From Pedobacter alluvionis (GTDB lineage: Bacteria; Bacteroidota; Bacteroidia; Sphingobacteriales; Sphingobacteriaceae): a stretch of 64,000 nt of DNA. Below the pieces are notes generated by a model, which did no database searches, was not told where the DNA came from, and was given only the letters and a program-made list of their open reading frames with translations. The DNA lies in contig NZ_RCCK01000010.1 in NCBI RefSeq assembly GCF_003664035.1, forward strand, positions 682,001 to 746,000. Direction: 5' to 3'. Each line of letters begins with the position of its first letter. The first letter of the stretch is position 1. Positions 1 to 64,000 of this stretch are shown here, in pieces. A program made the translations under genes and the position numbers.

Positions 1-2
1 AC

Positions 3-779
3 TTTCAGTATATACAAGGCAGAAACCATACTTTTTTCTCGCTTTGGTTAGGAAATAATGATGTATTGGGTTATGCTTTAAATGGTGCTGTTACCGTTAC
101 AGGTGATCCAACTACTGTATTAACAGATAAAGTAACATTTTCATCATTGTATGCTAATTTTTTAAATGCATTAACCGCCGGTGGTCAGAAAGGTATTGTG
201 GCAACTATTCCTGATGTAACAGCTGTTCCATATTTTAATACGGTTACCGTAGCTGCTTTATTAAATGCTGCTAAAGCAATTAATCCTGCAGCGGCAGCTA
301 TTTATATTCAAACAGGAACAGGTGCGGTAAGGCCTGCAACTGCTGATGATTTAATTCGTTTGCCTTTCCAATCAGCTGGTTTGTTTGGTCAAGGTGCTAT
401 TCCTTATGGCTTACATCCCTTAAATCCAATTGAAAATAAATGGGTTTTGGATAAAGATGAAGTTGTTAAAGTGAAGGACTATGTAAACAGTTACAACAGC
501 AGTATTAAATCTTTAGCTACCAGCAAAGGCCTGGCCATTGCAGATACTTATGCTTATTTTAATCAGGTTAAAACTGGTATTAATGTTCAGGGTGTTGGTA
601 TCAACGCTTCATTTATTACGGGTGGTGCATTCTCTTTAGATGGTATTCACTTAACGCCGCGTGGAAATGCAGCAATTGCCAATCTATTTATTGATGCCAT
701 TAATGCTAAATACGGTTCTACTGTACCAAACATTGATATTACTCAATATAGAGGCGTGAAATTCCCAGATGCGAAGTAA
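3..779 (+). CDS. SGNH/GDSL-type hydrolase, C-terminal part (5' truncated by window)
   Basis: The reading frame is open from the first complete codon of the window, so the N-terminus lies upstream and the TTG at 66 is not a start. The visible part carries two catalytic blocks of the SGNH family: block III as LWLGNNDVLG, with the glycine and asparagine of the GxND signature, and block V as DGIHLTPRGN close to the C-terminus, which supplies the catalytic Asp and His. The nucleophile Ser block is outside the window. Such proteins in Bacteroidota are usually secreted or surface lipases/esterases; substrate cannot be told from sequence. The gene converges on miaA and shares a bidirectional terminator with it. 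Confidence 0.8.
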   Translation, partial: FQYIQGRNHTFFSLWLGNNDVLGYALNGAVTVTGDPTTVLTDKVTFSSLYANFLNALTAGGQKGIVATIPDVTAVPYFNTVTVAALLNAAKAINPAAAAIYIQTGTGAVRPATADDLIRLPFQSAGLFGQGAIPYGLHPLNPIENKWVLDKDEVVKVKDYVNSYNSSIKSLATSKGLAIADTYAYFNQVKTGINVQGVGINASFITGGAFSLDGIHLTPRGNAAIANLFIDAINAKYGSTVPNIDITQYRGVKFPDAK

Positions 780-793
780 GATTTTAGTATTCA

Positions 794-826
794 TAAAAAA
801 AGGAGCATTTAATGCTCCTTTTTTAT
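794..826. terminator. Bidirectional intrinsic terminator between SGNH hydrolase gene and miaA
   Basis: An 8-bp perfect stem (AGGAGCAT / ATGCTCCT, 801-808 with 812-819) is flanked by an A-run on the left and a T-run on the right, so it can stop transcription from both convergent genes. The T-run reaches into the miaA stop codon. Confidence 0.8.
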
Positions 827-1737
827 TTTCTACCTATTTTGTTTTCAACAAAGTTGATAACTTCCGAGCTTTGATGAGGTTCAAACCAGTTGATTTCTTC
901 ATCTCTTCTAAACCAGGTGAGCTGGCGTTTGGCAAAGCGGCGGGTATTTTGTTTAATTGCCGAAACAGCGTCTTCAAGAGATAACTTTCCGTCCAGGTAA
1001 TCGAAAATTTCACTATAACCTACCGTGTTTAAAGCATTGTATTTTTTAAATGGTATTAGCAATTTTACTTCATCTACTAAACCATCAGCAATCATTTGAT
1101 CAACTCTTCTATTAATTCTGTCATAAAGTACAGCCCGATCGGTATTTAACCCAATTTTGATTATTTTAAACGGTCTTTCCTTTTTTGTAGCTGAAAGCAT
1201 TGAGGAAAGTTTTTGACCTGTCGATAAATATACTTCCAGTCCCCTGATCATTCTTTGTGGATTTTGCTGATCTACTTTTGCGAAATATTCGGGATCTAAC
1301 TCGGCCAGTTGGTTTTGTATAACTGTTAAACCTTCTTCTTCAAACTGTTTGTTTAATTTTTCCCTGATCGATAAATCGATCTCGGGCATTTCATCTAAAC
1401 CATTTATTAAAGCGTTTACATATAATCCGGAGCCCCCGACCATAATGGCGAGATCATGCTTTTTGAAAATTTCTTCAAGTGTTTTTAAGCCTTCTACCTC
1501 AAAATCGCCGGTACTAAACAGTTGCGTTACGGAATGTGAGTCTATAAAATGATGTTTTGCTGCAACCAATTCCGCAGCATTGGGCTTTGCTGTACCAATG
1601 GCCATTTCCTTAAAAAATTGTCGTGAATCTGCAGAAATAATTTCTGTACCAAAATGTAGTGCCAGGTGAATAGCCAAAGCTGTTTTGCCAATTGCAGTAG
1701 GACCAACAATGGATATTAAGATTTTTGGTTGAGGCAT
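823..1737 (-). CDS. miaA: tRNA dimethylallyltransferase MiaA
   Basis: MiaA transfers a dimethylallyl group from DMAPP to N6 of A37 in tRNAs reading UNN codons. The 304-residue product has the usual length. The P-loop GPTAIGKT lies at residues 12-19 and the DSRQ motif with the catalytic Asp at about residue 37; the mid-region VGGSGLYVNALINGL and the late RRFAKRQLTWFR segment are also family hallmarks. The ATG start places the P-loop where expected. The gene reads toward the SGNH hydrolase gene, and a separate terminator lies just upstream of its start, so it is probably transcribed alone. Confidence 0.96.
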   Translation of the reverse strand: MPQPKILISIVGPTAIGKTALAIHLALHFGTEIISADSRQFFKEMAIGTAKPNAAELVAAKHHFIDSHSVTQLFSTGDFEVEGLKTLEEIFKKHDLAIMVGGSGLYVNALINGLDEMPEIDLSIREKLNKQFEEEGLTVIQNQLAELDPEYFAKVDQQNPQRMIRGLEVYLSTGQKLSSMLSATKKERPFKIIKIGLNTDRAVLYDRINRRVDQMIADGLVDEVKLLIPFKKYNALNTVGYSEIFDYLDGKLSLEDAVSAIKQNTRRFAKRQLTWFRRDEEINWFEPHQSSEVINFVENKIGRK

Positions 1738-1753
1738 GGGGTTTGTATAAAAT

Positions 1754-1790
1754 AAAGGCTGCCAAATTTAAATATTTGGCAGCCTTTTGT
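1754..1790 (-). terminator. Intrinsic terminator downstream of the pRiA4b ORF-3-like gene
   Basis: The inverted repeat AAGGCTGCCAAAT / ATTTGGCAGCCTT has only a few loop bases and is flanked by T/A runs. On the minus strand it follows the pRiA4b-like gene and precedes miaA; it could work on either strand. Confidence 0.7.
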
Positions 1791-1809
1791 AATATTATTT
1801 TGTTGCTAA

Positions 1810-2460
1810 TTAATAGTCGTCTTTATGGCTATCATCTTCGAAGTTATCACTGTCAGAAAATTCATCTCCAAATTCGTCTTCTTCATTTTCTTCATCTTCA
1901 TCCCGCTCTTCTTCGTTAATACCCATTTCGCCCATGGCTTCTAATTCATCGGTGTCTTCAGGTACAAAGTTCATTTCATTTAAGAAATCAAATTCACCTG
2001 CAACTGCACCAACAGCTGCGCCAGGATCGGCAATGGGTGCATTGTTGCTTTCGAAAATTTTTGGTGCTTCGCCAGTGCTTTTAGCTAAAAATGGATATTC
2101 GATATTAGGGTCGGCGTCAAGAATAATTTTTACCAGTTCTACATGGAAATCGTAAGGGCGATCGAAATTATAGATATAGTAAAATTTTTGATGTGGATCT
2201 TCAATAAAACCGCTCAGTTTAGAATTCTCCATTAAAACTACACGGTCTTTTTTACGTTCGTTTGGTAAATAGGCAATTTCATCACCTTTTAACCAATTGT
2301 CAGTACTCACATAAAAAGAAGAAGGTTTCTCGGCATTATAACCTGTAGATCTGTGAATAGCCTTATGGAGGTCTTCAAATGTTTGGTTTGATTTAATGTC
2401 GATCTCTCTCACAACATCATCAAAATCTTCAAAAGTAATTCTAAATTTATAAATAGCCAT
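1810..2460 (-). CDS. Plasmid pRiA4b ORF-3-like family protein
   Basis: The first ~150 residues match the pRiA4b ORF-3-like family (PF07929-type) by pattern: an N-terminal YKFRITFEDFDDVVREIDI strand set, a LHKAIHRSTGY helix, and SSFYVSTDNWLKG. The C-terminal ~50 residues are a strongly acidic Asp/Glu tail, likely disordered. An ATG at 2523 would add 21 residues read from an AT-rich leader; I chose the ATG at 2460 because homology begins immediately there. The molecular function of the family is not established. It is followed by its own terminator. Confidence 0.8.
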   Translation of the reverse strand: MAIYKFRITFEDFDDVVREIDIKSNQTFEDLHKAIHRSTGYNAEKPSSFYVSTDNWLKGDEIAYLPNERKKDRVVLMENSKLSGFIEDPHQKFYYIYNFDRPYDFHVELVKIILDADPNIEYPFLAKSTGEAPKIFESNNAPIADPGAAVGAVAGEFDFLNEMNFVPEDTDELEAMGEMGINEEERDEDEENEEDEFGDEFSDSDNFEDDSHKDDY

Positions 2461-2558
2461 TATTGTATTTTGGAATCGTAAAAATAAAGTTAATTTATAA
2501 TTACCACAAACATGATATGCCATAAAAACACCATATTCATATTGTTACGGCAATTAAA

Positions 2559-3968
2559 TTATTTATTAACAGGATTTAATCCCATTTGTTTTGCCTGATT
2601 GAGCATAAAATTAAACGCTTCCTGATAATCGTTTGTGATCTCACCTTCCAATATGGCCTCACGAATGGCATTTTTAATTATGCCAACTTCTTTGCCTGCA
2701 TCAAGACCAAAAGTTTCCATAATATCGTTGCCAGAAATCGGAGGTTGCCAGTTTCTGATTTTATCTCGTTCCTCTACGTCCTTTAGCTTTTGTTTTACCA
2801 GCTCAAAGTTATTTCTATATTTTGTTTTTTTGTATTCATTTTTTGTTGTTACATCGGCATTGCAGAGTAACATCAAGCTTTCAATTTCTTCTCCGGCATC
2901 AAAAAGTAATCGCCTTACAGCAGAATCAGTAACAGTTTCCTGTGCCAGAACAATCGGGCGTAAATGAAGCTGCACCAATTTTTGCACATACTTCATTTTT
3001 TCATTTAAAGGAAGTTTTAGCTGTGCAAATATTTTGGGAACCATGCGTGCACCGCGGTCTTCATGTCCGTGAAACGTCCAGCCGTGGCCTTCTTCGAAAC
3101 GTTTGGTAGCAGGTTTGGCAATATCGTGCAAAATAGCTGCCCAGCGTAACCATAAATCATCGGTATCTGCACATATGTTATCCAGTACCTCTAAAGTATG
3201 GTAGAAATTGTCTTTATGTCCTTTTCCTTTAATAATCTCCACGCCATAAAGCTGTGCCATTTGAGGGAAAATGATCTGCAATAATCCGGTATCGAAAAGA
3301 TGTTTAAAACCTATTGACGGTTTTTTAGATAAGATGATTTTATTCATCTCATCAGTAATCCGTTCCTTGGACACAATGTTAATGCGCTGTTTCTGGGTTT
3401 TAATGGCATTGAGTGCTGCCGGATCGATATCGAAATTAAGTTGTGAAGCGAAACGGATCGCCCGCATCATGCGCAATGGATCATCCGAAAAAGTAATTTC
3501 CGGATCAAGCGGGGTACGGATGAGCTTATTTTCGAGATCTTTAATCCCATCAAAAGGATCTAGCAGCTCACCAAAGTGATCTGCATTTAAATTGATCGCC
3601 AACGCATTGATGGTAAAATCCCTGCGGAGCTGGTCGTCTTCTAAAGTGCCGTCTTCAACAATGGGTTTACGCGAATCAGAACGATAAGATTCTTTTCTCG
3701 CCCCTACAAATTCAACTTCTAAATCCTGATATTTGATGTTTGCCGTACCGAAGTTCTTAAATACAGCCACTTTTGTGTTTAATTTTCGACCTACGGCTTC
3801 TGCATATTCGATTCCACTACCAACAACAACTACGTCAATATCTTTTGAAGGGCGATTTAAAAATAAATCGCGCACAAATCCTCCGATTACATAAGCTTCG
3901 GTATTGTTCTTATCTGCTATTGTTGATAAGGTTTTAAATATAGGGTTTTGTAGGTGTTGTTGCATCAA
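2559..3968 (-). CDS. cca: CCA tRNA nucleotidyltransferase with HD domain
   Basis: This is a class II polymerase-beta-like nucleotidyltransferase that adds or repairs the 3' CCA of tRNAs. GGFVRD at residues 29-34 and the metal-binding DID pair (DIDVVVV, about 43-45) mark the catalytic head. [10 protein letters not shown] and the RMMRAIRFA neck region follow. A C-terminal HD domain ([10 protein letters not shown], around residue 280) suggests added phosphohydrolase activity, as in many bacterial homologues. The length of 469 residues is normal for the HD-containing type. A second ATG lies one codon in (3965). It faces tsaC upstream across a short palindromic repeat. Confidence 0.95.
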
Positions 3969-3975
3969 GTTAGTT

Positions 3976-4042
3976 ATTTTGTCACGCCGAGATAGAAAGC
4001 GTCTGCGAGCTATGAAACAGATCCTTCGTGCCTCAGGATGAC
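3976..4042. repeat. Short palindromic intergenic repeat (GTCA..CTGAG family)
   Basis: A degenerate inverted repeat beginning GTCACGCCGAG and ending CCTCAGGATGAC with an AGATCCTTCG core. Related versions occur near 19228, 23351, 32445, 47205, 52832 and 56943. It lies between tsaC and cca. Confidence 0.6.
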
Positions 4043-4067
4043 AATAAGAATTACAAAAGTAATAAAA

Positions 4068-4634
4068 TTACTTGCGAATAAACTCAAACTGTCCACCAGG
4101 AGAAAGTTTCATAATAGTTGATGGCTTTTTACTGGTTCGATTTTCCTGTTCGAAATCTACTACATAATCAACAGCATCGATAATTTCAGGATCAATGTCG
4201 TCAAAGAATTTTGGCGAAGGTTGTCCACTTAAATTTGCAGAGGTTGAAACAATAGGTTTTCTGAAACGCTGGATTAATGGTGTGCAAAAATCGTGTTTAA
4301 CAATCCGGATGCCTACACTACCATCAGCATTGATTACATTCTGCGCCAGATTTTTGGCATCCGAAAAAACGATGGTCAGTGGGTTTTCTGCATATTCGAT
4401 CAGATCGTAAGCTACATCGGGTATTTCGGCAACATAACTTTGCAATTTGCTGTCTACATCCAATAAAACAATTAAACTCTTTTCGGCCGGACGGTTTTTT
4501 ATTTTAAGCACTTTATTCACGGCTTCAGGATTGGTGGCATCACAACCTATTCCCCAAATGGTGTCGGTAGGATAGAGGATTACCCCGCCAGATTTTAATA
4601 CTTCAAAAGCTTTGTTAATCTCGTCTCTTAGCAT
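4068..4634 (-). CDS. tsaC: L-threonylcarbamoyladenylate synthase (TsaC/YrdC domain)
   Basis: The enzyme makes threonylcarbamoyl-AMP from Thr, bicarbonate and ATP, the first step of the t6A37 tRNA modification. The 188-residue product is a stand-alone YrdC domain without the Sua5 C-terminal extension. Family patterns include GGVILYPTDTIWGIGCDA near residue 16, KIKNRPAEKSLIVL, and PIVSTSANLSGQPSP. A YrdC domain of this size could be called TsaC or the short form of Sua5; the reaction is the same. It forms a loose run of tRNA-related genes with cca and miaA on the same strand. Confidence 0.92.
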   Translation of the reverse strand: MLRDEINKAFEVLKSGGVILYPTDTIWGIGCDATNPEAVNKVLKIKNRPAEKSLIVLLDVDSKLQSYVAEIPDVAYDLIEYAENPLTIVFSDAKNLAQNVINADGSVGIRIVKHDFCTPLIQRFRKPIVSTSANLSGQPSPKFFDDIDPEIIDAVDYVVDFEQENRTSKKPSTIMKLSPGGQFEFIRK

Positions 4635-4828
4635 TTTGCAAAGTTAATTTATAAAGCGGAAGTTAAATAATGTTAGTGTGTATTTCCTGTGTTCTCAGAT
4701 ATTTCTATCTGACACTCGTAATATTGATAAAGGCATTTTTATGACCGTAACATATTCTTTATCTCAACTGATGTGTTTTAATGCGATAAACCTGTATTTT
4801 AGTAATAGGTTATTAAATAAAACATAAA

Positions 4829-5380
4829 ATGAAACACACACTTAAATGGGGTATGCTGTTTACTATTGTAATGGCATTTACCAGTTGTATTACTGTGCTT
4901 ACGGCATCAGATTACGACAAAAAGATCGATTTTTCTAAGTTAAAATCCTTTGCTTACTATGAAAAAGGAATTGATCATTTAGAATTAAACAACCTCGACA
5001 GACCCAGGATGTTAGATGCCCTTGAAACTGCCATGGTCAAAAAGGGCTTTACTAAAGCTGGCCAACCAGATTTTTTAGTTAATGTAGTGGTTTTGAGCAG
5101 CATTAATGCGCGGGCAGACTGGGGTTATAGCGGAGGCGGTTATCAATGGGATGCTGTTTCATCTTCGTACCAATGGAGAGATTCGCAATTCGGACCGCTC
5201 AACAGCAGCAAACAGTACCAATCTGGCACCATCATCATTGATTTTCTAAATCCCGAAACCAAAGCAATTATGTGGCACGGGGTAGGATCGGGCTTTAATT
5301 TTGATGATTATGAAAATAGAGAAGAAAGAATAAAACTGGCTGTAAAACAGATCTTATCGGAATACCCGCCTGTTTATTGA
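4829..5380 (+). CDS. DUF4136 lipoprotein (copy 1)
   Basis: The 183-residue product has a signal sequence ending in a lipobox (AFTSC), so it is probably lipid-anchored after SpII cleavage. The mature part matches DUF4136: an early TASDYDKKIDFSKLKSFAYY, a central Gly/Tyr-rich stretch, then GTIIIDFLNPETKAIMWHG and a C-terminal ILSEYPP. No enzymatic function is known. A paralogue follows 177 bp downstream with the same order of blocks, so the two arose by tandem duplication. The long spacer suggests separate promoters. Confidence 0.88.
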   Translation: MKHTLKWGMLFTIVMAFTSCITVLTASDYDKKIDFSKLKSFAYYEKGIDHLELNNLDRPRMLDALETAMVKKGFTKAGQPDFLVNVVVLSSINARADWGYSGGGYQWDAVSSSYQWRDSQFGPLNSSKQYQSGTIIIDFLNPETKAIMWHGVGSGFNFDDYENREERIKLAVKQILSEYPPVY

Positions 5381-5557
5381 TTTTCATGATTAATCCAATT
5401 ATAAAATATTTAGTCTGAGTGATATAACGTAAAAACATAATCAAATAAAAATCGTTTTACAGATAACAATCTGATTGTAAAAAATGTTAAATGATTTGTC
5501 ATTTGGTTTACAATATCGTTATATTTATGTCAGGTTATTTATACAACAGCGCACAAA

Positions 5558-6112
5558 ATGAGAACAGCACAAAAATTATTAATGCTTTTTACAGTAGTAT
5601 TGGCATTAGCAGGATGTACAACACTCCGCACCGCATCAGATTATGATAAAAATGTTGATTTAAGCGGTTACAAAACTTACAATTTTTACGATAAGGGTAT
5701 TGCAAGGGTTAAGCTTAACAATTTGGACAAGCGCAGATTAATGGCTGCGGTTGAATCTGAAATGAATGCGAAAGGATTTACAAAATCAGATCGCCCGGAT
5801 TTGTTGGTTAATTTGGTTGTAGTTGCCCGCGAAAAAACCGATGTGTATGGCCCAGGTTACTATGGTGGCTGGGGATGGGGCTGGCGCGGCGGATGGGGAA
5901 ATCCTTTCTGGGGCGGCGGAACTTACGTAAATCAATATATTGACGGTACTATTGTCATCGATTTTCTGGATCCGGCTAAAAAGATTTTGTTCTGGCATGG
6001 ACAGGGATCAGGTTTTAACCTTGATAACTTCAATAAAAGAGAACAACGTTTGTATACTGGTGTAAAGGAAATATTGGCGCAATATCCACCAGCTGCTACA
6101 GCTGCTAAATAA
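5558..6112 (+). CDS. DUF4136 lipoprotein (copy 2)
   Basis: This is the paralogue of the preceding gene, with lipobox LAGC after a hydrophobic leader. It keeps TASDYDKNVDLSGYKTYNFY near the N-terminus, GTIVIDFLDPAKKILFWHG, and the terminal ILAQYPP. The central linker is a run of Gly, Trp and Tyr (GGWGWGWRGGWGNPFWGGG), much richer than in copy 1. This is typical of DUF4136 proteins and suggests a flexible or surface-sticky segment. Function is unknown; a periplasmic or outer-membrane location is inferred from the lipobox. Confidence 0.88.
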   Translation: MRTAQKLLMLFTVVLALAGCTTLRTASDYDKNVDLSGYKTYNFYDKGIARVKLNNLDKRRLMAAVESEMNAKGFTKSDRPDLLVNLVVVAREKTDVYGPGYYGGWGWGWRGGWGNPFWGGGTYVNQYIDGTIVIDFLDPAKKILFWHGQGSGFNLDNFNKREQRLYTGVKEILAQYPPAATAAK

Positions 6113-6131
6113 GTTGTAAATATTAAATTAA

Positions 6132-6179
6132 GAGCACTAAGGGGCTGTTGAATTTTTAAATAAATTCCGGCCCTTTTTC
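6132..6179 (-). pseudogene. Relic of a glycosyltransferase C-terminus
   Basis: On the minus strand this 48-nt stretch translates as EKGPEFI, a stop, then KFNSPLVL. The intact glycosyltransferase downstream has EKGLEFVQKFNSNLVT at 6458-6505. By direct comparison 38 of 48 bases agree, and the stop replaces a Gln codon (CAA to TAA). It looks like the decayed end of a former paralogue or a partial duplication; nothing further upstream of it aligns convincingly. Confidence 0.5.
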
Positions 6180-6236
6180 TTTTGTGGTTTTATAGCTTGT
6201 ATTTCTTAATTGTTACTACAGTCTGCTCAATCTAAA

Positions 6237-6345
6237 CCTGACATTCGCGGAAAGCCCGGAATCCGATCCTTCATCGGATGAGGACTTGCAGCATTGGCAG
6301 GACTAACGTTAACAGCAGCACTAACCTTGCTTTTCAAATATTAAA
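6237..6345. repeat. Dispersed intergenic repeat with CCTTC-apex hairpin
   Basis: Within this otherwise gene-free gap (6113-6424) lies AAAGCCCGGA, then a hairpin ATCCGAT-CCTTC-ATCGGAT (6261-6279), then GAGGACTTG, GGCAGGACTAAC and GCTTTTCAAA. The same block order occurs at 46 kb, and in part at 11.3, 12.3 and 23.5 kb. Confidence 0.65.
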
Positions 6346-6424
6346 ACTAAATTTCTGAAAATCGACCTGAATAAGTTACACATTTATTATGCGCTAAGCT
6401 ATTATGAACGTAATTTAAGGATTA

Positions 6425-7624
6425 TTAAAGAGATAAATAGCAATCCATTAACTGCTGCGTCACTAAATTGCTGTTGAATTTTTGAACAAATTCCAACCCT
6501 TTTTCCTTCATTTCTTTTTGGAGCTGAGGACTTTCCAGAATTTGATTAATGGCTTTAGCTAGTCCGTTAGCGTCGTTTGGCGAAATGTATAAGCTATCTG
6601 GTCCGCCTGCTTCTTCCAGGCAGGAGCCTGTTGCCGCAACCACCGGAACACCTGAATATAAGGCCTCTATAATTGGGATACCAAAACCCTCATAAAAGGA
6701 AGGATAAACAAAAACACTGGCCATCTGGTAAATGCCAGGCAGATCGGCAAAAGGGATGTTTTTTAAGAAGATAATCCTGTTTTTAAGACCAAGCTTTTCG
6801 ATTTCTTTTTCTACAGTTTTAAAATAAGCCGTTTGTTTGCCTATCACCACGAGTTTATAATCTTCATTAAGCTCTTTTAAAGCCTGCACAGCCAATTTAA
6901 GGTTCTTACGCTCTTCGATGGTGCCAACGTTTAGGATGTATTTTTCAGGGAGTTTATAGGTTGCCTTAATGCGGCTTAAGGTTGCTGCAGCAAAAGCTGT
7001 TTTGAAACTATCATCGCAGCTTTGGTAAATAACCTCAATTTTTTCAGGACTGATCCCGTATAAATCTATGATGTCTTCTTTTGTTTTTTCGCTGATGGCG
7101 ACAATTTTATTGGCACGTTTACAGGCTGATTTGCTTTTCCATTGGTATAATTTCCGGTCGATGAATTTATAGTATTGAGGGAAACGGAGAAAAATAAGAT
7201 CGTGTATGGTAACGATTGATTTGATTCTTGTATGCTGTATGGCTAATGGGATTTCGTGACTGAGGCCATGAAAAATCTGGCAGCCATCCTGATTTAAGTC
7301 TTTCAGGATATTTAAAGTTCTCCATAAAAAAGGACCATTTTTAGGGAGTTTAAGTTCGATGTTATCTTTTTCAAAAAATGCATCAATCTGTCTGGCCGTT
7401 TTTACTTTTGGAGCATAAACAAGATACTCGTGTTCGGGATACTGACTTGCCAGATGCTCAATTAAAGACCGGCTATAATTGCCCAATCCGGTTAAATTAT
7501 TGGCGGCGCGCTTGCCATCGTATCCTATTTTAAGTGGAAAGCTTAAAGCCGAAAGACCAAAGCTTGATTGCTCAAGTTCGTTACTTTCGGCTTTTTGTGT
7601 TTTAGTTTCGCTTTCAGCTTTCAC
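6425..7624 (-). CDS. Glycosyltransferase family 4 (GT-B fold)
   Basis: The product is a 399-residue retaining glycosyltransferase of the GT1/GT4 Pfam type. The N-terminal acceptor domain shows KIGYDGKRAANNLTGLGNYS with the glycine loop; the C-terminal nucleotide-sugar domain shows GTIEERKNL and the E-x7-E motif in YEGFGIPIIEALYSGVPVVA. Acceptor and donor are unknown. The start appears to be GTG at 7624, 13 nt after the dapD stop codon, because no other ATG, GTG or TTG precedes the conserved KIGYDG. The first ~30 residues (AES-rich) are therefore atypical and come from a GCTGAAAG-like repeat. It is probably cotranscribed with dapD, though functionally unrelated. Confidence 0.88.
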   Translation of the reverse strand: MKAESETKTQKAESNELEQSSFGLSALSFPLKIGYDGKRAANNLTGLGNYSRSLIEHLASQYPEHEYLVYAPKVKTARQIDAFFEKDNIELKLPKNGPFLWRTLNILKDLNQDGCQIFHGLSHEIPLAIQHTRIKSIVTIHDLIFLRFPQYYKFIDRKLYQWKSKSACKRANKIVAISEKTKEDIIDLYGISPEKIEVIYQSCDDSFKTAFAAATLSRIKATYKLPEKYILNVGTIEERKNLKLAVQALKELNEDYKLVVIGKQTAYFKTVEKEIEKLGLKNRIIFLKNIPFADLPGIYQMASVFVYPSFYEGFGIPIIEALYSGVPVVAATGSCLEEAGGPDSLYISPNDANGLAKAINQILESPQLQKEMKEKGLEFVQKFNSNLVTQQLMDCYLSL

Positions 7625-7639
7625 CTTTGTACTTTCAGC

Positions 7640-8458
7640 TTAAACAGCTACATTATTTTCTCTCAACGCGTCGTTAAGCGAAGTTTTTTTATCTGTACTT
7701 TCTTTACGTTTTCCGATAATTAAAGCACATGGTACCTGAAATTCGCCGGCAGGGAATTTTTTAGTGTAACTTCCTGGTATTACCACCGAACGTGCAGGAA
7801 CAACACCTTTATATTCTACAGGAGTTGGGCCGGTAACATCGATAATTTTGGTCGATGCGGTTAATACCACATTGGCACCAAGTACCGCTTCTCTTTCTAC
7901 TTTAACACCTTCTACTACGATGGCTCTTGAACCTAAAAAGGCATCATCTTCGATAATTACCGGAGCAGCTTGTACAGGCTCTAAAACACCACCAATACCC
8001 ACTCCACCACTTAAGTGAACGCGTTTACCGATCTGTGCGCAAGAACCTACAGTAGCCCAGGTATCAACCATGGTACCTTCATCAACATAAGCACCGATGT
8101 TTACATAAGATGGCATCATGATTACACCTTTTGCTAAAAATGAACCGTAACGAGCACTTGCCATAGGCACAACCCGTACACCAGTTGCTTTATAATCAGT
8201 TTTTAATTCCATTTTATCGTGGTAAACAAACGGACCGCTTTTAATCTCTTTCATCTCACGGATCGGGAAATATAAAATTACCGCCTTTTTTACCCATTCA
8301 TTAATGCCCCAAGAGTTTAAAACTGGTTCAGCAACACGGATTTCACCTTTATCTAAACGCTGAATTACGGTTTCGATGGCTTCGCAATAGTTGCTATATT
8401 GTAAAAGGGTTCTGTCTTCCCAAGCGGCTTCAATTAATTTCTTTAAATCTGAATACAT
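7640..8458 (-). CDS. dapD: 2,3,4,5-tetrahydropyridine-2,6-dicarboxylate N-succinyltransferase
   Basis: DapD succinylates tetrahydrodipicolinate in the succinylase branch of lysine/meso-DAP synthesis. The product is 272 residues, standard for the family. An N-terminal helical domain is followed by a left-handed beta-helix of hexapeptide repeats (MMPSYVNIGAYVDEGTMVDT, GSCAQIGKRVHLSGGVGIGG) and the C-terminal PCALIIGKRKESTDKKTSLN segment. It is divergent from hslR, with about 205 bp of shared upstream sequence, and leads into the glycosyltransferase gene. Confidence 0.96.
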   Translation of the reverse strand: MYSDLKKLIEAAWEDRTLLQYSNYCEAIETVIQRLDKGEIRVAEPVLNSWGINEWVKKAVILYFPIREMKEIKSGPFVYHDKMELKTDYKATGVRVVPMASARYGSFLAKGVIMMPSYVNIGAYVDEGTMVDTWATVGSCAQIGKRVHLSGGVGIGGVLEPVQAAPVIIEDDAFLGSRAIVVEGVKVEREAVLGANVVLTASTKIIDVTGPTPVEYKGVVPARSVVIPGSYTKKFPAGEFQVPCALIIGKRKESTDKKTSLNDALRENNVAV

Positions 8459-8663
8459 GATGTTTTTAAATTTTACGCAAAATAAATCAATTTTTGTTTA
8501 TTAAAGGGCTAATTGTTTAAATTGTTTTGTAGTTGGGTGAGTGCAAAAGATTGTTGAATTTTTCGATTGTTCAGATTACTGGCCTTAACGGGTTTAAAAT
8601 GATGAGAATGATTTAACAATAAAGCAATAAAACAATTTAACAATTCTTTACTTTTGAACCTTT

Positions 8664-9062
8664 ATGACAGAGACAGAAAAACTTAGGATAGATAAATATT
8701 TATGGGCCATCAGGTTGTTTAAAACCCGGAGCCTTGCTACTGATGCCTGCAAAGCTGGAAGGGTGAAGTTGAAAGGGCAGAATATTAAGCCTTCAGCCAT
8801 TGTAAAAGTTGGTGATGTTTATCAGGTATCGAAAGGGATTGAGAAGAAAATTATTGAAGTGGTAGAACTTTCATACAACAGAACTGATTCGCCAACAGCC
8901 CTAACAAAATATAAAGATTTAACCCCTGTTGAAGATACCCATGCCTTTAAATCGATGTTCCATGCGCCAAGCTTAAAACGCGATAGGGGTACAGGGCGTC
9001 CGACTAAGAAAGACAGACGTGAAACGGATGACCTGATCGGCGGGATGTTTGAGGAAGAGTAG
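8664..9062 (+). CDS. hslR: RNA-binding S4 domain protein, Hsp15/HslR type
   Basis: The 132-residue protein opens with an S4 RNA-binding domain (LRIDKYLWAIRLFKTRSLAT, then ACKAGRVKLKG). It ends in a basic then acidic tail (GRPTKKDRRETDD), the layout of Hsp15. In E. coli Hsp15 binds stalled 50S subunits carrying nascent chain; the same role here is inferred from family membership. It is preceded by an A/T-rich leader and followed at once by an inverted repeat block shared with the EcsC gene end. Confidence 0.88.
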   Translation: MTETEKLRIDKYLWAIRLFKTRSLATDACKAGRVKLKGQNIKPSAIVKVGDVYQVSKGIEKKIIEVVELSYNRTDSPTALTKYKDLTPVEDTHAFKSMFHAPSLKRDRGTGRPTKKDRRETDDLIGGMFEEE

Positions 9063-9190
9063 TTAGTCTTGAGTCCAAAGTCTGTAGTCTGTTTGATAAC
9101 TATAGACTTCAGATTAAAACCATCAATTTTCTTTCTCCAGTCTGAAATCACTGATTGGCTCATGACTCAAGACTACGGACTGAAGACTAA
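9062..9190. repeat. Inverted repeat pair of AGTCTTGAGTC type
   Basis: Two oppositely oriented copies of a short motif (GTTAGTCTTGAGTCC at the left, GACTCAAGACTACGGACT at the right) bracket about 75 bp. A related pair (GTCCGAGGTCAGAG / GACTTCCGACTCAAGACT) flanks 36260-36412. The right copy lies inside the 3' end of the EcsC gene and encodes its last residues. Confidence 0.6.
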
Positions 9191-9902
9191 AATACCTCAT
9201 TCTATAACTCATTATAGCAGTTTTGCCCAGTTTTTCGATCAGTTTATAATTGGCAACTGCTCCTACCGCTGCGCCAACAAAAGGCAACATCTGGGCAAGT
9301 TTAGCCAAATCGATATAATCGCGGTATTGCTGTTGAAAGGTAAGCCAATCAAATTCATCAATGTTGGTCGGTAACTGATGTGCTTTATCATCCCAATTCT
9401 GCATTTTATGAAATATATTCTGGCTTTCTTCTTTGCTCGAAAAGGCCAGTTGAAAAATGTGTAATATATATAAACGCTCGCGGTAATCTTTAACATCGTA
9501 TCCGTAAACCGCGGCAATGTCAAAAAGCATCTTCATTTTTATGCCCAGCAATAACGGGAAATCCGCCAGGCTCATTAAAAAACCACCCGCTCCGGTAATT
9601 CCACCCTCTGCTGCACCGGTTTTTTTGTAATTATCAATTTTTTGTTTCACCAACGCTTCCCGGTGCATTAAGGTTAAATCGGTAATGGGTTTCGACGTGG
9701 TAAAGGTAGAACCAAAAAGAACCGCCTTAACCATTTGTTTAATCGCAGTAGTAATGGCATTGTGAACTTTATCGGGAATATAGCTGTTTATTTTTTTCTG
9801 CACTTTATCCGTCACCTTACTCAAAAGCGAAGGTTTCTGCAGAGTTTTAAACTTCCAGAAATCCAGTTCACTGTTTATTTTTTGTTCATAGGTCATATTC
9901 AT
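9123..9902 (-). CDS. EcsC family protein
   Basis: The 259-residue product fits EcsC family proteins: an amphipathic N-terminal region, a central Gly/Ala-rich hydrophobic stretch (EGGITGAGGFLMSLADFPLL), LGIKMKMLFDIAAVYGYD, and a second hydrophobic patch LPFVGAAVGAVANYKLIEKL. EcsC of Bacillus is linked to the EcsAB ABC system, but no ABC genes adjoin this copy, and function here is open. The final ~17 residues are encoded by an intergenic-type repeat, which suggests that the ancestral stop was lost and the tail was recruited from repeat DNA. A second ATG lies two codons in (9896). Confidence 0.8.
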   Translation of the reverse strand: MNMTYEQKINSELDFWKFKTLQKPSLLSKVTDKVQKKINSYIPDKVHNAITTAIKQMVKAVLFGSTFTTSKPITDLTLMHREALVKQKIDNYKKTGAAEGGITGAGGFLMSLADFPLLLGIKMKMLFDIAAVYGYDVKDYRERLYILHIFQLAFSSKEESQNIFHKMQNWDDKAHQLPTNIDEFDWLTFQQQYRDYIDLAKLAQMLPFVGAAVGAVANYKLIEKLGKTAIMSYRMRYFSLQSVVLSHEPISDFRLEKEN

Positions 9903-9977
9903 TATCCTAAAATAATTATTCCTTAAAATTTAACTCAAATTGACGATTTTTTATTTGAATCTCTTTATAATAGCTTG

Positions 9978-10454
9978 TTAATAATCTACCCGCATTGCCG
10001 AAGTTTCCCAAAGCTTAAAAGCCGACAAAGCTTCATCCCGCATCAGTTGAATTACCGGAAGGCTCCTTTTTTCCATCGGTTTATCTAACTCTTCATAAAT
10101 AAACTTATCACTAAAACCAATGTTTTCGGCATCTGCCTTGGTATTTGCATAATAAATGGTATCAATCTTCGCCCAATAAATAGCACCCAAACACATGGGG
10201 CAGGGCTCGCAACTGGTGTAAATTACACAGCCGCTTAAATCGAATGTATTCAATTCGCCACAAGCTATCCTAATGGCCGAGACTTCGGCATGTGCTGTAG
10301 GATCATTGGTTGAGGTTACCTTATTGGCTGATTTAGCAATCAATTTACCATCTTTCACCACCACAGCGCCAAAAGGTCCACCAATACTCTCGCTTACATT
10401 CTGTACAGATAGATCGATTGCCATCTGCATATATTCCTGATGTTGATTCTCCAT
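9978..10454 (-). CDS. guaD: Guanine deaminase / nucleoside deaminase
   Basis: This is a zinc-dependent cytidine-deaminase-fold enzyme. The zinc site is HAEVSAIRIAC plus PCPMCLGAIYWAKI. The C-terminal GFSDKFIYEELDKPMEKR closely follows the pattern of Bacillus guanine deaminase, so guanine to xanthine is the most likely reaction. The start is set at the ATG giving MENQHQEYMQMAID (158 residues, family length). Starts at 10481 or 10532 would add residues, and the latter would run through the terminator of the upstream ompH-like gene. A tRNA adenosine deaminase role is less likely given the C-terminal pattern. Confidence 0.88.
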   Translation of the reverse strand: MENQHQEYMQMAIDLSVQNVSESIGGPFGAVVVKDGKLIAKSANKVTSTNDPTAHAEVSAIRIACGELNTFDLSGCVIYTSCEPCPMCLGAIYWAKIDTIYYANTKADAENIGFSDKFIYEELDKPMEKRSLPVIQLMRDEALSAFKLWETSAMRVDY

Positions 10455-10502
10455 TTTATATCTAATTAGCTCCTCTGTCATTAAAATTCTAAAATAACAG
10501 CA

Positions 10503-10531
10503 CAAAAAAAATGCCCCGATTATTCGGGGCA
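10503..10531 (-). terminator. Intrinsic terminator of the ompH-like gene
   Basis: A perfect 8-bp stem TGCCCCGA / TCGGGGCA with a TTAT loop (10512-10531) is followed on the minus strand by a run of T. It sits between the OmpH-like gene and guaD. Confidence 0.88.
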
Positions 10532-10555
10532 CCCTGGTTTAAATATCTTTTTAGC

Positions 10556-11155
10556 TTATTTTTTGCTGTATTCAGCATTTAAGCCTTTAATTACTTCCGA
10601 TGTTACATCTAAACTTTCGTCAGCAAATAAAATAGAGCTGTTACCTTTTGAGTAAGTTAAAACCATTTTATAACCTTTTCCTTTAGCGTAACCTTTTAAA
10701 TATTCTGCAACTTTATCATACAATTTTTCGTTTTCAGCAGCTTGCTCATTCTGTAAAGCACCGCCTGCATTTTGTTGGTAAGTTTGCAATTCCTGTTGCT
10801 TACGTGCTAAACGCTCTTCAGTGCTTTTACGCTGATCGGCAGATAAAGTTTGTGCCGATTGTTGGTATTGAGCAACTTCTCTTTGAAAAGCCTGACCTTT
10901 AGCCTGCATATCTGCCTGTGCATTTTTGGTCTTTCCTTCAAATTTCACTTTAAGATCTTTGAAGTATTCATATTTTGTAAGTAACGAGTCGGAGTTTACA
11001 TACACAATTTTCTCAGTTGGAGAAACCGCTGCAGTAGTACCCTCTGTTTTTTTAGTTTCAGTAGTTTTAGTGTCTTTGTTCTGGCATGCAGAGAAAGCAG
11101 TTATCAAAGTTGCTGTTGCAAGTAAACCAAAGGTTTTAAAGGTTCTTCTTTCCAT
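10556..11155 (-). CDS. OmpH/Skp-family periplasmic protein, lipidated
   Basis: The N-terminus ends in a lipobox-like AFSAC, predicting a lipoprotein. After a Thr/Lys-rich linker the product has the Skp/OmpH pattern: KIVYVNSDSLLTKYEYFKDL, a long charged coiled coil (about residues 75-145, Gln/Lys/Glu-rich), and a C-terminal strand pair with GKGYKMVLTYSKGNSSILFA. Skp proteins chaperone outer-membrane proteins. Lipidated single-copy versions are common in this phylum, but a chaperone role here is inferred. The gene starts directly after the large repeat block and is monocistronic, with its own terminator. Confidence 0.86.
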   Translation of the reverse strand: MERRTFKTFGLLATATLITAFSACQNKDTKTTETKKTEGTTAAVSPTEKIVYVNSDSLLTKYEYFKDLKVKFEGKTKNAQADMQAKGQAFQREVAQYQQSAQTLSADQRKSTEERLARKQQELQTYQQNAGGALQNEQAAENEKLYDKVAEYLKGYAKGKGYKMVLTYSKGNSSILFADESLDVTSEVIKGLNAEYSKK

Positions 11156-11299
11156 TCTTGTTTAATAAATTTTAGCAAACTTATATAAATTAGTTTTGAT
11201 ATGCAATTTAAAGAAACGCGTGTTGAGAAATGACATTTTTACGCTTGGCGTTTAATTTACTTAAAGCTGAGCGCCTAACGTGAGCTGCTCAATCTGAGA

Positions 11300-11420
11300 G
11301 AGATGATTTGAAAAGCAAAGCCTGTGTTTCAAACGGCTGTTAGTCCCGCTTTACTGCGTGCCGCTTCCATCGGGTTTAGGTGGCACGGCAGCTGCTACTA
11401 TTTGGGGCTGCAGGGCGGCA
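11300..11420. repeat. Dispersed repeat (GCCACCTAAACCCGA family), left flank of tandem block
   Basis: Read on the minus strand it carries GCCACCTAAACCCGATGG, AGCGGGACTAACAGC and GCTTTGCTTTTCAAA in order, the block order also found at 12.3, 23.5 and 46 kb. It lies in the gene-free stretch 11156-12536. Confidence 0.6.
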
Positions 11421-11436
11421 AGAGCAAATTTTAAAA

Positions 11437-12281
11437 CACCAAACGTTCCTACGGAACGAAAACGCTAATTAAACAATTAGCTACCGATGAACCGTCCCTA
11501 ACGGGACGGCAGGGAAGTATTAGTTTTAAAAAAAACACTGTGGCATTTCATTAAGTTAATTCATCTGCGCAGATAATATATTTAACCACAGATAAAAAGG
11601 ATGCACACAGCTATAAAATTGTATTTATCTGTTGTTGAAAACCGTTATCGTAATGACACTACGCAATGAAGCGGCGGGCAATTGTTTGTATTGTGAAAAA
11701 AAACGTCCCGTAGGGACGTATGCCCGGTAATTAGCTATCGATGAACCGTCCCTAACGGGACGGCAGGGGAGTATTAGTTTTAAAAAAACACTGTGGTATT
11801 TCATTAAGTTAATTCATTTGCGCAGATAATATATTTAACCACAGATAAAAAGGATGCACACAGCTATAAAATTGTATTTATCTGTTGTTGAAAACCGTTA
11901 TCATAATGACACTACGCAATGAAGCGGCGGGCAATTGTTTGTATTGTGAAAAAATACGTCCCGTAGGGACGTATGCCCGGTAATTAGCTACCGATGAACC
12001 GTCCCTAACGGGACGGCAGGGAAGTATTAGTTTTAAAAAAACACTGTGGCATTTCATTAAGTTAATTCATTTGCGCAGATAATATATTTTAACCACAGAT
12101 AAAAAGGATGCACACAGCTATAAAATTGTATTTATCTGTTGTTGAAAACCGTTATCATAATGACACTACGCAATGACGCGGCGGGCAATTGTTGGTATTG
12201 TGAAAAAAACGTCCCGTAGGGACGTATGCCCGGTAGAAAAAAAAATGTAATGTTTTTTTCGTTCCGTAGGAACGTTTGGTG
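11437..12281. mobile_element. 845-bp MITE-like element: three tandem ~254-bp units inside 26-bp perfect inverted repeats
   Basis: The ends 11437-11462 and 12256-12281 are exact reverse complements over 26 bp. Between them three near-identical units start at 11475, 11729 and 11982 (the last ends near 12236), so the period is 254 then 253 bp. Each unit holds a hairpin CCGTCCC-TAAC-GGGACGG and a second one ACGTCCC-GTA-GGGACGT, plus conserved AT-rich DNA with AACCACAGATAAAAAGG. There is no credible ORF and no evident target-site duplication. I infer a non-autonomous repeat element; the mobilising enzyme is not in the window. Confidence 0.7.
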
Positions 12282-12299
12282 GATAATCCGTTCATATTC

Positions 12300-12425
12300 A
12301 GTATTGTTTTGCCCACCTAAACCTGATTGAAATGAAAAGCTCACGCTTCTTCAGCGGGACTTGTAATGGAAAGCGGGAGGAGACATGGATTGGAATGCTG
12401 GTTTTGCTTTCCAAACCCCTTTTAA
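12300..12425. repeat. Dispersed repeat (GCCACCTAAACCCGA family), right flank of tandem block
   Basis: It contains GCCCACCTAAACCTGATTG, CAGCGGGACTTG and TTTTGCTTTCCAAA in the same order as the other copies. It is in opposite orientation to the left-flank copy, so the whole 11.3-12.4 kb block is roughly symmetrical. Confidence 0.55.
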
Positions 12426-12504
12426 TCCAATTAGAGAGGCTTTGTGTCAATCTCTTAACAGCTCAAAACTTATCCACATATTAGTTTAAATGCCAAAATT
12501 TCCG

Positions 12505-12512
12505 TATTTTTG
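12505..12512 (+). promoter_or_regulatory. Candidate -7 element for gyrB
   Basis: TATTTTTG fits the Bacteroidota -7 consensus TAnnTTTG and lies about 25 bp before the gyrB ATG. No clear -33 TTTG is seen at the expected distance, so support is moderate. Confidence 0.4.
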
Positions 12513-12533
12513 ATACTTATTGTTTTTAATTAA

Positions 12534-14495
<1,962 letters not shown>

Positions 14496-14529
14496 CCCCT
14501 AAATCCCAAAAAGGGGAATTTAAAATACA

Positions 14530-14566
14530 AACCCTCTTCAGGTTAAAATCTTGGAGAGGGTTTTTT
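14530..14566 (+). terminator. Intrinsic terminator of gyrB
   Basis: An AACCCTCT / AGAGGGTT stem with a ~17-nt partly paired loop is followed directly by a T-run, 35 bp after the gyrB stop codon. Confidence 0.85.
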
Positions 14567-14593
14567 GTTGTTATATTCGTCATCACTTTATCG

Positions 14594-14683
14594 TGGTGTA
14601 AGATGGTAACATCTTACACCATATTAAATTTTTCTAGCCTGGATGAACTATGTTGTCATAAGTCAGATGGAAGCAGCTGACTT
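14594..14683. repeat. REP-like hairpin doublet
   Basis: A perfect 12-bp stem (TGGTGTAAGATG / CATCTTACACCA, loop GTAA, 14594-14621) is followed by a second hairpin (AAGTCAG / CTGACTT, 14660-14683). Two close hairpins of this size resemble REP pairs; no RAYT transposase is in the window. The rest of the gap up to 14774 shows no other feature. Confidence 0.55.
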
Positions 14684-14774
14684 CACCTGAAAATAGGTTA
14701 TTAATTTATCGCTATGTTATGAATATGTCGCTTTTTATTTTGTAAATTTATTTACACACACAAATAAAATCAAA

Positions 14775-15260
14775 ATGAAAAAAGCAGGAATTATTTTACT
14801 GCTATTATCGGGCTCGATAATAGTTAGTGCGCAATCACAGCGTAAAAGTCAAAAGGCCCCTCCATCGGCTCAATTGTTGAAATTGAAGGTTAGCCCTAAG
14901 CTAAAATCTTCAATGGATTGTAAGAACTCAATAGCGATGCATCCATATATTACACATTCAGTTTTTAGCAGCCCCGGAGATATTTCTACCATTGTTAATG
15001 CCAATGGAACCCATTTGACTGTGGTGAATAACGGAAATATGGCAACAATAGTTAATCCGGATGGCACGCATTCAACTGTCATCAAAAATGGTAACACATC
15101 TACTATTGTTAATCCAAATGGTTCGCATTCAACCGTGATCAATAATGGGAATACATCTGTTATTGTAAATCCTAACGGAACACATTCTACTGTAATTAAT
15201 AATGGAAGCACATCAATAATTGTTAATCCAGATGGAACACATACTGTAGTTGTAAATTAA
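14775..15260 (+). CDS. Secreted protein with five 19-residue repeats
   Basis: The product is 161 residues with a signal peptide (cleavage likely after VSAQ, residue 20). Residues 68-161 are five consecutive 19-residue units of pattern GNxSTIVNPNGTHSTVINN. The first and last are the most diverged, and the internal three are nearly identical in protein and DNA (57-bp period). Alternating beta-prone residues with regular Asn-Gly turns suggest a beta-solenoid or stacked beta-hairpin fibre; this is a structural inference. No known domain is recognised. It has its own terminator, and a TATTTTG element about 40 bp upstream may be the promoter. Function is unknown; a surface or biofilm role is conceivable but unsupported. 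Confidence 0.75.
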   Translation: MKKAGIILLLLSGSIIVSAQSQRKSQKAPPSAQLLKLKVSPKLKSSMDCKNSIAMHPYITHSVFSSPGDISTIVNANGTHLTVVNNGNMATIVNPDGTHSTVIKNGNTSTIVNPNGSHSTVINNGNTSVIVNPNGTHSTVINNGSTSIIVNPDGTHTVVVN

Positions 15261-15277
15261 TTTAGCAATATAAAAAC

Positions 15278-15308
15278 AAAGCCATTCAAAAAAATGAATG
15301 GCTTTTGT
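15278..15308 (+). terminator. Intrinsic terminator of the 19-residue-repeat protein gene
   Basis: The stem AAAGCCATTC / GAATGGCTTT has an A-rich loop and T-rich tail. Confidence 0.8.
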
Positions 15309-15408
15309 ATTATACACGATTGCAAATGGCCGCTCTTTATCCAAATAGAAACCACTGCGCTTAACTAACCATCTCAGTACTGAGATTTATTTTTAGGCTT
15401 TACGTTGA

Positions 15409-16335
15409 CTACAAGATGTAGTAAGAGCCGACGGGAGCCAATTCTGTTTGAGGTTTGTCCTCATATATTTTATTATCGTCTAACATCTGGCAAAGATCGC
15501 GTTCAATAGTTCTGCAGATGGTTGTTGTCGGAGTATCCGTAGGTTTATTCTCGAAAGGATCCTGAAGATGAACGGCCATTTTTTCTACCAATAAAAAGAA
15601 TGCTGCAATAGCAACCACTAAAGGAACTTCCATGTAACCAAAATATTCGATCAATCCGAAAGGCAACAATACGATGAATAAATGGATAGACATATTGATA
15701 TACTTGCTATACGTAACGGGGAAAACGGTGTTTTTAATTCTTTCCGATCCACCCATGTGGTTACATAAACCTGTTATCGTTTTGTCTATTTCTATCTGCT
15801 GGTATTTATTGATCCAACCTTCCTGTAATGCCTTTTTTAAATCCATGGCATGTAACTCCAATATGGTTGTGGTTACATTTTTACGTTTCTTAACGAAGGC
15901 GACTTCTTCTGCAGAAAGGTATTCTTCCAAACCTTTTCGTGCATTAAAACCGCGCAACGATTGACTTAAGGCATAACACCAGGCAATCTGTCGTTTAATA
16001 AACCTGGCTTTAAATTCCTCAATTTCATCCAATCCATAAGGATTATCAACGAACGACAATATCTGACGGGAGACAGTTCTCGAATCGTTAACTATGGCGC
16101 CCCAAAGAATCCTGGCTTCCCACCACCTGTCATAAGCCTGGTTAGACCGAAATGCCAATAGAAGCGAAATAATTGTTCCTAATAAAGCTGGTACAGCAAC
16201 AGGAATGGATATGCGGGTAACGTGAAAGTTCTCGTACAATACCACAATACCTATTGAATAACCAATAACAAATAGAAGTTCTTTTTTGATCTTTCCGAAT
16301 ATATAGGTGAGCGGAATATTATTTCGTAATAGCAT
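15409..16335 (-). CDS. Bestrophin-family (UPF0187) ion channel
   Basis: The 308-residue integral membrane protein has an N-terminal helix pair with LLFVIGYSIGIVVLY and PVAVPALLGTIISLLLAFRS. It also has the family signature NQAYDRWWEARILWGAIVNDSR and a C-terminal EKMAVHLQDPFENKPTDTP, which holds the acidic cluster equivalent to the bestrophin calcium clasp region. Bacterial homologues conduct cations. It follows the Usp-like gene by 23 bp on the same strand and is likely cotranscribed with it, which suggests a joint stress or ion-homeostasis role. Confidence 0.92.
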   Translation of the reverse strand: MLLRNNIPLTYIFGKIKKELLFVIGYSIGIVVLYENFHVTRISIPVAVPALLGTIISLLLAFRSNQAYDRWWEARILWGAIVNDSRTVSRQILSFVDNPYGLDEIEEFKARFIKRQIAWCYALSQSLRGFNARKGLEEYLSAEEVAFVKKRKNVTTTILELHAMDLKKALQEGWINKYQQIEIDKTITGLCNHMGGSERIKNTVFPVTYSKYINMSIHLFIVLLPFGLIEYFGYMEVPLVVAIAAFFLLVEKMAVHLQDPFENKPTDTPTTTICRTIERDLCQMLDDNKIYEDKPQTELAPVGSYYIL

Positions 16336-16358
16336 AATATAAAGTTTGAAGATGATAA

Positions 16359-16856
16359 TTAAGAATTTACTTCTTGCAACTGTGTTTCGTGTATTTTTGT
16401 GTCAATTAAGTTTTCGCTGGCATGAACTGTCAATGCGTTTAATTGAATTACTGCACAGCCTGCACGTTCCGTTAGTATTTTAGGGTCGATGCTATATTTG
16501 TTGATTGGCGTAAAATTGTATTCTTTTAAATAGGCAATACATTCTACGTCAAAAGCTTCGATAAAGTTTTTGAAAGCCGCTACTGTACTTCCGTAAAAAT
16601 ATTCGATCCCAATCGTATTGATCTGAGTAGGATATTTTGCTTTGGCTTGATTTATTTGCTGATAAAATTCGTCGCTCACATTTTCATAATCGCGGCTACG
16701 GCGACTCAACATTAACATATCAGTGATCGAATCTGATAGTTTAAAGGCATGTACAAAAATGATGTTCAGACTTTCATTTTTTTGATGCTGAACTAACGCA
16801 TCAATAATTTTAATGCTTTCTAATTTAAAGTCGGTTGGAACTAATACTGTTTTCAT
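16359..16856 (-). CDS. Universal-stress-protein-like protein
   Basis: The 165-residue protein starts MKTVLVPTDFKLESIKIIDA, the first strand and loop of the Usp fold, and has IIFVHAF as strand 2. The classical ATP-binding G-2x-G-9x-G signature is not evident in the C-terminal half, so it may be a non-nucleotide-binding Usp relative. It is the first gene of a probable two-gene operon with the bestrophin. A role in stress signalling is inferred from fold only. Confidence 0.65.
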   Translation of the reverse strand: MKTVLVPTDFKLESIKIIDALVQHQKNESLNIIFVHAFKLSDSITDMLMLSRRSRDYENVSDEFYQQINQAKAKYPTQINTIGIEYFYGSTVAAFKNFIEAFDVECIAYLKEYNFTPINKYSIDPKILTERAGCAVIQLNALTVHASENLIDTKIHETQLQEVNS

Positions 16857-17051
16857 CGCTATATCTTGTTTAAATGAATTGAAATATTATTTATACAAGT
16901 TTAGCAGGATGTTATTATAGCGAAATAAGAGCGAGATTAGAACGAGATTAGAGTGCACTCCTTTTTGGAGTGATAAGTTTATATTAATCGAACTTAGGTT
17001 ACCAGATTGATTATTAACTAACCAATTTAAACAATTAAACCTATCGGAGAA

Positions 17052-18404
17052 CTAACTGTTCATTGGCAATAAAACCTTAATCTCTGTGCCAACACCTTCT
17101 TGTGATTTAATGCCGATACTCCCTCTATGCAAACGGATGATATTGAGTGAAAGTGGTAGGCCAACGCCATAACCTTTAAAATCGGAAGTGTTTGATGCTC
17201 TGTAGAAAGGTTCGAATATGTGTTGAATATCAGTTTGTGGAATACCGATACCCCGATCGGTTACAGCGATAGAAAGCATATTGGCATTACTTTCTATACT
17301 AATGCTTACCAAATTCTCATTAGAATATTTGCAGGCATTATTTACAATATTGCTGATGGCCAGCTTCATCAGGTTTTTATTTACCCTAATCGAAAGCAGT
17401 TCCTCATCATCTGGAAGTTTGCTGAAATCGATCTCTATTTTACTATTGGGATGTACCTGGTTTACTGAATCTTTAATTTCCCATAACAGTTCATCCATTC
17501 TTACTTCTTCCCAGGGCTGGTTTTTTCCGTTGAAACCCGATTGTGCCAAACCTAATAAACTGGTTAAGATATGTTCCAGCCTTTCTGCCTCATCTTTAAT
17601 TTTTGATAATGCCTTTTTCTGTTTTGCCGTATCTTCGATGGTTTTCATGGCCAGTTCTACCTCGCCGCTAATAATGGTTAAAGGCGTTCTCAGCTCGTGT
17701 GAGGCATTGCTGATAAAGTTATTCTGCGTTTCGAAAGCTGTTTCCAAACGGTTGAGCATATTATTGAAGGTTTGGGCCAATTGCGACATTTCATCATTTC
17801 CCTTTTTAACATCTAACCTTAAGTGTAAATTTTCGGCCTTTATTTTTTTTACACTTTTAATGATGTTTCTAAGCGGCATTAACATGTAATTAGAGAATTT
17901 CCATCCCACCACAAATGATAATATTACAGAAAGAAAAAAGCCAATAATTAAAATTCTCTGCAGGTCTTTTAACTCCCGGAAGCCGACAGGATCATTTGCA
18001 GAAACGATAACGATATATCCTCCATTCGAATTTTTAAAGAATTTACCGGCATAGAAGTGATTTTCGATGCGATAGCGGGCTACATAACCGGCCTTTATCC
18101 GGTTATAAAAACTTGCGGGTAATTCGCGGTCTAGTTTATTGGTTGGTTTGCCTGCTTCAATGATATACTCTTTTTCAGATGGCAAACGTTCCAGGTATCT
18201 ATTGCGCATTTTTGCATACACCTTATTGTTGTCATCTTCGTATAGTTTAATCTGAGCGGCAATATTAACCCTGGCTTCCAGTCGTTTATAAAAATCTTCG
18301 AAGGCGAAGTCGTTAGAAAAATACCAAACAAAACCACTTAATAAAGAAATAATAATTGCCGATAAAATGGCAAAGAGTAAAGTGATTTTTTTTGCTATCT
18401 CCAT
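17052..18404 (-). CDS. Sensor histidine kinase (HAMP, HisKA, HATPase)
   Basis: This is the 450-residue sensor of a two-component system. TM1 lies at about residues 8-29, a periplasmic domain of ~120 residues follows, TM2 is at about 150-168, then a HAMP domain. HisKA has the phospho-acceptor His236 in SNASHELRTPL. The ATPase domain has the N-box NIVNNACKYSN, G1 DRGIGIP and G2 GYGVGLPLS. Its ATG directly abuts the regulator stop codon, so the two are translationally coupled. The signal is unknown. A short CACTCC / GGAGTG hairpin at 16956-16972 lies downstream but lacks a T-run. Confidence 0.95.
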   Translation of the reverse strand: MEIAKKITLLFAILSAIIISLLSGFVWYFSNDFAFEDFYKRLEARVNIAAQIKLYEDDNNKVYAKMRNRYLERLPSEKEYIIEAGKPTNKLDRELPASFYNRIKAGYVARYRIENHFYAGKFFKNSNGGYIVIVSANDPVGFRELKDLQRILIIGFFLSVILSFVVGWKFSNYMLMPLRNIIKSVKKIKAENLHLRLDVKKGNDEMSQLAQTFNNMLNRLETAFETQNNFISNASHELRTPLTIISGEVELAMKTIEDTAKQKKALSKIKDEAERLEHILTSLLGLAQSGFNGKNQPWEEVRMDELLWEIKDSVNQVHPNSKIEIDFSKLPDDEELLSIRVNKNLMKLAISNIVNNACKYSNENLVSISIESNANMLSIAVTDRGIGIPQTDIQHIFEPFYRASNTSDFKGYGVGLPLSLNIIRLHRGSIGIKSQEGVGTEIKVLLPMNS

Positions 18405-19082
18405 TTATTTTTCCCTTAATATATAACCTAAGCCTACGGCAGTATGGATGAGTTTTTGATCGGAATTTTTATCTATTTTTTTGCGAAGGTAATTAACATA
18501 AACATCGACCACATTGGTGCCAAGGTTAAAATCTATATCCCAAACGTTTTCTAAAATATCTATCCTGGATAAAATTTTAGATTTGTTTTTGGCCATGTAC
18601 TCAATTAGCCGGTACTCTGTTGCCGTAAGTACAATTTCCTGTTGGTTTCGTTTTACTGTTTTTGCACTTAAATTAATCTGGAGATCTCCTACAGAAATAA
18701 TCTGATCTTGTGAAGCCGCGCCCTGATATCGCCTTAATAACATTCTTACCCGCGCAAAAAGTTCAGCAAATTTAAATGGCTTTATTAAATAATCATCTGC
18801 ACCATTATCCAGTCCTTTTACCACATTTTCGGTAGTACCCAAAGCCGTAAGCATAATAATTGGCGTATTTGGTTTTTGTTCTTTAATGATTTTGCAAAGT
18901 TCCAATCCATTTATTCCGGGTAGCATGATGTCAAGAATAATCAGGTCGAACTGATTTTCTAAAGCCATCTGTTTTCCGATTAAACCATCAGGAGAAATAC
19001 TTACGGTAAATCCCTCATCAGTTAAACCTCTCGAAATTACAGATACAACACTCGGTTCATCTTCTACAAGTAATAAATTCAT
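18405..19082 (-). CDS. OmpR/PhoB-family response regulator
   Basis: The receiver domain carries the acidic pair ED at 7-8, the phospho-acceptor Asp51 (LIILDIMLPG), the switch Thr in MLTA, and the Lys of LIKPF near residue 101. The C-terminal winged helix shows the ATEYRLIEYMAKN and VDVYVNYLRKKID patterns of OmpR-type DNA binding. At 225 residues it is the standard length. It precedes and abuts its cognate kinase. Targets are unknown; the adjacent Usp/bestrophin genes on the same strand are candidates only by position. Confidence 0.96.
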   Translation of the reverse strand: MNLLLVEDEPSVVSVISRGLTDEGFTVSISPDGLIGKQMALENQFDLIILDIMLPGINGLELCKIIKEQKPNTPIIMLTALGTTENVVKGLDNGADDYLIKPFKFAELFARVRMLLRRYQGAASQDQIISVGDLQINLSAKTVKRNQQEIVLTATEYRLIEYMAKNKSKILSRIDILENVWDIDFNLGTNVVDVYVNYLRKKIDKNSDQKLIHTAVGLGYILREK

Positions 19083-19661
19083 TTGCTGGCAAATAATCTA
19101 AAAAAAAGGGAATTACAAAATCTTAATAGGTAGTTAGGCGGTTTTTAATGTTTTTTAACGCAAAGCCGACACAATTGTTTGAATTATTGCAAATTGAAGC
19201 AAAATGAATCTTACCATAAATAGAGATTTGTCATCCTGAGCTTGTCGAAGGATCTGTAAAATACTCTTTAAGGTGTTTCGACAAGCTCAACATAACAGCA
19301 TTTGAGATGAAATCAGCATTATGATACAATATCAGTAATATTTTAACCACAGAGGTAACAAAGGGAAGGCACAGAGGACGCCAAGTTTTTATAGGGGCAG
19401 AGGTCATCCCGATCTGATAGCGATCGGATTGAAATGACGCCCCTGCATGGGGGCACACCATAGTTTCTACACTTTAGCCTCTGACTTCGGACGTCCGTAT
19501 TTATGGCTAAAGATTTACTTGGGAGCCACTCAGCATAACAAATATTTCTTCAAAAATACTCCGTGTTTTCCGTGCTTCCGTGGCTAAAAATAAAAGTATT
19601 TGACTCATAAGTCTTCGACTTCGCTCAGACTGACAATGCTATATTACCGTGGCTAAAATTT
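19083..19661. repeat. 579-bp gene-free gap of mixed palindromic repeats
   Basis: From 19228 a GTCATCCTGAGCTTGTCGAA repeat is mirrored by TTTCGACAAGCTCAAC. Next comes an AACCACAGAGGTAACAAAG stretch (19341 on), the hairpin CATCCCGATC / GATCGG..ATG (about 19406-19438), and a second CCGTGGCTAAAA-type segment near 19580-19660. Short elements of these kinds recur elsewhere in the window. No coding region is credible. Confidence 0.6.
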
Positions 19662-20195
19662 CTAAACCCCTTTTTCCGATTTTTCTTTCAAATATTTTAA
19701 CCCGTCTTCAAAATCTTTTCCGATCATTTGATCCATAAATAAGCCAAACCATTTATTGATTATTCCTTTGCTTTCTCCGCTCATAGTCCACGTTACTTTA
19801 CTTCCGTTTCCGGCTTTTTCTATATCGAAACGGGTATCTGCAATACTTTCCATAGGTTTGATAAATTTTAATTCCATATCAACCATTTTATTAATTTCTA
19901 CTTTATTAATCAGCATTTGTCCTGCGCCACTTTTTTTTCCATTCCATTGATAAAGATGGCCAGGCTGAGCGGTAGTTCCAGTAATGGTTATCTTAGCTTG
20001 TGGATCCATTTTCGACCAGGCATTCCACTTGTAGAATTCATTATAATCGGCAATGTTTTTATAAATAACACTGTCTGGTGCAAGAATCGTTATCGTCCGA
20101 TTAACGGAGTAGCTTTTTGGTAGAAAAAAACTACCTCCAATAATGATTATTGCCAATACAGCAATAATACCGAGTAAGATTTTGAGAAATTTCAT
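19662..20195 (-). CDS. SRPBCC-family protein (polyketide cyclase/START-like)
   Basis: The 177-residue product has one N-terminal membrane helix (ILLGIIAVLAIIIIGGSFFL) followed by a helix-grip domain: SVNRTITILAPDSVIYKNIA, YNEFYKWNAWSKMDP and VTWTMSGESKG. This is the pattern of membrane-tethered SRPBCC proteins common in Bacteroidota. The ligand is unknown. It lies 61 bp after the truncated hemoglobin gene on the same strand and could belong to the same transcription unit. Confidence 0.85.
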   Translation of the reverse strand: MKFLKILLGIIAVLAIIIIGGSFFLPKSYSVNRTITILAPDSVIYKNIADYNEFYKWNAWSKMDPQAKITITGTTAQPGHLYQWNGKKSGAGQMLINKVEINKMVDMELKFIKPMESIADTRFDIEKAGNGSKVTWTMSGESKGIINKWFGLFMDQMIGKDFEDGLKYLKEKSEKGV

Positions 20196-20256
20196 AACAA
20201 TTTAGTTTGGTTAACTAAATTTATTAAGAAAGCAAGATAAATCAAAGTGAAATCAA

Positions 20257-20652
20257 CTAAACAATTTTGATTTTCGATGGAGGCGAATTGATTTTAAAAT
20301 GCATCAAATCAGCAATAGATTGCGCTTTTTGTTTAATCAGCTCTGCATTGGGACCTTCAAATAAATCGTCGACGTTCTGGAAAAAGAGATTTTTCCATGT
20401 CTCAAATTGCTCATGCTGTAGTGGCGTTCGTTCGTTCAGTGCAAAATGGCTAAGCATGGGATTGCCTTTATAAATGGCCTTTCCGAAGAGAATGCTTTCC
20501 CAGAAATCGTACATTTTTGGAAGGTGGTGCGACCAGTCTACCTTAGCGATGTCAGTGAATATTGGCCCAATCTGTTTGTTAACCGCAACATTTTGATAAA
20601 ACGTATCCACTAAAACGATAATATCTACTCTATTGTCAATGTCTTTTTTCAT
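20257..20652 (-). CDS. Group III truncated hemoglobin
   Basis: The 131-residue protein fits group III (trHbP) globins. It has LVDTFYQNVAVNKQIGPIF at the B-C-D region, WSHHLPKMYDFWESILFG, and HFALNERTPLQHEQFETWKNLFF, with the proximal-side histidine in HFALN/LQHEQF. These proteins bind O2 or NO; the physiological role here is inferred. Its start overlaps the end of the preceding membrane protein gene by 17 bp, indicating coupled translation. Confidence 0.9.
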   Translation of the reverse strand: MKKDIDNRVDIIVLVDTFYQNVAVNKQIGPIFTDIAKVDWSHHLPKMYDFWESILFGKAIYKGNPMLSHFALNERTPLQHEQFETWKNLFFQNVDDLFEGPNAELIKQKAQSIADLMHFKINSPPSKIKIV

Positions 20653-21076
20653 TATACAGTGATTTTAAACTTAAAAAACCCAGAACAATCAATGACAGGA
20701 ATTTTATCATGTCGATAATGATGTATAAAATATGGTGATAACTTTTGATTGGAGCATTGCCTGCCAAAACCAGTTTTGCCCTTTCATCAAGTACTGGTAA
20801 GAGCCAAAAAGTGTCTGCCATTAAAAGTATGGTAACCAAAAAAAGTAGAATACTACGGCTATTTTTTAAAGGTACGGGCAAGGAGCAGGCTAAAATGATG
20901 ATAGCCAATACGATTTCAACTTTATTAAGGGCTTGGAAAACCAATTGACCGATGCCTAAACCAAGTGGGATTGTGATTCCTGGAGCCTGAAATTTTAAAG
21001 GCGCTTCCAAAAAACTAATTCCGGCGAGGAGCCCCGCCCAGAAAATAATGCAGAAAATTCCAATTAACTTTTTCAT
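20636..21076 (-). CDS. Four-helix membrane protein coupled to truncated hemoglobin
   Basis: The 146-residue product has four predicted transmembrane helices: residues ~3-20 (LIGIFCIIFWAGLLAGIS), ~40-68, ~73-92 and ~115-138. The pattern resembles small DUF4149-like membrane proteins, but I cannot assign a family firmly. The 17-bp overlap with the downstream globin gene suggests the two act together, perhaps with a heme or redox function. No metal-binding motif is obvious. Confidence 0.7.
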   Translation of the reverse strand: MKKLIGIFCIIFWAGLLAGISFLEAPLKFQAPGITIPLGLGIGQLVFQALNKVEIVLAIIILACSLPVPLKNSRSILLFLVTILLMADTFWLLPVLDERAKLVLAGNAPIKSYHHILYIIIDMIKFLSLIVLGFLSLKSLYNEKRH

Positions 21077-21139
21077 TTGATTGCAAATATCAGTTAAAGT
21101 GACACTCCAAAAATGACTAGCGTCACAAAGGTGAGGTTT

Positions 21140-21565
21140 TTACCTGTAAAGCCGCAATTGAAGTTTATTGTAATCTATAATCGCTTTGTATTGCATTAAA
21201 ATATCGCCGCCAATAATGCCCATAATAGGAGGGTGGCCGAACTGTTGATAAGTGTCGCTAACCGATTGCAGGTCAAAAGCAACGGTTTCGTAGGCTTTGA
21301 TTTTTAAGGTGCCGATTTTTACCTCTGGTATAGTGGCCTGGATGGTGGTTGTGGTGGTAAAAAGTGTGGCTGCGTTTATCTCGTCTGATACCTGAAGCGT
21401 TTCAGATAAGTGTTGTTCAATTAAAGATTTATCGAAAACACTCCGCGATGCACCAGTATCCAGAACAGCAAGGTGTTTTTCTTTAAAAACAATAATTTCC
21501 ACCAAAAGGTGGAAGCCGTCGTCTTGTAAATTTATTAGTTTAAGCGGGATTGAAATTGATCTCAT
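21140..21565 (-). CDS. Retropepsin-like aspartyl protease-fold protein
   Basis: The 141-residue soluble protein carries the aspartic protease motif in LAVLDTGASRSVFD and the complementary GIIGGDILMQYKAIIDY, the two signatures of single-domain retropepsin-like proteins. Such domains act as homodimers with one catalytic Asp from each subunit. No signal peptide is present, so a cytoplasmic location is likely. Substrate is unknown. It stands alone, with a palindromic repeat downstream of mdh separating the two. Confidence 0.82.
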   Translation of the reverse strand: MRSISIPLKLINLQDDGFHLLVEIIVFKEKHLAVLDTGASRSVFDKSLIEQHLSETLQVSDEINAATLFTTTTTIQATIPEVKIGTLKIKAYETVAFDLQSVSDTYQQFGHPPIMGIIGGDILMQYKAIIDYNKLQLRLYR

Positions 21566-21643
21566 TGTTTTTTGTGTACTTTTATGCTTAGGTACGAAGC
21601 TGCTTATATATCCTCATAAATAGATGAATATAAAAGGACGGTT

Positions 21644-21711
21644 GTCATTCCCGCGCAGGCGGGAATCTTAATACAGTAGGCTTTAAGATTCCCAATCGAG
21701 TTGGGAATGAC
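21644..21711. repeat. 68-bp inverted repeat (GTCATTCCC..GGGAATGAC)
   Basis: GTCATTCCCGCGCAGGCGGG and AATCTTA on the left are mirrored by TAAGATTCCC and TTGGGAATGAC on the right, with nested small stems. It lies between mdh and the aspartyl protease gene and may serve as the mdh terminator region. Confidence 0.7.
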
Positions 21712-21780
21712 GAATCGAGGAAGGCTATTATTGTAATTTAATGCTTTCGCTAAAAACTAATTTACAGAATGATAATGATG

Positions 21781-22719
21781 TTAAACCAGCTTCATTTCGG
21801 CCAGTACACTATTCATATTTCTTACTGCATCGGCACTTTTATTAAATGCGGCCTGCTCGTCTTCTGTTAGTTTAAAATCAATAATTTTTTCCCATCCGCT
21901 ACGGCCGATAATTACCGGCACACCTAAGCAGATATCTTGTTGTCCGTATTCCCCTTCAAGCGAAACGCAACAGGTAAACAGTTTTTTCTCATCACGTAAA
22001 ATGGCTTCGACTAATGCGGCACCTGCAGCACCTGGAGCATACCAGGCCGAAGTTCCGATTAAACCTGTTAAAGTAGCACCTCCAACCATAGTATCTGCCG
22101 CCACTTGATCGAGCGTAGCTTTATCCAATAAATTGCTTACCGGTAAACTTTGGTAAGTAGCTAAACGTGTTAATGGGATCATAGTCGTATCGCCGTGACC
22201 GCCAATTACAAAACCCTGTAAATCGTTCGGGTTGCAGTTTAAGGCTTGCGATAAATAAAATTTGAAACGTGAACTATCTAACGTTCCGCCCATACCGATA
22301 ATGCGGTGTTTAGGTAAACCTAACGATTTTAAGGCGAGATAAGTCATGGTATCCATCGGATTACTGATCACGATAAAGATCGCCTCTGGGGAGAATTTTA
22401 AAATATTTTCGGCAACACCTTTAACAATACCAGCATTAATGCCGATCAGTTCTTCGCGGGTCATTCCTGGTTTACGTGGCAAACCCGAAGTAATAACCAC
22501 CACATCGGAACCAGCGGTTTTGCTGTAATCGGCAGTTACCCCTGTAATTTTGGTGTCGAAGCCCAAAAGGGTAGCAGTTTGCATCATGTCGATTGCTTTA
22601 CCTTCGGCAAAACCTTCTTTAATATCCAATAAAATAAGTTCGTTCGCTAATTCTTTGCGGGCAATATTATCTGCACAAGTGGCACCAACTGCGCCTGCGC
22701 CAACAACCGTTACTTTCAT
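21781..22719 (-). CDS. mdh: Malate dehydrogenase (LDH-like type)
   Basis: The enzyme oxidises malate to oxaloacetate with NAD in the TCA cycle. The 312-residue product begins with the Rossmann motif VVGAGAVGATCAD (residues 5-17); Asp in LLDIKEG marks NAD preference. The substrate-binding loop with GLPRKPGMTREELI, the NPMDTMTYLA segment and the catalytic GGHGDTTMIPLTR are all present. It belongs to the LDH-like MDH group typical of Bacteroidota. It is divergently oriented from the lipocalin gene. Confidence 0.97.
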   Translation of the reverse strand: MKVTVVGAGAVGATCADNIARKELANELILLDIKEGFAEGKAIDMMQTATLLGFDTKITGVTADYSKTAGSDVVVITSGLPRKPGMTREELIGINAGIVKGVAENILKFSPEAIFIVISNPMDTMTYLALKSLGLPKHRIIGMGGTLDSSRFKFYLSQALNCNPNDLQGFVIGGHGDTTMIPLTRLATYQSLPVSNLLDKATLDQVAADTMVGGATLTGLIGTSAWYAPGAAGAALVEAILRDEKKLFTCCVSLEGEYGQQDICLGVPVIIGRSGWEKIIDFKLTEDEQAAFNKSADAVRNMNSVLAEMKLV

Positions 22720-22814
22720 ATATTTATATTTTTAGTGGTTTGCTATCGTTAAATCTCTATCGAAGGTAGAAATAAATATAAGGTTTAAAAACGCTTTTCA
22801 AAACTTTATAATTT

Positions 22815-22854
22815 AATCGCGGTTTACTTAGTAAATACAAAACTGCGATTTTTT
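22815..22854 (+). promoter_or_regulatory. Terminator-like hairpin in the lipocalin leader
   Basis: An 11-bp stem (AATCGCGGTTT / AAACTGCGATT, one G-T pair) with a ~14-nt loop is followed by TTTT and lies just 14 bp before the lipocalin ATG. It could be an attenuator, a protein-binding palindrome, or a terminator for stray transcription. Confidence 0.45.
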
Positions 22855-22867
22855 GTTCTAACAAATT

Positions 22868-23320
22868 ATGGAAAACAAACCCATTTCTAATATCGATTAC
22901 AAAGCCTTTGAGGGTAAATGGTATTCTTTATATTCTATTCCAACCTTATTAGATAAACATTGGAAACAGACTACTGAAACTTATACATTAGTAGATAACG
23001 ATCATTTTGATGTATATACCACTTACCATAAAGATGGAAAGCCCGAAGAAAAATCGATCACTTCAAAACTATTTTTTGACGACAAAAAATCTGATGGTGA
23101 TATGAAAGCCCAGTTTTTATGGCCTTTTAAAATCGGTTATTGGATTATAGAGCTGGCTGATGACTATAGTTATGTAGTTGTGGGGCATCCCGACGAAAAA
23201 TACCTCTTTATTATGGCCCGTGAACCTAAAATGGAAGCTGATTTGTTGGTGCATATTATAGAAAGGTGCAGGCAGAAAGGATATGAGGTGAGTGAGTTGG
23301 TGAGCCAGGAGCATTTTTAA
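22868..23320 (+). CDS. Lipocalin-family protein (Blc-like)
   Basis: The 150-residue product has the lipocalin opening FEGKWYSLYSIPTLLDKHWK (structurally conserved GxW equivalent), an internal VYTTYHKDGKPEEKS strand pair, and YSYVVVGHPDEKYLFIMARE near the C-terminus, which matches bacterial lipocalin Blc. There is no signal peptide or lipobox, unlike E. coli Blc, so a cytoplasmic location is predicted. The ligand is unknown, possibly a lipid or hydrophobic molecule. A palindromic hairpin occupies its leader. Confidence 0.85.
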   Translation: MENKPISNIDYKAFEGKWYSLYSIPTLLDKHWKQTTETYTLVDNDHFDVYTTYHKDGKPEEKSITSKLFFDDKKSDGDMKAQFLWPFKIGYWIIELADDYSYVVVGHPDEKYLFIMAREPKMEADLLVHIIERCRQKGYEVSELVSQEHF

Positions 23321-23424
23321 ATAGTTTTCAGTTGGCGCATTACTAAAATGTTTGTCATTCTGAGCACAGCGAAGAATCTGTGATCATCATTTTAATTTCT
23401 AAAGATTTATCCATCTGGTATGGA

Positions 23425-23605
23425 AAGTAGTTGCAGCAGCATTTAGTTTAATTCAGTCCCGCCCCCGCTTCTGCCGATTGAAAAAATCGGCATCCCGCTA
23501 CGGTCGGGTTTAGGTGGCGCTGACTGTGCTACTATCCGTAGTAAATAAACCCGATTGCAGTGAACATTCCGATCCTTCATCGGAATGTTCACTGCAATCG
23601 GGGCT
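23425..23605. repeat. Dispersed repeat with 24-bp perfect hairpin
   Basis: On the minus strand this is a GCCACCTAAACCCGA-family copy. It contains a perfect 24-bp stem (23550-23573 with 23579-23602) around the loop CCTTC. The surrounding gap 23321-23841 also holds a GTCATTCTGAGC repeat (23351) and otherwise no gene. The short open frames here are read out of the repeat. Confidence 0.75.
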
Positions 23606-23841
23606 GGAAACCGCCATGAAAAACCGAACCACTCATTTCCTAAAATAAAAGGATCAAAAAAGAAGAAACCGAATAATGAGTTAGGAATTAATGCTTTGAA
23701 AAGACCTCTCATATTTTTTAAGACCCGATGGGTTTGTCAACCGTATTTTGTTGATAAAATCCTGACAACTTCAACCCTCAAATTCCCTATTTTTGAAGAA
23801 CCGTTATTATTCTAGCAACGGTTAATTCTTTGCCGCACAAT

Positions 23842-26800
23842 ATGTACTTAATTTTTGATACTGAAACCACGGGTTTGCCCCGCAATTACAATGCACCGAT
23901 TACCGATACGGATAACTGGCCGCGTTGTATACAAATTGCCTGGCAATTGCACGATGAGATGGGGAGATTGGTTGAACATCAGGATTATCTAGTTAAACCA
24001 GAGGGATTTAACATTCCGTATGATGCAGAACGGATCCACGGTATTTCGACCGAACTGGCCGCAGAGCAGGGTATCAGTTTTGACGAAATGCTGGCCAAGT
24101 TTAATGAAGTTTTAAACAAAGCCAAATTTGTTGTGGGCCAGAATGTTGGCTTTGATGTGAATATTATGGGTTGCGAATTTCACCGTTTTGGTGTAGCCAA
24201 CCGTCTGGCCGAAATGCCTGTTTTAGATACCTGTACCGAAGTTACCGCGCAGCTTTTACAATTGCCTGGAGGTAGGGGTGGTAAATTTAAACTGCCAACC
24301 TTAACTGAGTTGCACGCTTATTTATTTGGTGCTCCTTTTAACGAAGCCCACAATGCTACTGCCGATGTGGAGGCAACCACGCGTTGTTTCCTGGAACTGG
24401 TAAAAAGAGAGGTTTTTAAAAAAGAAGAACTGCTTGTTGATGTTGAATATTTCCCACGTTTCAGGGAAGTAAATCCTGGCACTATTGAAGGGGTTGGTTT
24501 AAAACACATCAACCTAAAAGCCGCATCTGATGAAATCCGCAGACGCCAGCAAAAAACGGAAGGCAGCGGGATTTCTAAACAAACGCTGGCAGGTAATAAA
24601 CAGGAACTTACGGCAGCAACTTTTGTGCATTTGCATAATCATACCCAGTTTTCGGTATTGCAAAGTACCATCAGTATTCCCGATCTGGTAAAAGCGGCAG
24701 CTGCACAAAAAATGCCTGCGGTAGCCATGACCGATCATGCGAATATGATGGGAGCTTTCCACTTTGTTAACAATGTTTTAAACCATAACAAAGCTGCTGA
24801 AGCTAAAAACGCAGCTGCTATTGAAGCGGGCGAGCGCCCAACTGAAGTAGTAATGACGCCTATTGTTGGGGTAGAATTTTTTGTTTGTAATAACCATTTA
24901 GACCGTACCGCAAAAGACAACGGTTACCAGATGGTACTGTTGGCGAAGAACAAAAAAGGCTATCATAATTTAGCTAAAATGTCGTCTATTGCCTATACCA
25001 AAGGTTTTTATTACGTTCCACGTATCGATAGGCAGGTAATTGAACAGTACAAAGAAGATATTATTGTGCTTTCCGGAAACCTTTCAGGAGAGATTTCGAA
25101 TAAAATATTAAACCTCGGTGAAAATCAGGCAGAAGAAGCTTTACTATGGTGGAAAGCCCAATTTGGTGATGATTTTTACGTAGAGGTAATGCGCCACAAC
25201 CAGGAAGATGAAGATCGTGTAAACGAAACTTTGATTGCCCTGGCCAATAAACATGCGGTTAAACTGGTAGCCACCAATAATACCTATTACATTAATAAAA
25301 AGGATGCCAACGCCCACGATATTTTACTTTGTGTAAAAGACGGTGAAAAACAGGCCACGCCTATTGGTCGAGGTCGTGGTTACCGTTATGGATTGCCAAA
25401 CCAGGAATACTATTTCAAATCGGGCGATGAAATGAAGGCGCTTTTTGCCGATCTGCCTGAGGCAATCACAAACATTCAGGAAATTCTTGATAAAATTGAA
25501 ATTTACAAACTTGCCCGCGAAGTACTCTTACCTAAATTCGATATCCCTGAAGAGTTTTTGGTTGCCGAGGATGAAGCCGATGGTGGAAAACGCGGAGAGA
25601 ATAAATTTTTACGTCACCTTACTTACGAGGGTGCCAAAAAACGCTATGGTACCTTGACGCCCGAGGTTACCGAACGTTTAGATTTTGAATTACAAACAAT
25701 TGAGAAAACAGGTTATCCGGGTTATTTCCTGATCGTACAGGATTTTATTGCCGAAGCCCGGCGAAGAGATGTTTCTGTAGGTCCTGGGCGTGGTTCTGCT
25801 GCTGGTTCAGTGGTTGCCTACTGCCTGTGGATTACCAATATCGATCCGATTAAGTATGACCTCCTTTTTGAGCGTTTCTTAAATCCCGATCGTGTATCCA
25901 TGCCCGATATCGATATCGATTTTGATGACGAGGGCCGTGGCCGCGTAATGGAATACGTAATCAATAAATACGGTTCCAGCCAGGTAGCGCAGATTATTAC
26001 CTACGGAACCATGGCGGCAAAATCTTCTATCCGGGATACTGCCCGTGTATTGGATCTGCCACTTTTCGAGGCCGATAAAATTGCCAAGCTGATCCCGAAC
26101 ATGAAGCTGGCCAAAATCTTTACCCTCGATGAAAAGAGTTTAAAAGATGCTTTGCGCCCAGATGAATACGAACGTGTAGTAGAGCTAAAAAACTTAGGCA
26201 GTTTAAAAGATTTAAGTGCCGAAACCATACAACAGGCACAGATTTTAGAAGGATCGTTAAGAAATACGGGTATTCATGCCTGCGGGGTAATTATTACACC
26301 AAGCGATATTACTAATTTTGTTCCTGTATCAGTAGCCAAAGATTCTGATTTATATGTTACCCAATTTGATAACTCCGTTGTAGAAAGCGCGGGTTTATTG
26401 AAGATGGACTTCCTGGGGTTAAAAACCTTAACCCTGATTAAGGATACTGTAAAACTGGTAAAGAAACGACATGGCATCGACCTTAATCCGGATGATTTCC
26501 CGATTGATGATGTAATGACTTACGAGCTTTTCCAGCGTGGCGAAACCATCGGTATCTTCCAGTACGAGAGTCCGGGGATGCAGAAGTACATGAAGGAGCT
26601 GAAACCAACGGTTTTTGACGATTTAATTGCAATGAACGCACTATATCGTCCGGGACCGATGGAGTATATTCCAAGTTTCGTTCGCCGTAAAAATGGTGAG
26701 GAAGAAATCAAATACGATTTAGATGCCTGCGAAGAATACCTGAAAGAAACTTATGGTATTACCGTATACCAGGAACAGGTAATGCTTTTATCGCAGAAAC

Positions 26801-28275
26801 TGGCCGGATTTACCAAAGGTGAGGCCGACGTACTGCGTAAGGCGATGGGTAAGAAACAGAAAGACGTTCTGGATAAAATGAAACCTAAATTTGTAAAGCA
26901 AGCGGCCGAAAAAGGTCATGATGCCGCAACTTTAGAAAAAATATGGAAAGATTGGGAAGCTTTTGCATCCTACGCTTTCAACAAATCGCACTCCACCTGT
27001 TATGCCTGGATTGCTTATCAAACAGCATATTTAAAGGCACATTACCCTGCCGAATATATGGCTGCGGTACTTTCCAATAACATGAGTGATATTAAACAGG
27101 TGGCTTTCTTTATGGAAGAATGTCGCCAGATGAGTGTTACCGTATTAGGTCCGGATGTTAACGAATCTGATCTTAAATTTTCAGTAAATGCCAAAGGCGA
27201 AGTTCGTTTTGGAATGTCGGCAGTAAAAGGTGTAGGCGAAAAAGCGGTAGAAAGTATTATAGAAGAAAGACTGGCAAATGGGCCTTATAATAGTGTTTAC
27301 GATTTTGCCAAGCGATCTAATACCCGCATTGTAAATAAAAAGGCTTACGAGAGTTTTGTATACAGCGGGGCTTTCGATGCATTTGGCGGACACAGAGCGC
27401 AATATTTCTATATTGGCCCTAATGATAAAATGAATGGCATTGAAAAGATTATTAAATATGCCAACGATTTTCAGAACAATGAAAGCACTTCACAGGCTTC
27501 GCTTTTCGGTGGATCAAAAGCTGATCTGATTTTAGAGCCAAGTTTGCCTGTTTCTCCGGAGTGGGCTTTAATGGACAGATTGAAATATGAAAAAGATGCG
27601 ATCGGGATTTTCCTTTCCGGTCACCCGTTGGATAACTATAAACTCGAACTCGATAAATTCTGCACCCATGGTGTCAGGCAGCTTAGTATCATTAACAAGG
27701 TACGAATGGGAGATAATAATGAAGAGGTTCTGGCCGAATTCGAAAAACTTAAAAACCGTGAACTTTGCGTAGGTGGTTTAGTGGTAGTGGCATCGCAACG
27801 CATTACCAAAACCGGTAAACCTTTCGGAACATTTGTTTTCGAAGACTATGATGATGCCAGCGAAATGGCCTTGTTTGGTGAAGATTTTCTAAAATTTAAA
27901 TCATTTTTAACCGAAGGGTATTTCCTGCAGATCAGGGGAAGGGTAGGTGAACGTTTCGGAAAAGCAGGCGATTGGGAGTTTAAAATTACTGCAATCAACC
28001 TGATGTCTGAACTGCGGGATAAATTAGCGAAGAGTTTAACTATCCAGGTGCCTATTGAGCGGGTTAACGATCAGTTAATGAGAGAAATTGAGGCGATATT
28101 AGCAGACAATAAAGCAAACTCCGAACAGCAGAACTGCCAACTTAACTTCGCTGTTTTTGATAGCGAAAAGCAGATTATGCTCGATTTACCTTCGAAAAAT
28201 TTAAAAATAAATCCCAACAACAAGTTCTTAGAACAATTGATGGGAATGAATGTTGTAAATTACAAGCTGAACTAG
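23842..28275 (+). CDS. dnaE: DNA polymerase III alpha subunit with N-terminal DEDDh exonuclease domain
   Basis: This is the replicative polymerase. With the ATG at 23842 (MYLIFDTETTGLP) it has 1477 residues; a TTG four codons earlier is not needed. Residues ~1-195 are an epsilon-like DEDDh proofreading exonuclease (DTE at 6-8, later HNATADVEATTR). After a linker, the PHP domain begins at HLHNHTQFSVL and includes MTDHANMMG. The palm carries PDIDIDFDDEGRG with the catalytic aspartates and GPGRGSAAGS upstream. The tHhH/OB C-terminal parts follow. Fusion of exonuclease and DnaE is known in this phylum and makes a separate DnaQ partly redundant. Confidence 0.95.
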   Translation: MYLIFDTETTGLPRNYNAPITDTDNWPRCIQIAWQLHDEMGRLVEHQDYLVKPEGFNIPYDAERIHGISTELAAEQGISFDEMLAKFNEVLNKAKFVVGQNVGFDVNIMGCEFHRFGVANRLAEMPVLDTCTEVTAQLLQLPGGRGGKFKLPTLTELHAYLFGAPFNEAHNATADVEATTRCFLELVKREVFKKEELLVDVEYFPRFREVNPGTIEGVGLKHINLKAASDEIRRRQQKTEGSGISKQTLAGNKQELTAATFVHLHNHTQFSVLQSTISIPDLVKAAAAQKMPAVAMTDHANMMGAFHFVNNVLNHNKAAEAKNAAAIEAGERPTEVVMTPIVGVEFFVCNNHLDRTAKDNGYQMVLLAKNKKGYHNLAKMSSIAYTKGFYYVPRIDRQVIEQYKEDIIVLSGNLSGEISNKILNLGENQAEEALLWWKAQFGDDFYVEVMRHNQEDEDRVNETLIALANKHAVKLVATNNTYYINKKDANAHDILLCVKDGEKQATPIGRGRGYRYGLPNQEYYFKSGDEMKALFADLPEAITNIQEILDKIEIYKLAREVLLPKFDIPEEFLVAEDEADGGKRGENKFLRHLTYEGAKKRYGTLTPEVTERLDFELQTIEKTGYPGYFLIVQDFIAEARRRDVSVGPGRGSAAGSVVAYCLWITNIDPIKYDLLFERFLNPDRVSMPDIDIDFDDEGRGRVMEYVINKYGSSQVAQIITYGTMAAKSSIRDTARVLDLPLFEADKIAKLIPNMKLAKIFTLDEKSLKDALRPDEYERVVELKNLGSLKDLSAETIQQAQILEGSLRNTGIHACGVIITPSDITNFVPVSVAKDSDLYVTQFDNSVVESAGLLKMDFLGLKTLTLIKDTVKLVKKRHGIDLNPDDFPIDDVMTYELFQRGETIGIFQYESPGMQKYMKELKPTVFDDLIAMNALYRPGPMEYIPSFVRRKNGEEEIKYDLDACEEYLKETYGITVYQEQVMLLSQKLAGFTKGEADVLRKAMGKKQKDVLDKMKPKFVKQAAEKGHDAATLEKIWKDWEAFASYAFNKSHSTCYAWIAYQTAYLKAHYPAEYMAAVLSNNMSDIKQVAFFMEECRQMSVTVLGPDVNESDLKFSVNAKGEVRFGMSAVKGVGEKAVESIIEERLANGPYNSVYDFAKRSNTRIVNKKAYESFVYSGAFDAFGGHRAQYFYIGPNDKMNGIEKIIKYANDFQNNESTSQASLFGGSKADLILEPSLPVSPEWALMDRLKYEKDAIGIFLSGHPLDNYKLELDKFCTHGVRQLSIINKVRMGDNNEEVLAEFEKLKNRELCVGGLVVVASQRITKTGKPFGTFVFEDYDDASEMALFGEDFLKFKSFLTEGYFLQIRGRVGERFGKAGDWEFKITAINLMSELRDKLAKSLTIQVPIERVNDQLMREIEAILADNKANSEQQNCQLNFAVFDSEKQIMLDLPSKNLKINPNNKFLEQLMGMNVVNYKLN

Positions 28276-28345
28276 CGTTTGGTGTTTGGCGCTCAGCGTT
28301 TTGGGTTTATCGAACGCCTAGCGCTGTCCGCTTGGCGCTCACCGC
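28276..28345. repeat. GCGTTTGGCGCTCAGCG-type repeat
   Basis: A GC-richer patch with mirrored GCGTTTGG / GGCGCTCA segments follows the dnaE stop. Related wording appears near 11240-11280 and 48121-48145. It may act as the dnaE 3' structure, but no T-run follows. Confidence 0.45.
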
Positions 28346-28357
28346 TTTTACTAAAAT

Positions 28358-28374
28358 AATGTCAAATTGACATT
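28358..28374. promoter_or_regulatory. Candidate operator upstream of trxA
   Basis: AATGTCAA-A-TTGACATT is a perfect inverted repeat with 8-bp arms around one base. It lies about 31 bp upstream of the putative trxA -7 element. The size and symmetry suit a dimeric regulator; none is identified. Confidence 0.35.
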
Positions 28375-28404
28375 ACAGATGTTATGGCATTACAATTGAA
28401 TACA

Positions 28405-28412
28405 TATATTTG
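28405..28412 (+). promoter_or_regulatory. Candidate -7 element for trxA
   Basis: TATATTTG matches TAnnTTTG and ends 18 bp before the trxA ATG. No clear -33 element is visible. Confidence 0.4.
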
Positions 28413-28430
28413 AACATAAAAAAAATAATT

Positions 28431-28751
28431 ATGGCATTAGAAATCACAGATGCAAACTTCGAGGAGCTTGTATTAAAATCAGATAAACCCGTATTAGTAG
28501 ATTTTTGGGCAGAATGGTGTGGCCCTTGTCGCATGGTTGGTCCGGTAGTAGAAGAAATCGCAAAAGAATATGATGGAAGAGCAGTAGTTGGAAAAGTAAA
28601 CGTTGATAACAATCCTCAAATCTCAATGCAGTTTGGTATCCGTAACATCCCTGCTTTATTATACTTTAAAGATGGTCAGGTTGTAGATAAACAAGTTGGT
28701 GCTGTTCCAAAATCAGTATTGGCTGAGAAATTAAATAAGCAATTGGCTTAG
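28431..28751 (+). CDS. trxA: Thioredoxin
   Basis: The 106-residue cytoplasmic thioredoxin has the active site WCGPC (Cys30, Cys33) in [13 protein letters not shown] and the cis-proline in [10 protein letters not shown] chose the ATG at 28431, since a TTG seven codons earlier would add a lysine/isoleucine leader read from the promoter. It reduces disulfides in client proteins and regenerates peroxiredoxins such as the one at 31.4 kb. It is monocistronic with its own terminator. Confidence 0.97.
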
Positions 28752-28800
28752 TTTAAGCTTAAAGCACAAAATCAAAGCCCAAGGGCTTGTAACATATTTA

Positions 28801-28834
28801 AAACCCAGGTTCATTTGATGGATTTGGGTTTTTT
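28801..28834 (+). terminator. Intrinsic terminator of trxA
   Basis: The stem AAACCCA / TGGGTTT is followed by a T-run; a smaller AAGCCC / GGGCTT stem lies just before it. Confidence 0.75.
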
Positions 28835-28877
28835 ATTGCAAACATAATTTTGTTTCTTTAATAAAAAACTAACAATC

Positions 28878-30095
28878 ATGTCTATTCACTTATTTAACAA
28901 TAAAACTTTAGGTATTTTATTGGCAGGTTTAGCAATAAACTGTGCAAATATTGCCTGTGTATCGGCGCAGAATCCTGTTGAAACCAATGAGCCCTCGGCT
29001 GATTACAAGCCTGCTTTTGTCGGACAAACCAGAATTGCAGGTATAAAAACCAAAACTCCTTTGGATATTTCCATCATCAATGAAAAGTTGGAAAATCCAT
29101 GGGCAATTTCAGTACTCCCCAATGGTGGTTTCCTGATTACCCAAAAACAGGGTACGATTTTGATCCTTACCCCGGACGGAAAATTAAGTAAAAAAATCAC
29201 AGGTTTACCAAAGGTTGATCCATCTGGTCAAGGTGGTTTACTGGATGTAACATTAGATCCAAACTTTGCAAAAAATAGAATGATCTATTGGGCTTATTCA
29301 GAGCCTCAGGATAAAGGCGTTTTATTGGCCATTGCCAAAGGTAAACTGGCTGCAAACGAAACTTCGATAGAAAACCAGACCATTATTTACCGTGCTACGC
29401 CTGCTTATACGGGTAAACTTCAGTACGGATCGAGAATTGTTTTTGATAAAAACGGAAATTTATTTGTAAGTACAGGCGAACGTTCTGGTAACGATATCAG
29501 GATACAGGCACAATATTTAAATTCTTCATTAGGTAAAATTTTGCACCTTACCCCAGAGGGAAAAGCGGTTGCAAATGGTCCATTTGCTGGTAAAGCCGAT
29601 GCCCGACCTGAAATTTATGCCTATGGACTCCGTAACCCGGATGGTTTGGCCATTAATCCCTCGACAGGCGATTTATGGGAGGCAGAGTTTGGACCAAAAG
29701 GTGGTGATGAGGTAAACATCATTAAGCCGGGTAAAAATTATGGCTGGCCAATTATTACCTATGGAACGGAATACAGCGGTAAAAAAGTTGGAGATGGTAT
29801 TCAGCAGAAAGAAGGAATGGAACAACCGGTTTATTACTGGAATCCAAGTATTTCACCTGGTTGTATTGCGTTTTACAACAGTAATAGCATAGCCGAGTGG
29901 AAAGGCAATTTATTTGTAGGCGGTTTGGGCGGTTCGCACATTATCCGTTTGGTTATTAAAGATAATAAAGTTGTTGGCGAAGAGCGCTTGCTCGAAGGTA
30001 AAGGCGAGCGTTTCCGCGATATGGCAGAAGGAAAGGACGGAGCGCTTTATTCGGTAACCGATAATGGTCATTTGTATAGGATAGCAAAGAAATAA
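28878..30095 (+). CDS. PQQ-dependent sugar dehydrogenase (aldose sugar dehydrogenase type)
   Basis: The 405-residue protein has a signal peptide (cleavage likely after VSAQ, about residue 31) and a six-bladed beta-propeller of the glucose/sorbosone dehydrogenase family. Landmarks are ENPWAISVLPNGGFLITQ, GQGGLLDVTLDPNF, FVSTGERSG, YGLRNPDGLAINPSTG, EFGPKGGDEVN and the YYWNPSISPGC cofactor region. It would oxidise sugars or sugar derivatives in the periplasm using PQQ. No pqq biosynthesis genes are seen here. It is monocistronic, ending at a strong terminator. Confidence 0.9.
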   Translation: MSIHLFNNKTLGILLAGLAINCANIACVSAQNPVETNEPSADYKPAFVGQTRIAGIKTKTPLDISIINEKLENPWAISVLPNGGFLITQKQGTILILTPDGKLSKKITGLPKVDPSGQGGLLDVTLDPNFAKNRMIYWAYSEPQDKGVLLAIAKGKLAANETSIENQTIIYRATPAYTGKLQYGSRIVFDKNGNLFVSTGERSGNDIRIQAQYLNSSLGKILHLTPEGKAVANGPFAGKADARPEIYAYGLRNPDGLAINPSTGDLWEAEFGPKGGDEVNIIKPGKNYGWPIITYGTEYSGKKVGDGIQQKEGMEQPVYYWNPSISPGCIAFYNSNSIAEWKGNLFVGGLGGSHIIRLVIKDNKVVGEERLLEGKGERFRDMAEGKDGALYSVTDNGHLYRIAKK

Positions 30096-30149
30096 TATTT
30101 AAGACCTATAAGGTTTTAAAAACCTCATAGTCTTTTAATCGGGTTATTT

Positions 30150-30187
30150 AGACCTCACAGGTTTCACAAACCTGCGAGGTCTTTTTT
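30150..30187 (+). terminator. Intrinsic terminator / AGACCTC repeat
   Basis: The stem AGACCTCACAGGTTT / AAACCTGCGAGGTCT has one mismatch and is followed by eight T. A weaker, similar inverted pair (AAGACCTATAAGGTTTT / AAAACCTCATAGTCTTTT) directly precedes it (30100-30137). Confidence 0.85.
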
Positions 30188-30199
30188 TTATCATTTTAA

Positions 30200-30310
30200 A
30201 TCGGTAGGTTTTGCGTTAGGGATTGTAAGGGTTCCGTACCGATCCTTCATCGGTACGGGAGCGAAGCGCAGCCCTGCAAAGCCCGCCCCTTGGGTAACGC
30301 CCATATCAAT
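30200..30310. repeat. Dispersed repeat with CCTTC-apex hairpin
   Basis: A hairpin TCCGTACCGAT-CCTTC-ATCGGTACGGA (30233-30259) sits in a GC-richer block that also contains GCAAAGCCCGCCCC and GGGTAACGCCC. It fills most of the 325-bp gap 30096-30420; the rest is AT-rich leader of the DUF58 gene. Confidence 0.65.
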
Positions 30311-30420
30311 TAACCGTTTGCAATTTTCGGTTTGCAGTTGGTTGTTGTTTTGCCTTTGAAACGTTGGAAGTCTTGGCTGATTTTTCATTTTTTTAATAAA
30401 TCTTTTATTAGCTTTACGAT

Positions 30421-31338
30421 ATGCAGGCTGTAAACTACGAGAACGAAACAAGCTATGGTAACTTAGAATTGCTGGCCCAGCAAGTGGTAGAAGGTTTTAT
30501 TACGGGTTTGCATAAAAGTCCGTTTCATGGCTTTTCGGTTGAGTTTGCGGAACACCGCCAGTATAATAATGGAGATAATGTTAAAAATATCGACTGGAAA
30601 TTATACGCCAAAACCGATAAACTTTATAGTAAACGTTTCGAAGAAGAAACCAACCTGCGTTGTCAGTTTGTGATTGATGTTTCCTCATCGATGTATTTCC
30701 CTGAGCCGAAAAATAATAAACTGATTTTCTCGATACAGGCTGTAGCATCCTTAATGTACCTGTTGAAGAAACAGCGCGATGCCTTTGGTTTGAGTTTATT
30801 TACAGATGAAATACTATTAAACTCTCCGGCAAAATCGACTACGGTTCATCAAAAATATTTATTTACCCAATTAGAAGAACTGCTGCAGAAACCAAAGGTA
30901 AATGCACAGACCAATTTAAGCGAGGCACTGCACCAGGTGGCAGAACTAATCCACAAACGTTCTTTGGTAATTGTGTTCAGTGATCTCTTCAATACGCATA
31001 CTAGTGCAGATAAAACCGATCAGTTTTTTGATGCGTTGCAACACCTTAAGTTTAACAAGCACGAGGTTGTGGTTTTTAATGTGGTTGATAAAACAAAAGA
31101 GGTGGATTTTAATTTTGAAAACCGACCATACCAGTTTATTGATATGGAAACCGGCGAAACTATTAAGGTACATACCAACCAGGTAAAGGAAAATTATACC
31201 GCAGCTGTTTCCAGTTACCGCCAGCAGGTTGCGCTAAAATGTGCTCAATATAAAATAGATATGATTGATGCCGATATGAATGAAGGATTTTATCCCGTTC
31301 TACAGTCATATTTGATTAAAAGGCAAAAATTAGGCTAA
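30421..31338 (+). CDS. DUF58 / vWA-like domain protein
   Basis: The 305-residue protein matches the DUF58 family: FHGFSVEFAEHRQYNNGDNV, IDWKLYAKTDKLYSKRFEEE, and a von Willebrand A-type MIDAS-like DVSSSM in FVIDVSSSMYFPEP. DUF58 proteins usually work with MoxR-type AAA ATPases; no moxR gene adjoins. It has no transmembrane helix. The gene precedes the peroxiredoxin by ~75 bp on the same strand. The molecular role is unknown, possibly in chaperone-like assembly of periplasmic or metal enzymes. Confidence 0.88.
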   Translation: MQAVNYENETSYGNLELLAQQVVEGFITGLHKSPFHGFSVEFAEHRQYNNGDNVKNIDWKLYAKTDKLYSKRFEEETNLRCQFVIDVSSSMYFPEPKNNKLIFSIQAVASLMYLLKKQRDAFGLSLFTDEILLNSPAKSTTVHQKYLFTQLEELLQKPKVNAQTNLSEALHQVAELIHKRSLVIVFSDLFNTHTSADKTDQFFDALQHLKFNKHEVVVFNVVDKTKEVDFNFENRPYQFIDMETGETIKVHTNQVKENYTAAVSSYRQQVALKCAQYKIDMIDADMNEGFYPVLQSYLIKRQKLG

Positions 31339-31413
31339 GCTTTTGTTTCAAAGCAAAAACAACAGTAAGGGTAGACTGTTAATTAATAAACGATTTAATT
31401 TAAACTCGATAAT

Positions 31414-31875
31414 ATGTTAGAAAAAGGCGCAACAGCACCAGATTTCGAATTGAATGCTACTCCCGATCAGAAAATAAAACTTAAAGATTTCAAAGGCAAA
31501 AATGTTATCCTGGCTTTTTATCCTGCGGATTGGAGTCAGGTTTGCAGCGACCAAATGGCACTTTATAACGAAATGTTAAAATATTTCAGCAAATATGATG
31601 CACAAATTTTTGGTGTTTCTGTAGACAGTGTCTGGTGCCACCTTGCTTTCGAAGAAAATAGAAAACTACATTTCCCGCTACTGGCTGATTTTGAACCAAA
31701 AGGTGCTGTGTCTAAAGCTTATGGTGTATATGATGATGAAGTTGGTGAAAGTAAACGGGCACTGTTTGTGATTGATAAAGAAGGAAAAATTGCCTGGAGT
31801 TATTTATCACCAGTAGCCGTTAACCCCGGTGCCGATGGTATTTTGGATGCATTGGAAGAATTAAGCAAGAAATAA
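31414..31875 (+). CDS. Peroxiredoxin (AhpC/TSA family)
   Basis: The 153-residue thiol peroxidase has the conserved FYPADWSQVCSDQ, with the peroxidatic Cys about residue 48. An upstream GATAPDFELNATPDQKIKLK segment and FVIDKEGKIAWSYL complete the fold. A second Cys (SVDSVWCHLAF) could act as resolving residue, an atypical position. It removes H2O2 or organic peroxides and would be re-reduced by thioredoxin. It is 4 bp before the DsbA-like gene, hence an operon. Confidence 0.9.
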   Translation: MLEKGATAPDFELNATPDQKIKLKDFKGKNVILAFYPADWSQVCSDQMALYNEMLKYFSKYDAQIFGVSVDSVWCHLAFEENRKLHFPLLADFEPKGAVSKAYGVYDDEVGESKRALFVIDKEGKIAWSYLSPVAVNPGADGILDALEELSKK

Positions 31876-31879
31876 AGCG

Positions 31880-32398
31880 ATGAGTGTATTAAAACCCGAA
31901 ATAAACAGTCAGGATCATATTCAAGGTGATGATTCGGCAAGTATTGCCATTGTTGAGTTTGGTGATTACCAATGTCCATACTGTGGAGATGCTTATCCCA
32001 TCATGAAGGAAATTGAAGAAACTTTTGGTCATCAGATCAGATTTGTTTTCCGCCATTTTCCTTTGACAAATGCGCATGAATTTGCTTTTCCGGCTGCTAT
32101 TGCTGCAGAGGCTGCAGCGTTACAAGGTAAGTTTTGGGAAATGCACGATGCCCTTTATGAAAACCAGTATCGCCTTGATGGTGAGCTGTTCGACGAACTG
32201 GCCGAAACGATTGGTTTAGATTTAGAGCAGTTTCAGAAAGATAGTGCTTCAGAAGAGATTAAACGGAAAATAGAAGATGATTTTGATAGTGGTGTACGGA
32301 GTGGTGTAAACGGAACACCTTCATTTTATGTAAACGGAACCAAGTTTGACGGAGGTGCAACCGATTTGTACCAGATGCTCAAGGAAAGTACAGAGTGA
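31880..32398 (+). CDS. DsbA-family thioredoxin-fold protein
   Basis: The 172-residue product has the redox motif CPYC in FGDYQCPYCGDAYPIMKEIE and the cis-proline in NGTPSFYVNG, typical of DsbA/DSBA-like oxidoreductases (the type also found fused to NhaA). There is no signal peptide, so it probably acts in the cytoplasm, unlike classical DsbA. It is cotranscribed with the peroxiredoxin and may serve as its redox partner; this is inferred from the 4-bp spacing. Confidence 0.88.
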   Translation: MSVLKPEINSQDHIQGDDSASIAIVEFGDYQCPYCGDAYPIMKEIEETFGHQIRFVFRHFPLTNAHEFAFPAAIAAEAAALQGKFWEMHDALYENQYRLDGELFDELAETIGLDLEQFQKDSASEEIKRKIEDDFDSGVRSGVNGTPSFYVNGTKFDGGATDLYQMLKESTE

Positions 32399-32439
32399 TT
32401 TTAAAGAAGTGGCTGTCTCATAAATTGTAATTCGCTTCT

Positions 32440-32830
32440 AATTTGTCACGTTGAGCCAGTCGAAACGCCTTATGAGACATCTCAAATAGGTCCTTCGAAT
32501 CTGCTACCATTGACGTTATTTTACAAATTATTATTAATCAGGATTTTAACTACTTTCGCATTTCCATCCAGCTAGGCCATAGTACGGTATCTCCGTTCTA
32601 CTTAAATCCGGCCTAATAAATTTTTCGGGCTGCACTGCTTAAGCCAGCCTACTAGCTTAGAAAGAAAAATTTTCAGCCGGTGTTTTTTGTTTCTTTTTGA
32701 CACCAAAAAGAAAGAGCCCTTCGGCGGCGGCAAGCCGAGGCAAGACAGCGCGTAGGATAAGAAAAGACAATTGTACGTCACTCATATTGATTTTAAACAA
32801 TTAACTAATCCTCAGGATGACAATTTTATA
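32440..32830. repeat. ~400-bp dispersed repeat, copy 1
   Basis: This block recurs at 56938-57330 with long identical stretches (for example GCATTTCCATCCA, TTTTTCGGGCTGCACTGC, AAAGAGCCCTTCGGCGGCGG, TGATTTTAAACAATTAA). A 9-bp arm AAATTTTTC near 32617 pairs with GAAAAATTT near 32666. GGCTG inside the loop can pair with CAGCC just after the second arm, a pseudoknot layout kept in both copies. There is no credible ORF. It is the left half of the 840-bp gap 32399-33238. Confidence 0.7.
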
Positions 32831-32923
32831 TTATGATACAGCTTCGACGACTATTATTAAAAATATCTATAAGAAACCTTCAAAATATTTCACTAATTCG
32901 AACTGATGTTATTGGCTAATTTA

Positions 32924-32959
32924 ATAAAAAAACCTCATGTATTTTGCAATACATGAGGT
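32924..32959 (-). terminator. Orphan intrinsic terminator, minus orientation
   Basis: A perfect 11-bp stem ACCTCATGTAT / ATACATGAGGT (32932-32959) with a six-base loop is followed on the minus strand by seven T. No minus-strand gene lies upstream of it before poxB, so it may end a small RNA. The remainder of the gap to 33238 is AT-rich, with a CTTCAT..ATGAAG hairpin near 33058. Confidence 0.6.
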
Positions 32960-33238
32960 ATCAGATAAGGGTAACCGGAAAACTAAAAAACTAATTATGA
33001 GTTTTTAGAATTTAACAAAAATGAAATCGCTTCGTATTTTGTTATATCAAAGGTGCACTTCATTTATGAAGTTTTAGTGAAGAAACTTCATGCTGCTATT
33101 ATAGCTTTACTTATGTTACAATTGATGGTATAAAGTCTTTGCAAGGTCAGATTGGTTCTTTTCTGCTTTAGTCTAAAACAATATATCTGCTTCCGCTATT
33201 TATTAGCTATATAAAATCCATCATTAAAAAATACTTTC

Positions 33239-34975
33239 ATGGGTAAAAATGTTGCAGAACAACTGGTTGAAATGCTGGTAGAGGTTGGTGTAAAAAGAGT
33301 TTATGCCGTTACCGGAGACAGTTTAAATTATTTTAACGATGCTGTAAGAAGAAATGGCAAAATAAAGTGGATCCACGTACGCAATGAAGAGGTTGGAGCT
33401 TTTGCAGCGGCGGCCGAAGCTGAACTTGACGGGATTGCCTGTTGTGCGGGCAGCTGTGGTCCGGGCCACGTGCATTTGATTAATGGTCTTTACGATGCAC
33501 ACCGATCACATGTTCCGGTAATTGCCATTGCCTCAACCATACCAACAGGGGAATTTGGAATGGACTTTTTTCAGGAAACAAATACCATAAAATTATTTGA
33601 TGATTGTAGTTACTATAACCAGGTAGCCACCACTGCGGAGCAAGTACCAAGAATGTTTCAAACGGCTGTTCAGCATGCTGTTCATAAAAAAGGTGTTGCC
33701 GTTTTTGGTTTGCCTGGCGATGTGGCACAACTGGATGCGGTAGAGAGCGTAACTGCAATGCAATTGTTCAACAATAAGCCAGTAATCCGCCCTTCCGACC
33801 AGGAGCTGAAAGATTTATCAGACCTGCTTAATGGCGAAAAGAAAATTATGCTTTACTGTGGCATAGGTGCCGCCGAAGCACATGATGAAGTGGTAGAATT
33901 AGCAGGTAAATTAAAAGCGCCTGTGGGGTTTTCGTTCAGAGGGAAAATGGGGATACAATACAATAATCCTTATGAAGTGGGAATGACAGGCCTTTTAGGA
34001 CAGCCATCAGGCTATCATGCCATGCACGAGGCTGATGTAGTGCTTCTGCTAGGAACTGATTTTCCTTATGTAAATTTTATGCCTGTAAAAAATAAAATTG
34101 TACAGATTGATGAAAAACCCGAGCGATTAGGCAGGAGGGCTAAACTTACTATGGGTTTATGTGGGAGCATCAGCGATTCGATAAAAGCACTATTGCCACT
34201 TCTTACCGAAAAGAAAGACGAAGGTTTCTTAAAATCCCAATTAGAATTTTATCAGAAAGTGAAGGAAGCACAGCAGGTTTATGTTAAAGATCAGGGTGAG
34301 GAAAATAAAATTCAACCCGAATTTGTAGCTGAAACCATAAATCGTTTAGCAGCCAATGATGCCATTTTTACGGTAGATACGGGAATGTGCTGCGTTTGGG
34401 GCGCACGTTTTATCGATGGAACAGGCAAACGTAAAATGCTGGGATCTTTTAACCATGGTTCTATGGCCAACGCCATGCCAATGGCTATCGGAGCAGCCTT
34501 GGCGCATCCACAACAGCAGATAATTGCGCTTTGTGGTGATGGCGGCTTATCAATGCTCTTGGGCGATATGGCTACCATTAAACAATATAACCTGCCGATA
34601 AAATTGATTGTTTTTAACAACAGGGCCCTGGGAATGGTAAAGTTGGAAATGGAAGTTGATGGCTTGCCCGATAATGAGACCGATATGATTAACCCTGATT
34701 TTGCATTGGTTGCACAGGCCATGGGCTTTAAAGGAATAACCGTAGCCAGGCCTGAAGAAGTGGAAACAGCAATCAGTCATGCATTAAGTGAGGAGGGGCC
34801 TGTTTTGTTAAATGTGATGACGAATCCGAATGCTTTGGCGATGCCTCCAAAAATAGAATGGGCGCAGATCAAAGGCATGACAGAATCCATGACAAAATTA
34901 ATGCTGGGAGGTAAAATGAGTGAAGTTTTGGATACGATAAAATCGAATTATAAACATTTGGGGGAAGTTTTGTAA
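33239..34975 (+). CDS. poxB: Pyruvate dehydrogenase (quinone) / pyruvate oxidase-like ThDP enzyme
   Basis: The 578-residue ThDP enzyme closely follows E. coli PoxB: VKRVYAVTGDSLNYFNDAV, CAGSCGPGHVHLINGLYDAH, GVAVFGLPGDVA and GIGAAEAHDEV. The ThDP/Mg motif GDGGLSMLLGD to VFNN lies near residue 430. The catalytic Glu is in IHVRNEEVGAFAA. It would decarboxylate pyruvate to acetate and CO2, passing electrons to quinone. The C-terminus (LMLGGKMSEVLDTIK) corresponds to the membrane-association end of PoxB. An acetolactate synthase role is less likely from the N-terminal match. Confidence 0.9.
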   Translation: MGKNVAEQLVEMLVEVGVKRVYAVTGDSLNYFNDAVRRNGKIKWIHVRNEEVGAFAAAAEAELDGIACCAGSCGPGHVHLINGLYDAHRSHVPVIAIASTIPTGEFGMDFFQETNTIKLFDDCSYYNQVATTAEQVPRMFQTAVQHAVHKKGVAVFGLPGDVAQLDAVESVTAMQLFNNKPVIRPSDQELKDLSDLLNGEKKIMLYCGIGAAEAHDEVVELAGKLKAPVGFSFRGKMGIQYNNPYEVGMTGLLGQPSGYHAMHEADVVLLLGTDFPYVNFMPVKNKIVQIDEKPERLGRRAKLTMGLCGSISDSIKALLPLLTEKKDEGFLKSQLEFYQKVKEAQQVYVKDQGEENKIQPEFVAETINRLAANDAIFTVDTGMCCVWGARFIDGTGKRKMLGSFNHGSMANAMPMAIGAALAHPQQQIIALCGDGGLSMLLGDMATIKQYNLPIKLIVFNNRALGMVKLEMEVDGLPDNETDMINPDFALVAQAMGFKGITVARPEEVETAISHALSEEGPVLLNVMTNPNALAMPPKIEWAQIKGMTESMTKLMLGGKMSEVLDTIKSNYKHLGEVL

Positions 34976-35020
34976 ACGTAAAATCTGTCATCTAACCAAG
35001 GTGCAGAATTCCATAAAAAC

Positions 35021-35102
35021 GTCATCTCGACTGAAGCGAAGCGGAATGGAGAGATCTATCTAAACAGATCTCTCGACTACGTTGCACTCCGCTCGAGATG
35101 AC
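35021..35102. repeat. 82-bp palindromic repeat (GTCATCTCGACTGAAGC family), copy 1
   Basis: Its ends GTCATCTCGA / TCGAGATGAC form the outer stem, and GGAGAGATCT / AGATCTCTCG the inner one. Further copies lie at 39144-39222 and 50784-50867. It lies between the convergent poxB and hppD genes. Confidence 0.75.
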
Positions 35103-35109
35103 GGAATTA

Positions 35110-36240
35110 CTATAAATTGCCCCTTAATTCCTGCTCACGCTCTAACGATTCGAATAATGCTTTAAAATTACCGGCACCAAAGCTCTGCGCACCTTTACGC
35201 TGAATAATCTCGAAGAAAAGGGTAGGGCGGTCTTCAACAGGTTTGGTAAAAATCTGCAATAAATATCCTTCTTCATCGCAATCGACCAAAATGCCCAGGC
35301 TTTCCAATAAGGCTATTTCTTCGTCAATTTTTCCTACACGCTGAGGCATCATGTTATAATAAGCTTCAGGTGGAGCACTTAAAAATTCTACCCCACGTGA
35401 TTTTAGTTCTTTAACGGTTTTAACAATATCTTTTGTTGCTACGGCAATATGCTGCACGCCTTCACCCTCATAATATTCCAGATACTCTTCAATTTGCGAT
35501 TTCTTTTTGCCTTCTGCAGGCTCGTTAATCGGGAATTTCGAAAAGCCGTTTCCGTTACTCATCACTTTACTCATCAAAGCCGAATATTCGGTATTGATTT
35601 GCTTATCATCAAAAGATAGAATATTTACGAATCCCATAACATCTTCATACCATTGTACGGCTTCATTCATGCGGTTCCAACCCACGTTACCCACACAATG
35701 GTCGATATATAAAAGGCCCGCATCAGCTGGTTGATAATCACTTTCCCATACCCGGTAACCTGGCATAAATGTTCCGGTATAGTTTTTACGCTCAATAAAC
35801 ATGTGTACTGTTTCGCCATAAGTGTAAATACCGCTCATTTTAACTTCGCCATTTTCATCAGTTAAGGTCTTAGGCTCCATGTATGGTTTAGCACCACGTT
35901 TTGTGGTTTCTTCGAAAGCACTATAGGCATCGTCTACCCAAAGTGCAAGTACTTTTACCCCATCGCCATGTTTTTTTACATGCTCTGATATTGGATGATC
36001 AGATTTTAATGCTGTGGTTAAGATCAGTCTGATTTTACCCTGTTGCAATACGTACGACGAACGATCGCGTACGCCAGTTTCCGGTCCGGCATAAGCCAGG
36101 CTTTGAAACCCAAATGCCGTTTTGTAGTAGTGAGCCGCTTGTTTAGCATTGCCTACATAAAATTCAATATAATCTGTTCCGTTAATAGGCAAAAAATCTG
36201 GTGCCTTAGCTATCTTTTCTGCGAATGTTTGTGTTTCCAT
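35110..36240 (-). CDS. hppD: 4-hydroxyphenylpyruvate dioxygenase
   Basis: The Fe(II) enzyme converts 4-hydroxyphenylpyruvate to homogentisate. The 376-residue protein has two vicinal-oxygen-chelate domains. The iron ligands are His in IDHCVGNV (~178), His in VQHIAVATKDI (~262) and Glu in FFEIIQRKG (~342). It is the first gene of the tyrosine breakdown block; hmgA follows upstream on the same strand, separated by a 177-bp spacer with an inverted repeat pair, so each may have its own promoter. Confidence 0.96.
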   Translation of the reverse strand: METQTFAEKIAKAPDFLPINGTDYIEFYVGNAKQAAHYYKTAFGFQSLAYAGPETGVRDRSSYVLQQGKIRLILTTALKSDHPISEHVKKHGDGVKVLALWVDDAYSAFEETTKRGAKPYMEPKTLTDENGEVKMSGIYTYGETVHMFIERKNYTGTFMPGYRVWESDYQPADAGLLYIDHCVGNVGWNRMNEAVQWYEDVMGFVNILSFDDKQINTEYSALMSKVMSNGNGFSKFPINEPAEGKKKSQIEEYLEYYEGEGVQHIAVATKDIVKTVKELKSRGVEFLSAPPEAYYNMMPQRVGKIDEEIALLESLGILVDCDEEGYLLQIFTKPVEDRPTLFFEIIQRKGAQSFGAGNFKALFESLEREQELRGNL

Positions 36241-36417
36241 TTGTTTGTTGTTATTTAAGTCCGAGGTCAGAGATCCGAAGTCGGATGTGATATTGTTAAA
36301 TATGTTGTTGTTAAAAATGTTTTAAGGTTGAATGTTGTAAAGTTTGAATGTTGGATAATTGCCCGGCATCTATTTCATCTGCACTTTATCTCCGGACTTC
36401 CGACTCAAGACTCCCAA

Positions 36418-37578
36418 CTATCCTTCCTGCCAGCTCTTGTGGTAATTTTCGTCTTCAATATCCACGGCGTCCTGTGTAAGCATTAAAGGTTTAAAAGGAT
36501 CGATCATTACCGCCAGCTCATCTGTTTTTTCTTTTCCAATCGATTTTTCTACAGTACCTGGATGTGGCCCATGTGGAATACCGCCTGGATGTAAGGTAAT
36601 CTGACCTTTAACCACACTCTTGCGGCTCATAAAATCACCATCTACATAATAAAGCACCTCGTCGCTATCTACATTGCTATGGTTATAGGGTGCGGGAATA
36701 GAATCGGGATGGTAATCGTATTTTCGGGGAACAAACGAGCAAACCACAAAATTATGTCCTTCGAAAGTTTGATGAACCGGAGGCGGTTGGTGCAGGCGGC
36801 CTGTTATCGGCTCAAAATCGTGGATAGAGAAAGCGTATGGATAATGATAACCATCCCAGCCTACATAATCAAAAGGATGTGTACCATAAGTATAGGGATA
36901 AATTAACCCCTGTTTTTTAATGAGTACTTTAAAATCGCCGTACTCATCATGTGTTTGCAGGTTTTCTGGTAGTCTCAAATCACGTTCACAATAAGGAGCA
37001 TGTTCCATTAACTGTCCAAACTGGTTTAAATATCTTTTTGGCGGTCTTAGCGGACTAAAACTTTCTACAATAAACAACCTGTTTTGTTCGGTATCAAATT
37101 CCATCTGATAGATGGTCCCCCTTGGAATGATCAGGTAATCGCCATAAGCAAACTTAATTTCTCCGAATCCAGTTTTCAGCTTTCCAGAACCTTCATGTAT
37201 GAAGATCATCTCGTCGGCCTGACTATTTTTGTAGAAATAGTCGGTCATTGATTTTCTTGGCGCAGCCAGAACGATATGCAAATCGCTGTTTACCAGAACG
37301 GCTTTTCTGCTTTCTAGAAAATCATCTTCAGGTTTAATATTGAAACCGATTAAACTGGTGTGTTTCAGGTGTTTTTCGCGTGCAATTTTTGGCTCAACAC
37401 TATAAGGCTCGCCCAAATGTTTTACCATGGTTGGCGGGTGACAATGATAAACCAACGAATATAAACTGGAAAAACCTTCGGTTGATACCAATTCTTCGGC
37501 ATAAAGATTTCCATCAGGTTTACGAAAAACCGTGTGACGTTTAGCTGGAATCTGCCCCAATTTATGATAAATAGGCAT
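36418..37578 (-). CDS. hmgA: Homogentisate 1,2-dioxygenase
   Basis: This Fe(II) cupin enzyme opens the homogentisate ring to maleylacetoacetate. The product is 386 residues, the shorter bacterial form. Family features include FSSLYSLVYHCHPPT, the GDYLIIPRGTIYQ cupin strand, and the metal region with FVPRKYDYHPDSIPAPYNHS followed by LHPGGIPHGPHPG. It lies just upstream of hppD on the same strand and divergent from the FAH-family gene. Confidence 0.95.
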   Translation of the reverse strand: MPIYHKLGQIPAKRHTVFRKPDGNLYAEELVSTEGFSSLYSLVYHCHPPTMVKHLGEPYSVEPKIAREKHLKHTSLIGFNIKPEDDFLESRKAVLVNSDLHIVLAAPRKSMTDYFYKNSQADEMIFIHEGSGKLKTGFGEIKFAYGDYLIIPRGTIYQMEFDTEQNRLFIVESFSPLRPPKRYLNQFGQLMEHAPYCERDLRLPENLQTHDEYGDFKVLIKKQGLIYPYTYGTHPFDYVGWDGYHYPYAFSIHDFEPITGRLHQPPPVHQTFEGHNFVVCSFVPRKYDYHPDSIPAPYNHSNVDSDEVLYYVDGDFMSRKSVVKGQITLHPGGIPHGPHPGTVEKSIGKEKTDELAVMIDPFKPLMLTQDAVDIEDENYHKSWQEG

Positions 37579-37674
37579 AATGATATGATGTTATTATGGT
37601 TAGATAAGAAAAATCCTAATGAATTAACAATTAAAACGGCAAGGCGTTTCAATTAAAAAGAAAGGTGAATGAAA

Positions 37675-37776
37675 TTACAGTGAATACTGAGCCATGATCA
37701 GCTTGGATAGCATCTTATAGCGACGAGCTGCAATAGCGTCGTTTACCAGATTAATATGTAATGCTTTTAAGATCAT
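37675..37776 (-). CDS. Possible small protein, 33 residues, upstream of hmgA
   Basis: The minus strand encodes MILKALHINLVNDAIAARR, then YKMLSKLIMAQYSL and a stop. Composition is protein-like, with helical amphipathic character and a basic centre. It lies within the 509-bp gap 37579-38087, in the likely hmgA leader. Length is too short to exclude chance; no family recognised. It could be a leader peptide or a decayed gene end. Confidence 0.3.
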   Translation of the reverse strand: MILKALHINLVNDAIAARRYKMLSKLIMAQYSL

Positions 37777-38087
37777 GGTTTTAATGGTACTAAGGTAAGT
37801 ATTTTATTTAAAAGCTGAAATTTTAATGTGATATATATACACCTCAGAGAGAGCCGCACCGTTGGTTATTGCCAGAGGTTAACATTTTGTATTGGCTGTT
37901 AGTGCACAATAGGGATGCTGCGTAGGTTATTGATTGATTGATTACGCTCTAACAAAAACTGCAACCAAAGATTTTCCTTTCAATTAAATCTAACCTTCAG
38001 AATATATCTTTTTAAAATAATACCGCGTAAGTTTAATTTTGAATAGCCTAATTGCTTAGCTTTACCGCGTATTTAACCAAATCATAT
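37777..38087. other. Intergenic region between hmgA leader and FAH-family gene
   Basis: AT-rich sequence with a GTGATATATATAC stretch and a TTGATTGATTGATT short repeat near 37930. I see no repeat of the dispersed families and no terminator. It should carry the divergent promoters for hmgA and the FAH-family gene. Confidence 0.4.
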
Positions 38088-39086
38088 ATGAAACTAGTAT
38101 CCTATAAAACCGAAGACAGAGAGCATCTTGGTGTGTTTGTAAATGGGCATATCTATAATTTAAATAGCTGCGATAAGCTTATTCCTGACAACATGAACGA
38201 ATTTTTGAAGGGAGGAGAGGTATTAATGGAAAGAGCAAAACGCATTGATGATCAGATTAAAGAAGGAAGCCTGGAGGCCAAAGAAGAAATTTTTTATGAG
38301 ATTTTGGCGCCTGTTCCACATCCAACCAGCTGTCGTGATGGATACGCTTTCAGGCAACATGTTGCTGCTGCACGTAGAAACAGAAAGGTCGATATGATCC
38401 CTCAATTTGATGAGTATCCGATCTTTTATTTTACCAATCACAACGCTATTCAGGGTACGGGAGAGATAGAATGCATGCCAGATCATTTTGATAAACTGGA
38501 TTTCGAATTAGAACTTGCTATTGTTATCGGTAAAAAAGGTAGAAATATTAAAGCTGCTGAGGCTGATGAATACATTGCAGGTTATATGGTAATGAACGAT
38601 ATGAGCGCCCGTACTTTGCAGATGGAAGAGATGTTGTTGAATTTAGGCCCTGCAAAAGGAAAAGATTTTTCTACCGTAATTGGTCCATGGCTGGTAACGC
38701 CTGATGAATTATTGCAGTATAAGGTTGCTCCTAAAGAAGGACATGTAGGTAATGCTTACGATCTTAAAATGACCTGCAGAGTAAACGGTATCGAAGTTTC
38801 GAAAGGAAATGCTGCTGATATGGACTGGACTTTTGCCGAAATTATAGAACGTTGTGCTTACGGGGTCGACATCCTTCCTGGTGATGTAATTGGTTCAGGA
38901 ACAGTGGGTACGGGTTGTTTCTTAGAGTTAAACGGTACTGGTTTACTTAACGATCCAAATTATAAAGTACAATGGTTACAGCCAGGTGATGTTGTGGAGA
39001 TGGAAATAACAGGGCTTGGTGCTTTGACCAATACGATTACGAAGGCTGGTACGGATTTTTCGATTTTAGCGTTGAAAAAAAAATAA
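38088..39086 (+). CDS. Fumarylacetoacetate hydrolase family protein
   Basis: The ATG at 38088 gives a 332-residue protein starting MKLVSYKTEDREHLGVF; an alternative upstream start at 38052 would add 12 residues without homology. The FAH fold is shown by the metal-binding DFELELAIVIGKKGRNI, GYMVMNDMSARTLQ and DVIGSGTVGTGCFLEL. In this context it is the likely fumarylacetoacetase that yields fumarate and acetoacetate. The family also contains acylpyruvases, so specificity is inferred from hppD and hmgA next door. Confidence 0.9.
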   Translation: MKLVSYKTEDREHLGVFVNGHIYNLNSCDKLIPDNMNEFLKGGEVLMERAKRIDDQIKEGSLEAKEEIFYEILAPVPHPTSCRDGYAFRQHVAAARRNRKVDMIPQFDEYPIFYFTNHNAIQGTGEIECMPDHFDKLDFELELAIVIGKKGRNIKAAEADEYIAGYMVMNDMSARTLQMEEMLLNLGPAKGKDFSTVIGPWLVTPDELLQYKVAPKEGHVGNAYDLKMTCRVNGIEVSKGNAADMDWTFAEIIERCAYGVDILPGDVIGSGTVGTGCFLELNGTGLLNDPNYKVQWLQPGDVVEMEITGLGALTNTITKAGTDFSILALKKK

Positions 39087-39143
39087 AGTAAAGTCGTCTC
39101 TATCCGAGAGTTTCGGGTTTAGTTCAAATCTTATATAAAAGTC

Positions 39144-39222
39144 GTCATTTCGAGCGGAGTGCAACGAAGTCGAGAAATCTATTATAGATATCTCCATTAC
39201 GCTACGCTTCAGTCGAGATGAC
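39144..39222. repeat. 79-bp palindromic repeat (GTCATCTCGACTGAAGC family), copy 2
   Basis: It is in inverse orientation to the copies at 35021 and 50784: GTCATTTCGAGCGGAGTGC at the left and GCTTCAGTCGAGATGAC at the right. It lies between the FAH-family and flavin reductase genes. Confidence 0.72.
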
Positions 39223-39284
39223 GACATTTTTCGAGTTATAACTTCTTTTAAACTATTGCGTTCAACATTTAACTCAATAAAACC

Positions 39285-40172
39285 TTGCTGACCCTAAATA
39301 CCTCCAATTTAACGCCTGTAGAGCTACAAAACTACCTGCAGTACGCTATCGCCCCGCGACCGATCTGTTTTGCCTCCACTATTGATGCCGAAGGAAATAT
39401 AAATTTAAGCCCCTTCAGTTTCTTTAATATGTTTAGTACCAATCCACCCATCTGTATTTTTTCCCCATCGAGGAGGGTGCGCGATAATACGACCAAACAC
39501 ACTTTAGAGAATGTTCATCAGGTAAAAGAGTGTGTGATCAATATAGTAAACTACGATATGGTGCAGCAGATGAGCCTGGCCAGTACCGAATATGCCAAAG
39601 GCATAAACGAGTTTGAGAAAGCTGGTTTTACCATGTTGAAATCTGATCTGGTTCGGCCGCCAAGAGTTGCTGAGGCGCCAGTGCAGTTTGAGTGCGTGGT
39701 GAATGAAGTAATTTCGTTGGGCGATAAGCATGGTGCAGGAAACCTGATTCTGGCTGAAATAAAAGTAATCCACATCAACGAAGCTATTTTAGACGAAAAC
39801 GGTAAAATAGATCAGCATAAAATCGATCTGGTAGCCCGTTTGGGCGGTGATTGGTATTGCAGAGTTACAAATGATAATTTGTTTAAAGTAGCAAAGCCCC
39901 TGGCTAAATTAGGTATCGGGGTTGATCGTTTACCACAATCAGTCCGCTTTTCTAAAGTATTAACCGGAAACGATTTAGGTATGCTCGGTAATGTTGAGCA
40001 AATACCCACTGATGAGGAAATTGATCTGATCAGTACAAATCCCGAAGTAAAAGAAGTACTCGATGCCACCATTGGCGACAGTACCAACCGTGAAAGGGAA
40101 TTGCATGAACTGGCTAAAAAGTTTCTTTTTAATGGAGATGTAGAACTTGCTTTAAAGGTTGTTTTACTTTAA
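39285..40172 (+). CDS. Flavin reductase family protein (FMN-binding split barrel)
   Basis: The 295-residue product belongs to the DIM6/NTAB flavin reductase family: APRPICFASTIDAEGNINL, SPFSFFNMFSTNPPICIFSP and HQVKECVINIVNYDMVQQMS. The start must be TTG at 39285, because an in-frame stop lies at 39270 and the first internal Met (FNMFS) is well inside the domain. Homologues often sit with aromatic catabolism genes, and this one follows the FAH-family gene on the same strand. Whether it serves an oxygenase here is not known. Confidence 0.85.
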   Translation: MLTLNTSNLTPVELQNYLQYAIAPRPICFASTIDAEGNINLSPFSFFNMFSTNPPICIFSPSRRVRDNTTKHTLENVHQVKECVINIVNYDMVQQMSLASTEYAKGINEFEKAGFTMLKSDLVRPPRVAEAPVQFECVVNEVISLGDKHGAGNLILAEIKVIHINEAILDENGKIDQHKIDLVARLGGDWYCRVTNDNLFKVAKPLAKLGIGVDRLPQSVRFSKVLTGNDLGMLGNVEQIPTDEEIDLISTNPEVKEVLDATIGDSTNRERELHELAKKFLFNGDVELALKVVLL

Positions 40173-40226
40173 AAGTTTTAAATATGACTTAGTATTTTGC
40201 TATATTGGTACTAAAATTATAGTCGT

Positions 40227-40775
40227 ATGGAGAATTTTTCACTGAATGAAAAGTATATTTCTATTATCTATAAGAAAATACGTCGACAGATTCCAAGTAC
40301 AAATGAAATTGCATCATGGTCGCCAGAAAGACGTCCAGATGGAGAAGTAAGACTTATTTTTTCGGTTATAAGTAGATATATACATACTGATAGGATAGGC
40401 GCAGAAATTGTTACTTACCTGGTAAATCCAAAAAATAATGAACCTGGAATATTGCTAAAAATGGTGAAGTCAGGTATAAATTATACAATAGATGAATTTA
40501 AACCTTTTATTTTAAAAAGTTTTGGTTCTATAGGGTTTTCAGTCGGTGCAGAGATTGGTGTTAAAATGGAATGGGCTAAATACCTTAACAAACTGAACAA
40601 CCGGCCTGATAAATTATTAAGAACTGCAAGTTATATCCGTAAAGGAACTGCAATTTCTAAAATAGCAAAATTTTCAGGCAAAGTAATGAAGAAATCAGGT
40701 ATAGCATTGGATTTATTAGGTACTGCCTTTATTTATTATGATATTTTTAAGCGCAGGATCACCTTCCATAATTGA
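40227..40775 (+). CDS. Hypothetical protein, possibly frameshifted at its 3' end
   Basis: The 182-residue product is AT-rich compared with neighbours and has no recognised family. The C-terminal third has a Gly/Ala/Ile pattern (SKIAKFSGKVMKKSGIALDL, LGTAFIYYDI) like the pretoxin helix region of polymorphic toxins. After T5 at 40744-40748 the +1 frame continues as LSAGSPSIIDEDKIIQSTID and on to a stop at 40851, which would overlap the next gene by about 30 bp. Removing one T would join the two parts. I infer a frameshift or sequence error; function is unknown. Confidence 0.55.
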   Translation: MENFSLNEKYISIIYKKIRRQIPSTNEIASWSPERRPDGEVRLIFSVISRYIHTDRIGAEIVTYLVNPKNNEPGILLKMVKSGINYTIDEFKPFILKSFGSIGFSVGAEIGVKMEWAKYLNKLNNRPDKLLRTASYIRKGTAISKIAKFSGKVMKKSGIALDLLGTAFIYYDIFKRRITFHN

Positions 40776-40820
40776 TGAAGATAAAATAATTCAGTCTACA
40801 ATAGATGAAATTTCCAAATT

Positions 40821-41339
40821 ATGTCAAAAGAGCCGTCCATACAACCTATAATTTATAAATCTAATTACCCTATTAGCATTTATTTGCTTATTTTTCTACC
40901 TATTATAGGTATTTTACTTACAGTTTTTTACAATGCTAATTTTTTTGCATTGATAATCTATTTACCGATTTTCCTTATTATATTTTATACATTTTTCTCA
41001 CGGTATGCTGCTAGGGTTGAAATAAATAATTCTTTCGAAATGAAAGTATATTATTTTTTTTCCTGGAATAGAAATTTTAGTGTAAATCTGTTTATTGTTA
41101 AAAGTTTTGACTATGCAAGAGGTTTTTATGATCCATTTGATGATAGAAGATTAGGCTATTTTGGCTTTTTAAGAAGGTGTTATGATCTGATTATGTTGTT
41201 CGAAAGTGATCAAAATAGGCAAAAGGAGTATAAAGTCAATTTTAGGATAGGGGTCTTTAAAAAAGTAATTAATATTTTAAATAAAGAGGCAAAGATTAAT
41301 CTTATAAAATTAAAGAGTACAGAAAATATAATTTGGTGA
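40821..41339 (+). CDS. Hypothetical membrane protein, possible immunity-type partner
   Basis: The 172-residue protein has two adjacent transmembrane helices (about residues 17-34 and 36-58) followed by a soluble, positively charged domain with DYARGFYDPFDDRRLGYF. It is AT-rich like the preceding gene and has no recognised family. Its ATG lies within the shifted extension of that gene, so the two are probably a unit. A membrane-anchored immunity or inner-membrane partner role is a guess from arrangement only. Confidence 0.55.
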   Translation: MSKEPSIQPIIYKSNYPISIYLLIFLPIIGILLTVFYNANFFALIIYLPIFLIIFYTFFSRYAARVEINNSFEMKVYYFFSWNRNFSVNLFIVKSFDYARGFYDPFDDRRLGYFGFLRRCYDLIMLFESDQNRQKEYKVNFRIGVFKKVINILNKEAKINLIKLKSTENIIW

Positions 41340-41349
41340 TTTTTCGGCT

Positions 41350-41955
41350 ATGCACACAATTGCTCAGGTAGACCAGTACATTATCAATTCGGCAGCATTT
41401 GCCATACCGATTTTAGATCATTTAAGAAACCTGGTGCATAAAGCCGATGCTCGTATTGAAGAGAAAATTAAATGGGGGATGCCTTTTTTTGATTTCAAAG
41501 GCACGGTTTGTCACATGGCTTCCTTTAAGAATCATTGTGCCTTTGGCTTTTGGAAAGGCTCGTTAATGCAAGATGAGTATGGCATTTTTAAAGAACATTC
41601 GGAAGCCATGGGTTTATTGGGTAAAATAAAATCTTTTGACGATTTGCCACCTGATGAAATTCTGATCGCTTATATTCAGCAAGCCATTCAATTAAATGAG
41701 GATAATGTAAAACTGCCACCAAAAACAAAAGCTACTGAAAAGAAAGAACTGGTTATACCTGAATATTTTATGGAAGCTTTACAAGAAGACCCGGAAGCTT
41801 TAACGGTATTTCAGAATTTCAGTCCATCCAATAAAAAAGATTATGTATTGTGGCTTGATGAAGCTAAAACGGAAGCAACCAGAATAAAAAGATTGGAAAC
41901 CACTCTGGCGTGGCTTGCAGAAGGCAAAACCAGAATGTGGAAGTATAAAAAATAA
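41350..41955 (+). CDS. YdeI/OmpD-associated family protein (DUF1801 plus C-terminal domain)
   Basis: The 201-residue cytoplasmic protein starts with a DUF1801-type domain (LRNLVHKADARIEEKIKWGM, PFFDFKGTVCHMASFKNHCA, FGFWKGSLM). It ends with the YdeI C-terminal module: IPEYFMEALQEDPEALTVFQ, NFSPSNKKDYVLWLDEAKTE, TRIKRLETTLAWLAEGKTRM. The family is common in Bacteroidota; the enzymatic role is unknown. The stop codon abuts that of the convergent C40 peptidase gene with no room for a terminator. Confidence 0.88.
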   Translation: MHTIAQVDQYIINSAAFAIPILDHLRNLVHKADARIEEKIKWGMPFFDFKGTVCHMASFKNHCAFGFWKGSLMQDEYGIFKEHSEAMGLLGKIKSFDDLPPDEILIAYIQQAIQLNEDNVKLPPKTKATEKKELVIPEYFMEALQEDPEALTVFQNFSPSNKKDYVLWLDEAKTEATRIKRLETTLAWLAEGKTRMWKYKK

Positions 41956-42501
41956 TTAGAGGATACTTACAATTTTCATAAAACGGGCTTTATAATGACC
42001 TTCAAGATCGGTAATGGTTACCTGGTGCGCTTTACCTGAAGAGGCATGAATAAATTTAATTCCGTTTTCATCAATAGAATAAACAATCCCAACATGACCG
42101 ATTCTTCTTATTCTTGAATTACTGCCTGTAAAAATCAATACGTCGCCTACTTTTGCATTTTCTAAACTGGTTTCTTTACCCGCATAGCTAAACTCTCTTG
42201 AAGAACGTGGAACTTTAAAGCCAAAATTACTGAACACGTAACTCACAAAACCAGAACAGTCGAAACCAACCTTCGGGTTGCTTGTAGCATAACGATAGGG
42301 GATACCTAACATACTTTTAGCAAAATCGATAAGGGTTGTGGAGTTTGTGGAAGAGTTATTTTCCGTAACTGTTGTATTTTTTGGAAGGCTTGCAACTAAT
42401 TTCTTTACCAGTTCCTGGTATTGCGCGGGTAAGATTGTTTGGGCTTTTCCTGCTGTGGCAGACAAAATGAAAAACAAAATCGGGACTATTATTTTCTTCA
42501 T
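41956..42501 (-). CDS. C40-family (NlpC/P60) peptidase
   Basis: With the ATG at 42501 the product is 181 residues with a signal peptide (MKKIIVPILFFILSATAGKA). The NlpC/P60 catalytic Cys lies in VGFDCSGFVSYVF, the His in RIGHVGIVYSIDENG, and the third polar residue in the HASSGK segment. It would cleave D-Glu-DAP-type bonds in cell-wall peptides in the periplasm. An ATG four codons upstream (42513) is less likely. The preceding gene has its own terminator, so this is a separate unit. Confidence 0.92.
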   Translation of the reverse strand: MKKIIVPILFFILSATAGKAQTILPAQYQELVKKLVASLPKNTTVTENNSSTNSTTLIDFAKSMLGIPYRYATSNPKVGFDCSGFVSYVFSNFGFKVPRSSREFSYAGKETSLENAKVGDVLIFTGSNSRIRRIGHVGIVYSIDENGIKFIHASSGKAHQVTITDLEGHYKARFMKIVSIL

Positions 42502-42570
42502 ATGTGGAACCAAAGATATAAAAAATATCTAAAGTCGGTTAAAATGTTGAAAATGAGTTAAAACAAAAAA

Positions 42571-42592
42571 GTCCGGGTTAACTTACCCGGAC
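42571..42592 (-). terminator. Intrinsic terminator of the DUF4870-like gene
   Basis: The stem GTCCGGGTTA / TAACTTACCCGGAC (core GTCCGGGT / ACCCGGAC) is followed on the minus strand by a T-run (A-run 42564-42570 on the plus strand). Confidence 0.85.
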
Positions 42593-42615
42593 CTGATTAA
42601 AATATTTGGCTTCGA

Positions 42616-42978
42616 TTAAATACTTGGGAACATAGTTTGTGCTTTGTCGCCGATTAACGGAAGCGGTTTTTGTTCACTATTATTCGCACTTATAGCACCT
42701 ATGATGATCAAAATAATGTAGGCAATATAAACTACAAAACTTAAATAACCAATTAGAGCGATTGGCACAATCATGATCAATATAGTTACCGCTACATAAA
42801 GTACAATCATACCCAAATGAAGCAATAATGACTGTCTTAAATGATAACTTGACAGCGCTGTTTTGTTGTCTTTGTACATGGCAAAGTACGATATCAACCA
42901 CCCGAGTAGAAAAATGTAGCTAACAACAGCAGCATTTTTTCCACTGTCGACTGTTTTAAAAGGGGAATTTGTTTCCAT
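42616..42978 (-). CDS. DUF4870-like small membrane protein
   Basis: The 120-residue product has three hydrophobic segments: NAAVVSYIFLLGWLISYFAM, LLLHLGMIVLYVAVTILIMI and LSFVVYIAYIILIIIGAISA. A charged turn DNKTALSSYHLRQSL between helices 1 and 2 matches DUF4870/Tic20-like small membrane proteins. Function is unknown. It stands alone with a terminator. Confidence 0.8.
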   Translation of the reverse strand: METNSPFKTVDSGKNAAVVSYIFLLGWLISYFAMYKDNKTALSSYHLRQSLLLHLGMIVLYVAVTILIMIVPIALIGYLSFVVYIAYIILIIIGAISANNSEQKPLPLIGDKAQTMFPSI

Positions 42979-43029
42979 AGATTTTTTTAGTTTTTCAATT
43001 ACTGCCGTAAATTACTAAAAATTATCATA

Positions 43030-43731
43030 CTATGGTGTAGTAACTGCTACTGGTAAAATTTTTCCATTAAAAAATTTATGTCCGGTTTTTGCAAAATCAG
43101 CCACATATTTTCCCATTTCAAAAGCCATCACCGGGCTTTGATAGCCAGGGAAAGCTGCTTCCAGCATCTCAGTCTGTGCAGACCCTAATGCAAGGCAATT
43201 AATTTTAATTCCGGTTTCAGCTAATTCAAAAGCCAAACATTCTGTTAACGTGTGCAAGGCAGCTTTACTTGCCGAATAGGCAGAAAGCCCGGGGAATTTA
43301 ACACTCCCTTGAAAACCACCCATACTTCCAATGTTTACAATGTGGCTTCCGCTTTGCATTAAGGGCAAAATATGCTGAATCATCCTAAAATGCGAAATCA
43401 CATTGCTCTGTAACATCTCGCCCAGATCATTTTCTGTAGTTTCTAAAAAAGGTTTGTTAATTAAAGCACCCGCATTGTTGATCAGGATATCGATTGTACC
43501 CAAACGTTCTTTTAAAAAAGGTATCAGGGCAGTATAATCATCGTTTACAATGTCGAATTCTACCGGTAAAAAGGTGCAATCTGGATTAATGCCTTTAGCA
43601 ATTTCTAAGAGTTTACGCAGCTTATCTGCAGAACGGGCAATGGCAACAATCTTGTTTTCTTTATGTAAGCTAAACTCTAAAGCCGTTTCGAAACCGATTC
43701 CGCTGCTGGCACCTGTAATTATAATGTTCAT
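43030..43731 (-). CDS. Short-chain dehydrogenase/reductase
   Basis: The 233-residue classical SDR has the NAD(P) motif TGASSGIGFETA at the N-terminus, NNAG in DILINNAGALINK, the catalytic Ser in NIGSMGGFQGS, and YSASKAALH with the Tyr and Lys. The substrate is unknown. It lies downstream of PAH on the same strand, but a REP-bounded repeat separates them, so cotranscription is uncertain. It could act on pterins or aromatic compounds, but nothing in the sequence shows this. Confidence 0.9.
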   Translation of the reverse strand: MNIIITGASSGIGFETALEFSLHKENKIVAIARSADKLRKLLEIAKGINPDCTFLPVEFDIVNDDYTALIPFLKERLGTIDILINNAGALINKPFLETTENDLGEMLQSNVISHFRMIQHILPLMQSGSHIVNIGSMGGFQGSVKFPGLSAYSASKAALHTLTECLAFELAETGIKINCLALGSAQTEMLEAAFPGYQSPVMAFEMGKYVADFAKTGHKFFNGKILPVAVTTP

Positions 43732-43767
43732 TAAAAGGAATTAAAGTTAAAAGGTTCTTAATTATAG

Positions 43768-44053
43768 TCCTCGTTTGTAACGAGGATTATCGAGAATGGC
43801 GATTTTATCGCCAATTATTGTATCTTATTTTGTAAACGAAAAAATATAACAAACTAAACAAAATCATTCCTTAAATTTTTTGGTAAAATACACTATTTAA
43901 GTTTCGTTGTAATTTGCCGAAATGTTTGCGTAAACTAGCAATTGGATGCTTAATTTCAATTATCATATTCTAATTTAATTAAAAAACGGCTTGTTGAATA
44001 GTAGTAATCACATTACAAATGTGATTCTCTTCCATCCTCGTTACAAACGAGGA
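43768..44053. repeat. REP/REPIN-like element bounded by inverted palindromes
   Basis: The left palindrome TCCTCG-TTTGTAA-CGAGGA (43768-43786) and right palindrome TCCTCG-TTACAAA-CGAGGA (44035-44053) are exact reverse complements including the loop. A third palindrome AATCACATT-ACA-AATGTGATT is at 44006-44026. They span the 328-bp gap between PAH and the SDR gene. This is the layout of RAYT-mobilised REP doublets; no RAYT gene is in the window. Confidence 0.7.
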
Positions 44054-44059
44054 CGATAA

Positions 44060-45841
44060 TCAATCTTCCACAAGCAGCTGGCTCACCGGGTTTTTAATCA
44101 CATGTAAGCCATCATTAATCAGTTTGGTATGATCTAACTCTTTACCCGCTTTAATTTCCAGATAAACCTGAATTTCCTTTTCCAGCTGATGATAAATCTT
44201 TTTATGGTAAATAATCTCTAAAATTTCTAAGGTACAAAGCCAATCCTGGCGGTGGTTTGTTTTTAGTTGTAAGAAAATTTCTCCCAGCTGATCCAGGTTT
44301 TCATCACTTTCCCTGATCTCTCTAACCGTTTTGTATAAACCGTGTAGTTTTAAGGTTTTATTGTCGTAAGTAATCTGATGCGTTTTTTCCTTGCTAATTA
44401 ATGTAATCTCCTCGTAAGCATCTTTATCGGCAGCTCCATTAAAAACTGAAACAATGGTTTCGCCTATGGCCATATCATAAATGCCCCATTCGGGTTTAAA
44501 TAAGATATTCCCATTACGTTCTGTAACCGTACAATCGTTAAAAGCCATTAAAAGGAGCTTGTCGCTTTCCGTAATCATGTCCTTAACTACACCAATCACT
44601 TTAATGCCACTTTCGAATATAAGTTCAGCTTTTTCGCCTGTAATTATCCCTAAGGCCTGTAATTCAACTGCGCTATAATCTTCCAGTGCTTTTGCCGCAT
44701 CTTTTAACCGACCAACGGGAGATGAAAAACCATCGGCATGGTAATCTTTTCCATGGCCCTTTAATTGTTTTCCGTTAAACGCCAATGCCGAAGCACCAGT
44801 TGTTTTAATAAAAGTTACCTCATCTTTTGTGCCGACACCTATATCAGTAAATACACCACTTACCTGTAAGCCTGAACTATAAACAGCTGTGGCTACGTTT
44901 TTACAGGCAATTGCTTTCATAATACTTTCTGTTCCACCTTTCCTAAAAGCCATGGTATTGGCAAATTCTTCCAAAACATCAATCAGGTTTTGGAATGTTT
45001 CGGTTACAAAAAGCTGCGGTTGTGGTTTGGTAATGTCGTAGGCATAATTAATCGTATCAATGTTGTACCAAAGTTTCGCTACATCATTTTGCATGCAGGT
45101 TGCACTTTCACCGATAGAGGAAAGCAAACCCGCGCCATAAATTTTTGGGTTTTCTAACGTACCAATTAAACCATATTCAACTGTCCACCAGTGCAAGCGA
45201 CCAAGTAAAGCCATTTCAGAAGGCTCGCCCATATTTTCACTAATGTAGCGCAATTCTTTTTCTGCCCTGGCAATCTCAAATTCATCAGCATTTACAGCTT
45301 CTTTTAAAATCGATAATTTTCTGATGGCTTCGTAAAGTTCAAAATCTTTCGCCGAAAACATGGCTTTTGCACCAATCGAACCAAAATAACTTAAATAATT
45401 ATTGTAGTCGGTATCGGCAATAATAGGTGCATGGCCAGCACTTTCGTGTATAATATCTGGTGCCGGTGTATATTCGATGTGATTAATCTGGCGGATATCT
45501 GCAGCAATTACCAGTACCCGATAGGCCTGATATTCCATAAAAGCAGCTGGCGGAATAAAACCATCAACAGTTACGGCGCCCCAACCAATTTTACCCAGGT
45601 TATCGTTCATGGTTTGCAGGTCGGGAATGTGCTCAATACTTAAACCCGCCCGTTGTAAGCCTTTTATATAAGGGTAATAAGCAACATTTTTAAGATAACT
45701 GTAATTCTGGCGCATTACATAACGCCACACCGCTTGATCGATTGGTGTGTATTTTTCGTAATTCTGGTCAACAATAAATTGTTTTAAATGATTGGGCAAT
45801 TTTGCTACCTGCGCATTATTAAAATCATTAAAATGGCTCAT
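44060..45841 (-). CDS. Aromatic amino acid hydroxylase (phenylalanine 4-monooxygenase), long form
   Basis: The N-terminal ~285 residues form the non-heme iron, pterin-dependent hydroxylase domain. His132 and His137 in PDIIHESAGHAP, with Glu in WWTVEYGLIG (~220), are the iron ligands. The phenylalanine to tyrosine reaction fits the hppD/hmgA/FAH set 6-9 kb away. Residues ~290-593 form an extra C-terminal region that lacks a recognised domain; it includes VSGVFTDIGVGTKDEVTFIK. Long PAH proteins of about this size are typical of Bacteroidota. The ATG start gives MSHFNDFNNAQV. It is preceded by repeats and followed by a REP element. Confidence 0.9.
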   Translation of the reverse strand: MSHFNDFNNAQVAKLPNHLKQFIVDQNYEKYTPIDQAVWRYVMRQNYSYLKNVAYYPYIKGLQRAGLSIEHIPDLQTMNDNLGKIGWGAVTVDGFIPPAAFMEYQAYRVLVIAADIRQINHIEYTPAPDIIHESAGHAPIIADTDYNNYLSYFGSIGAKAMFSAKDFELYEAIRKLSILKEAVNADEFEIARAEKELRYISENMGEPSEMALLGRLHWWTVEYGLIGTLENPKIYGAGLLSSIGESATCMQNDVAKLWYNIDTINYAYDITKPQPQLFVTETFQNLIDVLEEFANTMAFRKGGTESIMKAIACKNVATAVYSSGLQVSGVFTDIGVGTKDEVTFIKTTGASALAFNGKQLKGHGKDYHADGFSSPVGRLKDAAKALEDYSAVELQALGIITGEKAELIFESGIKVIGVVKDMITESDKLLLMAFNDCTVTERNGNILFKPEWGIYDMAIGETIVSVFNGAADKDAYEEITLISKEKTHQITYDNKTLKLHGLYKTVREIRESDENLDQLGEIFLQLKTNHRQDWLCTLEILEIIYHKKIYHQLEKEIQVYLEIKAGKELDHTKLINDGLHVIKNPVSQLLVED

Positions 45842-45974
45842 GGTTATTTATGAAATAAGTTGGTCGGCAGCTAAGTTAGGATGTTGTTTTTATCTTAACA
45901 AGAAAGCAGCCGCATAAATTAACAGGTTAACGTAATAAAGGATTCGGGTGGTTAAAATGATGGATTAATAATTT

Positions 45975-46626
45975 GGAAAGGTGCTGTAGCATTTTATCGG
46001 GAGGCTCCGGTCGGGCTGTTCGCTATATTCCCGATGAAGAATCGGGGGATAGCGCTTCCATCCCGTTTATTCACTAGGGCTCGTGCTGGTTAACTTAGTT
46101 TTTTTAACGCTAGCTATATAAAACGAAAATAGAAGTAATGCTGGCCACCTAAACCCGACTGGAACGTAAAGCCCGGAACGAGGTACGTGAGGACTTGAAT
46201 CGAAGGCGGGACTAAAGAAACCGAAAAGCTTGTGTCGCTGCTTTCCAAAAAGAAACAAGATTAATGATTAGGAAAGGTGCTGTAGTATTTCATCGGAAGG
46301 ATCCGGTCGGGCTGTTCGCTATATCCCCGATGAAGGATCGGGGGATGCCGCTTCCATCCCGTTTATTCACAGGGGCTCCGTGCTGATTAACTTAGTTTTT
46401 TTAACGCTAGCTATATAAAACGAAAATAGAAGCAATGCTGTGGCCACCTAAACCCGACTGGTGCGTAAAGCCCGGAACGAGGTACGAATGAGGACTTGAA
46501 GCGAAGGCGGGACTAAAGAAACCTAAATGCTTGTGTTACTGCTTTCCAAAAAAAATAAAATTAATGATTAGGAAAGGTGCTGAAGCATTTCATCGGAAGG
46601 CTCTGTCGGGCTGTTCGCTATGCCCG
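45975..46626. repeat. Tandem dispersed repeat, two full ~296-300-bp units plus a truncated third
   Basis: Units start at 45975, 46271 and 46571 with GGAAAGGTGCTG. Each full unit carries the TCCCGAT..ATCGGGGGAT hairpin, CGCTTCCATCCCGTTTATTC, TTTTAACGCTAGCTATATAA, then GCCACCTAAACCCGACTG and AAAGCCCGGAACGAGG. The third ends at CGCTATGCCCG. It fills most of the 798-bp gap 45842-46639. The last half matches the repeats at 6.2, 11.3, 12.3 and 23.5 kb. Confidence 0.8.
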
Positions 46627-46639
46627 TGGAAAACAATTA

Positions 46640-47149
46640 TTAATCCTTCTTCCCATTTTTACCTCCAATTTTCTTTACACTAAATGTAAAGTAATGCTGG
46701 TAGAGGTAGCTGAAAAGCGCCATTAAGACTGAAACCAGTATTCTCGAAAGCATTGCCAAAGTTGGGTAATCTCTCAAAAGTTCCAGCAAAAACTTCAATA
46801 AAACATAGTTTGCAAGTATGTTTATAAACTGGAGGTTTAAAAACCTGAAAAGCTGAACCCTTCCCTTTAATTCACTATGTGTAAATATGACATATTTGTT
46901 AAGTAAAAAACTGGTTGGAATAGCAATGATATAATCTATTAATAAGGAGGCCGTTTCCCTTTGCAGAACAATTACCCCAAAGTTTACCTCCTCAGTTTTA
47001 AAAATGAAAAAGTAAGCAAAATAATAACTTAAAATTCCCAATAATAAAGTGCCACCACCCGTAGCCAGATACCTGAAATTATGGATGGAAATAAACTTTT
47101 TAAAAGGGGGGTAAAAAAAATCTATTATTGCTAAAATTGCTATACGCAT
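46640..47149 (-). CDS. GtrA-family membrane protein
   Basis: The 169-residue product has four predicted helices and the GtrA pattern FRYLATGGGTLLLGILSYYF, SLLIDYIIAIPTSFLLNKYV and LLRDYPTLAMLSRILVSVLM. GtrA proteins are thought to flip lipid-linked sugars for cell-surface polysaccharides. No glycosyltransferase partner adjoins, unlike many gtrA loci. The ATG gives MRIAILAIIDFFYPPF, a short extra helix before the core. Confidence 0.88.
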   Translation of the reverse strand: MRIAILAIIDFFYPPFKKFISIHNFRYLATGGGTLLLGILSYYFAYFFIFKTEEVNFGVIVLQRETASLLIDYIIAIPTSFLLNKYVIFTHSELKGRVQLFRFLNLQFINILANYVLLKFLLELLRDYPTLAMLSRILVSVLMALFSYLYQHYFTFSVKKIGGKNGKKD

Positions 47150-47204
47150 TACTTAAACTATTCGTTGTTACTATTGGGGATACTACAAATTGCATAAGCG
47201 ATCG

Positions 47205-47275
47205 TCATCCTGAATTTATTTCAGGATCTTTCCTGCGATAAAGATGCTGAAACGAGTTCAGCAGGACGTGGTGGC
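47205..47275. repeat. Palindromic repeat of the GTCATCCTGA family
   Basis: GTCATCCTGAA-TTTAT-TTCAGGATC is followed by GCTGAAACGAGTTCAGC, two adjacent hairpins between gtrA and the CAP-domain gene. A close relative lies at 52832-52865. Confidence 0.65.
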
Positions 47276-47368
47276 TTTGAAATATGCAATTTGTTGTAAA
47301 GCCGTTGTTATTGGGCGCAATTTACAATTAAATTTTTATTGCCGCCGTAATTAGATCATTTAAGCTTT

Positions 47369-48058
47369 TTATTGATTATTGGTGTAATATGCCGGTTGTG
47401 CTATAAAATCGATTACCGCGCACCAGGTGTAGGATGGATGTGGCTGGATGCTCACGCCAACAGTATTCAGTTTATACTTTTGATCGAGCAAATTAAACCG
47501 GTGACCAAGCGAAGGCACACCACAATCTAACAATAAATGGCAGACAATATCCAAACTGTTCGAATAGCCAAAGTCGATATTTTCGCTCATGGCCTTATTG
47601 GGGAAATAGCTGGATAAACGTTTCGAAAATTTATCGCCGTTGCTGCTTTCGTGTGTATCTAAATTATTCCTGTTTAAATCTTGCGCATGGCTACGGCTTA
47701 AAGAGGTCAGTTTATCGTTAGGGTAAAATACCGGTAGATTTTTTATTCCCCTTAAATGCTTTAATAAAGAAGTATAATAGCTATTGTTACGGGTAATCCG
47801 CAGTTCGTTATAGTTTCTATATTGCTTTACTTTAGCATTATAATTGTTAATATAATCTTCTAAAAACGTGTAATAAAACTTTTCGCCATCAATGCGGATC
47901 AGGTTCATGTACATTACTACATTTTTTTCTTCGTTGGTTAAATAAGAAACATTTGCTGCGGTATTGGCCCTTCTAAATTCGGCATCTGTCCATTTTTGAG
48001 CGCTTGCACCAGTAACAAAAGTTAAAAATAAAAGGGTAGGTAGAAATAGTTTAAGCAT
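47369..48058 (-). CDS. CAP (SCP-like) domain secreted protein
   Basis: The 229-residue protein has a signal peptide (MLKLFLPTLLFLTFVTGASA, cleavage near AQ). The CAP domain is recognised by SLSRSHAQDLNRNNLDTHES and AMSENIDFGYSN and the LGHRFNLLDQKYKLNTVGVS segment, which contain the His and Glu of the CAP cavity. Bacterial CAP proteins are secreted with mostly unknown roles. It is monocistronic. Confidence 0.9.
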   Translation of the reverse strand: MLKLFLPTLLFLTFVTGASAQKWTDAEFRRANTAANVSYLTNEEKNVVMYMNLIRIDGEKFYYTFLEDYINNYNAKVKQYRNYNELRITRNNSYYTSLLKHLRGIKNLPVFYPNDKLTSLSRSHAQDLNRNNLDTHESSNGDKFSKRLSSYFPNKAMSENIDFGYSNSLDIVCHLLLDCGVPSLGHRFNLLDQKYKLNTVGVSIQPHPSYTWCAVIDFIAQPAYYTNNQ

Positions 48059-48248
48059 CTAATGGTTTTCATGGATAACGCCTTTTGATGCAGATTATTT
48101 TCTGGTTGTGGATTTGGATGGTGTTTAGCGCACAGCGTTTTGCGGTTAGTGTTGAGAAGCTACAACAAAAAATAACCACGGAGCCACGAAGACACAAAGA
48201 AAAATAACCTTCGTGTCTTGGTGCCTTTGTGGTTAAAAAAGTAGTAGA

Positions 48249-49013
48249 TTATAAGAACATACCGCCGGATGCTTCAATGCGCTGTGCATTAATCCATCTT
48301 GCATCTTCGGTACATAAAAATGCTACTACACCGCCAATATCGTCTGGTAAGCCCACTCGGCCTAAAGCAGTATTAGCAGCTATTCCGGCGTTAAGCTGGT
48401 CGTTATCTCGTACCACGCCACCGCCAAAATCGGTTTCTATAGCACCTGGAGCAATAATGTTCGATCTGATTCCTCTTGCACCCAATTCTTTTGCCTGGTA
48501 TTTTGTTAAGGTTTCCATGGCACCTTTCATTGAAGCATAGGCCGCATAACCTGGGGTTGCAAAACGTGCCAGTCCGGATGAAACATTAATGATTCCACTA
48601 CCATCATTTAATAATGGCAAGGCTTTCTGGGTTAAAAAGAAAGCCCCCTTGTAATGGATATTAACCAGGGCATCAAATTGTTCCTCCGTAGTATCAGCAA
48701 ATGAAGCATGGATCCCAATCCCGGCATTGTTGATCAGGAAGTCGAATTTTTCTGCATTAAAAACAGATTTTAGTACGGTTTTAACTTCTGTAAAAAAGGC
48801 ATCAAAAGTTTTAGAATCGCCAACATTTAACTGTATTGCTGCTGCTGGTACACCGAGCGCTTTTATTTCGTTAACTGTATCTTCTGCTTCCTCTTTTTTC
48901 GATTGATAAGTAACAATTACACTAATTCCTTTTGCGGCAATTTTTAATGCTGCGTTTTTTCCCAGTCCACGGCTACCACCGGTTACCAGGGCAATTTTAT
49001 TTTGTGTTTCCAT
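48249..49013 (-). CDS. Short-chain dehydrogenase/reductase
   Basis: The 254-residue SDR has TGGSRGLGKNAALKIA, NNAG in FLINNAGIGIHA, NVSSG for the catalytic Ser, and YAAYASMKGAME with Tyr and Lys. The C-terminus RIEASGGMFL is usual for classical SDRs. It follows the AraC-type regulator by ~87 bp on the same strand; the regulator probably controls it. The substrate is unknown. Confidence 0.92.
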   Translation of the reverse strand: METQNKIALVTGGSRGLGKNAALKIAAKGISVIVTYQSKKEEAEDTVNEIKALGVPAAAIQLNVGDSKTFDAFFTEVKTVLKSVFNAEKFDFLINNAGIGIHASFADTTEEQFDALVNIHYKGAFFLTQKALPLLNDGSGIINVSSGLARFATPGYAAYASMKGAMETLTKYQAKELGARGIRSNIIAPGAIETDFGGGVVRDNDQLNAGIAANTALGRVGLPDDIGGVVAFLCTEDARWINAQRIEASGGMFL

Positions 49014-49099
49014 TTTCTTTTTATTTGTTAAACAAAATTAGATGGAAATTGGCTGTAAAAATGGTGACAGCTTAAGTAAAAATGGTGACTGTTTAAGTT

Positions 49100-49507
49100 T
49101 TATATGGTGACAATTTCCTTATTGGTAGCTAAAGACTCGAAATAAGCCTCCCGATATTGTTTTGGTGTTTGGCCAGCGAAGTGTTTAAAAAACTTGGTAA
49201 AGTTAGATGGGTCATAAGTTAGTGTCCTTGCAATTTCAGCAATAGGCATACTTACATTCTGCAACATCGATTTCGAAATTTCCATTAAACGCTCTTCGAA
49301 AAAGAAACATGGCGAATGTCCGGTAGCAGCCTTAATCGTGTTACTTAAATGAGTAGGGTGTACATGGATTAAATCGGCAAAATCTCTTACTTCAAACATT
49401 TCTGTAGCACGGCCAGATATGATGTCGTCAAGGTGTTTATCTAATTCTTTTAAATAATCTGCCGCAATTTCATGTCGACGGGCAAAAAACTTCTGTGGAA
49501 TTTTCAT
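49100..49507 (-). CDS. AraC-family transcriptional regulator, short form
   Basis: The 135-residue product consists essentially of the two helix-turn-helix motifs of AraC proteins: VHPTHLSNTIKAATGHSPC, then MPIAEIARTLTYDPSNFTKF and FFKHFAGQTPKQYREAYFES. An N-terminal ligand domain is missing, though the ~30 residues before the HTH are helical. It lies upstream of the SDR gene and is a likely activator or repressor of it. Confidence 0.9.
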   Translation of the reverse strand: MKIPQKFFARRHEIAADYLKELDKHLDDIISGRATEMFEVRDFADLIHVHPTHLSNTIKAATGHSPCFFFEERLMEISKSMLQNVSMPIAEIARTLTYDPSNFTKFFKHFAGQTPKQYREAYFESLATNKEIVTI

Positions 49508-49648
49508 ATTAAAGAAATTGCTGTTTAAACAAATATAATATCCGGATAAATGAATATGAAATCTAAAAGTTATTTGTGACCGAAGGATTATTAAAAGTAA
49601 AAACCATTGATTTTTAGAGCAACTGCTTTAGATTTTAAAAGTTAATAC

Positions 49649-50029
49649 TTATTTTTTGCTAAAGGGTAGATCAAAAGTACCATCTGTAACCGTTACTGAT
49701 GTATTAATCGTGGTATTTTCATTTGGTGCTTTAAATGCAAATGTTCCTTTTAATTTATCCCCAGCTTCACTTGTAATCACCAAAGTACCACTTGTAGACG
49801 TAAATGAGCCTGTAGGTTTTGGTCCTTCATATAAGCTCCAATTCCCTCGGTTACGAGATCGTATGTGCCAATGCCTTTATAATCTGTTACTGAAAGAATC
49901 ATTTGTTTATCACCATTTATAGTTGCAATCGTAAGTAAATTTCCAATAATTGGAGTGTTGATTGATATTGCTTCACCGGTAAAACCAATTGTGGTACCAT
50001 CTCCCTTTGCACTTAAATTATTAGTGCTG
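49649..50029 (-). pseudogene. Second half of a frameshifted two-domain lipoprotein gene
   Basis: After the stop of the preceding ORF, the minus strand continues in other frames as NSTNNLSAKGDGTTIGFTGE and on to KGIGTYDLVTE. After another shift it reads NWSLYEGPKPTGSFTSTSGT and ends at DGTFDLPFSKK with the stop at 49649-49651. Removing one A in the run at 50037-50040 and adding one base near 49840-49845 would restore a single frame. The restored domain resembles the first domain (LSAK.DG, GxGTYxL, KGTFxFK), so it is a tandem duplicate domain, now disrupted. Confidence 0.6.
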
Positions 50030-50512
50030 TTATTGGTTTTCTGGCAGTTTAACAGTAACCAAACTGATCATAAATTGCCCCTCGCTAATGGTTTTACTTG
50101 TTGAAGTCAGGATGTTTTCTCCCTTAAACTCAAAAGTACCTTTAATATACTGTTTAGCCAGGTAACTGGTTATCTTTATTGCTCCTGATGTATTGCCTAT
50201 GTAATCTGATGATCCGGATGTATCCAAAAGGTAAATCGCCTTGTTATTATCCGATAAATTATAGGTGCCAGCACCTTTAAAATCGCTGATTATTAAACTA
50301 AAGACAGTATTAATTTCTTTTTTACCCGAGATTCGGACACTTATTTGTCCATCTTCATCATTAACCTGGGCAGTAGCTAATGTACATTGCACCAAAACAC
50401 CATCAACTTTAGCACTCATGGTTGACAATTCCCATTTCTGATGATAATCAATTTCTTTTTTGCAGGAAGATGTAATTAAAAGGCATAGAAGTGCCAAAAG
50501 CGGTAATTTCAC
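50030..50512 (-). CDS. Lipoprotein domain protein, likely 5' part of a frameshifted gene
   Basis: The 160-residue product has a lipobox (LITSSC followed by KKE). The mature part resembles Bacteroidota lipoproteins of the DUF6252-like kind: MSAKVDGVLVQCTLATAQVN, ISGKKEINTVFSLIISDFKG, AGTYNLSDNNKAIYLL and YIKGTFEFKG. The stop lies right after a homopolymer, and the sequence beyond it encodes a second copy of the domain in shifted frames. It is therefore probably the front half of a ~287-residue two-domain protein. Function is unknown. Confidence 0.65.
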   Translation of the reverse strand: MKLPLLALLCLLITSSCKKEIDYHQKWELSTMSAKVDGVLVQCTLATAQVNDEDGQISVRISGKKEINTVFSLIISDFKGAGTYNLSDNNKAIYLLDTSGSSDYIGNTSGAIKITSYLAKQYIKGTFEFKGENILTSTSKTISEGQFMISLVTVKLPENQ

Positions 50513-50740
50513 GAGCGTTAATTTATTGGGTTAATTAATATGCTAAGATAAAGAATTTAGTTAGCGCTAATGAAAATGTATGCAGCTTTTTAACGCATTT
50601 TCTGATCCTAAGTAATACCAGAACGATTATCTGCTTCTGAATCTATTAAATTGATCTATCGCATAATTTCCGGCAGCTATCTTAGCGGTTGATTCGGTAT
50701 AAAGTTTATGATAATGCTATGCTGAATTCAGCTTTGATAC

Positions 50741-50769
50741 AAAAAAGTCGCAGGGTTTAAGCCTGCGAC
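50741..50769 (-). terminator. Intrinsic terminator of glyS
   Basis: A perfect 8-bp stem GTCGCAGG / CCTGCGAC is followed on the minus strand by a T-run. It lies about 110 bp beyond the glyS stop, after the palindromic repeat at 50784. Confidence 0.8.
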
Positions 50770-50783
50770 TTGATGAAACGGTC

Positions 50784-50867
50784 GTCATCTCGACTGAAGC
50801 ATCGCGGAATGGAGAGATCTATCTCGAGGCAGATCTCTCGGCTTCGTTGCTCTCCGCTCGAGATGAC
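50784..50867. repeat. 84-bp palindromic repeat (GTCATCTCGACTGAAGC family), copy 3
   Basis: It has the same orientation as the copy at 35021: GTCATCTCGACTGAAGC at the left, GCTCGAGATGAC at the right, with AGAGATCT / AGATCTCT inside. It lies directly behind the glyS stop. Confidence 0.75.
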
Positions 50868-50877
50868 GGATTATACT

Positions 50878-52521
50878 TTATGCCAACAATGCCTTCCAAC
50901 TCACCGCTGATCCTATGATGTTTCTTAAATCGGCAATGGCTACACGTTCCTGCTCCATGCTATCGCGGTGGCGGATCGTAACCGTATTATCCTCTAAACT
51001 CTGGTGGTCAACAGTGATACAGAATGGTGTACCCACTGCATCCTGACGGCGGTAACGTTTACCAATCGCATCTTTTTCTTCGTAAATACAGTTGAAGTCG
51101 AATTTCAAATCATCCATAATTTCGCGTGCTTTTTCCGGTAAACCATCTTTTTTGGTCAATGGGAAAATGGCTACTTTGTATGGTGCCAAGGCAGGGTGTA
51201 GGCGCAATAAAGTACGGCTATCCTGTTTATCTTCGGTGCTTAAATCCTGCTCTTCAAAAGCATTAATCATGGTTAACAGGAACATGCGGTCTAAACCGAT
51301 CGAGGTTTCGATTACATAAGGAATGTAATTGCCATAAGGTTTACCATCTTCATTTAAATCGTTATCAAAATACTGCATTTTCTTACCAGAAAACTCCTGG
51401 TGTTGCTTTAAATCGAAATCGGTACGGCTGTGGATTCCTTCAACCTCTTTAAATCCGAAAGGGAATTCGAATTCGATATCCGTTGCTGCATTGGCATAAT
51501 GTGCCAGTTTCACGTGGTCGTGGTAACGGTATTTCTCAGGATTGGTTCCTAAAGCTTTATGCCATTTTAAACGTGCTTCTTTCCAGTATTCGAACCATTT
51601 TGTGTCTTCACCCGGGCGAACAAAAAACTGCATTTCCATTTGCTCAAACTCACGCATACGCATAATAAACTGACGGGCAATTACCTCATTTCTGAAAGCT
51701 TTACCAATCTGTGCAATACCGAAAGGAATTTTCATCCTTCCTGATTTTTGAACGTTCAGAAAGTTAACAAAAATACCCTGAGCGGTCTCCGGACGAAGAT
51801 AAACTTCATCACTGCCCTCAGCCATGGCTCCAAACTGTGTGCTAAACATCAGGTTAAACTGACGTACATCTGTCCAGTTAGAAGTTTTAGAAATCGGGCA
51901 GATTACTTTATAATCAACAATTAAATCTTTTAGCTGTGCTAAGTTTTCAGATTTAAGCGCAAGGTTCATTTCTACTTCAAGTGCTAAACCTTTTTTTACA
52001 AATCTCCAGCTTGCCTCATCAACAAATGGATATTTTGCATTGTCTAAAATGGTCGCCTCATCTTTAAAACTTGGAATCCAGGCGGCTTGCCCTTCATCAC
52101 TTAAACCCAATATCTCTTGTTGAAACTCCTCAAATTTAGCTTTGTTTTCTGCACTGAAACTGGCTAATTCCGAATATAATTCGTCAATTTTATTCTCTAA
52201 TAACTGATCGGCACGGTAACGTTTTTTCGAATCCTTGTTGTCAATCATCGGGTCGTTAAAACCATCAACGTGTCCGCTTGCTTTCCAAACCTTTGGGTGC
52301 ATAAAAATTGCAGAGTCGATCCCCACAATGTTTTCGTGCATCTGTACCATGGCTTTCCACCAGTAGGTTTTAATATTGTTTTTTAACTCGGCACCCAATT
52401 GGCCATAATCGTAAACAGCACTTAAGCCATCATATATTTCGCTGCTCTGGAATACAAAACCGTATTCTTTAGCGTGTGATATTACATTTTTAAATTGTTC
52501 GTCGTTATTCTTTTGAGCCAT
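50878..52521 (-). CDS. glyS: Glycine-tRNA ligase, single-chain (alpha2) type
   Basis: The class II synthetase charges tRNA-Gly. The product is 547 residues. Motif regions include FNLMFSTQFGAMAEGSDEVY, LRPETAQGIFVNFLNVQKSG, FGIAQIGKAFRNEVIARQFI and the motif 3 part YVIETSIGLDRMFLL. This is the eukaryotic/archaeal-like homodimer, not the split glyQ/glyS form of many bacteria. The ATG start gives MAQKNNDEQFKN. The gene has its own terminator. Confidence 0.96.
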   Translation of the reverse strand: MAQKNNDEQFKNVISHAKEYGFVFQSSEIYDGLSAVYDYGQLGAELKNNIKTYWWKAMVQMHENIVGIDSAIFMHPKVWKASGHVDGFNDPMIDNKDSKKRYRADQLLENKIDELYSELASFSAENKAKFEEFQQEILGLSDEGQAAWIPSFKDEATILDNAKYPFVDEASWRFVKKGLALEVEMNLALKSENLAQLKDLIVDYKVICPISKTSNWTDVRQFNLMFSTQFGAMAEGSDEVYLRPETAQGIFVNFLNVQKSGRMKIPFGIAQIGKAFRNEVIARQFIMRMREFEQMEMQFFVRPGEDTKWFEYWKEARLKWHKALGTNPEKYRYHDHVKLAHYANAATDIEFEFPFGFKEVEGIHSRTDFDLKQHQEFSGKKMQYFDNDLNEDGKPYGNYIPYVIETSIGLDRMFLLTMINAFEEQDLSTEDKQDSRTLLRLHPALAPYKVAIFPLTKKDGLPEKAREIMDDLKFDFNCIYEEKDAIGKRYRRQDAVGTPFCITVDHQSLEDNTVTIRHRDSMEQERVAIADLRNIIGSAVSWKALLA

Positions 52522-53017
52522 AATGCAGCAAAGATAATAAATAAGGTAAAAGGTAAGAGGTAAAAGGTAAAAGGTTTTTGATCAGCGTTAAAGGAACAGT
52601 GAAATTATGGTCTACCATAAAACTTAGATGCACTTAGGTGGCTCAGGTGGTCAGGTGAGTCAGAGGGGGGAAGGTATAAGGCTTAAGGTTTTTGATCAAG
52701 CTAAAATGGGCTATAAATTTGAAAATGTTGGCATTTAACTCAAGTGTCCTTAGGTAACTAAGGTGTTAAGGTGCGGCAGAGGGTTTAAAGATATAAGACT
52801 GAAGTTTTTATAAACACAAAACCGATGCTATCGTCATGCTGAATTTATTTCAGCATCCTTTATGAAAGGAATCAGGTATATGATCAGTCAGCTTATATGT
52901 TCTTAAATCTCTTATGTGGTTCAAAAGATTGAGGAAAGCAATAGCAGAGCTTATCCGTTTCAGATTTAACATTCTATTTTAACGCTTCCATCTTCCATTT
53001 TTTCCTACTTTTGAAGC
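52522..53017. repeat. 496-bp gene-free gap with short simple repeats
   Basis: It contains several GGTAAAAGGTAAGAGGTAAA-like runs (52545-52575) and AAGGTTTTTGATCA twice (52571, 52687). It also has CTTAGGTGGCTCAGGTGGTC and GTCCTTAGGTAACTAAGGTG segments, and a GTCATGCTGAATTTATTTCA hairpin (52832). No gene is seen. Confidence 0.55.
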
Positions 53018-53938
53018 ATGAAATTCCATCATTTGCTATTTTTGGTTATTGTTGCAGTTTTTATCTCATACAAACCAGAAGAAAAAAAACACCACTATAT
53101 TAAATTTAATACACCTGCGGAATTACATCAATTCTTAAAATGGTCGCCAGAAAACCGTTTTCCATTAATCAGTGCTCATCGCGGAGGTCCAATGCCTGGT
53201 TTTCCTGAAAATTGTATCGAAACATTCGATAATGCTACTACTTATAATCCGGTAATAATCGAATTTGATATTGCTTACAGTAAAGATTCTGTAATGGTGA
53301 TTATGCACGATGATCGGCTCGATCGGACTTCTACAGGGAAAGGGCCAATTGGCAATTATACTTACGAGGAATTGAAAGCCTTTAACCTGAAAGATGAGGA
53401 AGGCAAAGAAACAAAATTTAAAATCCCCACTTTGGATAGCGTGCTGAGCTGGAGCAAGGGAAAAGTTTTGTTAACCATCGATTTGAAAAAAGGCGTTTCT
53501 TATGCAAAGGTGATTGAAAAAGTAAGGCAATATAAAGTAGAAAGTAATTCAATTATCATTACCTATACCGCAGATCAGGCAAAAGAAGTGCATCATTTGG
53601 CGCCTGATTTAATGATTTCTGCATCTGTTCAAAAGAAAGCCGAATTAAAACGCTTAAATAATATTGGTATCCCAAATAACCGGATTGTAGCTTTTGTTGG
53701 TGTTTCTGCTCCAGATAAAGAATTATACGAATACTTACATAATAAAGGTATTACCACTATTTTAGGCACAATGGGCAATATTGATAAAAGTGCCATTGCC
53801 AGTCCGGTAAAAAATGTTTATTATCATTTGGTTAACAACGGTGCAGATATTTTATCGGGTGATAATTTACAACAGGCATCAGATGAGTTGGATAAATTTA
53901 GGTATAACAAAAAATTAAGTTCACCGCATATTAATTAG
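53018..53938 (+). CDS. Glycerophosphodiester phosphodiesterase family protein
   Basis: The 306-residue protein has a short N-terminal hydrophobic segment (LLFLVIVAVFISY) that could be a signal peptide or anchor. The GDPD core has SAHRGGPMPGFPENCIETF with the catalytic His and Arg, EFDIAYSKDSVMVIMHDD with the Glu, Asp and second His, and LDRTSTGKGP. It hydrolyses glycerophosphodiesters to glycerol-3-phosphate plus alcohol; the exact substrate is unknown. It is followed by a short AAAGATGGGAAAGGATGCAC spacer before the ABC gene. Confidence 0.92.
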   Translation: MKFHHLLFLVIVAVFISYKPEEKKHHYIKFNTPAELHQFLKWSPENRFPLISAHRGGPMPGFPENCIETFDNATTYNPVIIEFDIAYSKDSVMVIMHDDRLDRTSTGKGPIGNYTYEELKAFNLKDEEGKETKFKIPTLDSVLSWSKGKVLLTIDLKKGVSYAKVIEKVRQYKVESNSIIITYTADQAKEVHHLAPDLMISASVQKKAELKRLNNIGIPNNRIVAFVGVSAPDKELYEYLHNKGITTILGTMGNIDKSAIASPVKNVYYHLVNNGADILSGDNLQQASDELDKFRYNKKLSSPHIN

Positions 53939-54026
53939 CCAAAGATGGGAAAGGATGCACACAGATCGGTTTAACCAATTATTAAATCTGTGTTGATCTG
54001 TGTAAATCAGTGGTAAAAAACACAAA

Positions 54027-54734
54027 ATGAGTATTTCAGTTAAAAATCTTTCTAAACATTACGATAATCAAAAAGCGGTCGACTCCATCAGTTTTGAGGC
54101 TAGACCAGGTCGTATTTTGGGTTTTCTGGGGCCTAATGGAGCTGGTAAATCTACCACTATGCGTATGCTTACTGGTTATTTGTCGCCTACATCTGGCGAG
54201 GCTGAAATTTCTGGTAAAAGCATTCTTTCTGATGGCATTGAAGCTAAAAAGCATATTGGTTACCTTCCTGAAAATACGCCACTTTATACCGATATGTATG
54301 TAAAGGAATTTTTAAACTTTGTTGGTCAAACGTATAAACTTGCCAATTTATCGGCGAGGATTGACGAAGTCATCAAATTGGTAGGCTTAACACCAGAACA
54401 GCATAAAAAAATTGGGATGTTATCGAAAGGATATCGCCAAAGGGTTGGCCTGGCCCAGGCGATTATTCATAATCCGGAGGTTTTAATTTTAGATGAGCCC
54501 ACTTCTGGTTTAGACCCAAACCAACTGGTCGACATCAGGCAACTGATCAAAACACTGGGCAAAGCTAAAACGGTGGTTATCTCTACCCACATTATGCAAG
54601 AAGTTGAAGCCATTTGTGATGACATTATCATTATTAACAAAGGTAAAATTGTAGCAAGCGATTCACTAGAGGGACTTAAAAAAGCACATCAGCAACAATC
54701 ATTAGAAGATATTTTTAGAAAACTTACTGCTTAA
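54027..54734 (+). CDS. gldA: ABC transporter ATPase, GldA-like
   Basis: The 235-residue ATPase has Walker A GPNGAGKST (residues ~36-44), signature LSKGYRQRVGLAQA, Walker B VLILDEPTSGLDP and the switch His in ISTHIMQEV. Homology is to the ABC-2 type ATPases that include gliding protein GldA. At 235 residues it lacks the long C-terminal tail of described GldA (~300). The presumed partners gldF and gldG lie 2.7 kb downstream, separated by three outer-membrane protein genes, so the assignment as GldA is probable, not certain. Confidence 0.8.
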   Translation: MSISVKNLSKHYDNQKAVDSISFEARPGRILGFLGPNGAGKSTTMRMLTGYLSPTSGEAEISGKSILSDGIEAKKHIGYLPENTPLYTDMYVKEFLNFVGQTYKLANLSARIDEVIKLVGLTPEQHKKIGMLSKGYRQRVGLAQAIIHNPEVLILDEPTSGLDPNQLVDIRQLIKTLGKAKTVVISTHIMQEVEAICDDIIIINKGKIVASDSLEGLKKAHQQQSLEDIFRKLTA

Positions 54735-54738
54735 ATTC

Positions 54739-55281
54739 ATGCATAGCATAAAAATCAAAATTACGTTTATTGCCTTTTTGCTTTCAAGTCCGGTACTTTT
54801 AAAAGCTCAAAATAGCCCGGGCATTGGCGTTGCGGCCGAAATCGGTTTACCATCAGGTAATTTTTCTAACCTTTCAGGAATTGGATTGGGTGCATCAGTA
54901 AAAGCTGATCTTCCGGTTGCAGAAAGTTTTGCCATAACTTTAAATGCAGGTTTTATGAATTTTTTTGGACGAAGTAACCAACTTTTCAATGTGCAGGATT
55001 TAACCTATATCCCTGTAAAAGCCGGACTGAAATACCAATTGAGTGAAAGCTTTTATGCGGAAGGTCAGCTGGGAGCAGCACTACCTTTAAATAAAGATCA
55101 GAGAACCTTATTTGCCTGGTCGCCTGGTATTGGTAATCAATTCAAACTTTCAGGAGGAAATAAACTCGATTTAGGGATCCGCTATGAGGCATGGACAGGT
55201 AGAAACAATATTGCCGGCTTAAACAAATCCGATAGTAAAGGATTTGTGGGAATTAGGTTTGCCTATTTATTTGGGCTGTGA
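54739..55281 (+). CDS. Outer-membrane beta-barrel protein (copy 1)
   Basis: The 180-residue product has a signal peptide (cleavage near KAQ, about residue 24) and alternating beta strands ending in FVGIRFAYLFGL, with a terminal hydrophobic residue typical of outer-membrane barrels. It shares the layout AAEIGLP, a Y/F-rich middle, PVKAGLKYQL, EGQLGAAL, LDLGIRYEAW with the next gene. Its ATG is 4 bp after the gldA-like stop, suggesting coupled translation. No function is known. Confidence 0.8.
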   Translation: MHSIKIKITFIAFLLSSPVLLKAQNSPGIGVAAEIGLPSGNFSNLSGIGLGASVKADLPVAESFAITLNAGFMNFFGRSNQLFNVQDLTYIPVKAGLKYQLSESFYAEGQLGAALPLNKDQRTLFAWSPGIGNQFKLSGGNKLDLGIRYEAWTGRNNIAGLNKSDSKGFVGIRFAYLFGL

Positions 55282-55507
55282 AACAATTATTGCAGGCAAT
55301 TGTTTGACTTATTTTCGTTAAAACCCTACATTTTTCCATTTCCTTATAACTTAATACAACTTTTTGGAATAAATGTTTTTAATTTAACATTCAGATAATC
55401 AATATCTTATAGTTGGTGCTTACTATTTTTTGTTTTGTTTGTAACGTTTTTGGCATCATGCTTGTCTAAAAACACAAAATAATTAAAGAACAATAATTTA
55501 AAAAACA

Positions 55508-56038
55508 ATGAAAAAAGTATTACTATCTTTATTAATGGTTGCAGGCTTAGGTTTTGCGGCTTCAGCTCAAACAGAAGGCGCGGTTCAAAAATTAAGCATT
55601 GGTGCTGAGTTTGGTTTGCCAACTGAAAAAAATTCTAACACCTTAATCGTAGGTGGTTCACTACAGTATGAGCATCCGGTAGCCAAATCTTTAAGTTTAA
55701 CTGGCTCTGCTGGTTATTTATCATTAATGCTTACAGGCGACACTAAAGACGTTTTTAAAGCATTAGGACTTCCAACAAGTACAGGTGTGGTTCCATTAAA
55801 AGCTGGTGCTAAATACTATTTTGGTGGTAATTTTTATGGTGCTGGTGAATTAGGTGCTGCAATTAGCACTGAAACTGGCGGTAGTACTTTGTTTGCTGTT
55901 GCACCAACTTTAGGCGCATCTTTCTCGGTAGCTGATAAATCTAGTTTAGATTTCGGTTTACGCTACGAAAACTGGTCAGGTAATGGCAGTTCTACTGGCT
56001 TTATCGGTTTGCGTGCAGCATTTGCATTTGGTTTGTAG
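55508..56038 (+). CDS. Outer-membrane beta-barrel protein (copy 2)
   Basis: The 176-residue paralogue of the preceding gene shares the GAEFGLP, PLKAGAKYYFG, GAGELGAAIST and LDFGLRYENW blocks. The signal peptide (MKKVLLSLLMVAGLGFAASA) is nearly the same as that of the following gene, whose body belongs to a different group. A hairpin with a T-rich tail ends the gene. It is probably transcribed separately from the gldA-like gene, given a 226-bp spacer. Confidence 0.82.
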   Translation: MKKVLLSLLMVAGLGFAASAQTEGAVQKLSIGAEFGLPTEKNSNTLIVGGSLQYEHPVAKSLSLTGSAGYLSLMLTGDTKDVFKALGLPTSTGVVPLKAGAKYYFGGNFYGAGELGAAISTETGGSTLFAVAPTLGASFSVADKSSLDFGLRYENWSGNGSSTGFIGLRAAFAFGL

Positions 56039-56057
56039 TCAAACAACATAATTATTT

Positions 56058-56090
56058 CAAAGCCTCCAAGAAATTGGGGGCTTTGTTGTT
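56058..56090 (+). terminator. Intrinsic terminator after outer-membrane protein gene 2
   Basis: The stem CAAAGCCTCC / GGGGGCTTTG (one T-G pair) is followed by TTGTT. Confidence 0.65.
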
Positions 56091-56227
56091 TATCAGCTAT
56101 TTAAGGTTTCATCGTTTACAAAATAATTTTAACTATCAAGTTAGTTTGTTTATCATTGTACTGTTTTTGCCAAAACAGGCAAAAGCACGGAAAATAAAAA
56201 ACAATTTTTATAACAACTCTCAAAATT

Positions 56228-56884
56228 ATGAAAAGATTAGTATTATCTTTATTAACAGTTGCTGGCTTAGGCTTTGCAGCTTCAGCTCAGACAGAAAAAC
56301 CGGTAACTTTTGGCGTAAAAGCAGGTGTGGCTTTTCCAAACATGACCATCTCATCTGGCAGCACCTCGGTAAGTTTTGATGCCAAAACTTCATTTTATGT
56401 TGGCGGTACAGCAGAATTTGCGGTATCGGATGTAATTTCAATCCAACCTGGTTTAACCTTTATCAGCAAAGGAACAAAATTTAATAGTGACAGCTTCGCT
56501 TTTGAAGATAGCGATTTTGGAAGCACAGAGAAAGTTACCTTAAACTTTAATTACCTCGAATTGCCAGTAAATATATTGGCTAATTTTGAATTGAACGGTT
56601 CGGGTAAAATATTTGTTGGCGCCGGCCCTTATTTTGCTTATGCGTTAAGTGCAAATGGCAAGTATGGATCAATGAAAGAGGACATTAAATTTGGTGAAAA
56701 TGATTCTGAATTTAAACGTACCGATTTTGGCTTAAATTTTCTGGCAGGTTACCAATTAAACAATGGCTTTAATATTCATGCTGGTTACGGATTAGGGCTA
56801 AGCAGTATAGCAGATACAGATATCTCAGATGAGATTACCTTTAAAAATAAAGTTTTCTCAGTGGGGGTAGGTTTTTCTTTCTAA
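56228..56884 (+). CDS. Porin-family outer-membrane beta-barrel protein
   Basis: The 218-residue protein belongs to the PorT/OmpW-like beta-barrel group: VTFGVKAGVAFPNM, ISIQPGLTFISKGTKF, NYLELPVNILANFEL, FVGAGPYFAYALSANG, FGLNFLAGYQLNNGFNIHAG and a C-terminal SVGVGFSF ending in Phe. The signal peptide is almost that of the preceding gene although the barrel is different. A small outer-membrane protein of unknown cargo; the GYGLGLSS segment is typical of this class. Confidence 0.85.
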   Translation: MKRLVLSLLTVAGLGFAASAQTEKPVTFGVKAGVAFPNMTISSGSTSVSFDAKTSFYVGGTAEFAVSDVISIQPGLTFISKGTKFNSDSFAFEDSDFGSTEKVTLNFNYLELPVNILANFELNGSGKIFVGAGPYFAYALSANGKYGSMKEDIKFGENDSEFKRTDFGLNFLAGYQLNNGFNIHAGYGLGLSSIADTDISDEITFKNKVFSVGVGFSF

Positions 56885-56937
56885 ACCAAACCGAGAAATA
56901 AAGAAGAGGTTGTATCATAAGACAATATCTCCTCAGA

Positions 56938-57330
56938 TTTTGTCATGTTGAGCCTGTCGAAACACATAAAAGTTATTTAACTAAGTCCTTCGACAGGCTA
57001 CCATTGATGTTATTTTGCAAATATTTACTAATCAGTACTTTAAATTCTTTCGCATTTCCATCCAACTAGGCCAAAGTACTGTATCCCCGTTCTACTTAAA
57101 CCCGGCCTAACAAATTTTTCGGGCTGCACTGCCTAAGCCAACATACTAGCTTCAAAAGAAAAATTTTCAGCCGGCAGTTTTTGTTTCTTTTTGATGCCAA
57201 AAAGAAAGAGCCCTTCGGCGGCGGTGAGCCGAGGCAAGACTGCGCCGTAGGACAAGAGAAAACAATTGTACGTCATTCATATTGATTTTAAACAATTAAT
57301 TAACCCTCAGCATGACAATTCGAAATATAT
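56938..57330. repeat. ~400-bp dispersed repeat, copy 2
   Basis: This copy matches 32440-32830 along most of its length in the same orientation, including the paired arms AAATTTTTC and GAAAAATTT and the GGCTG / CAGCC pair. It begins with GTCATGTTGAGCCTGTCGAA. It lies between the porin gene and gldF; the rest of the gap 56885-57441 shows only AT-rich leader sequence. Confidence 0.75.
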
Positions 57331-57441
57331 GATGCGGCCTCTTTTTAAATTTAAATATTGCTGATTTGATAATACATTCATTTAATCAATTCCTTTTAAA
57401 TTTGCAGGAATAAATGGTTAACTTCGGCGTTTTAATAGCAG

Positions 57442-58167
57442 ATGTACGCAGTTTTTAAACGCGAGTTATTCAGTTTCTTAAGTTCGATGGTAGCATACAT
57501 TACCATTGGCATTTTTCTGTTGGTTTCTGGCCTGTTGCTTTGGTTTTTTCCTGATACCTCAGTGCTTGATTATGGTTATGCCGAGCTTGATGGTTTTTTC
57601 AGTTTGGTACCTTATCTTTTCATGTTTCTCATTCCCGCCATTACGATGCGCTCTTTTGCCGAAGAAAGGAAAGAGGGAACCTTCGAACTTTTAATTACCC
57701 GGCCCATCCAAATCTGGCAGATTATTGTGGCAAAATATTTAGCGAGCCTGGTTTTAGTATTATTTGCCTTAATCCCAACCTTAATCTATTATTATAGCAT
57801 CTCAAAATTGGGTTTTCCTGAAGGAAATATCGATTCGGGATCGGTTATTGGCTCCTATATCGGTTTATTTTTATTGGGTGCAGCCTTTACAGCAATTGGT
57901 ATTTTCTCCTCTGCATTAACTAAAAATCAGGTTATTGCATTTGTCATCAGCGCGGCCTTATGTGCATTTGCTTTTTTAGGATTCGATTATAGCAGTCAGA
58001 TTGCCGCATTTCAAAGTATGGAGAATATCATTCGCAACTTAGGCATTAATCAACATTATACTTCGATAAGCCGTGGTGTTTTAGACACCAGAGATCTGAT
58101 CTACTTTATTTCCTTTTCAGTACTTTTTTTATTGTTCACCAAATTAATAATAGGAGGTAAACGATAA
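57442..58167 (+). CDS. gldF: Gliding-type ABC transporter permease GldF
   Basis: The 241-residue membrane protein has six predicted helices and the ABC-2 permease pattern: MYAVFKRELFSFLSSMVAYI at the N-terminus, FAEERKEGTFELLITRPIQI, and QVIAFVISAALCAFAFLGFD. GldF with GldG and GldA forms an ABC system linked to gliding in Flavobacterium and present in non-gliding relatives. The stop overlaps the gldG ATG (TAATG). Confidence 0.9.
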   Translation: MYAVFKRELFSFLSSMVAYITIGIFLLVSGLLLWFFPDTSVLDYGYAELDGFFSLVPYLFMFLIPAITMRSFAEERKEGTFELLITRPIQIWQIIVAKYLASLVLVLFALIPTLIYYYSISKLGFPEGNIDSGSVIGSYIGLFLLGAAFTAIGIFSSALTKNQVIAFVISAALCAFAFLGFDYSSQIAAFQSMENIIRNLGINQHYTSISRGVLDTRDLIYFISFSVLFLLFTKLIIGGKR

Positions 58168-59852
58168 TGAAGCTGAAGAATAAATGGATTAATTTAATTA
58201 TCTTAATAACTACACTGGTTATTATAAATATTTTAGGTCAGTACGTTTTCTATCGTTTTGATTTTACAGCCGATAAACGTTTTACACTGAGCGAAAAAAC
58301 AAAAACTTTACTGCAGAAAAATGAAAAACCGGTAATGATTACTGTATTTTTAGCTGGAGAGTTGCCACCTGCATTTAAACGTCTGCAAGCTGCCGTGTCG
58401 GATATTTTATCTGATTATAAAGCTTATGCTAAAACGGAAGTTAAAGTGGTTTTTGTCGACCCCATAGCAGGGCTTAATCAGGCTGATCAGGATACAGTGA
58501 TCAATAATTTGTACGAAAGAGGAATTGAAGCGACCAATTTAAGTGTTAAAACAGAAAGTGGGTTAACGCAGAAACTCGTATTTCCGATGGCCATGATGGA
58601 AAGTGAGGGTAAGGAATTCCCCATTAAACTTTTTCAGAATTTAGATACCCGTGGGAATTACGAAGACAATATCAACCGCGCCATTGAAAATCTGGAGTAT
58701 ATCTTTACTTCAAGTTTAAAGAAGGTGCTTTCGGGTGATAATCCAAGGATTGGCTTCTCGGAATCAAATGGCGAACTTTCTGATTTGCAACTGGCAGATG
58801 CCATTCACACCCTATCCAATAGTTATTTGGTTGGCCGTATTGATTTAAATAGTATTGATAAGGCAGGGCTTGATAAATTGAAAATGCTCATTATTGCCAA
58901 GCCCAGGAAACCCTTTACAGAAGCTGAGAAATACAAAATCAACTATTTTGTAATGAATGGCGGGAGGGTACTTTGGAGTATCGACCAGGTAAATGCCGAA
59001 TTGGATAGTTTACGTGGGAAAAGCGGACAGATAGCTGTTAATAGTAATCTGAACCTGGATGATATGCTTTTTATGTATGGTGCAAGGATTAATTATAATA
59101 TCATTGCTGATCCGGCGAACAGTGCCGAAATTCCGGTTTCAACAGGAGTTGTAGGCGGACAGAACCAGATGCAACTATTGCCCTGGATTTATTACCCTGT
59201 TTTATTGCCTGACACGGCTGAAAGTGTAGTGAAAAAGCTGGATGGTGTAAAATCTGAATTTCCCAGCACGGTAGATACTATCGGGGTTAAAGGTGTGAAC
59301 AAATCGTACATCTTAAATACCTCTCCTTATAACAAAGTATATAATGTGCCAAAATTGTTTAGCTTGCAAATGGTAAGCGAACAGTTAGATCCGCGTTCTT
59401 TCCAAAGTAAATCGCAACATGTTGGTTTGATGCTGGAAGGTCAATTTCCGTCGGTTTTTGCCGGGCGCCCCTTACCAGCTTCCATTACGCAGCCTTATAC
59501 CTTACAAAGCACCAGTAAACCGGCTAAAATGATCGTGATGGGAGATGGGGATATTTTTAAAAACCAGGTATCAGCGCAAAACGGAACGCCCTTTCCATTA
59601 GGTTTCGATCGTTATTCGCAACGTACTTTTGGCAACAAGGCGTTATTGCTCAACATTGTCGATTATTTTACAGATAATGATAACTTAATTGCTCTAAGGA
59701 ATAAAGAAGTAAAGATCAGATTGTTGGATAAAGCCAAAATTAAGCTCGAAAAAACAAAGTGGCAATTTATAAATGTGGTGGCGCCCTTGCTATTGTTAAT
59801 ATTCTTTGCGATTTTTCAACATTATTACCGCAAATACAAGTACGCTAAATAA
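58167..59852 (+). CDS. gldG: Gliding motility-associated protein GldG
   Basis: The 561-residue product has one N-terminal helix (NLIILITTLVIINILGQYVF), a large extracytoplasmic domain and a C-terminal helix (FINVVAPLLLLIFFAIFQHY). The FTLSEKTKTLLQKNEKPVMI, VFLAGELPPAFKRLQ and VLWSIDQVNAELDSLRGKSG segments are GldG/ABC-accessory family patterns. It is translationally coupled to gldF. Its role may be to connect the permease with periplasmic components. Confidence 0.92.
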   Translation: MKLKNKWINLIILITTLVIINILGQYVFYRFDFTADKRFTLSEKTKTLLQKNEKPVMITVFLAGELPPAFKRLQAAVSDILSDYKAYAKTEVKVVFVDPIAGLNQADQDTVINNLYERGIEATNLSVKTESGLTQKLVFPMAMMESEGKEFPIKLFQNLDTRGNYEDNINRAIENLEYIFTSSLKKVLSGDNPRIGFSESNGELSDLQLADAIHTLSNSYLVGRIDLNSIDKAGLDKLKMLIIAKPRKPFTEAEKYKINYFVMNGGRVLWSIDQVNAELDSLRGKSGQIAVNSNLNLDDMLFMYGARINYNIIADPANSAEIPVSTGVVGGQNQMQLLPWIYYPVLLPDTAESVVKKLDGVKSEFPSTVDTIGVKGVNKSYILNTSPYNKVYNVPKLFSLQMVSEQLDPRSFQSKSQHVGLMLEGQFPSVFAGRPLPASITQPYTLQSTSKPAKMIVMGDGDIFKNQVSAQNGTPFPLGFDRYSQRTFGNKALLLNIVDYFTDNDNLIALRNKEVKIRLLDKAKIKLEKTKWQFINVVAPLLLLIFFAIFQHYYRKYKYAK

Positions 59853-59885
59853 TTTTTATATTTTTGAAGAAGACTAAATAACATC

Positions 59886-61010
59886 ATGAGATTTATTGTA
59901 TCCACATCAACTCTATTAAAACACTTACAAACCGTAAATGGTGCATCAAGCAGCAGTACGGTTTTGCCTATATTAGAAAATTTTCTCTTCGAAATTAAAG
60001 ATGGAAACTTAACTATCTCTGCTACCGATCTGCAAACCAGCATGACAACTGCTTTGGCTGTAGAATCAAAGGAAGAAGGTAAAGTGGCTGTTCCATCTAA
60101 AATTTTATTAGATACGCTTAAAACATTACCAGATCAACCGATCGCTTTCAATATCGATGATAGTACTTTTGCGATCGAGATCAGCGCCGGAGATGGTAAA
60201 TATAAATTGAGTGGTGAAAATGGAGATGATTTTCCGAAGATTCCTGTAGTAGAAAATGCTTCTTCTGTAAATTTACCGGCATCAGTTTTAACCGAAGCCA
60301 TAACAAAAACTATTTTCGCGGTAAGTAATGATGAGTTGCGCCCGGCTATGACAGGTGTATTTTGTCAGTTATCTCCTCAGCACATTACCTTTGTAGCTAC
60401 CGATGCCCATAAATTGGTGAGATATCGCCGTATGGATAGCAAAGCAGATAAAGCAACCTCATTTATTCTTCCGAAAAAAGCCTTAACACTTTTAAAAGCT
60501 GCTTTACCTTCAACAGATATTAATGTATCAGTAGATTATAATGCAACGAGCGCTTTCTTTAAGTTCGAAAATATCAACTTAGTGTGTCGTTTAATAGACG
60601 AGCGCTATCCTGATTATGAGGCGGTAATTCCAACCAATAATCCTAACAAGCTAATTATCGATAGAAGTTTGTTTTTAAACACCCTTCGCAGGGTGGTAAT
60701 TTTTGCCAATAAAACAACGCATCAGGTAAGATTGAAAATTAGTGGAAGTGAATTAAATATCTCTTCTGAAGATTTGGATTTTGCTAACGAGGCACATGAG
60801 CGTTTAAGTTGCCAATATGATGGTGAAGACCTTGAAATTGGCTTCAATGCACGCTTTTTAATCGAAATGTTAAGTAATTTAAGTGGTGATGAAGTTACTT
60901 TAGAACTTTCTACACCAAATAGAGCAGGACTTTTAATTCCGCAAACCAATGACGAAAATGAAGATGTTTTAATGTTGGTGATGCCTGTGATGCTAAACAA
61001 TAGTTATTAA
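59886..61010 (+). CDS. dnaN: DNA polymerase III beta subunit (sliding clamp)
   Basis: The 374-residue clamp has three repeated clamp domains. Recognisable parts are FIVSTSTLLKHLQTVNGASS, FPKIPVVENASSVNLPASVL, TGVFCQLSPQHITFVATDAH and YPDYEAVIPTNNPNKLIIDR. The C-terminal LMPVMLNNSY corresponds to the M-P-M-R region of other clamps. It tethers DnaE to DNA. It is 33 bp downstream of gldG, so it may be cotranscribed with gldFG, and is followed by a terminator. Confidence 0.96.
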   Translation: MRFIVSTSTLLKHLQTVNGASSSSTVLPILENFLFEIKDGNLTISATDLQTSMTTALAVESKEEGKVAVPSKILLDTLKTLPDQPIAFNIDDSTFAIEISAGDGKYKLSGENGDDFPKIPVVENASSVNLPASVLTEAITKTIFAVSNDELRPAMTGVFCQLSPQHITFVATDAHKLVRYRRMDSKADKATSFILPKKALTLLKAALPSTDINVSVDYNATSAFFKFENINLVCRLIDERYPDYEAVIPTNNPNKLIIDRSLFLNTLRRVVIFANKTTHQVRLKISGSELNISSEDLDFANEAHERLSCQYDGEDLEIGFNARFLIEMLSNLSGDEVTLELSTPNRAGLLIPQTNDENEDVLMLVMPVMLNNSY

Positions 61011-61040
61011 AAAACTAATTCATTAGTTTTGATGAGAAAG

Positions 61041-61070
61041 TGGCTTGGTTTTTGACCGAGCCATTTTTGT
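61041..61070 (+). terminator. Intrinsic terminator of dnaN
   Basis: The stem TGGCTTGGT / ACCGAGCCA (one T-G pair) with a short loop is followed by a T-run. Confidence 0.8.
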
Positions 61071-61100
61071 TTTAACCAACCAATCAATTAACACAAACTA

Positions 61101-61778
61101 ATGAAAATCTATAACAATCTCCCGAAATTACTACTTTTGCTCGTGGCCTTATGCAGTACAGGTCTGTCATCCTGTAAAAAGAATAATCCAGGAGAAGTAG
61201 TTAATGGCCAGGCCAAGTTAAAAATGGTTAATGCTTCGCTGGCCGGGGATCATCAGGATTTTTATTTAGATAATGAGAAACTAACCACTTCAGCTTTAGC
61301 ATTTGGCGAAACGAGCGAATATGTAAAAATACCTTCAGGCAGCAGAAGTGTTTCTTACACCGGAACAAATAATGCGAGTACAGATACTTCATTAAACTTT
61401 ACGCCATCTATTACCTACACTACTTTTTTGGTTACCAATAAAAAAGGCGAACTGGAAATTGTGAATTATGAAGATAATCTGAGCAATACAGAATCAGCAA
61501 GGGCGAAAATTAAACTAATTAACCTTACACCCACTTTTGCAACAGGGATAAACGTTATGGTGCAGGGAGGCACACAATTTGTTAACGGATTGGCTTTTAA
61601 AGAAGCATCGAATTATTTTACGGTAGATACCAGCGTAAATTTAAGATATTCAGTGGTAGGTTCCGGTAGCATTAAAACGATTGAAAGCACAAACTTTGTA
61701 GGTGGTAAAATTTATACAATCTGGTTTAGTGGTACTACCGCTGCAACATTAACGGCACATATCATTACCGATAATTAA
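61101..61778 (+). CDS. DUF4397 lipoprotein (copy 1)
   Basis: The 225-residue product has a lipobox (LSSC followed by KKN). The body carries DUF4397 features: KLKMVNASLAGDHQDFYLDN, SEYVKIPSGSRSVSYTG, RAKIKLINLTPTFATGINVM, and a second related half ending in KIYTIWFSGT. The first ~90 and the following ~100 residues look like internal repeats. DUF4397 proteins are secreted or surface beta-rich proteins of unknown function. A paralogue follows 59 bp downstream. Confidence 0.87.
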   Translation: MKIYNNLPKLLLLLVALCSTGLSSCKKNNPGEVVNGQAKLKMVNASLAGDHQDFYLDNEKLTTSALAFGETSEYVKIPSGSRSVSYTGTNNASTDTSLNFTPSITYTTFLVTNKKGELEIVNYEDNLSNTESARAKIKLINLTPTFATGINVMVQGGTQFVNGLAFKEASNYFTVDTSVNLRYSVVGSGSIKTIESTNFVGGKIYTIWFSGTTAATLTAHIITDN

Positions 61779-61837
61779 TTTAAAAGTTTAATATGCTTTC
61801 TGCTATCTTTACGTTTTATTAGCATTGGCAATTTTAT

Positions 61838-62539
61838 ATGAAAAATACAGTATTGTTTTCCAAAATATTCCTTCTTTTTGCATGCGCTTTTTTAATCAGC
61901 TCTTGTATCAAAAACGATAATTTCATCAAAGGAGATGCGAAAATCCGTTTTTTTCAAGCGGCTTCTACCGATACCACTCAAAATTTTTATTTAAATGGAA
62001 TACAGATTGGAACCTCGGTAGCTTATAATACAAATACAAGTTATGTTGTTATAGCTGGCGATTCTGTTTTTAACATCACAAGCAAAAACATAGGTACAGG
62101 TGTAGATGTTACTTCTTTGGCGAATCAGGAATTTAAAATTGGACAGAATTATTCTGTTTTTTATTATAAAGAAAAAACTGACGGTCCTGCAAAATTGAAA
62201 GTTTATACCGATGATGTAAAACCAGACCTGGACTCTGCTAAGTTAACTTTTTTAAACCTGGGTTACACACTTGGATCTAAAGTTGTGATTACAGATAGTA
62301 CAAATACAGCTAACCCAATTGAATCTTTACTTGGTTATGGTGAGACTAAGACTTTTAAAGTAAAAGTCAATAACATCATGAAATATGCATTTAAATTATC
62401 TAGCCCTACAGCAACAAATCCACCACCTGTGGTAACACGTTTAGATTCTCTTACGATTAATAATGGAAGAGTTTACCTGATCTTGTTTGATGGTGACAAA
62501 AAAGGTGAGCTTAAAAATCGGATCATCTCATCTAACTAA
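61838..62539 (+). CDS. DUF4397 lipoprotein (copy 2)
   Basis: The 233-residue paralogue of the preceding gene has lipobox ISSC then IKN. It keeps AKIRFFQAASTDTTQNFYLN, TSYVVIAGDSVFNITSKN, SAKLTFLNLGYTLGSKVVIT and VYLILFDGDKKGELKNRI, matching the strand order of copy 1. The pair probably arose by tandem duplication and shares one transcript. Function is unknown. Confidence 0.87.
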   Translation: MKNTVLFSKIFLLFACAFLISSCIKNDNFIKGDAKIRFFQAASTDTTQNFYLNGIQIGTSVAYNTNTSYVVIAGDSVFNITSKNIGTGVDVTSLANQEFKIGQNYSVFYYKEKTDGPAKLKVYTDDVKPDLDSAKLTFLNLGYTLGSKVVITDSTNTANPIESLLGYGETKTFKVKVNNIMKYAFKLSSPTATNPPPVVTRLDSLTINNGRVYLILFDGDKKGELKNRIISSN

Positions 62540-62604
62540 TTATTATTTGCTATTTTAAGCATTAATCCCTTTACTATTCATACTTTTGTCCAAAATCAGA
62601 TAAA

Positions 62605-63291
62605 TTGGAATTACTACATCAGCTTTTAGATTTTATTCTACACATTGACGTTCATTTAGCCGAAATTGTTAATGAATATCGTACCTGGACCTACCTTATT
62701 TTATTCCTGATCATTTTTGCTGAAACAGGTTTTGTGGTTACACCATTCCTTCCTGGCGATTCGTTGCTTTTTGCGATGGGTGCATTAATTGCAGGAGAAC
62801 ATGAAACCGGTTTGAATATCTGGATTATGCTCCTTATATTAATTGTAGCAGCGATTTTAGGAAATACAGTTAACTATAAATTGGGAAGCGTTTTGGGCGC
62901 CGGGGTATTTAAAGAAAAAAACAAAATCTTAAAACTTAAATATTATCATCAATCGCATGAATTTTTCGAAAAACATGGTGGTAAAGCCATTATGTTGAGC
63001 CGGTTCTTGCCGATTTTCCGGACAATTGCTCCTTTTGTTGCTGGTATAGCTAAAATGCCTTTTGGTCGTTTTACCTATTATAATATTATTGGTGGTGTTA
63101 CCTGGATTTTCGCTTTATTAATTGGTGGTTACCTGTTAGGTCAGATTCCGGTAATCAAAAATAACTTCGAACTTGTTATCATTTTTATTGCTGTAGTTAC
63201 TTTTGTGCCTGCTATTTGGGCTGCCGTTAGAAGCCGATTAGAGCCTAAAAAGGTTGAAAAAATTATTGAAGGAGAAGATCCTAAATCTTAA
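62605..63291 (+). CDS. DedA-family membrane protein
   Basis: The 228-residue product starts at TTG (62605) because no ATG lies in a suitable place. It has the DedA/SNARE-associated pattern: ILFLIIFAETGFVVTPFLPG, DSLLFAMGALIAG, FFEKHGGKAIMLSRFLPIFR and FVAGIAKMPFGRFTYYNIIG, with the conserved Arg and Gly/Pro residues. DedA proteins are thought to move lipids such as undecaprenyl phosphate. Its stop abuts that of the convergent downstream gene. Confidence 0.9.
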   Translation: MELLHQLLDFILHIDVHLAEIVNEYRTWTYLILFLIIFAETGFVVTPFLPGDSLLFAMGALIAGEHETGLNIWIMLLILIVAAILGNTVNYKLGSVLGAGVFKEKNKILKLKYYHQSHEFFEKHGGKAIMLSRFLPIFRTIAPFVAGIAKMPFGRFTYYNIIGGVTWIFALLIGGYLLGQIPVIKNNFELVIIFIAVVTFVPAIWAAVRSRLEPKKVEKIIEGEDPKS

Positions 63292-64000
63292 CTAAAGTTC
63301 CCGGCCGATAAGTTTGCCATTTTGGTATTTCTTTTCGGTTTCTTTTTCTTCTTTTTGTTCATCTGGCAATATTTCGGTTTTAACCAGGTTTTTAAGCACT
63401 GGCTGTCCGGCATCTACCCAGGCAGAATACCAGAACGAACCTGTGGTTAATATGGCAGCACGCATCTGCTTTTCGACCATATTGTTCATCTTATCGTGAT
63501 AAGCCTTTGAATATTCTCTGGAGTATTGTTTGAGCACGGCATTGTTCCGTTCTGAAAAACTATACTTTTGCCCGGAAGGAAATGATGTATTTAATTCTGC
63601 TTCAAAACTTAGAACGGTATCAACCAAACTATGGGTATGTTTAAGCACTTTCCAGATTTCTTGCAATGGGTTTTCGATATAATCTGCTTGTCCTACAACA
63701 AAATTGTAATTTGTAGAAAACAGTTCTGGCAAACGGCTTTCCCAAAAAGCGTGGATGCCAACCTGATTGGTGAGTTGCCCGTTATGGTTGGCTGTAGTGT
63801 GTAAAGGAACGTGTGCATCGCCAATATAATGGCCCAGATCTGCAGAATATTTTAAGATTTTTACTGAATCGTGCATTTTAAAGGCTTTAACCAAACTAAA
63901 ATAGCTACGCTGTATTTGCCAGGGAATAATACCGTCGGTGTTCAGCTTTTTCAATCCATATTTAGCCAGGGCATCATCCCATTTTTTAGGAATGCTATCA
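63292..64000 (-). CDS. Zinc-dependent phospholipase C / S1-P1 nuclease-type protein, N-terminal part cut by window
   Basis: The frame stays open to the end of the window, so the TTG near 63954 is not the true start. The visible 236 residues contain HYIGDAHVPLHTTANHNG, whose His and Asp residues match the zinc-binding GDIHQPLH-type motif of S1/P1 nucleases and zinc phospholipase C. IHAFWESRLPELF follows. The first metal ligands are upstream. The C-terminal tail is Lys/Glu-rich. Substrate, lipid or nucleic acid, cannot be told from this part. Confidence 0.75.
   Translation of the reverse strand, partial: DSIPKKWDDALAKYGLKKLNTDGIIPWQIQRSYFSLVKAFKMHDSVKILKYSADLGHYIGDAHVPLHTTANHNGQLTNQVGIHAFWESRLPELFSTNYNFVVGQADYIENPLQEIWKVLKHTHSLVDTVLSFEAELNTSFPSGQKYSFSERNNAVLKQYSREYSKAYHDKMNNMVEKQMRAAILTTGSFWYSAWVDAGQPVLKNLVKTEILPDEQKEEKETEKKYQNGKLIGREL

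Follow-up and report, generated by a model that had tools for sequence, protein, structure and literature searches.

How can hairpins that share one tip have arms that differ from copy to copy and yet pair with themselves in every copy? The question is raised by five hairpins in the window, the whole 64,000-nucleotide stretch of Pedobacter alluvionis DNA analysed here, which an initial annotation grouped by their common apex. The perfect 24-bp stem around the loop CCTTC at 23550-23602 is present as that annotation described it, and the exact 13-nt apex, CGATCCTTCATCG, lies at 6264(+), 23570(+), 30240(+) and 46328(-). The remaining hairpin, in the array at 46 kb, does stand in reverse orientation, but its loop GAAGA is a one-base variant and it does not carry the exact apex. 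All pair with themselves as claimed, over corrected extents: the perfect stems are 7 bp long at 6.3 kb, 10 bp at 30.2 kb, and 6 and 7 bp in the two hairpins at 46 kb (Table 1).

Table 1. Repeat units and hairpins in the window. Bits are scores against the Flavo-1 covariance model.
Feature	Position	Strand	Remarks
Repeat unit with Flavo-1-type frame (CCTG...CAGG outer pairs)	6233..6304	+	by inspection; apical hairpin 6261-6279
Flavo-1 unit without CGAT apex	12315..12384	+	43 bits
Head-to-head partner unit	23451..23515	-	Flavo-1-like, 26.4 bits, below gathering
Repeat unit TAAACCC...CGGGGCTGG bearing the 24-bp hairpin	23546..23609	+	orthologs Flavo-1-like
Perfect 24-bp hairpin, loop CCTTC	23550..23602	+	from sequence, orthologs and the sole difference cluster of its kind
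Type A repeat (GCGTTAGGGATTGTAAGGG ... AGCCCTGCAAAGCCCG)	30213..30286	+	12 head copies in the genome; apical hairpin 30234-30258
Alternating Flavo-1 array	45947-46603	- and +	
Flavo-1 unit	46005..46072	-	41.4 bits (0.6 below gathering); apical hairpin 46030-46046, loop TCTTC (unit strand)
Alternating unit with different inner module (AAAGCCCGG...GGACTTG)	46150..46213	+	
Flavo-1 unit	46301..46368	-	49.1 bits; apical hairpin 46325-46343, loop CCTTC (unit strand)
Alternating array unit	46446..46518	+	Flavo-1-like, 24.9 bits, below gathering

The apex and its stems

Across the 6.04-Mb genome to which the window belongs (G000), the 13-mer occurs 15 times, nine times on the plus and six times on the minus strand, against about 0.2 copies expected at random by our own calculation and none for the reversed control. 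The apex does not occur as often without complementary flanks as with them: all 15 copies pair beyond CGAT/ATCG, and counting by eye gives stems of at least 6 bp in 12 and at least 7 bp in 11, where each extra pair has a chance of 1/4. Among the copies read in relatives, five have a bare 4-bp CGAT/ATCG stem (L011, L012, L019, L024 and L029), two of them outside the genus, and in most cases a bare apex in relatives is probably due to chance. The exact 13-mer was found in 14 of the 41 genomes of the relatives search; 11, including G000, are of the same genus, and the three others have bare stems of 4 or 5 bp. A longer 21-mer has exact copies in nine stretches, all named Pedobacter.

The loop had been described as constant, which is not borne out; it is mostly YYTTC. 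The pattern CCGAT-N5-ATCGG occurs at 61 sites in this genome (two for the reversed control), and among the 50 of these listed, the loop ends in TTC on one strand in 37, including TTTTC in 15, CCTTC in 14, TCTTC in five, and CTTTC, ATTTC and CATTC in one each. The orthologous hairpin at 30.2 kb has the loop CCTTC in G000, CTTTC in G068 and TTTTC in G043. Loops of the GAAGA and GAAAA kind are reminiscent of the boxB loops of phage lambda. The statement that the stems share almost nothing beyond CGAT does not hold, in view of the near constancy of pairs 1-5 and the mostly preserved pairing at 6 and 7. In a sample of 25 GAT-YYTTC-ATC hairpins of G000, partly fetched because of their apex, C-G is the base pair at position 4 in 22 and at position 5 in 24. 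Positions 6 and 7 each show Watson-Crick pairing in 20 of the 25, where several types of pair are found. Watson-Crick pairing then falls to 11 at pair 8 and three at pair 9, and the outer arms are mostly unpaired. The 24-bp stem is the exception within the family and not the rule. As an observation, the hairpin family is thus partly confirmed.

Dispersed units related to Flavo-1

The reading that we favour with good confidence is that each of the five hairpins forms the tip of a short repeat dispersed in Pedobacter, and that the tips owe their pattern to inheritance and module exchange, with rare copying of one arm from the other. In this reading each unit has an outer frame of covarying stems around a variable inner hairpin, commonly CCGAT-YYTTC-ATCGG. 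This architecture is that of Flavo-1 (RF01705; Weinberg et al. 2010, PMC2864571, of which a part was available to us), and the Rfam covariance model, with its gathering threshold of 42 bits, matches units at 46 and 12.3 kb and, more weakly, the partner unit at 23.5 kb and orthologs of the 23550 unit. The latter score 40.9 bits in L091 (G004) and 34.3 bits in L120 (G068), both below gathering. At an E value of 0.05, Rfam gave no match for the 6.3-kb unit or for the type A copy in the window, and one other type A locus (L004) was not detected as Flavo-1 either. By eye, the type A frame GGGATTG...AAAGCCCG resembles the frame GGGATGG...CAGCCCG at 46 kb, and judged from their frames the type A repeat and the 6.3-kb unit may be relatives of Flavo-1; one single family for all of these would go beyond what Rfam detects.

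Flavo-1-type heads number 156 with up to two mismatches, compared with nine for the reversed pattern. In 53 units of G000 the outer stems covary: C6-G5 pairs in all 53 (shuffle mean 41.0) and T10-A1 in 50 (shuffle mean 30.1), with shuffle means that ignore relatedness. These units come from 91 heads, of which 36 lacked a tail within the limits and were left out, the 23546 and 6233 units among them; two of the remaining 55 were dropped, for an inner part that was too short and for a head start other than TAAAC or TAGAC. At the level of the genus, Flavo-1 is present in 19 of 31 genomes in up to at least 75 copies and absent among the scored candidates in 12, the copy numbers being lower bounds with 107 candidates scored per genome. 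As no gathering-level match was obtained in 16 further loci, several of them with such units, or in 140 kb beside the window, Rfam detects only part of the repeat family.

Fourteen of 18 candidate units lie outside ORFs of at least 150 aa, which cover 83% of the 264 kb considered; a few entries in the lists of candidates lie in genes and probably match by chance. The units are not generally paired head to head: by our criteria only two of 18 candidate units were paired in G000 and four of 22 in G068. We therefore claim such a pair for the 23.5-kb locus alone, and an alternating order for none but the array at 46 kb. Alignments of the window with three relatives, and of 264 kb with G068, yielded no clean empty site for a complete unit, so that any mobility of the units themselves is putative. 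Searches with 301 bp of the 46-kb array gave no match in plasmids, and those with the 226-bp element at 23.5 kb gave none in phages.

Since 2010 Flavo-1 has figured in lists as a probable small RNA; the literature found, as far as its accessible parts go, gives no function, and the name or the accession also appears in the parts seen of PMC9029176, PMC3765529 and PMC7682815. It could be a transcribed, structured small RNA, with selection at the RNA level maintaining the covarying stems. This is in line with its listing as an sRNA in Rfam, with the discovery table of PMC2864571, where it has a y under RNA and an n under cis-regulatory, and with the strong covariation of the outer stems. We nevertheless think this improbable for the units studied here, given that those of the 46-kb array alternate in strand and that many genomes carry dozens of copies when none was found among the scored candidates in 12 of the 31 of the genus; moreover, matches in F. 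psychrophilum seemed indistinctly sense or antisense, many outside transcribed regions, according to the portion of PMC9723704 available. Another RNA-level function, that of intrinsic terminators, would suit strong hairpins in intergenic DNA. It is made unlikely by the absence of a T run after the hairpins at 23602, 30258 and 6279, and the units occur between convergent and tandem neighbouring ORFs alike, so that we give it hardly any weight. The strand-alternating array, the patchy high copy number, the whole-tip differences and the repeat in the loop described below point to dispersed DNA, and the Pedobacter units, in distinction from Flavo-1 as published, read as a modular repeat that is dispersed through the genome, varies in its tips and has a second repeat in its loop.

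Arm copying at 23550 and a proposed exchange of tips

The unit with the 24-bp stem lies between a lipocalin ORF upstream and a 1481-aa ORF downstream that encodes the DNA polymerase III alpha subunit. Orthologs of this locus, ahead of the polymerase gene, are present in G135 (L240), G068 (L120) and G004 (L091), and all three share the left arm of G000, with one base different in G068, and the 8-bp apical stem. Beyond the apical stem they read AAAACGAAAAG or AAAACGGAAAG followed by CGGG, where G000 reads GTTCACTGCAAT followed by CGGG. The right arm of G000 at 23587-23598 is derived and is an exact 12-nt reverse complement of the left arm at 23554-23565. The older arm type was present in all 26 other rows read, namely the three orthologs and 23 paralog rows, which were picked from 24 genomes with mirrored-arm matches plus two loci of G000. 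By our own calculation, 12 replaced bases would match the facing arm by chance with a probability of about 6e-8. An assembly artefact is unlikely, as the sequence is colinear on both sides.

At the level of aligned sequence, the comparison demonstrates both the change and its direction, with the right arm overwritten by a copy of the left. An exact mirrored arm, together with an ancestral arm read from orthologs, is by the same comparison the signature of a template switch in a quasipalindrome. For the underlying polymerase mechanism we infer that a polymerase held by the 8-bp apical stem would have jumped to the other arm of the hairpin as its template and rejoined the original one at the shared CGGG, in the manner of quasipalindrome correction. 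The event resembles those in studies of quasipalindrome template switching (Klaric et al. 2020, PMC7202029; Monttinen and Loytynoja 2022, PMC8794818), in which, in the parts available, an imperfect inverted repeat is made perfect by copying an arm before return to the normal template; it differs in that it happened naturally in a dispersed repeat of a bacterium, where orthologs resolve it, and not in a reporter or in rRNA gene history. With three orthologs to give its polarity, the locus shows cleanly how one natural step makes a long perfect hairpin, and it opens a way to measure how often bacterial repeats undergo such steps.

Folded as single-stranded DNA, the 23550 hairpin reaches -30.7 kcal/mol, as opposed to -9.8 to -11.4 kcal/mol for the three orthologs. 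Because the arm was copied, the converted unit no longer has a Flavo-1 match on its own plus strand and scores 21.1 bits on the minus strand only. Rfam also returned animal microRNA matches over the hairpin; an identity as such was rejected, the matches being below gathering and of a kind expected for any perfect hairpin.

A gene-conversion-like copying of arms had been proposed for the whole family. While it is well supported at 23550, where the three orthologs keep the older right arm, it fails as the general cause. In the alignment of G000 with G068, which covers 127.7 kb in aligned blocks only, just one of 417 difference clusters is a reverse-complement copy of at least 12 nt, and it is the one at 23550. 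A search for the mirrored arm with up to one mismatch in 145 Pedobacter genomes listed 81 matches in 24 genomes (table sum); two of these are the arms of the 23550 hairpin, which form the only facing pair, and the other 79 listed all lack an adjacent mirrored partner. The interpretation first given to the hairpin family is in this sense partly supported.

The other stems differ because they belong to different tip lineages and because, within one frame, a tip varies as a whole. Other species have, at the orthologous polymerase locus, other inner hairpins in a similar frame, and the apical hairpin of the partner unit at 23.5 kb differs between species yet still pairs. In the 46-kb array, which has orthologs in sister species, both minus units of G000 carry a CCCCGAT or CCCGAT apex, and in a similar frame all six found in G068 and both in G043 have the tip CTTTTGCTG...CAGCAAAAG with a nested second palindrome. 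Units whose frames match could exchange whole tips by recombination or gene conversion, and a tip that moves as one piece would keep its arms complementary without compensating mutations. Such travel, itself inferred, would explain much of the pattern of different stems that each pair with themselves.

Two side observations concern these loci. With two minus units in the array of G000, six found in that of G068 and two in that of G043, the tip is fairly uniform within each array, which suggests concerted evolution. At the orthologous polymerase locus of G074 (L127), a single CCCGAT is, by inspection, all that is left of the unit, as though a deletion had joined two CCCGAT direct repeats.

A second repeat in the loop and candidate enzymes

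A repeat of about 50 nt (the guest) was first seen inside the loop of a type A copy, L049. Its 3' part was matched 39 times in a search of four genomes. In a search of 60 Pedobacter genomes there were 140 exact matches, spread over 18 of them (table sum), and the reversed control gave 0 in each case. We read 49 distinct copies (5' TTAAGCAC ... GTGTGCTTGCTTGTTTCACAGG 3'; loci L049 and L260-L319, e.g. L266:1415-1560). Under boundary rules that allow one mismatch, the guest ends at the right loop boundary in all 49 and fits both boundaries in 46, the exceptions being in L263, L294 and L313. All guests have the same orientation, and their hosts are Flavo-1-type and type A frames. The guest, from TTAAGCAC to CACAGGT, measures 49-53 nt in 23 copies within Flavo-1-type frames, a range given without six type A guests clipped to 32 nt by the boundary rule, and by inspection it has a T-rich variable middle and self-complementary ends. 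The unit at C1:748713 in G000 has the loop CTTTTTC, and its ortholog in G068 holds a guest. No guest is present in the window, and the exact 24-mer of the guest end is absent from viral contigs. Similar guests in several kinds of frame would argue for some lateral movement.

The presence of a second small repeat in the loop makes a putative loop-recognising protein, which the initial annotation had offered as an explanation, less far-fetched than expected. The loop may, as a tentative reading, be a target for insertion or recombination, with a protein such as an HUH/Y1-type or other site-specific enzyme that recognises single-stranded CGATY^YTTCATCG hairpins. We are similarly hesitant about its extension, in which the ~50-nt repeat was inserted at the loop and recognition keeps the tip alike. 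Both would fit the placement of the guests at the loop boundaries, in one orientation and in two types of frame, and the pair of filled and guest-free orthologous units in G068 and G000. Loop-only copies would, however, also arise if the guest spread together with its units by conversion or duplication; five-nucleotide tips without a guest outnumber guests in G000 (61 sites versus 10); the one guest-filled unit folded as DNA did no better than its shuffles (z -0.71); and a search of 35 Y1_Tnp loci, with no guest near any of them, linked no enzyme to the loop. Insertion sequences are known to target REP sequences (Tobes and Pareja 2006, PMC1525189), and, as far as the accessible part of that paper goes, the likeness lies in another element sitting specifically within a palindromic repeat. 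The Pedobacter guest differs from those elements as a ~50-nt repeat that carries no gene and occupies the apical loop. In any case, the guest-bearing loop offers a concrete recognition site for an enzyme search.

One candidate enzyme is a Y1 transposase, and the units could be ordinary REP/REPIN repeats moved by a cognate RAYT. Like REP, BIME and REPIN sequences (Bertels and Rainey 2011, PMC3116915, in the part available), they are short, palindromic, extragenic, high-copy and inverted or alternating, and as high-copy, mostly extragenic palindromic repeats they agree with the REP/REPIN description. REPs are further defined by a tetranucleotide, GTAG or GTGG, that precedes the hairpin on its 5' side by 0-2 nt (PMC6006769, in the part seen) and which the inspected units do not have: their 5' foot is TAAAC or TAGAC, the head pattern by which they were found. 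A Y1_Tnp domain (PF01797) occurs in all 19 Flavo-1-positive genomes of the genus and in one of the 12 Flavo-1-negative ones, but the co-occurrence is phylogenetically clustered and may reflect one or two events. Identity in the polymerase region is at most 73% for the negatives and at least 75% for the positives, except for G015 (69%, two hits) and G022 (73%, one hit); G021 was not placed.

Around the genes themselves, 35 loci, out of 67 Y1_Tnp matches, were searched for units, type A heads, the apex and the guest. Within about 1.5 kb of the 35 genes there was no head-plus-tail unit where 6 to 8 were expected from the rough background density of two genomes; Flavo-1 matches numbered 0 in the 20 loci scored, and there was no guest near any of the 35. 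Two apex-like strings were met, one in L086 within ordinary-looking sequence and one in L223 in a genuine-looking unit, and two loci, L205 and L215, have weak type A heads (up to three mismatches). The L223 unit (AAAAGCCCGGATCCCGAT-TCTTC-ATCGGGAGAGGACTTG, reading TCCCGAT-TCTTC-ATCGGGA, in a GGG...CCC frame missed by the head-plus-tail pattern) speaks for a RAYT: it lies at about 1200-1300 on the plus strand, some 150 bp past the 3' end of an IS200-type Y1 transposase gene (1399-1857, minus strand), on one side only as seen. None of the Y1 genes searched has units on both sides, in contrast to the REP systems, and at least two of four own Y1 loci inspected (L085 and L086) are flanked on both sides by other palindromes. 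A cognate-RAYT origin was accordingly not supported, first with the seven Y1_Tnp genes of G000 and then with the 35 loci, where neither head-plus-tail unit nor guest was seen, and we regard it as an unlikely account of the units.

A palindrome of the latter kind is also found in the window, where 14594-14621 forms a perfect 12-bp hairpin with the centre GATGGTAACATC. Since a similar palindrome (GTCAGATGGTAACATCTGAC) stands on both sides of the Y1 gene in L086, the 14594-14621 hairpin may be a RAYT-cognate REP.

Beyond dispersed units with inherited and exchanged tips, a bolder view, rather doubtful in our opinion, is that the CGAT-YYTTC-ATCG tip is a recombination site at which a single-strand enzyme, encoded by the host or by an element, loads, swaps or removes loop modules, by which we mean the ~50-nt guest, nested hairpins and other tips. 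The Flavo-1 'RNAs' would then be docking hairpins of a two-layer miniature mobile DNA, and the 24-bp stem would be a by-product of a tip-primed template switch.

Flavo-1, REP-like dispersed repeats and template switching are already known. New are the unit-wise differences between tips, the one arm copy that orthologs resolve, and the guest repeat in the loop; the guest lies outside the original finding and is the most surprising point. No description of these Pedobacter repeats appears in the titles or abstracts of the literature searched.

Other repeats in the window were noted in passing. A 253-bp tandem repeat occupies 11475-12284 in three copies, and about 600 bp of that stretch are absent at the same place in G068. 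Two copies of about 300 bp, some 90% alike and bearing the hairpin TTTCTTTTTG...CAAAAAGAAA, lie at 57000-57305 and 32503-32825; G068 lacks the 57-kb copy at the corresponding position, so this copy may have been inserted recently.
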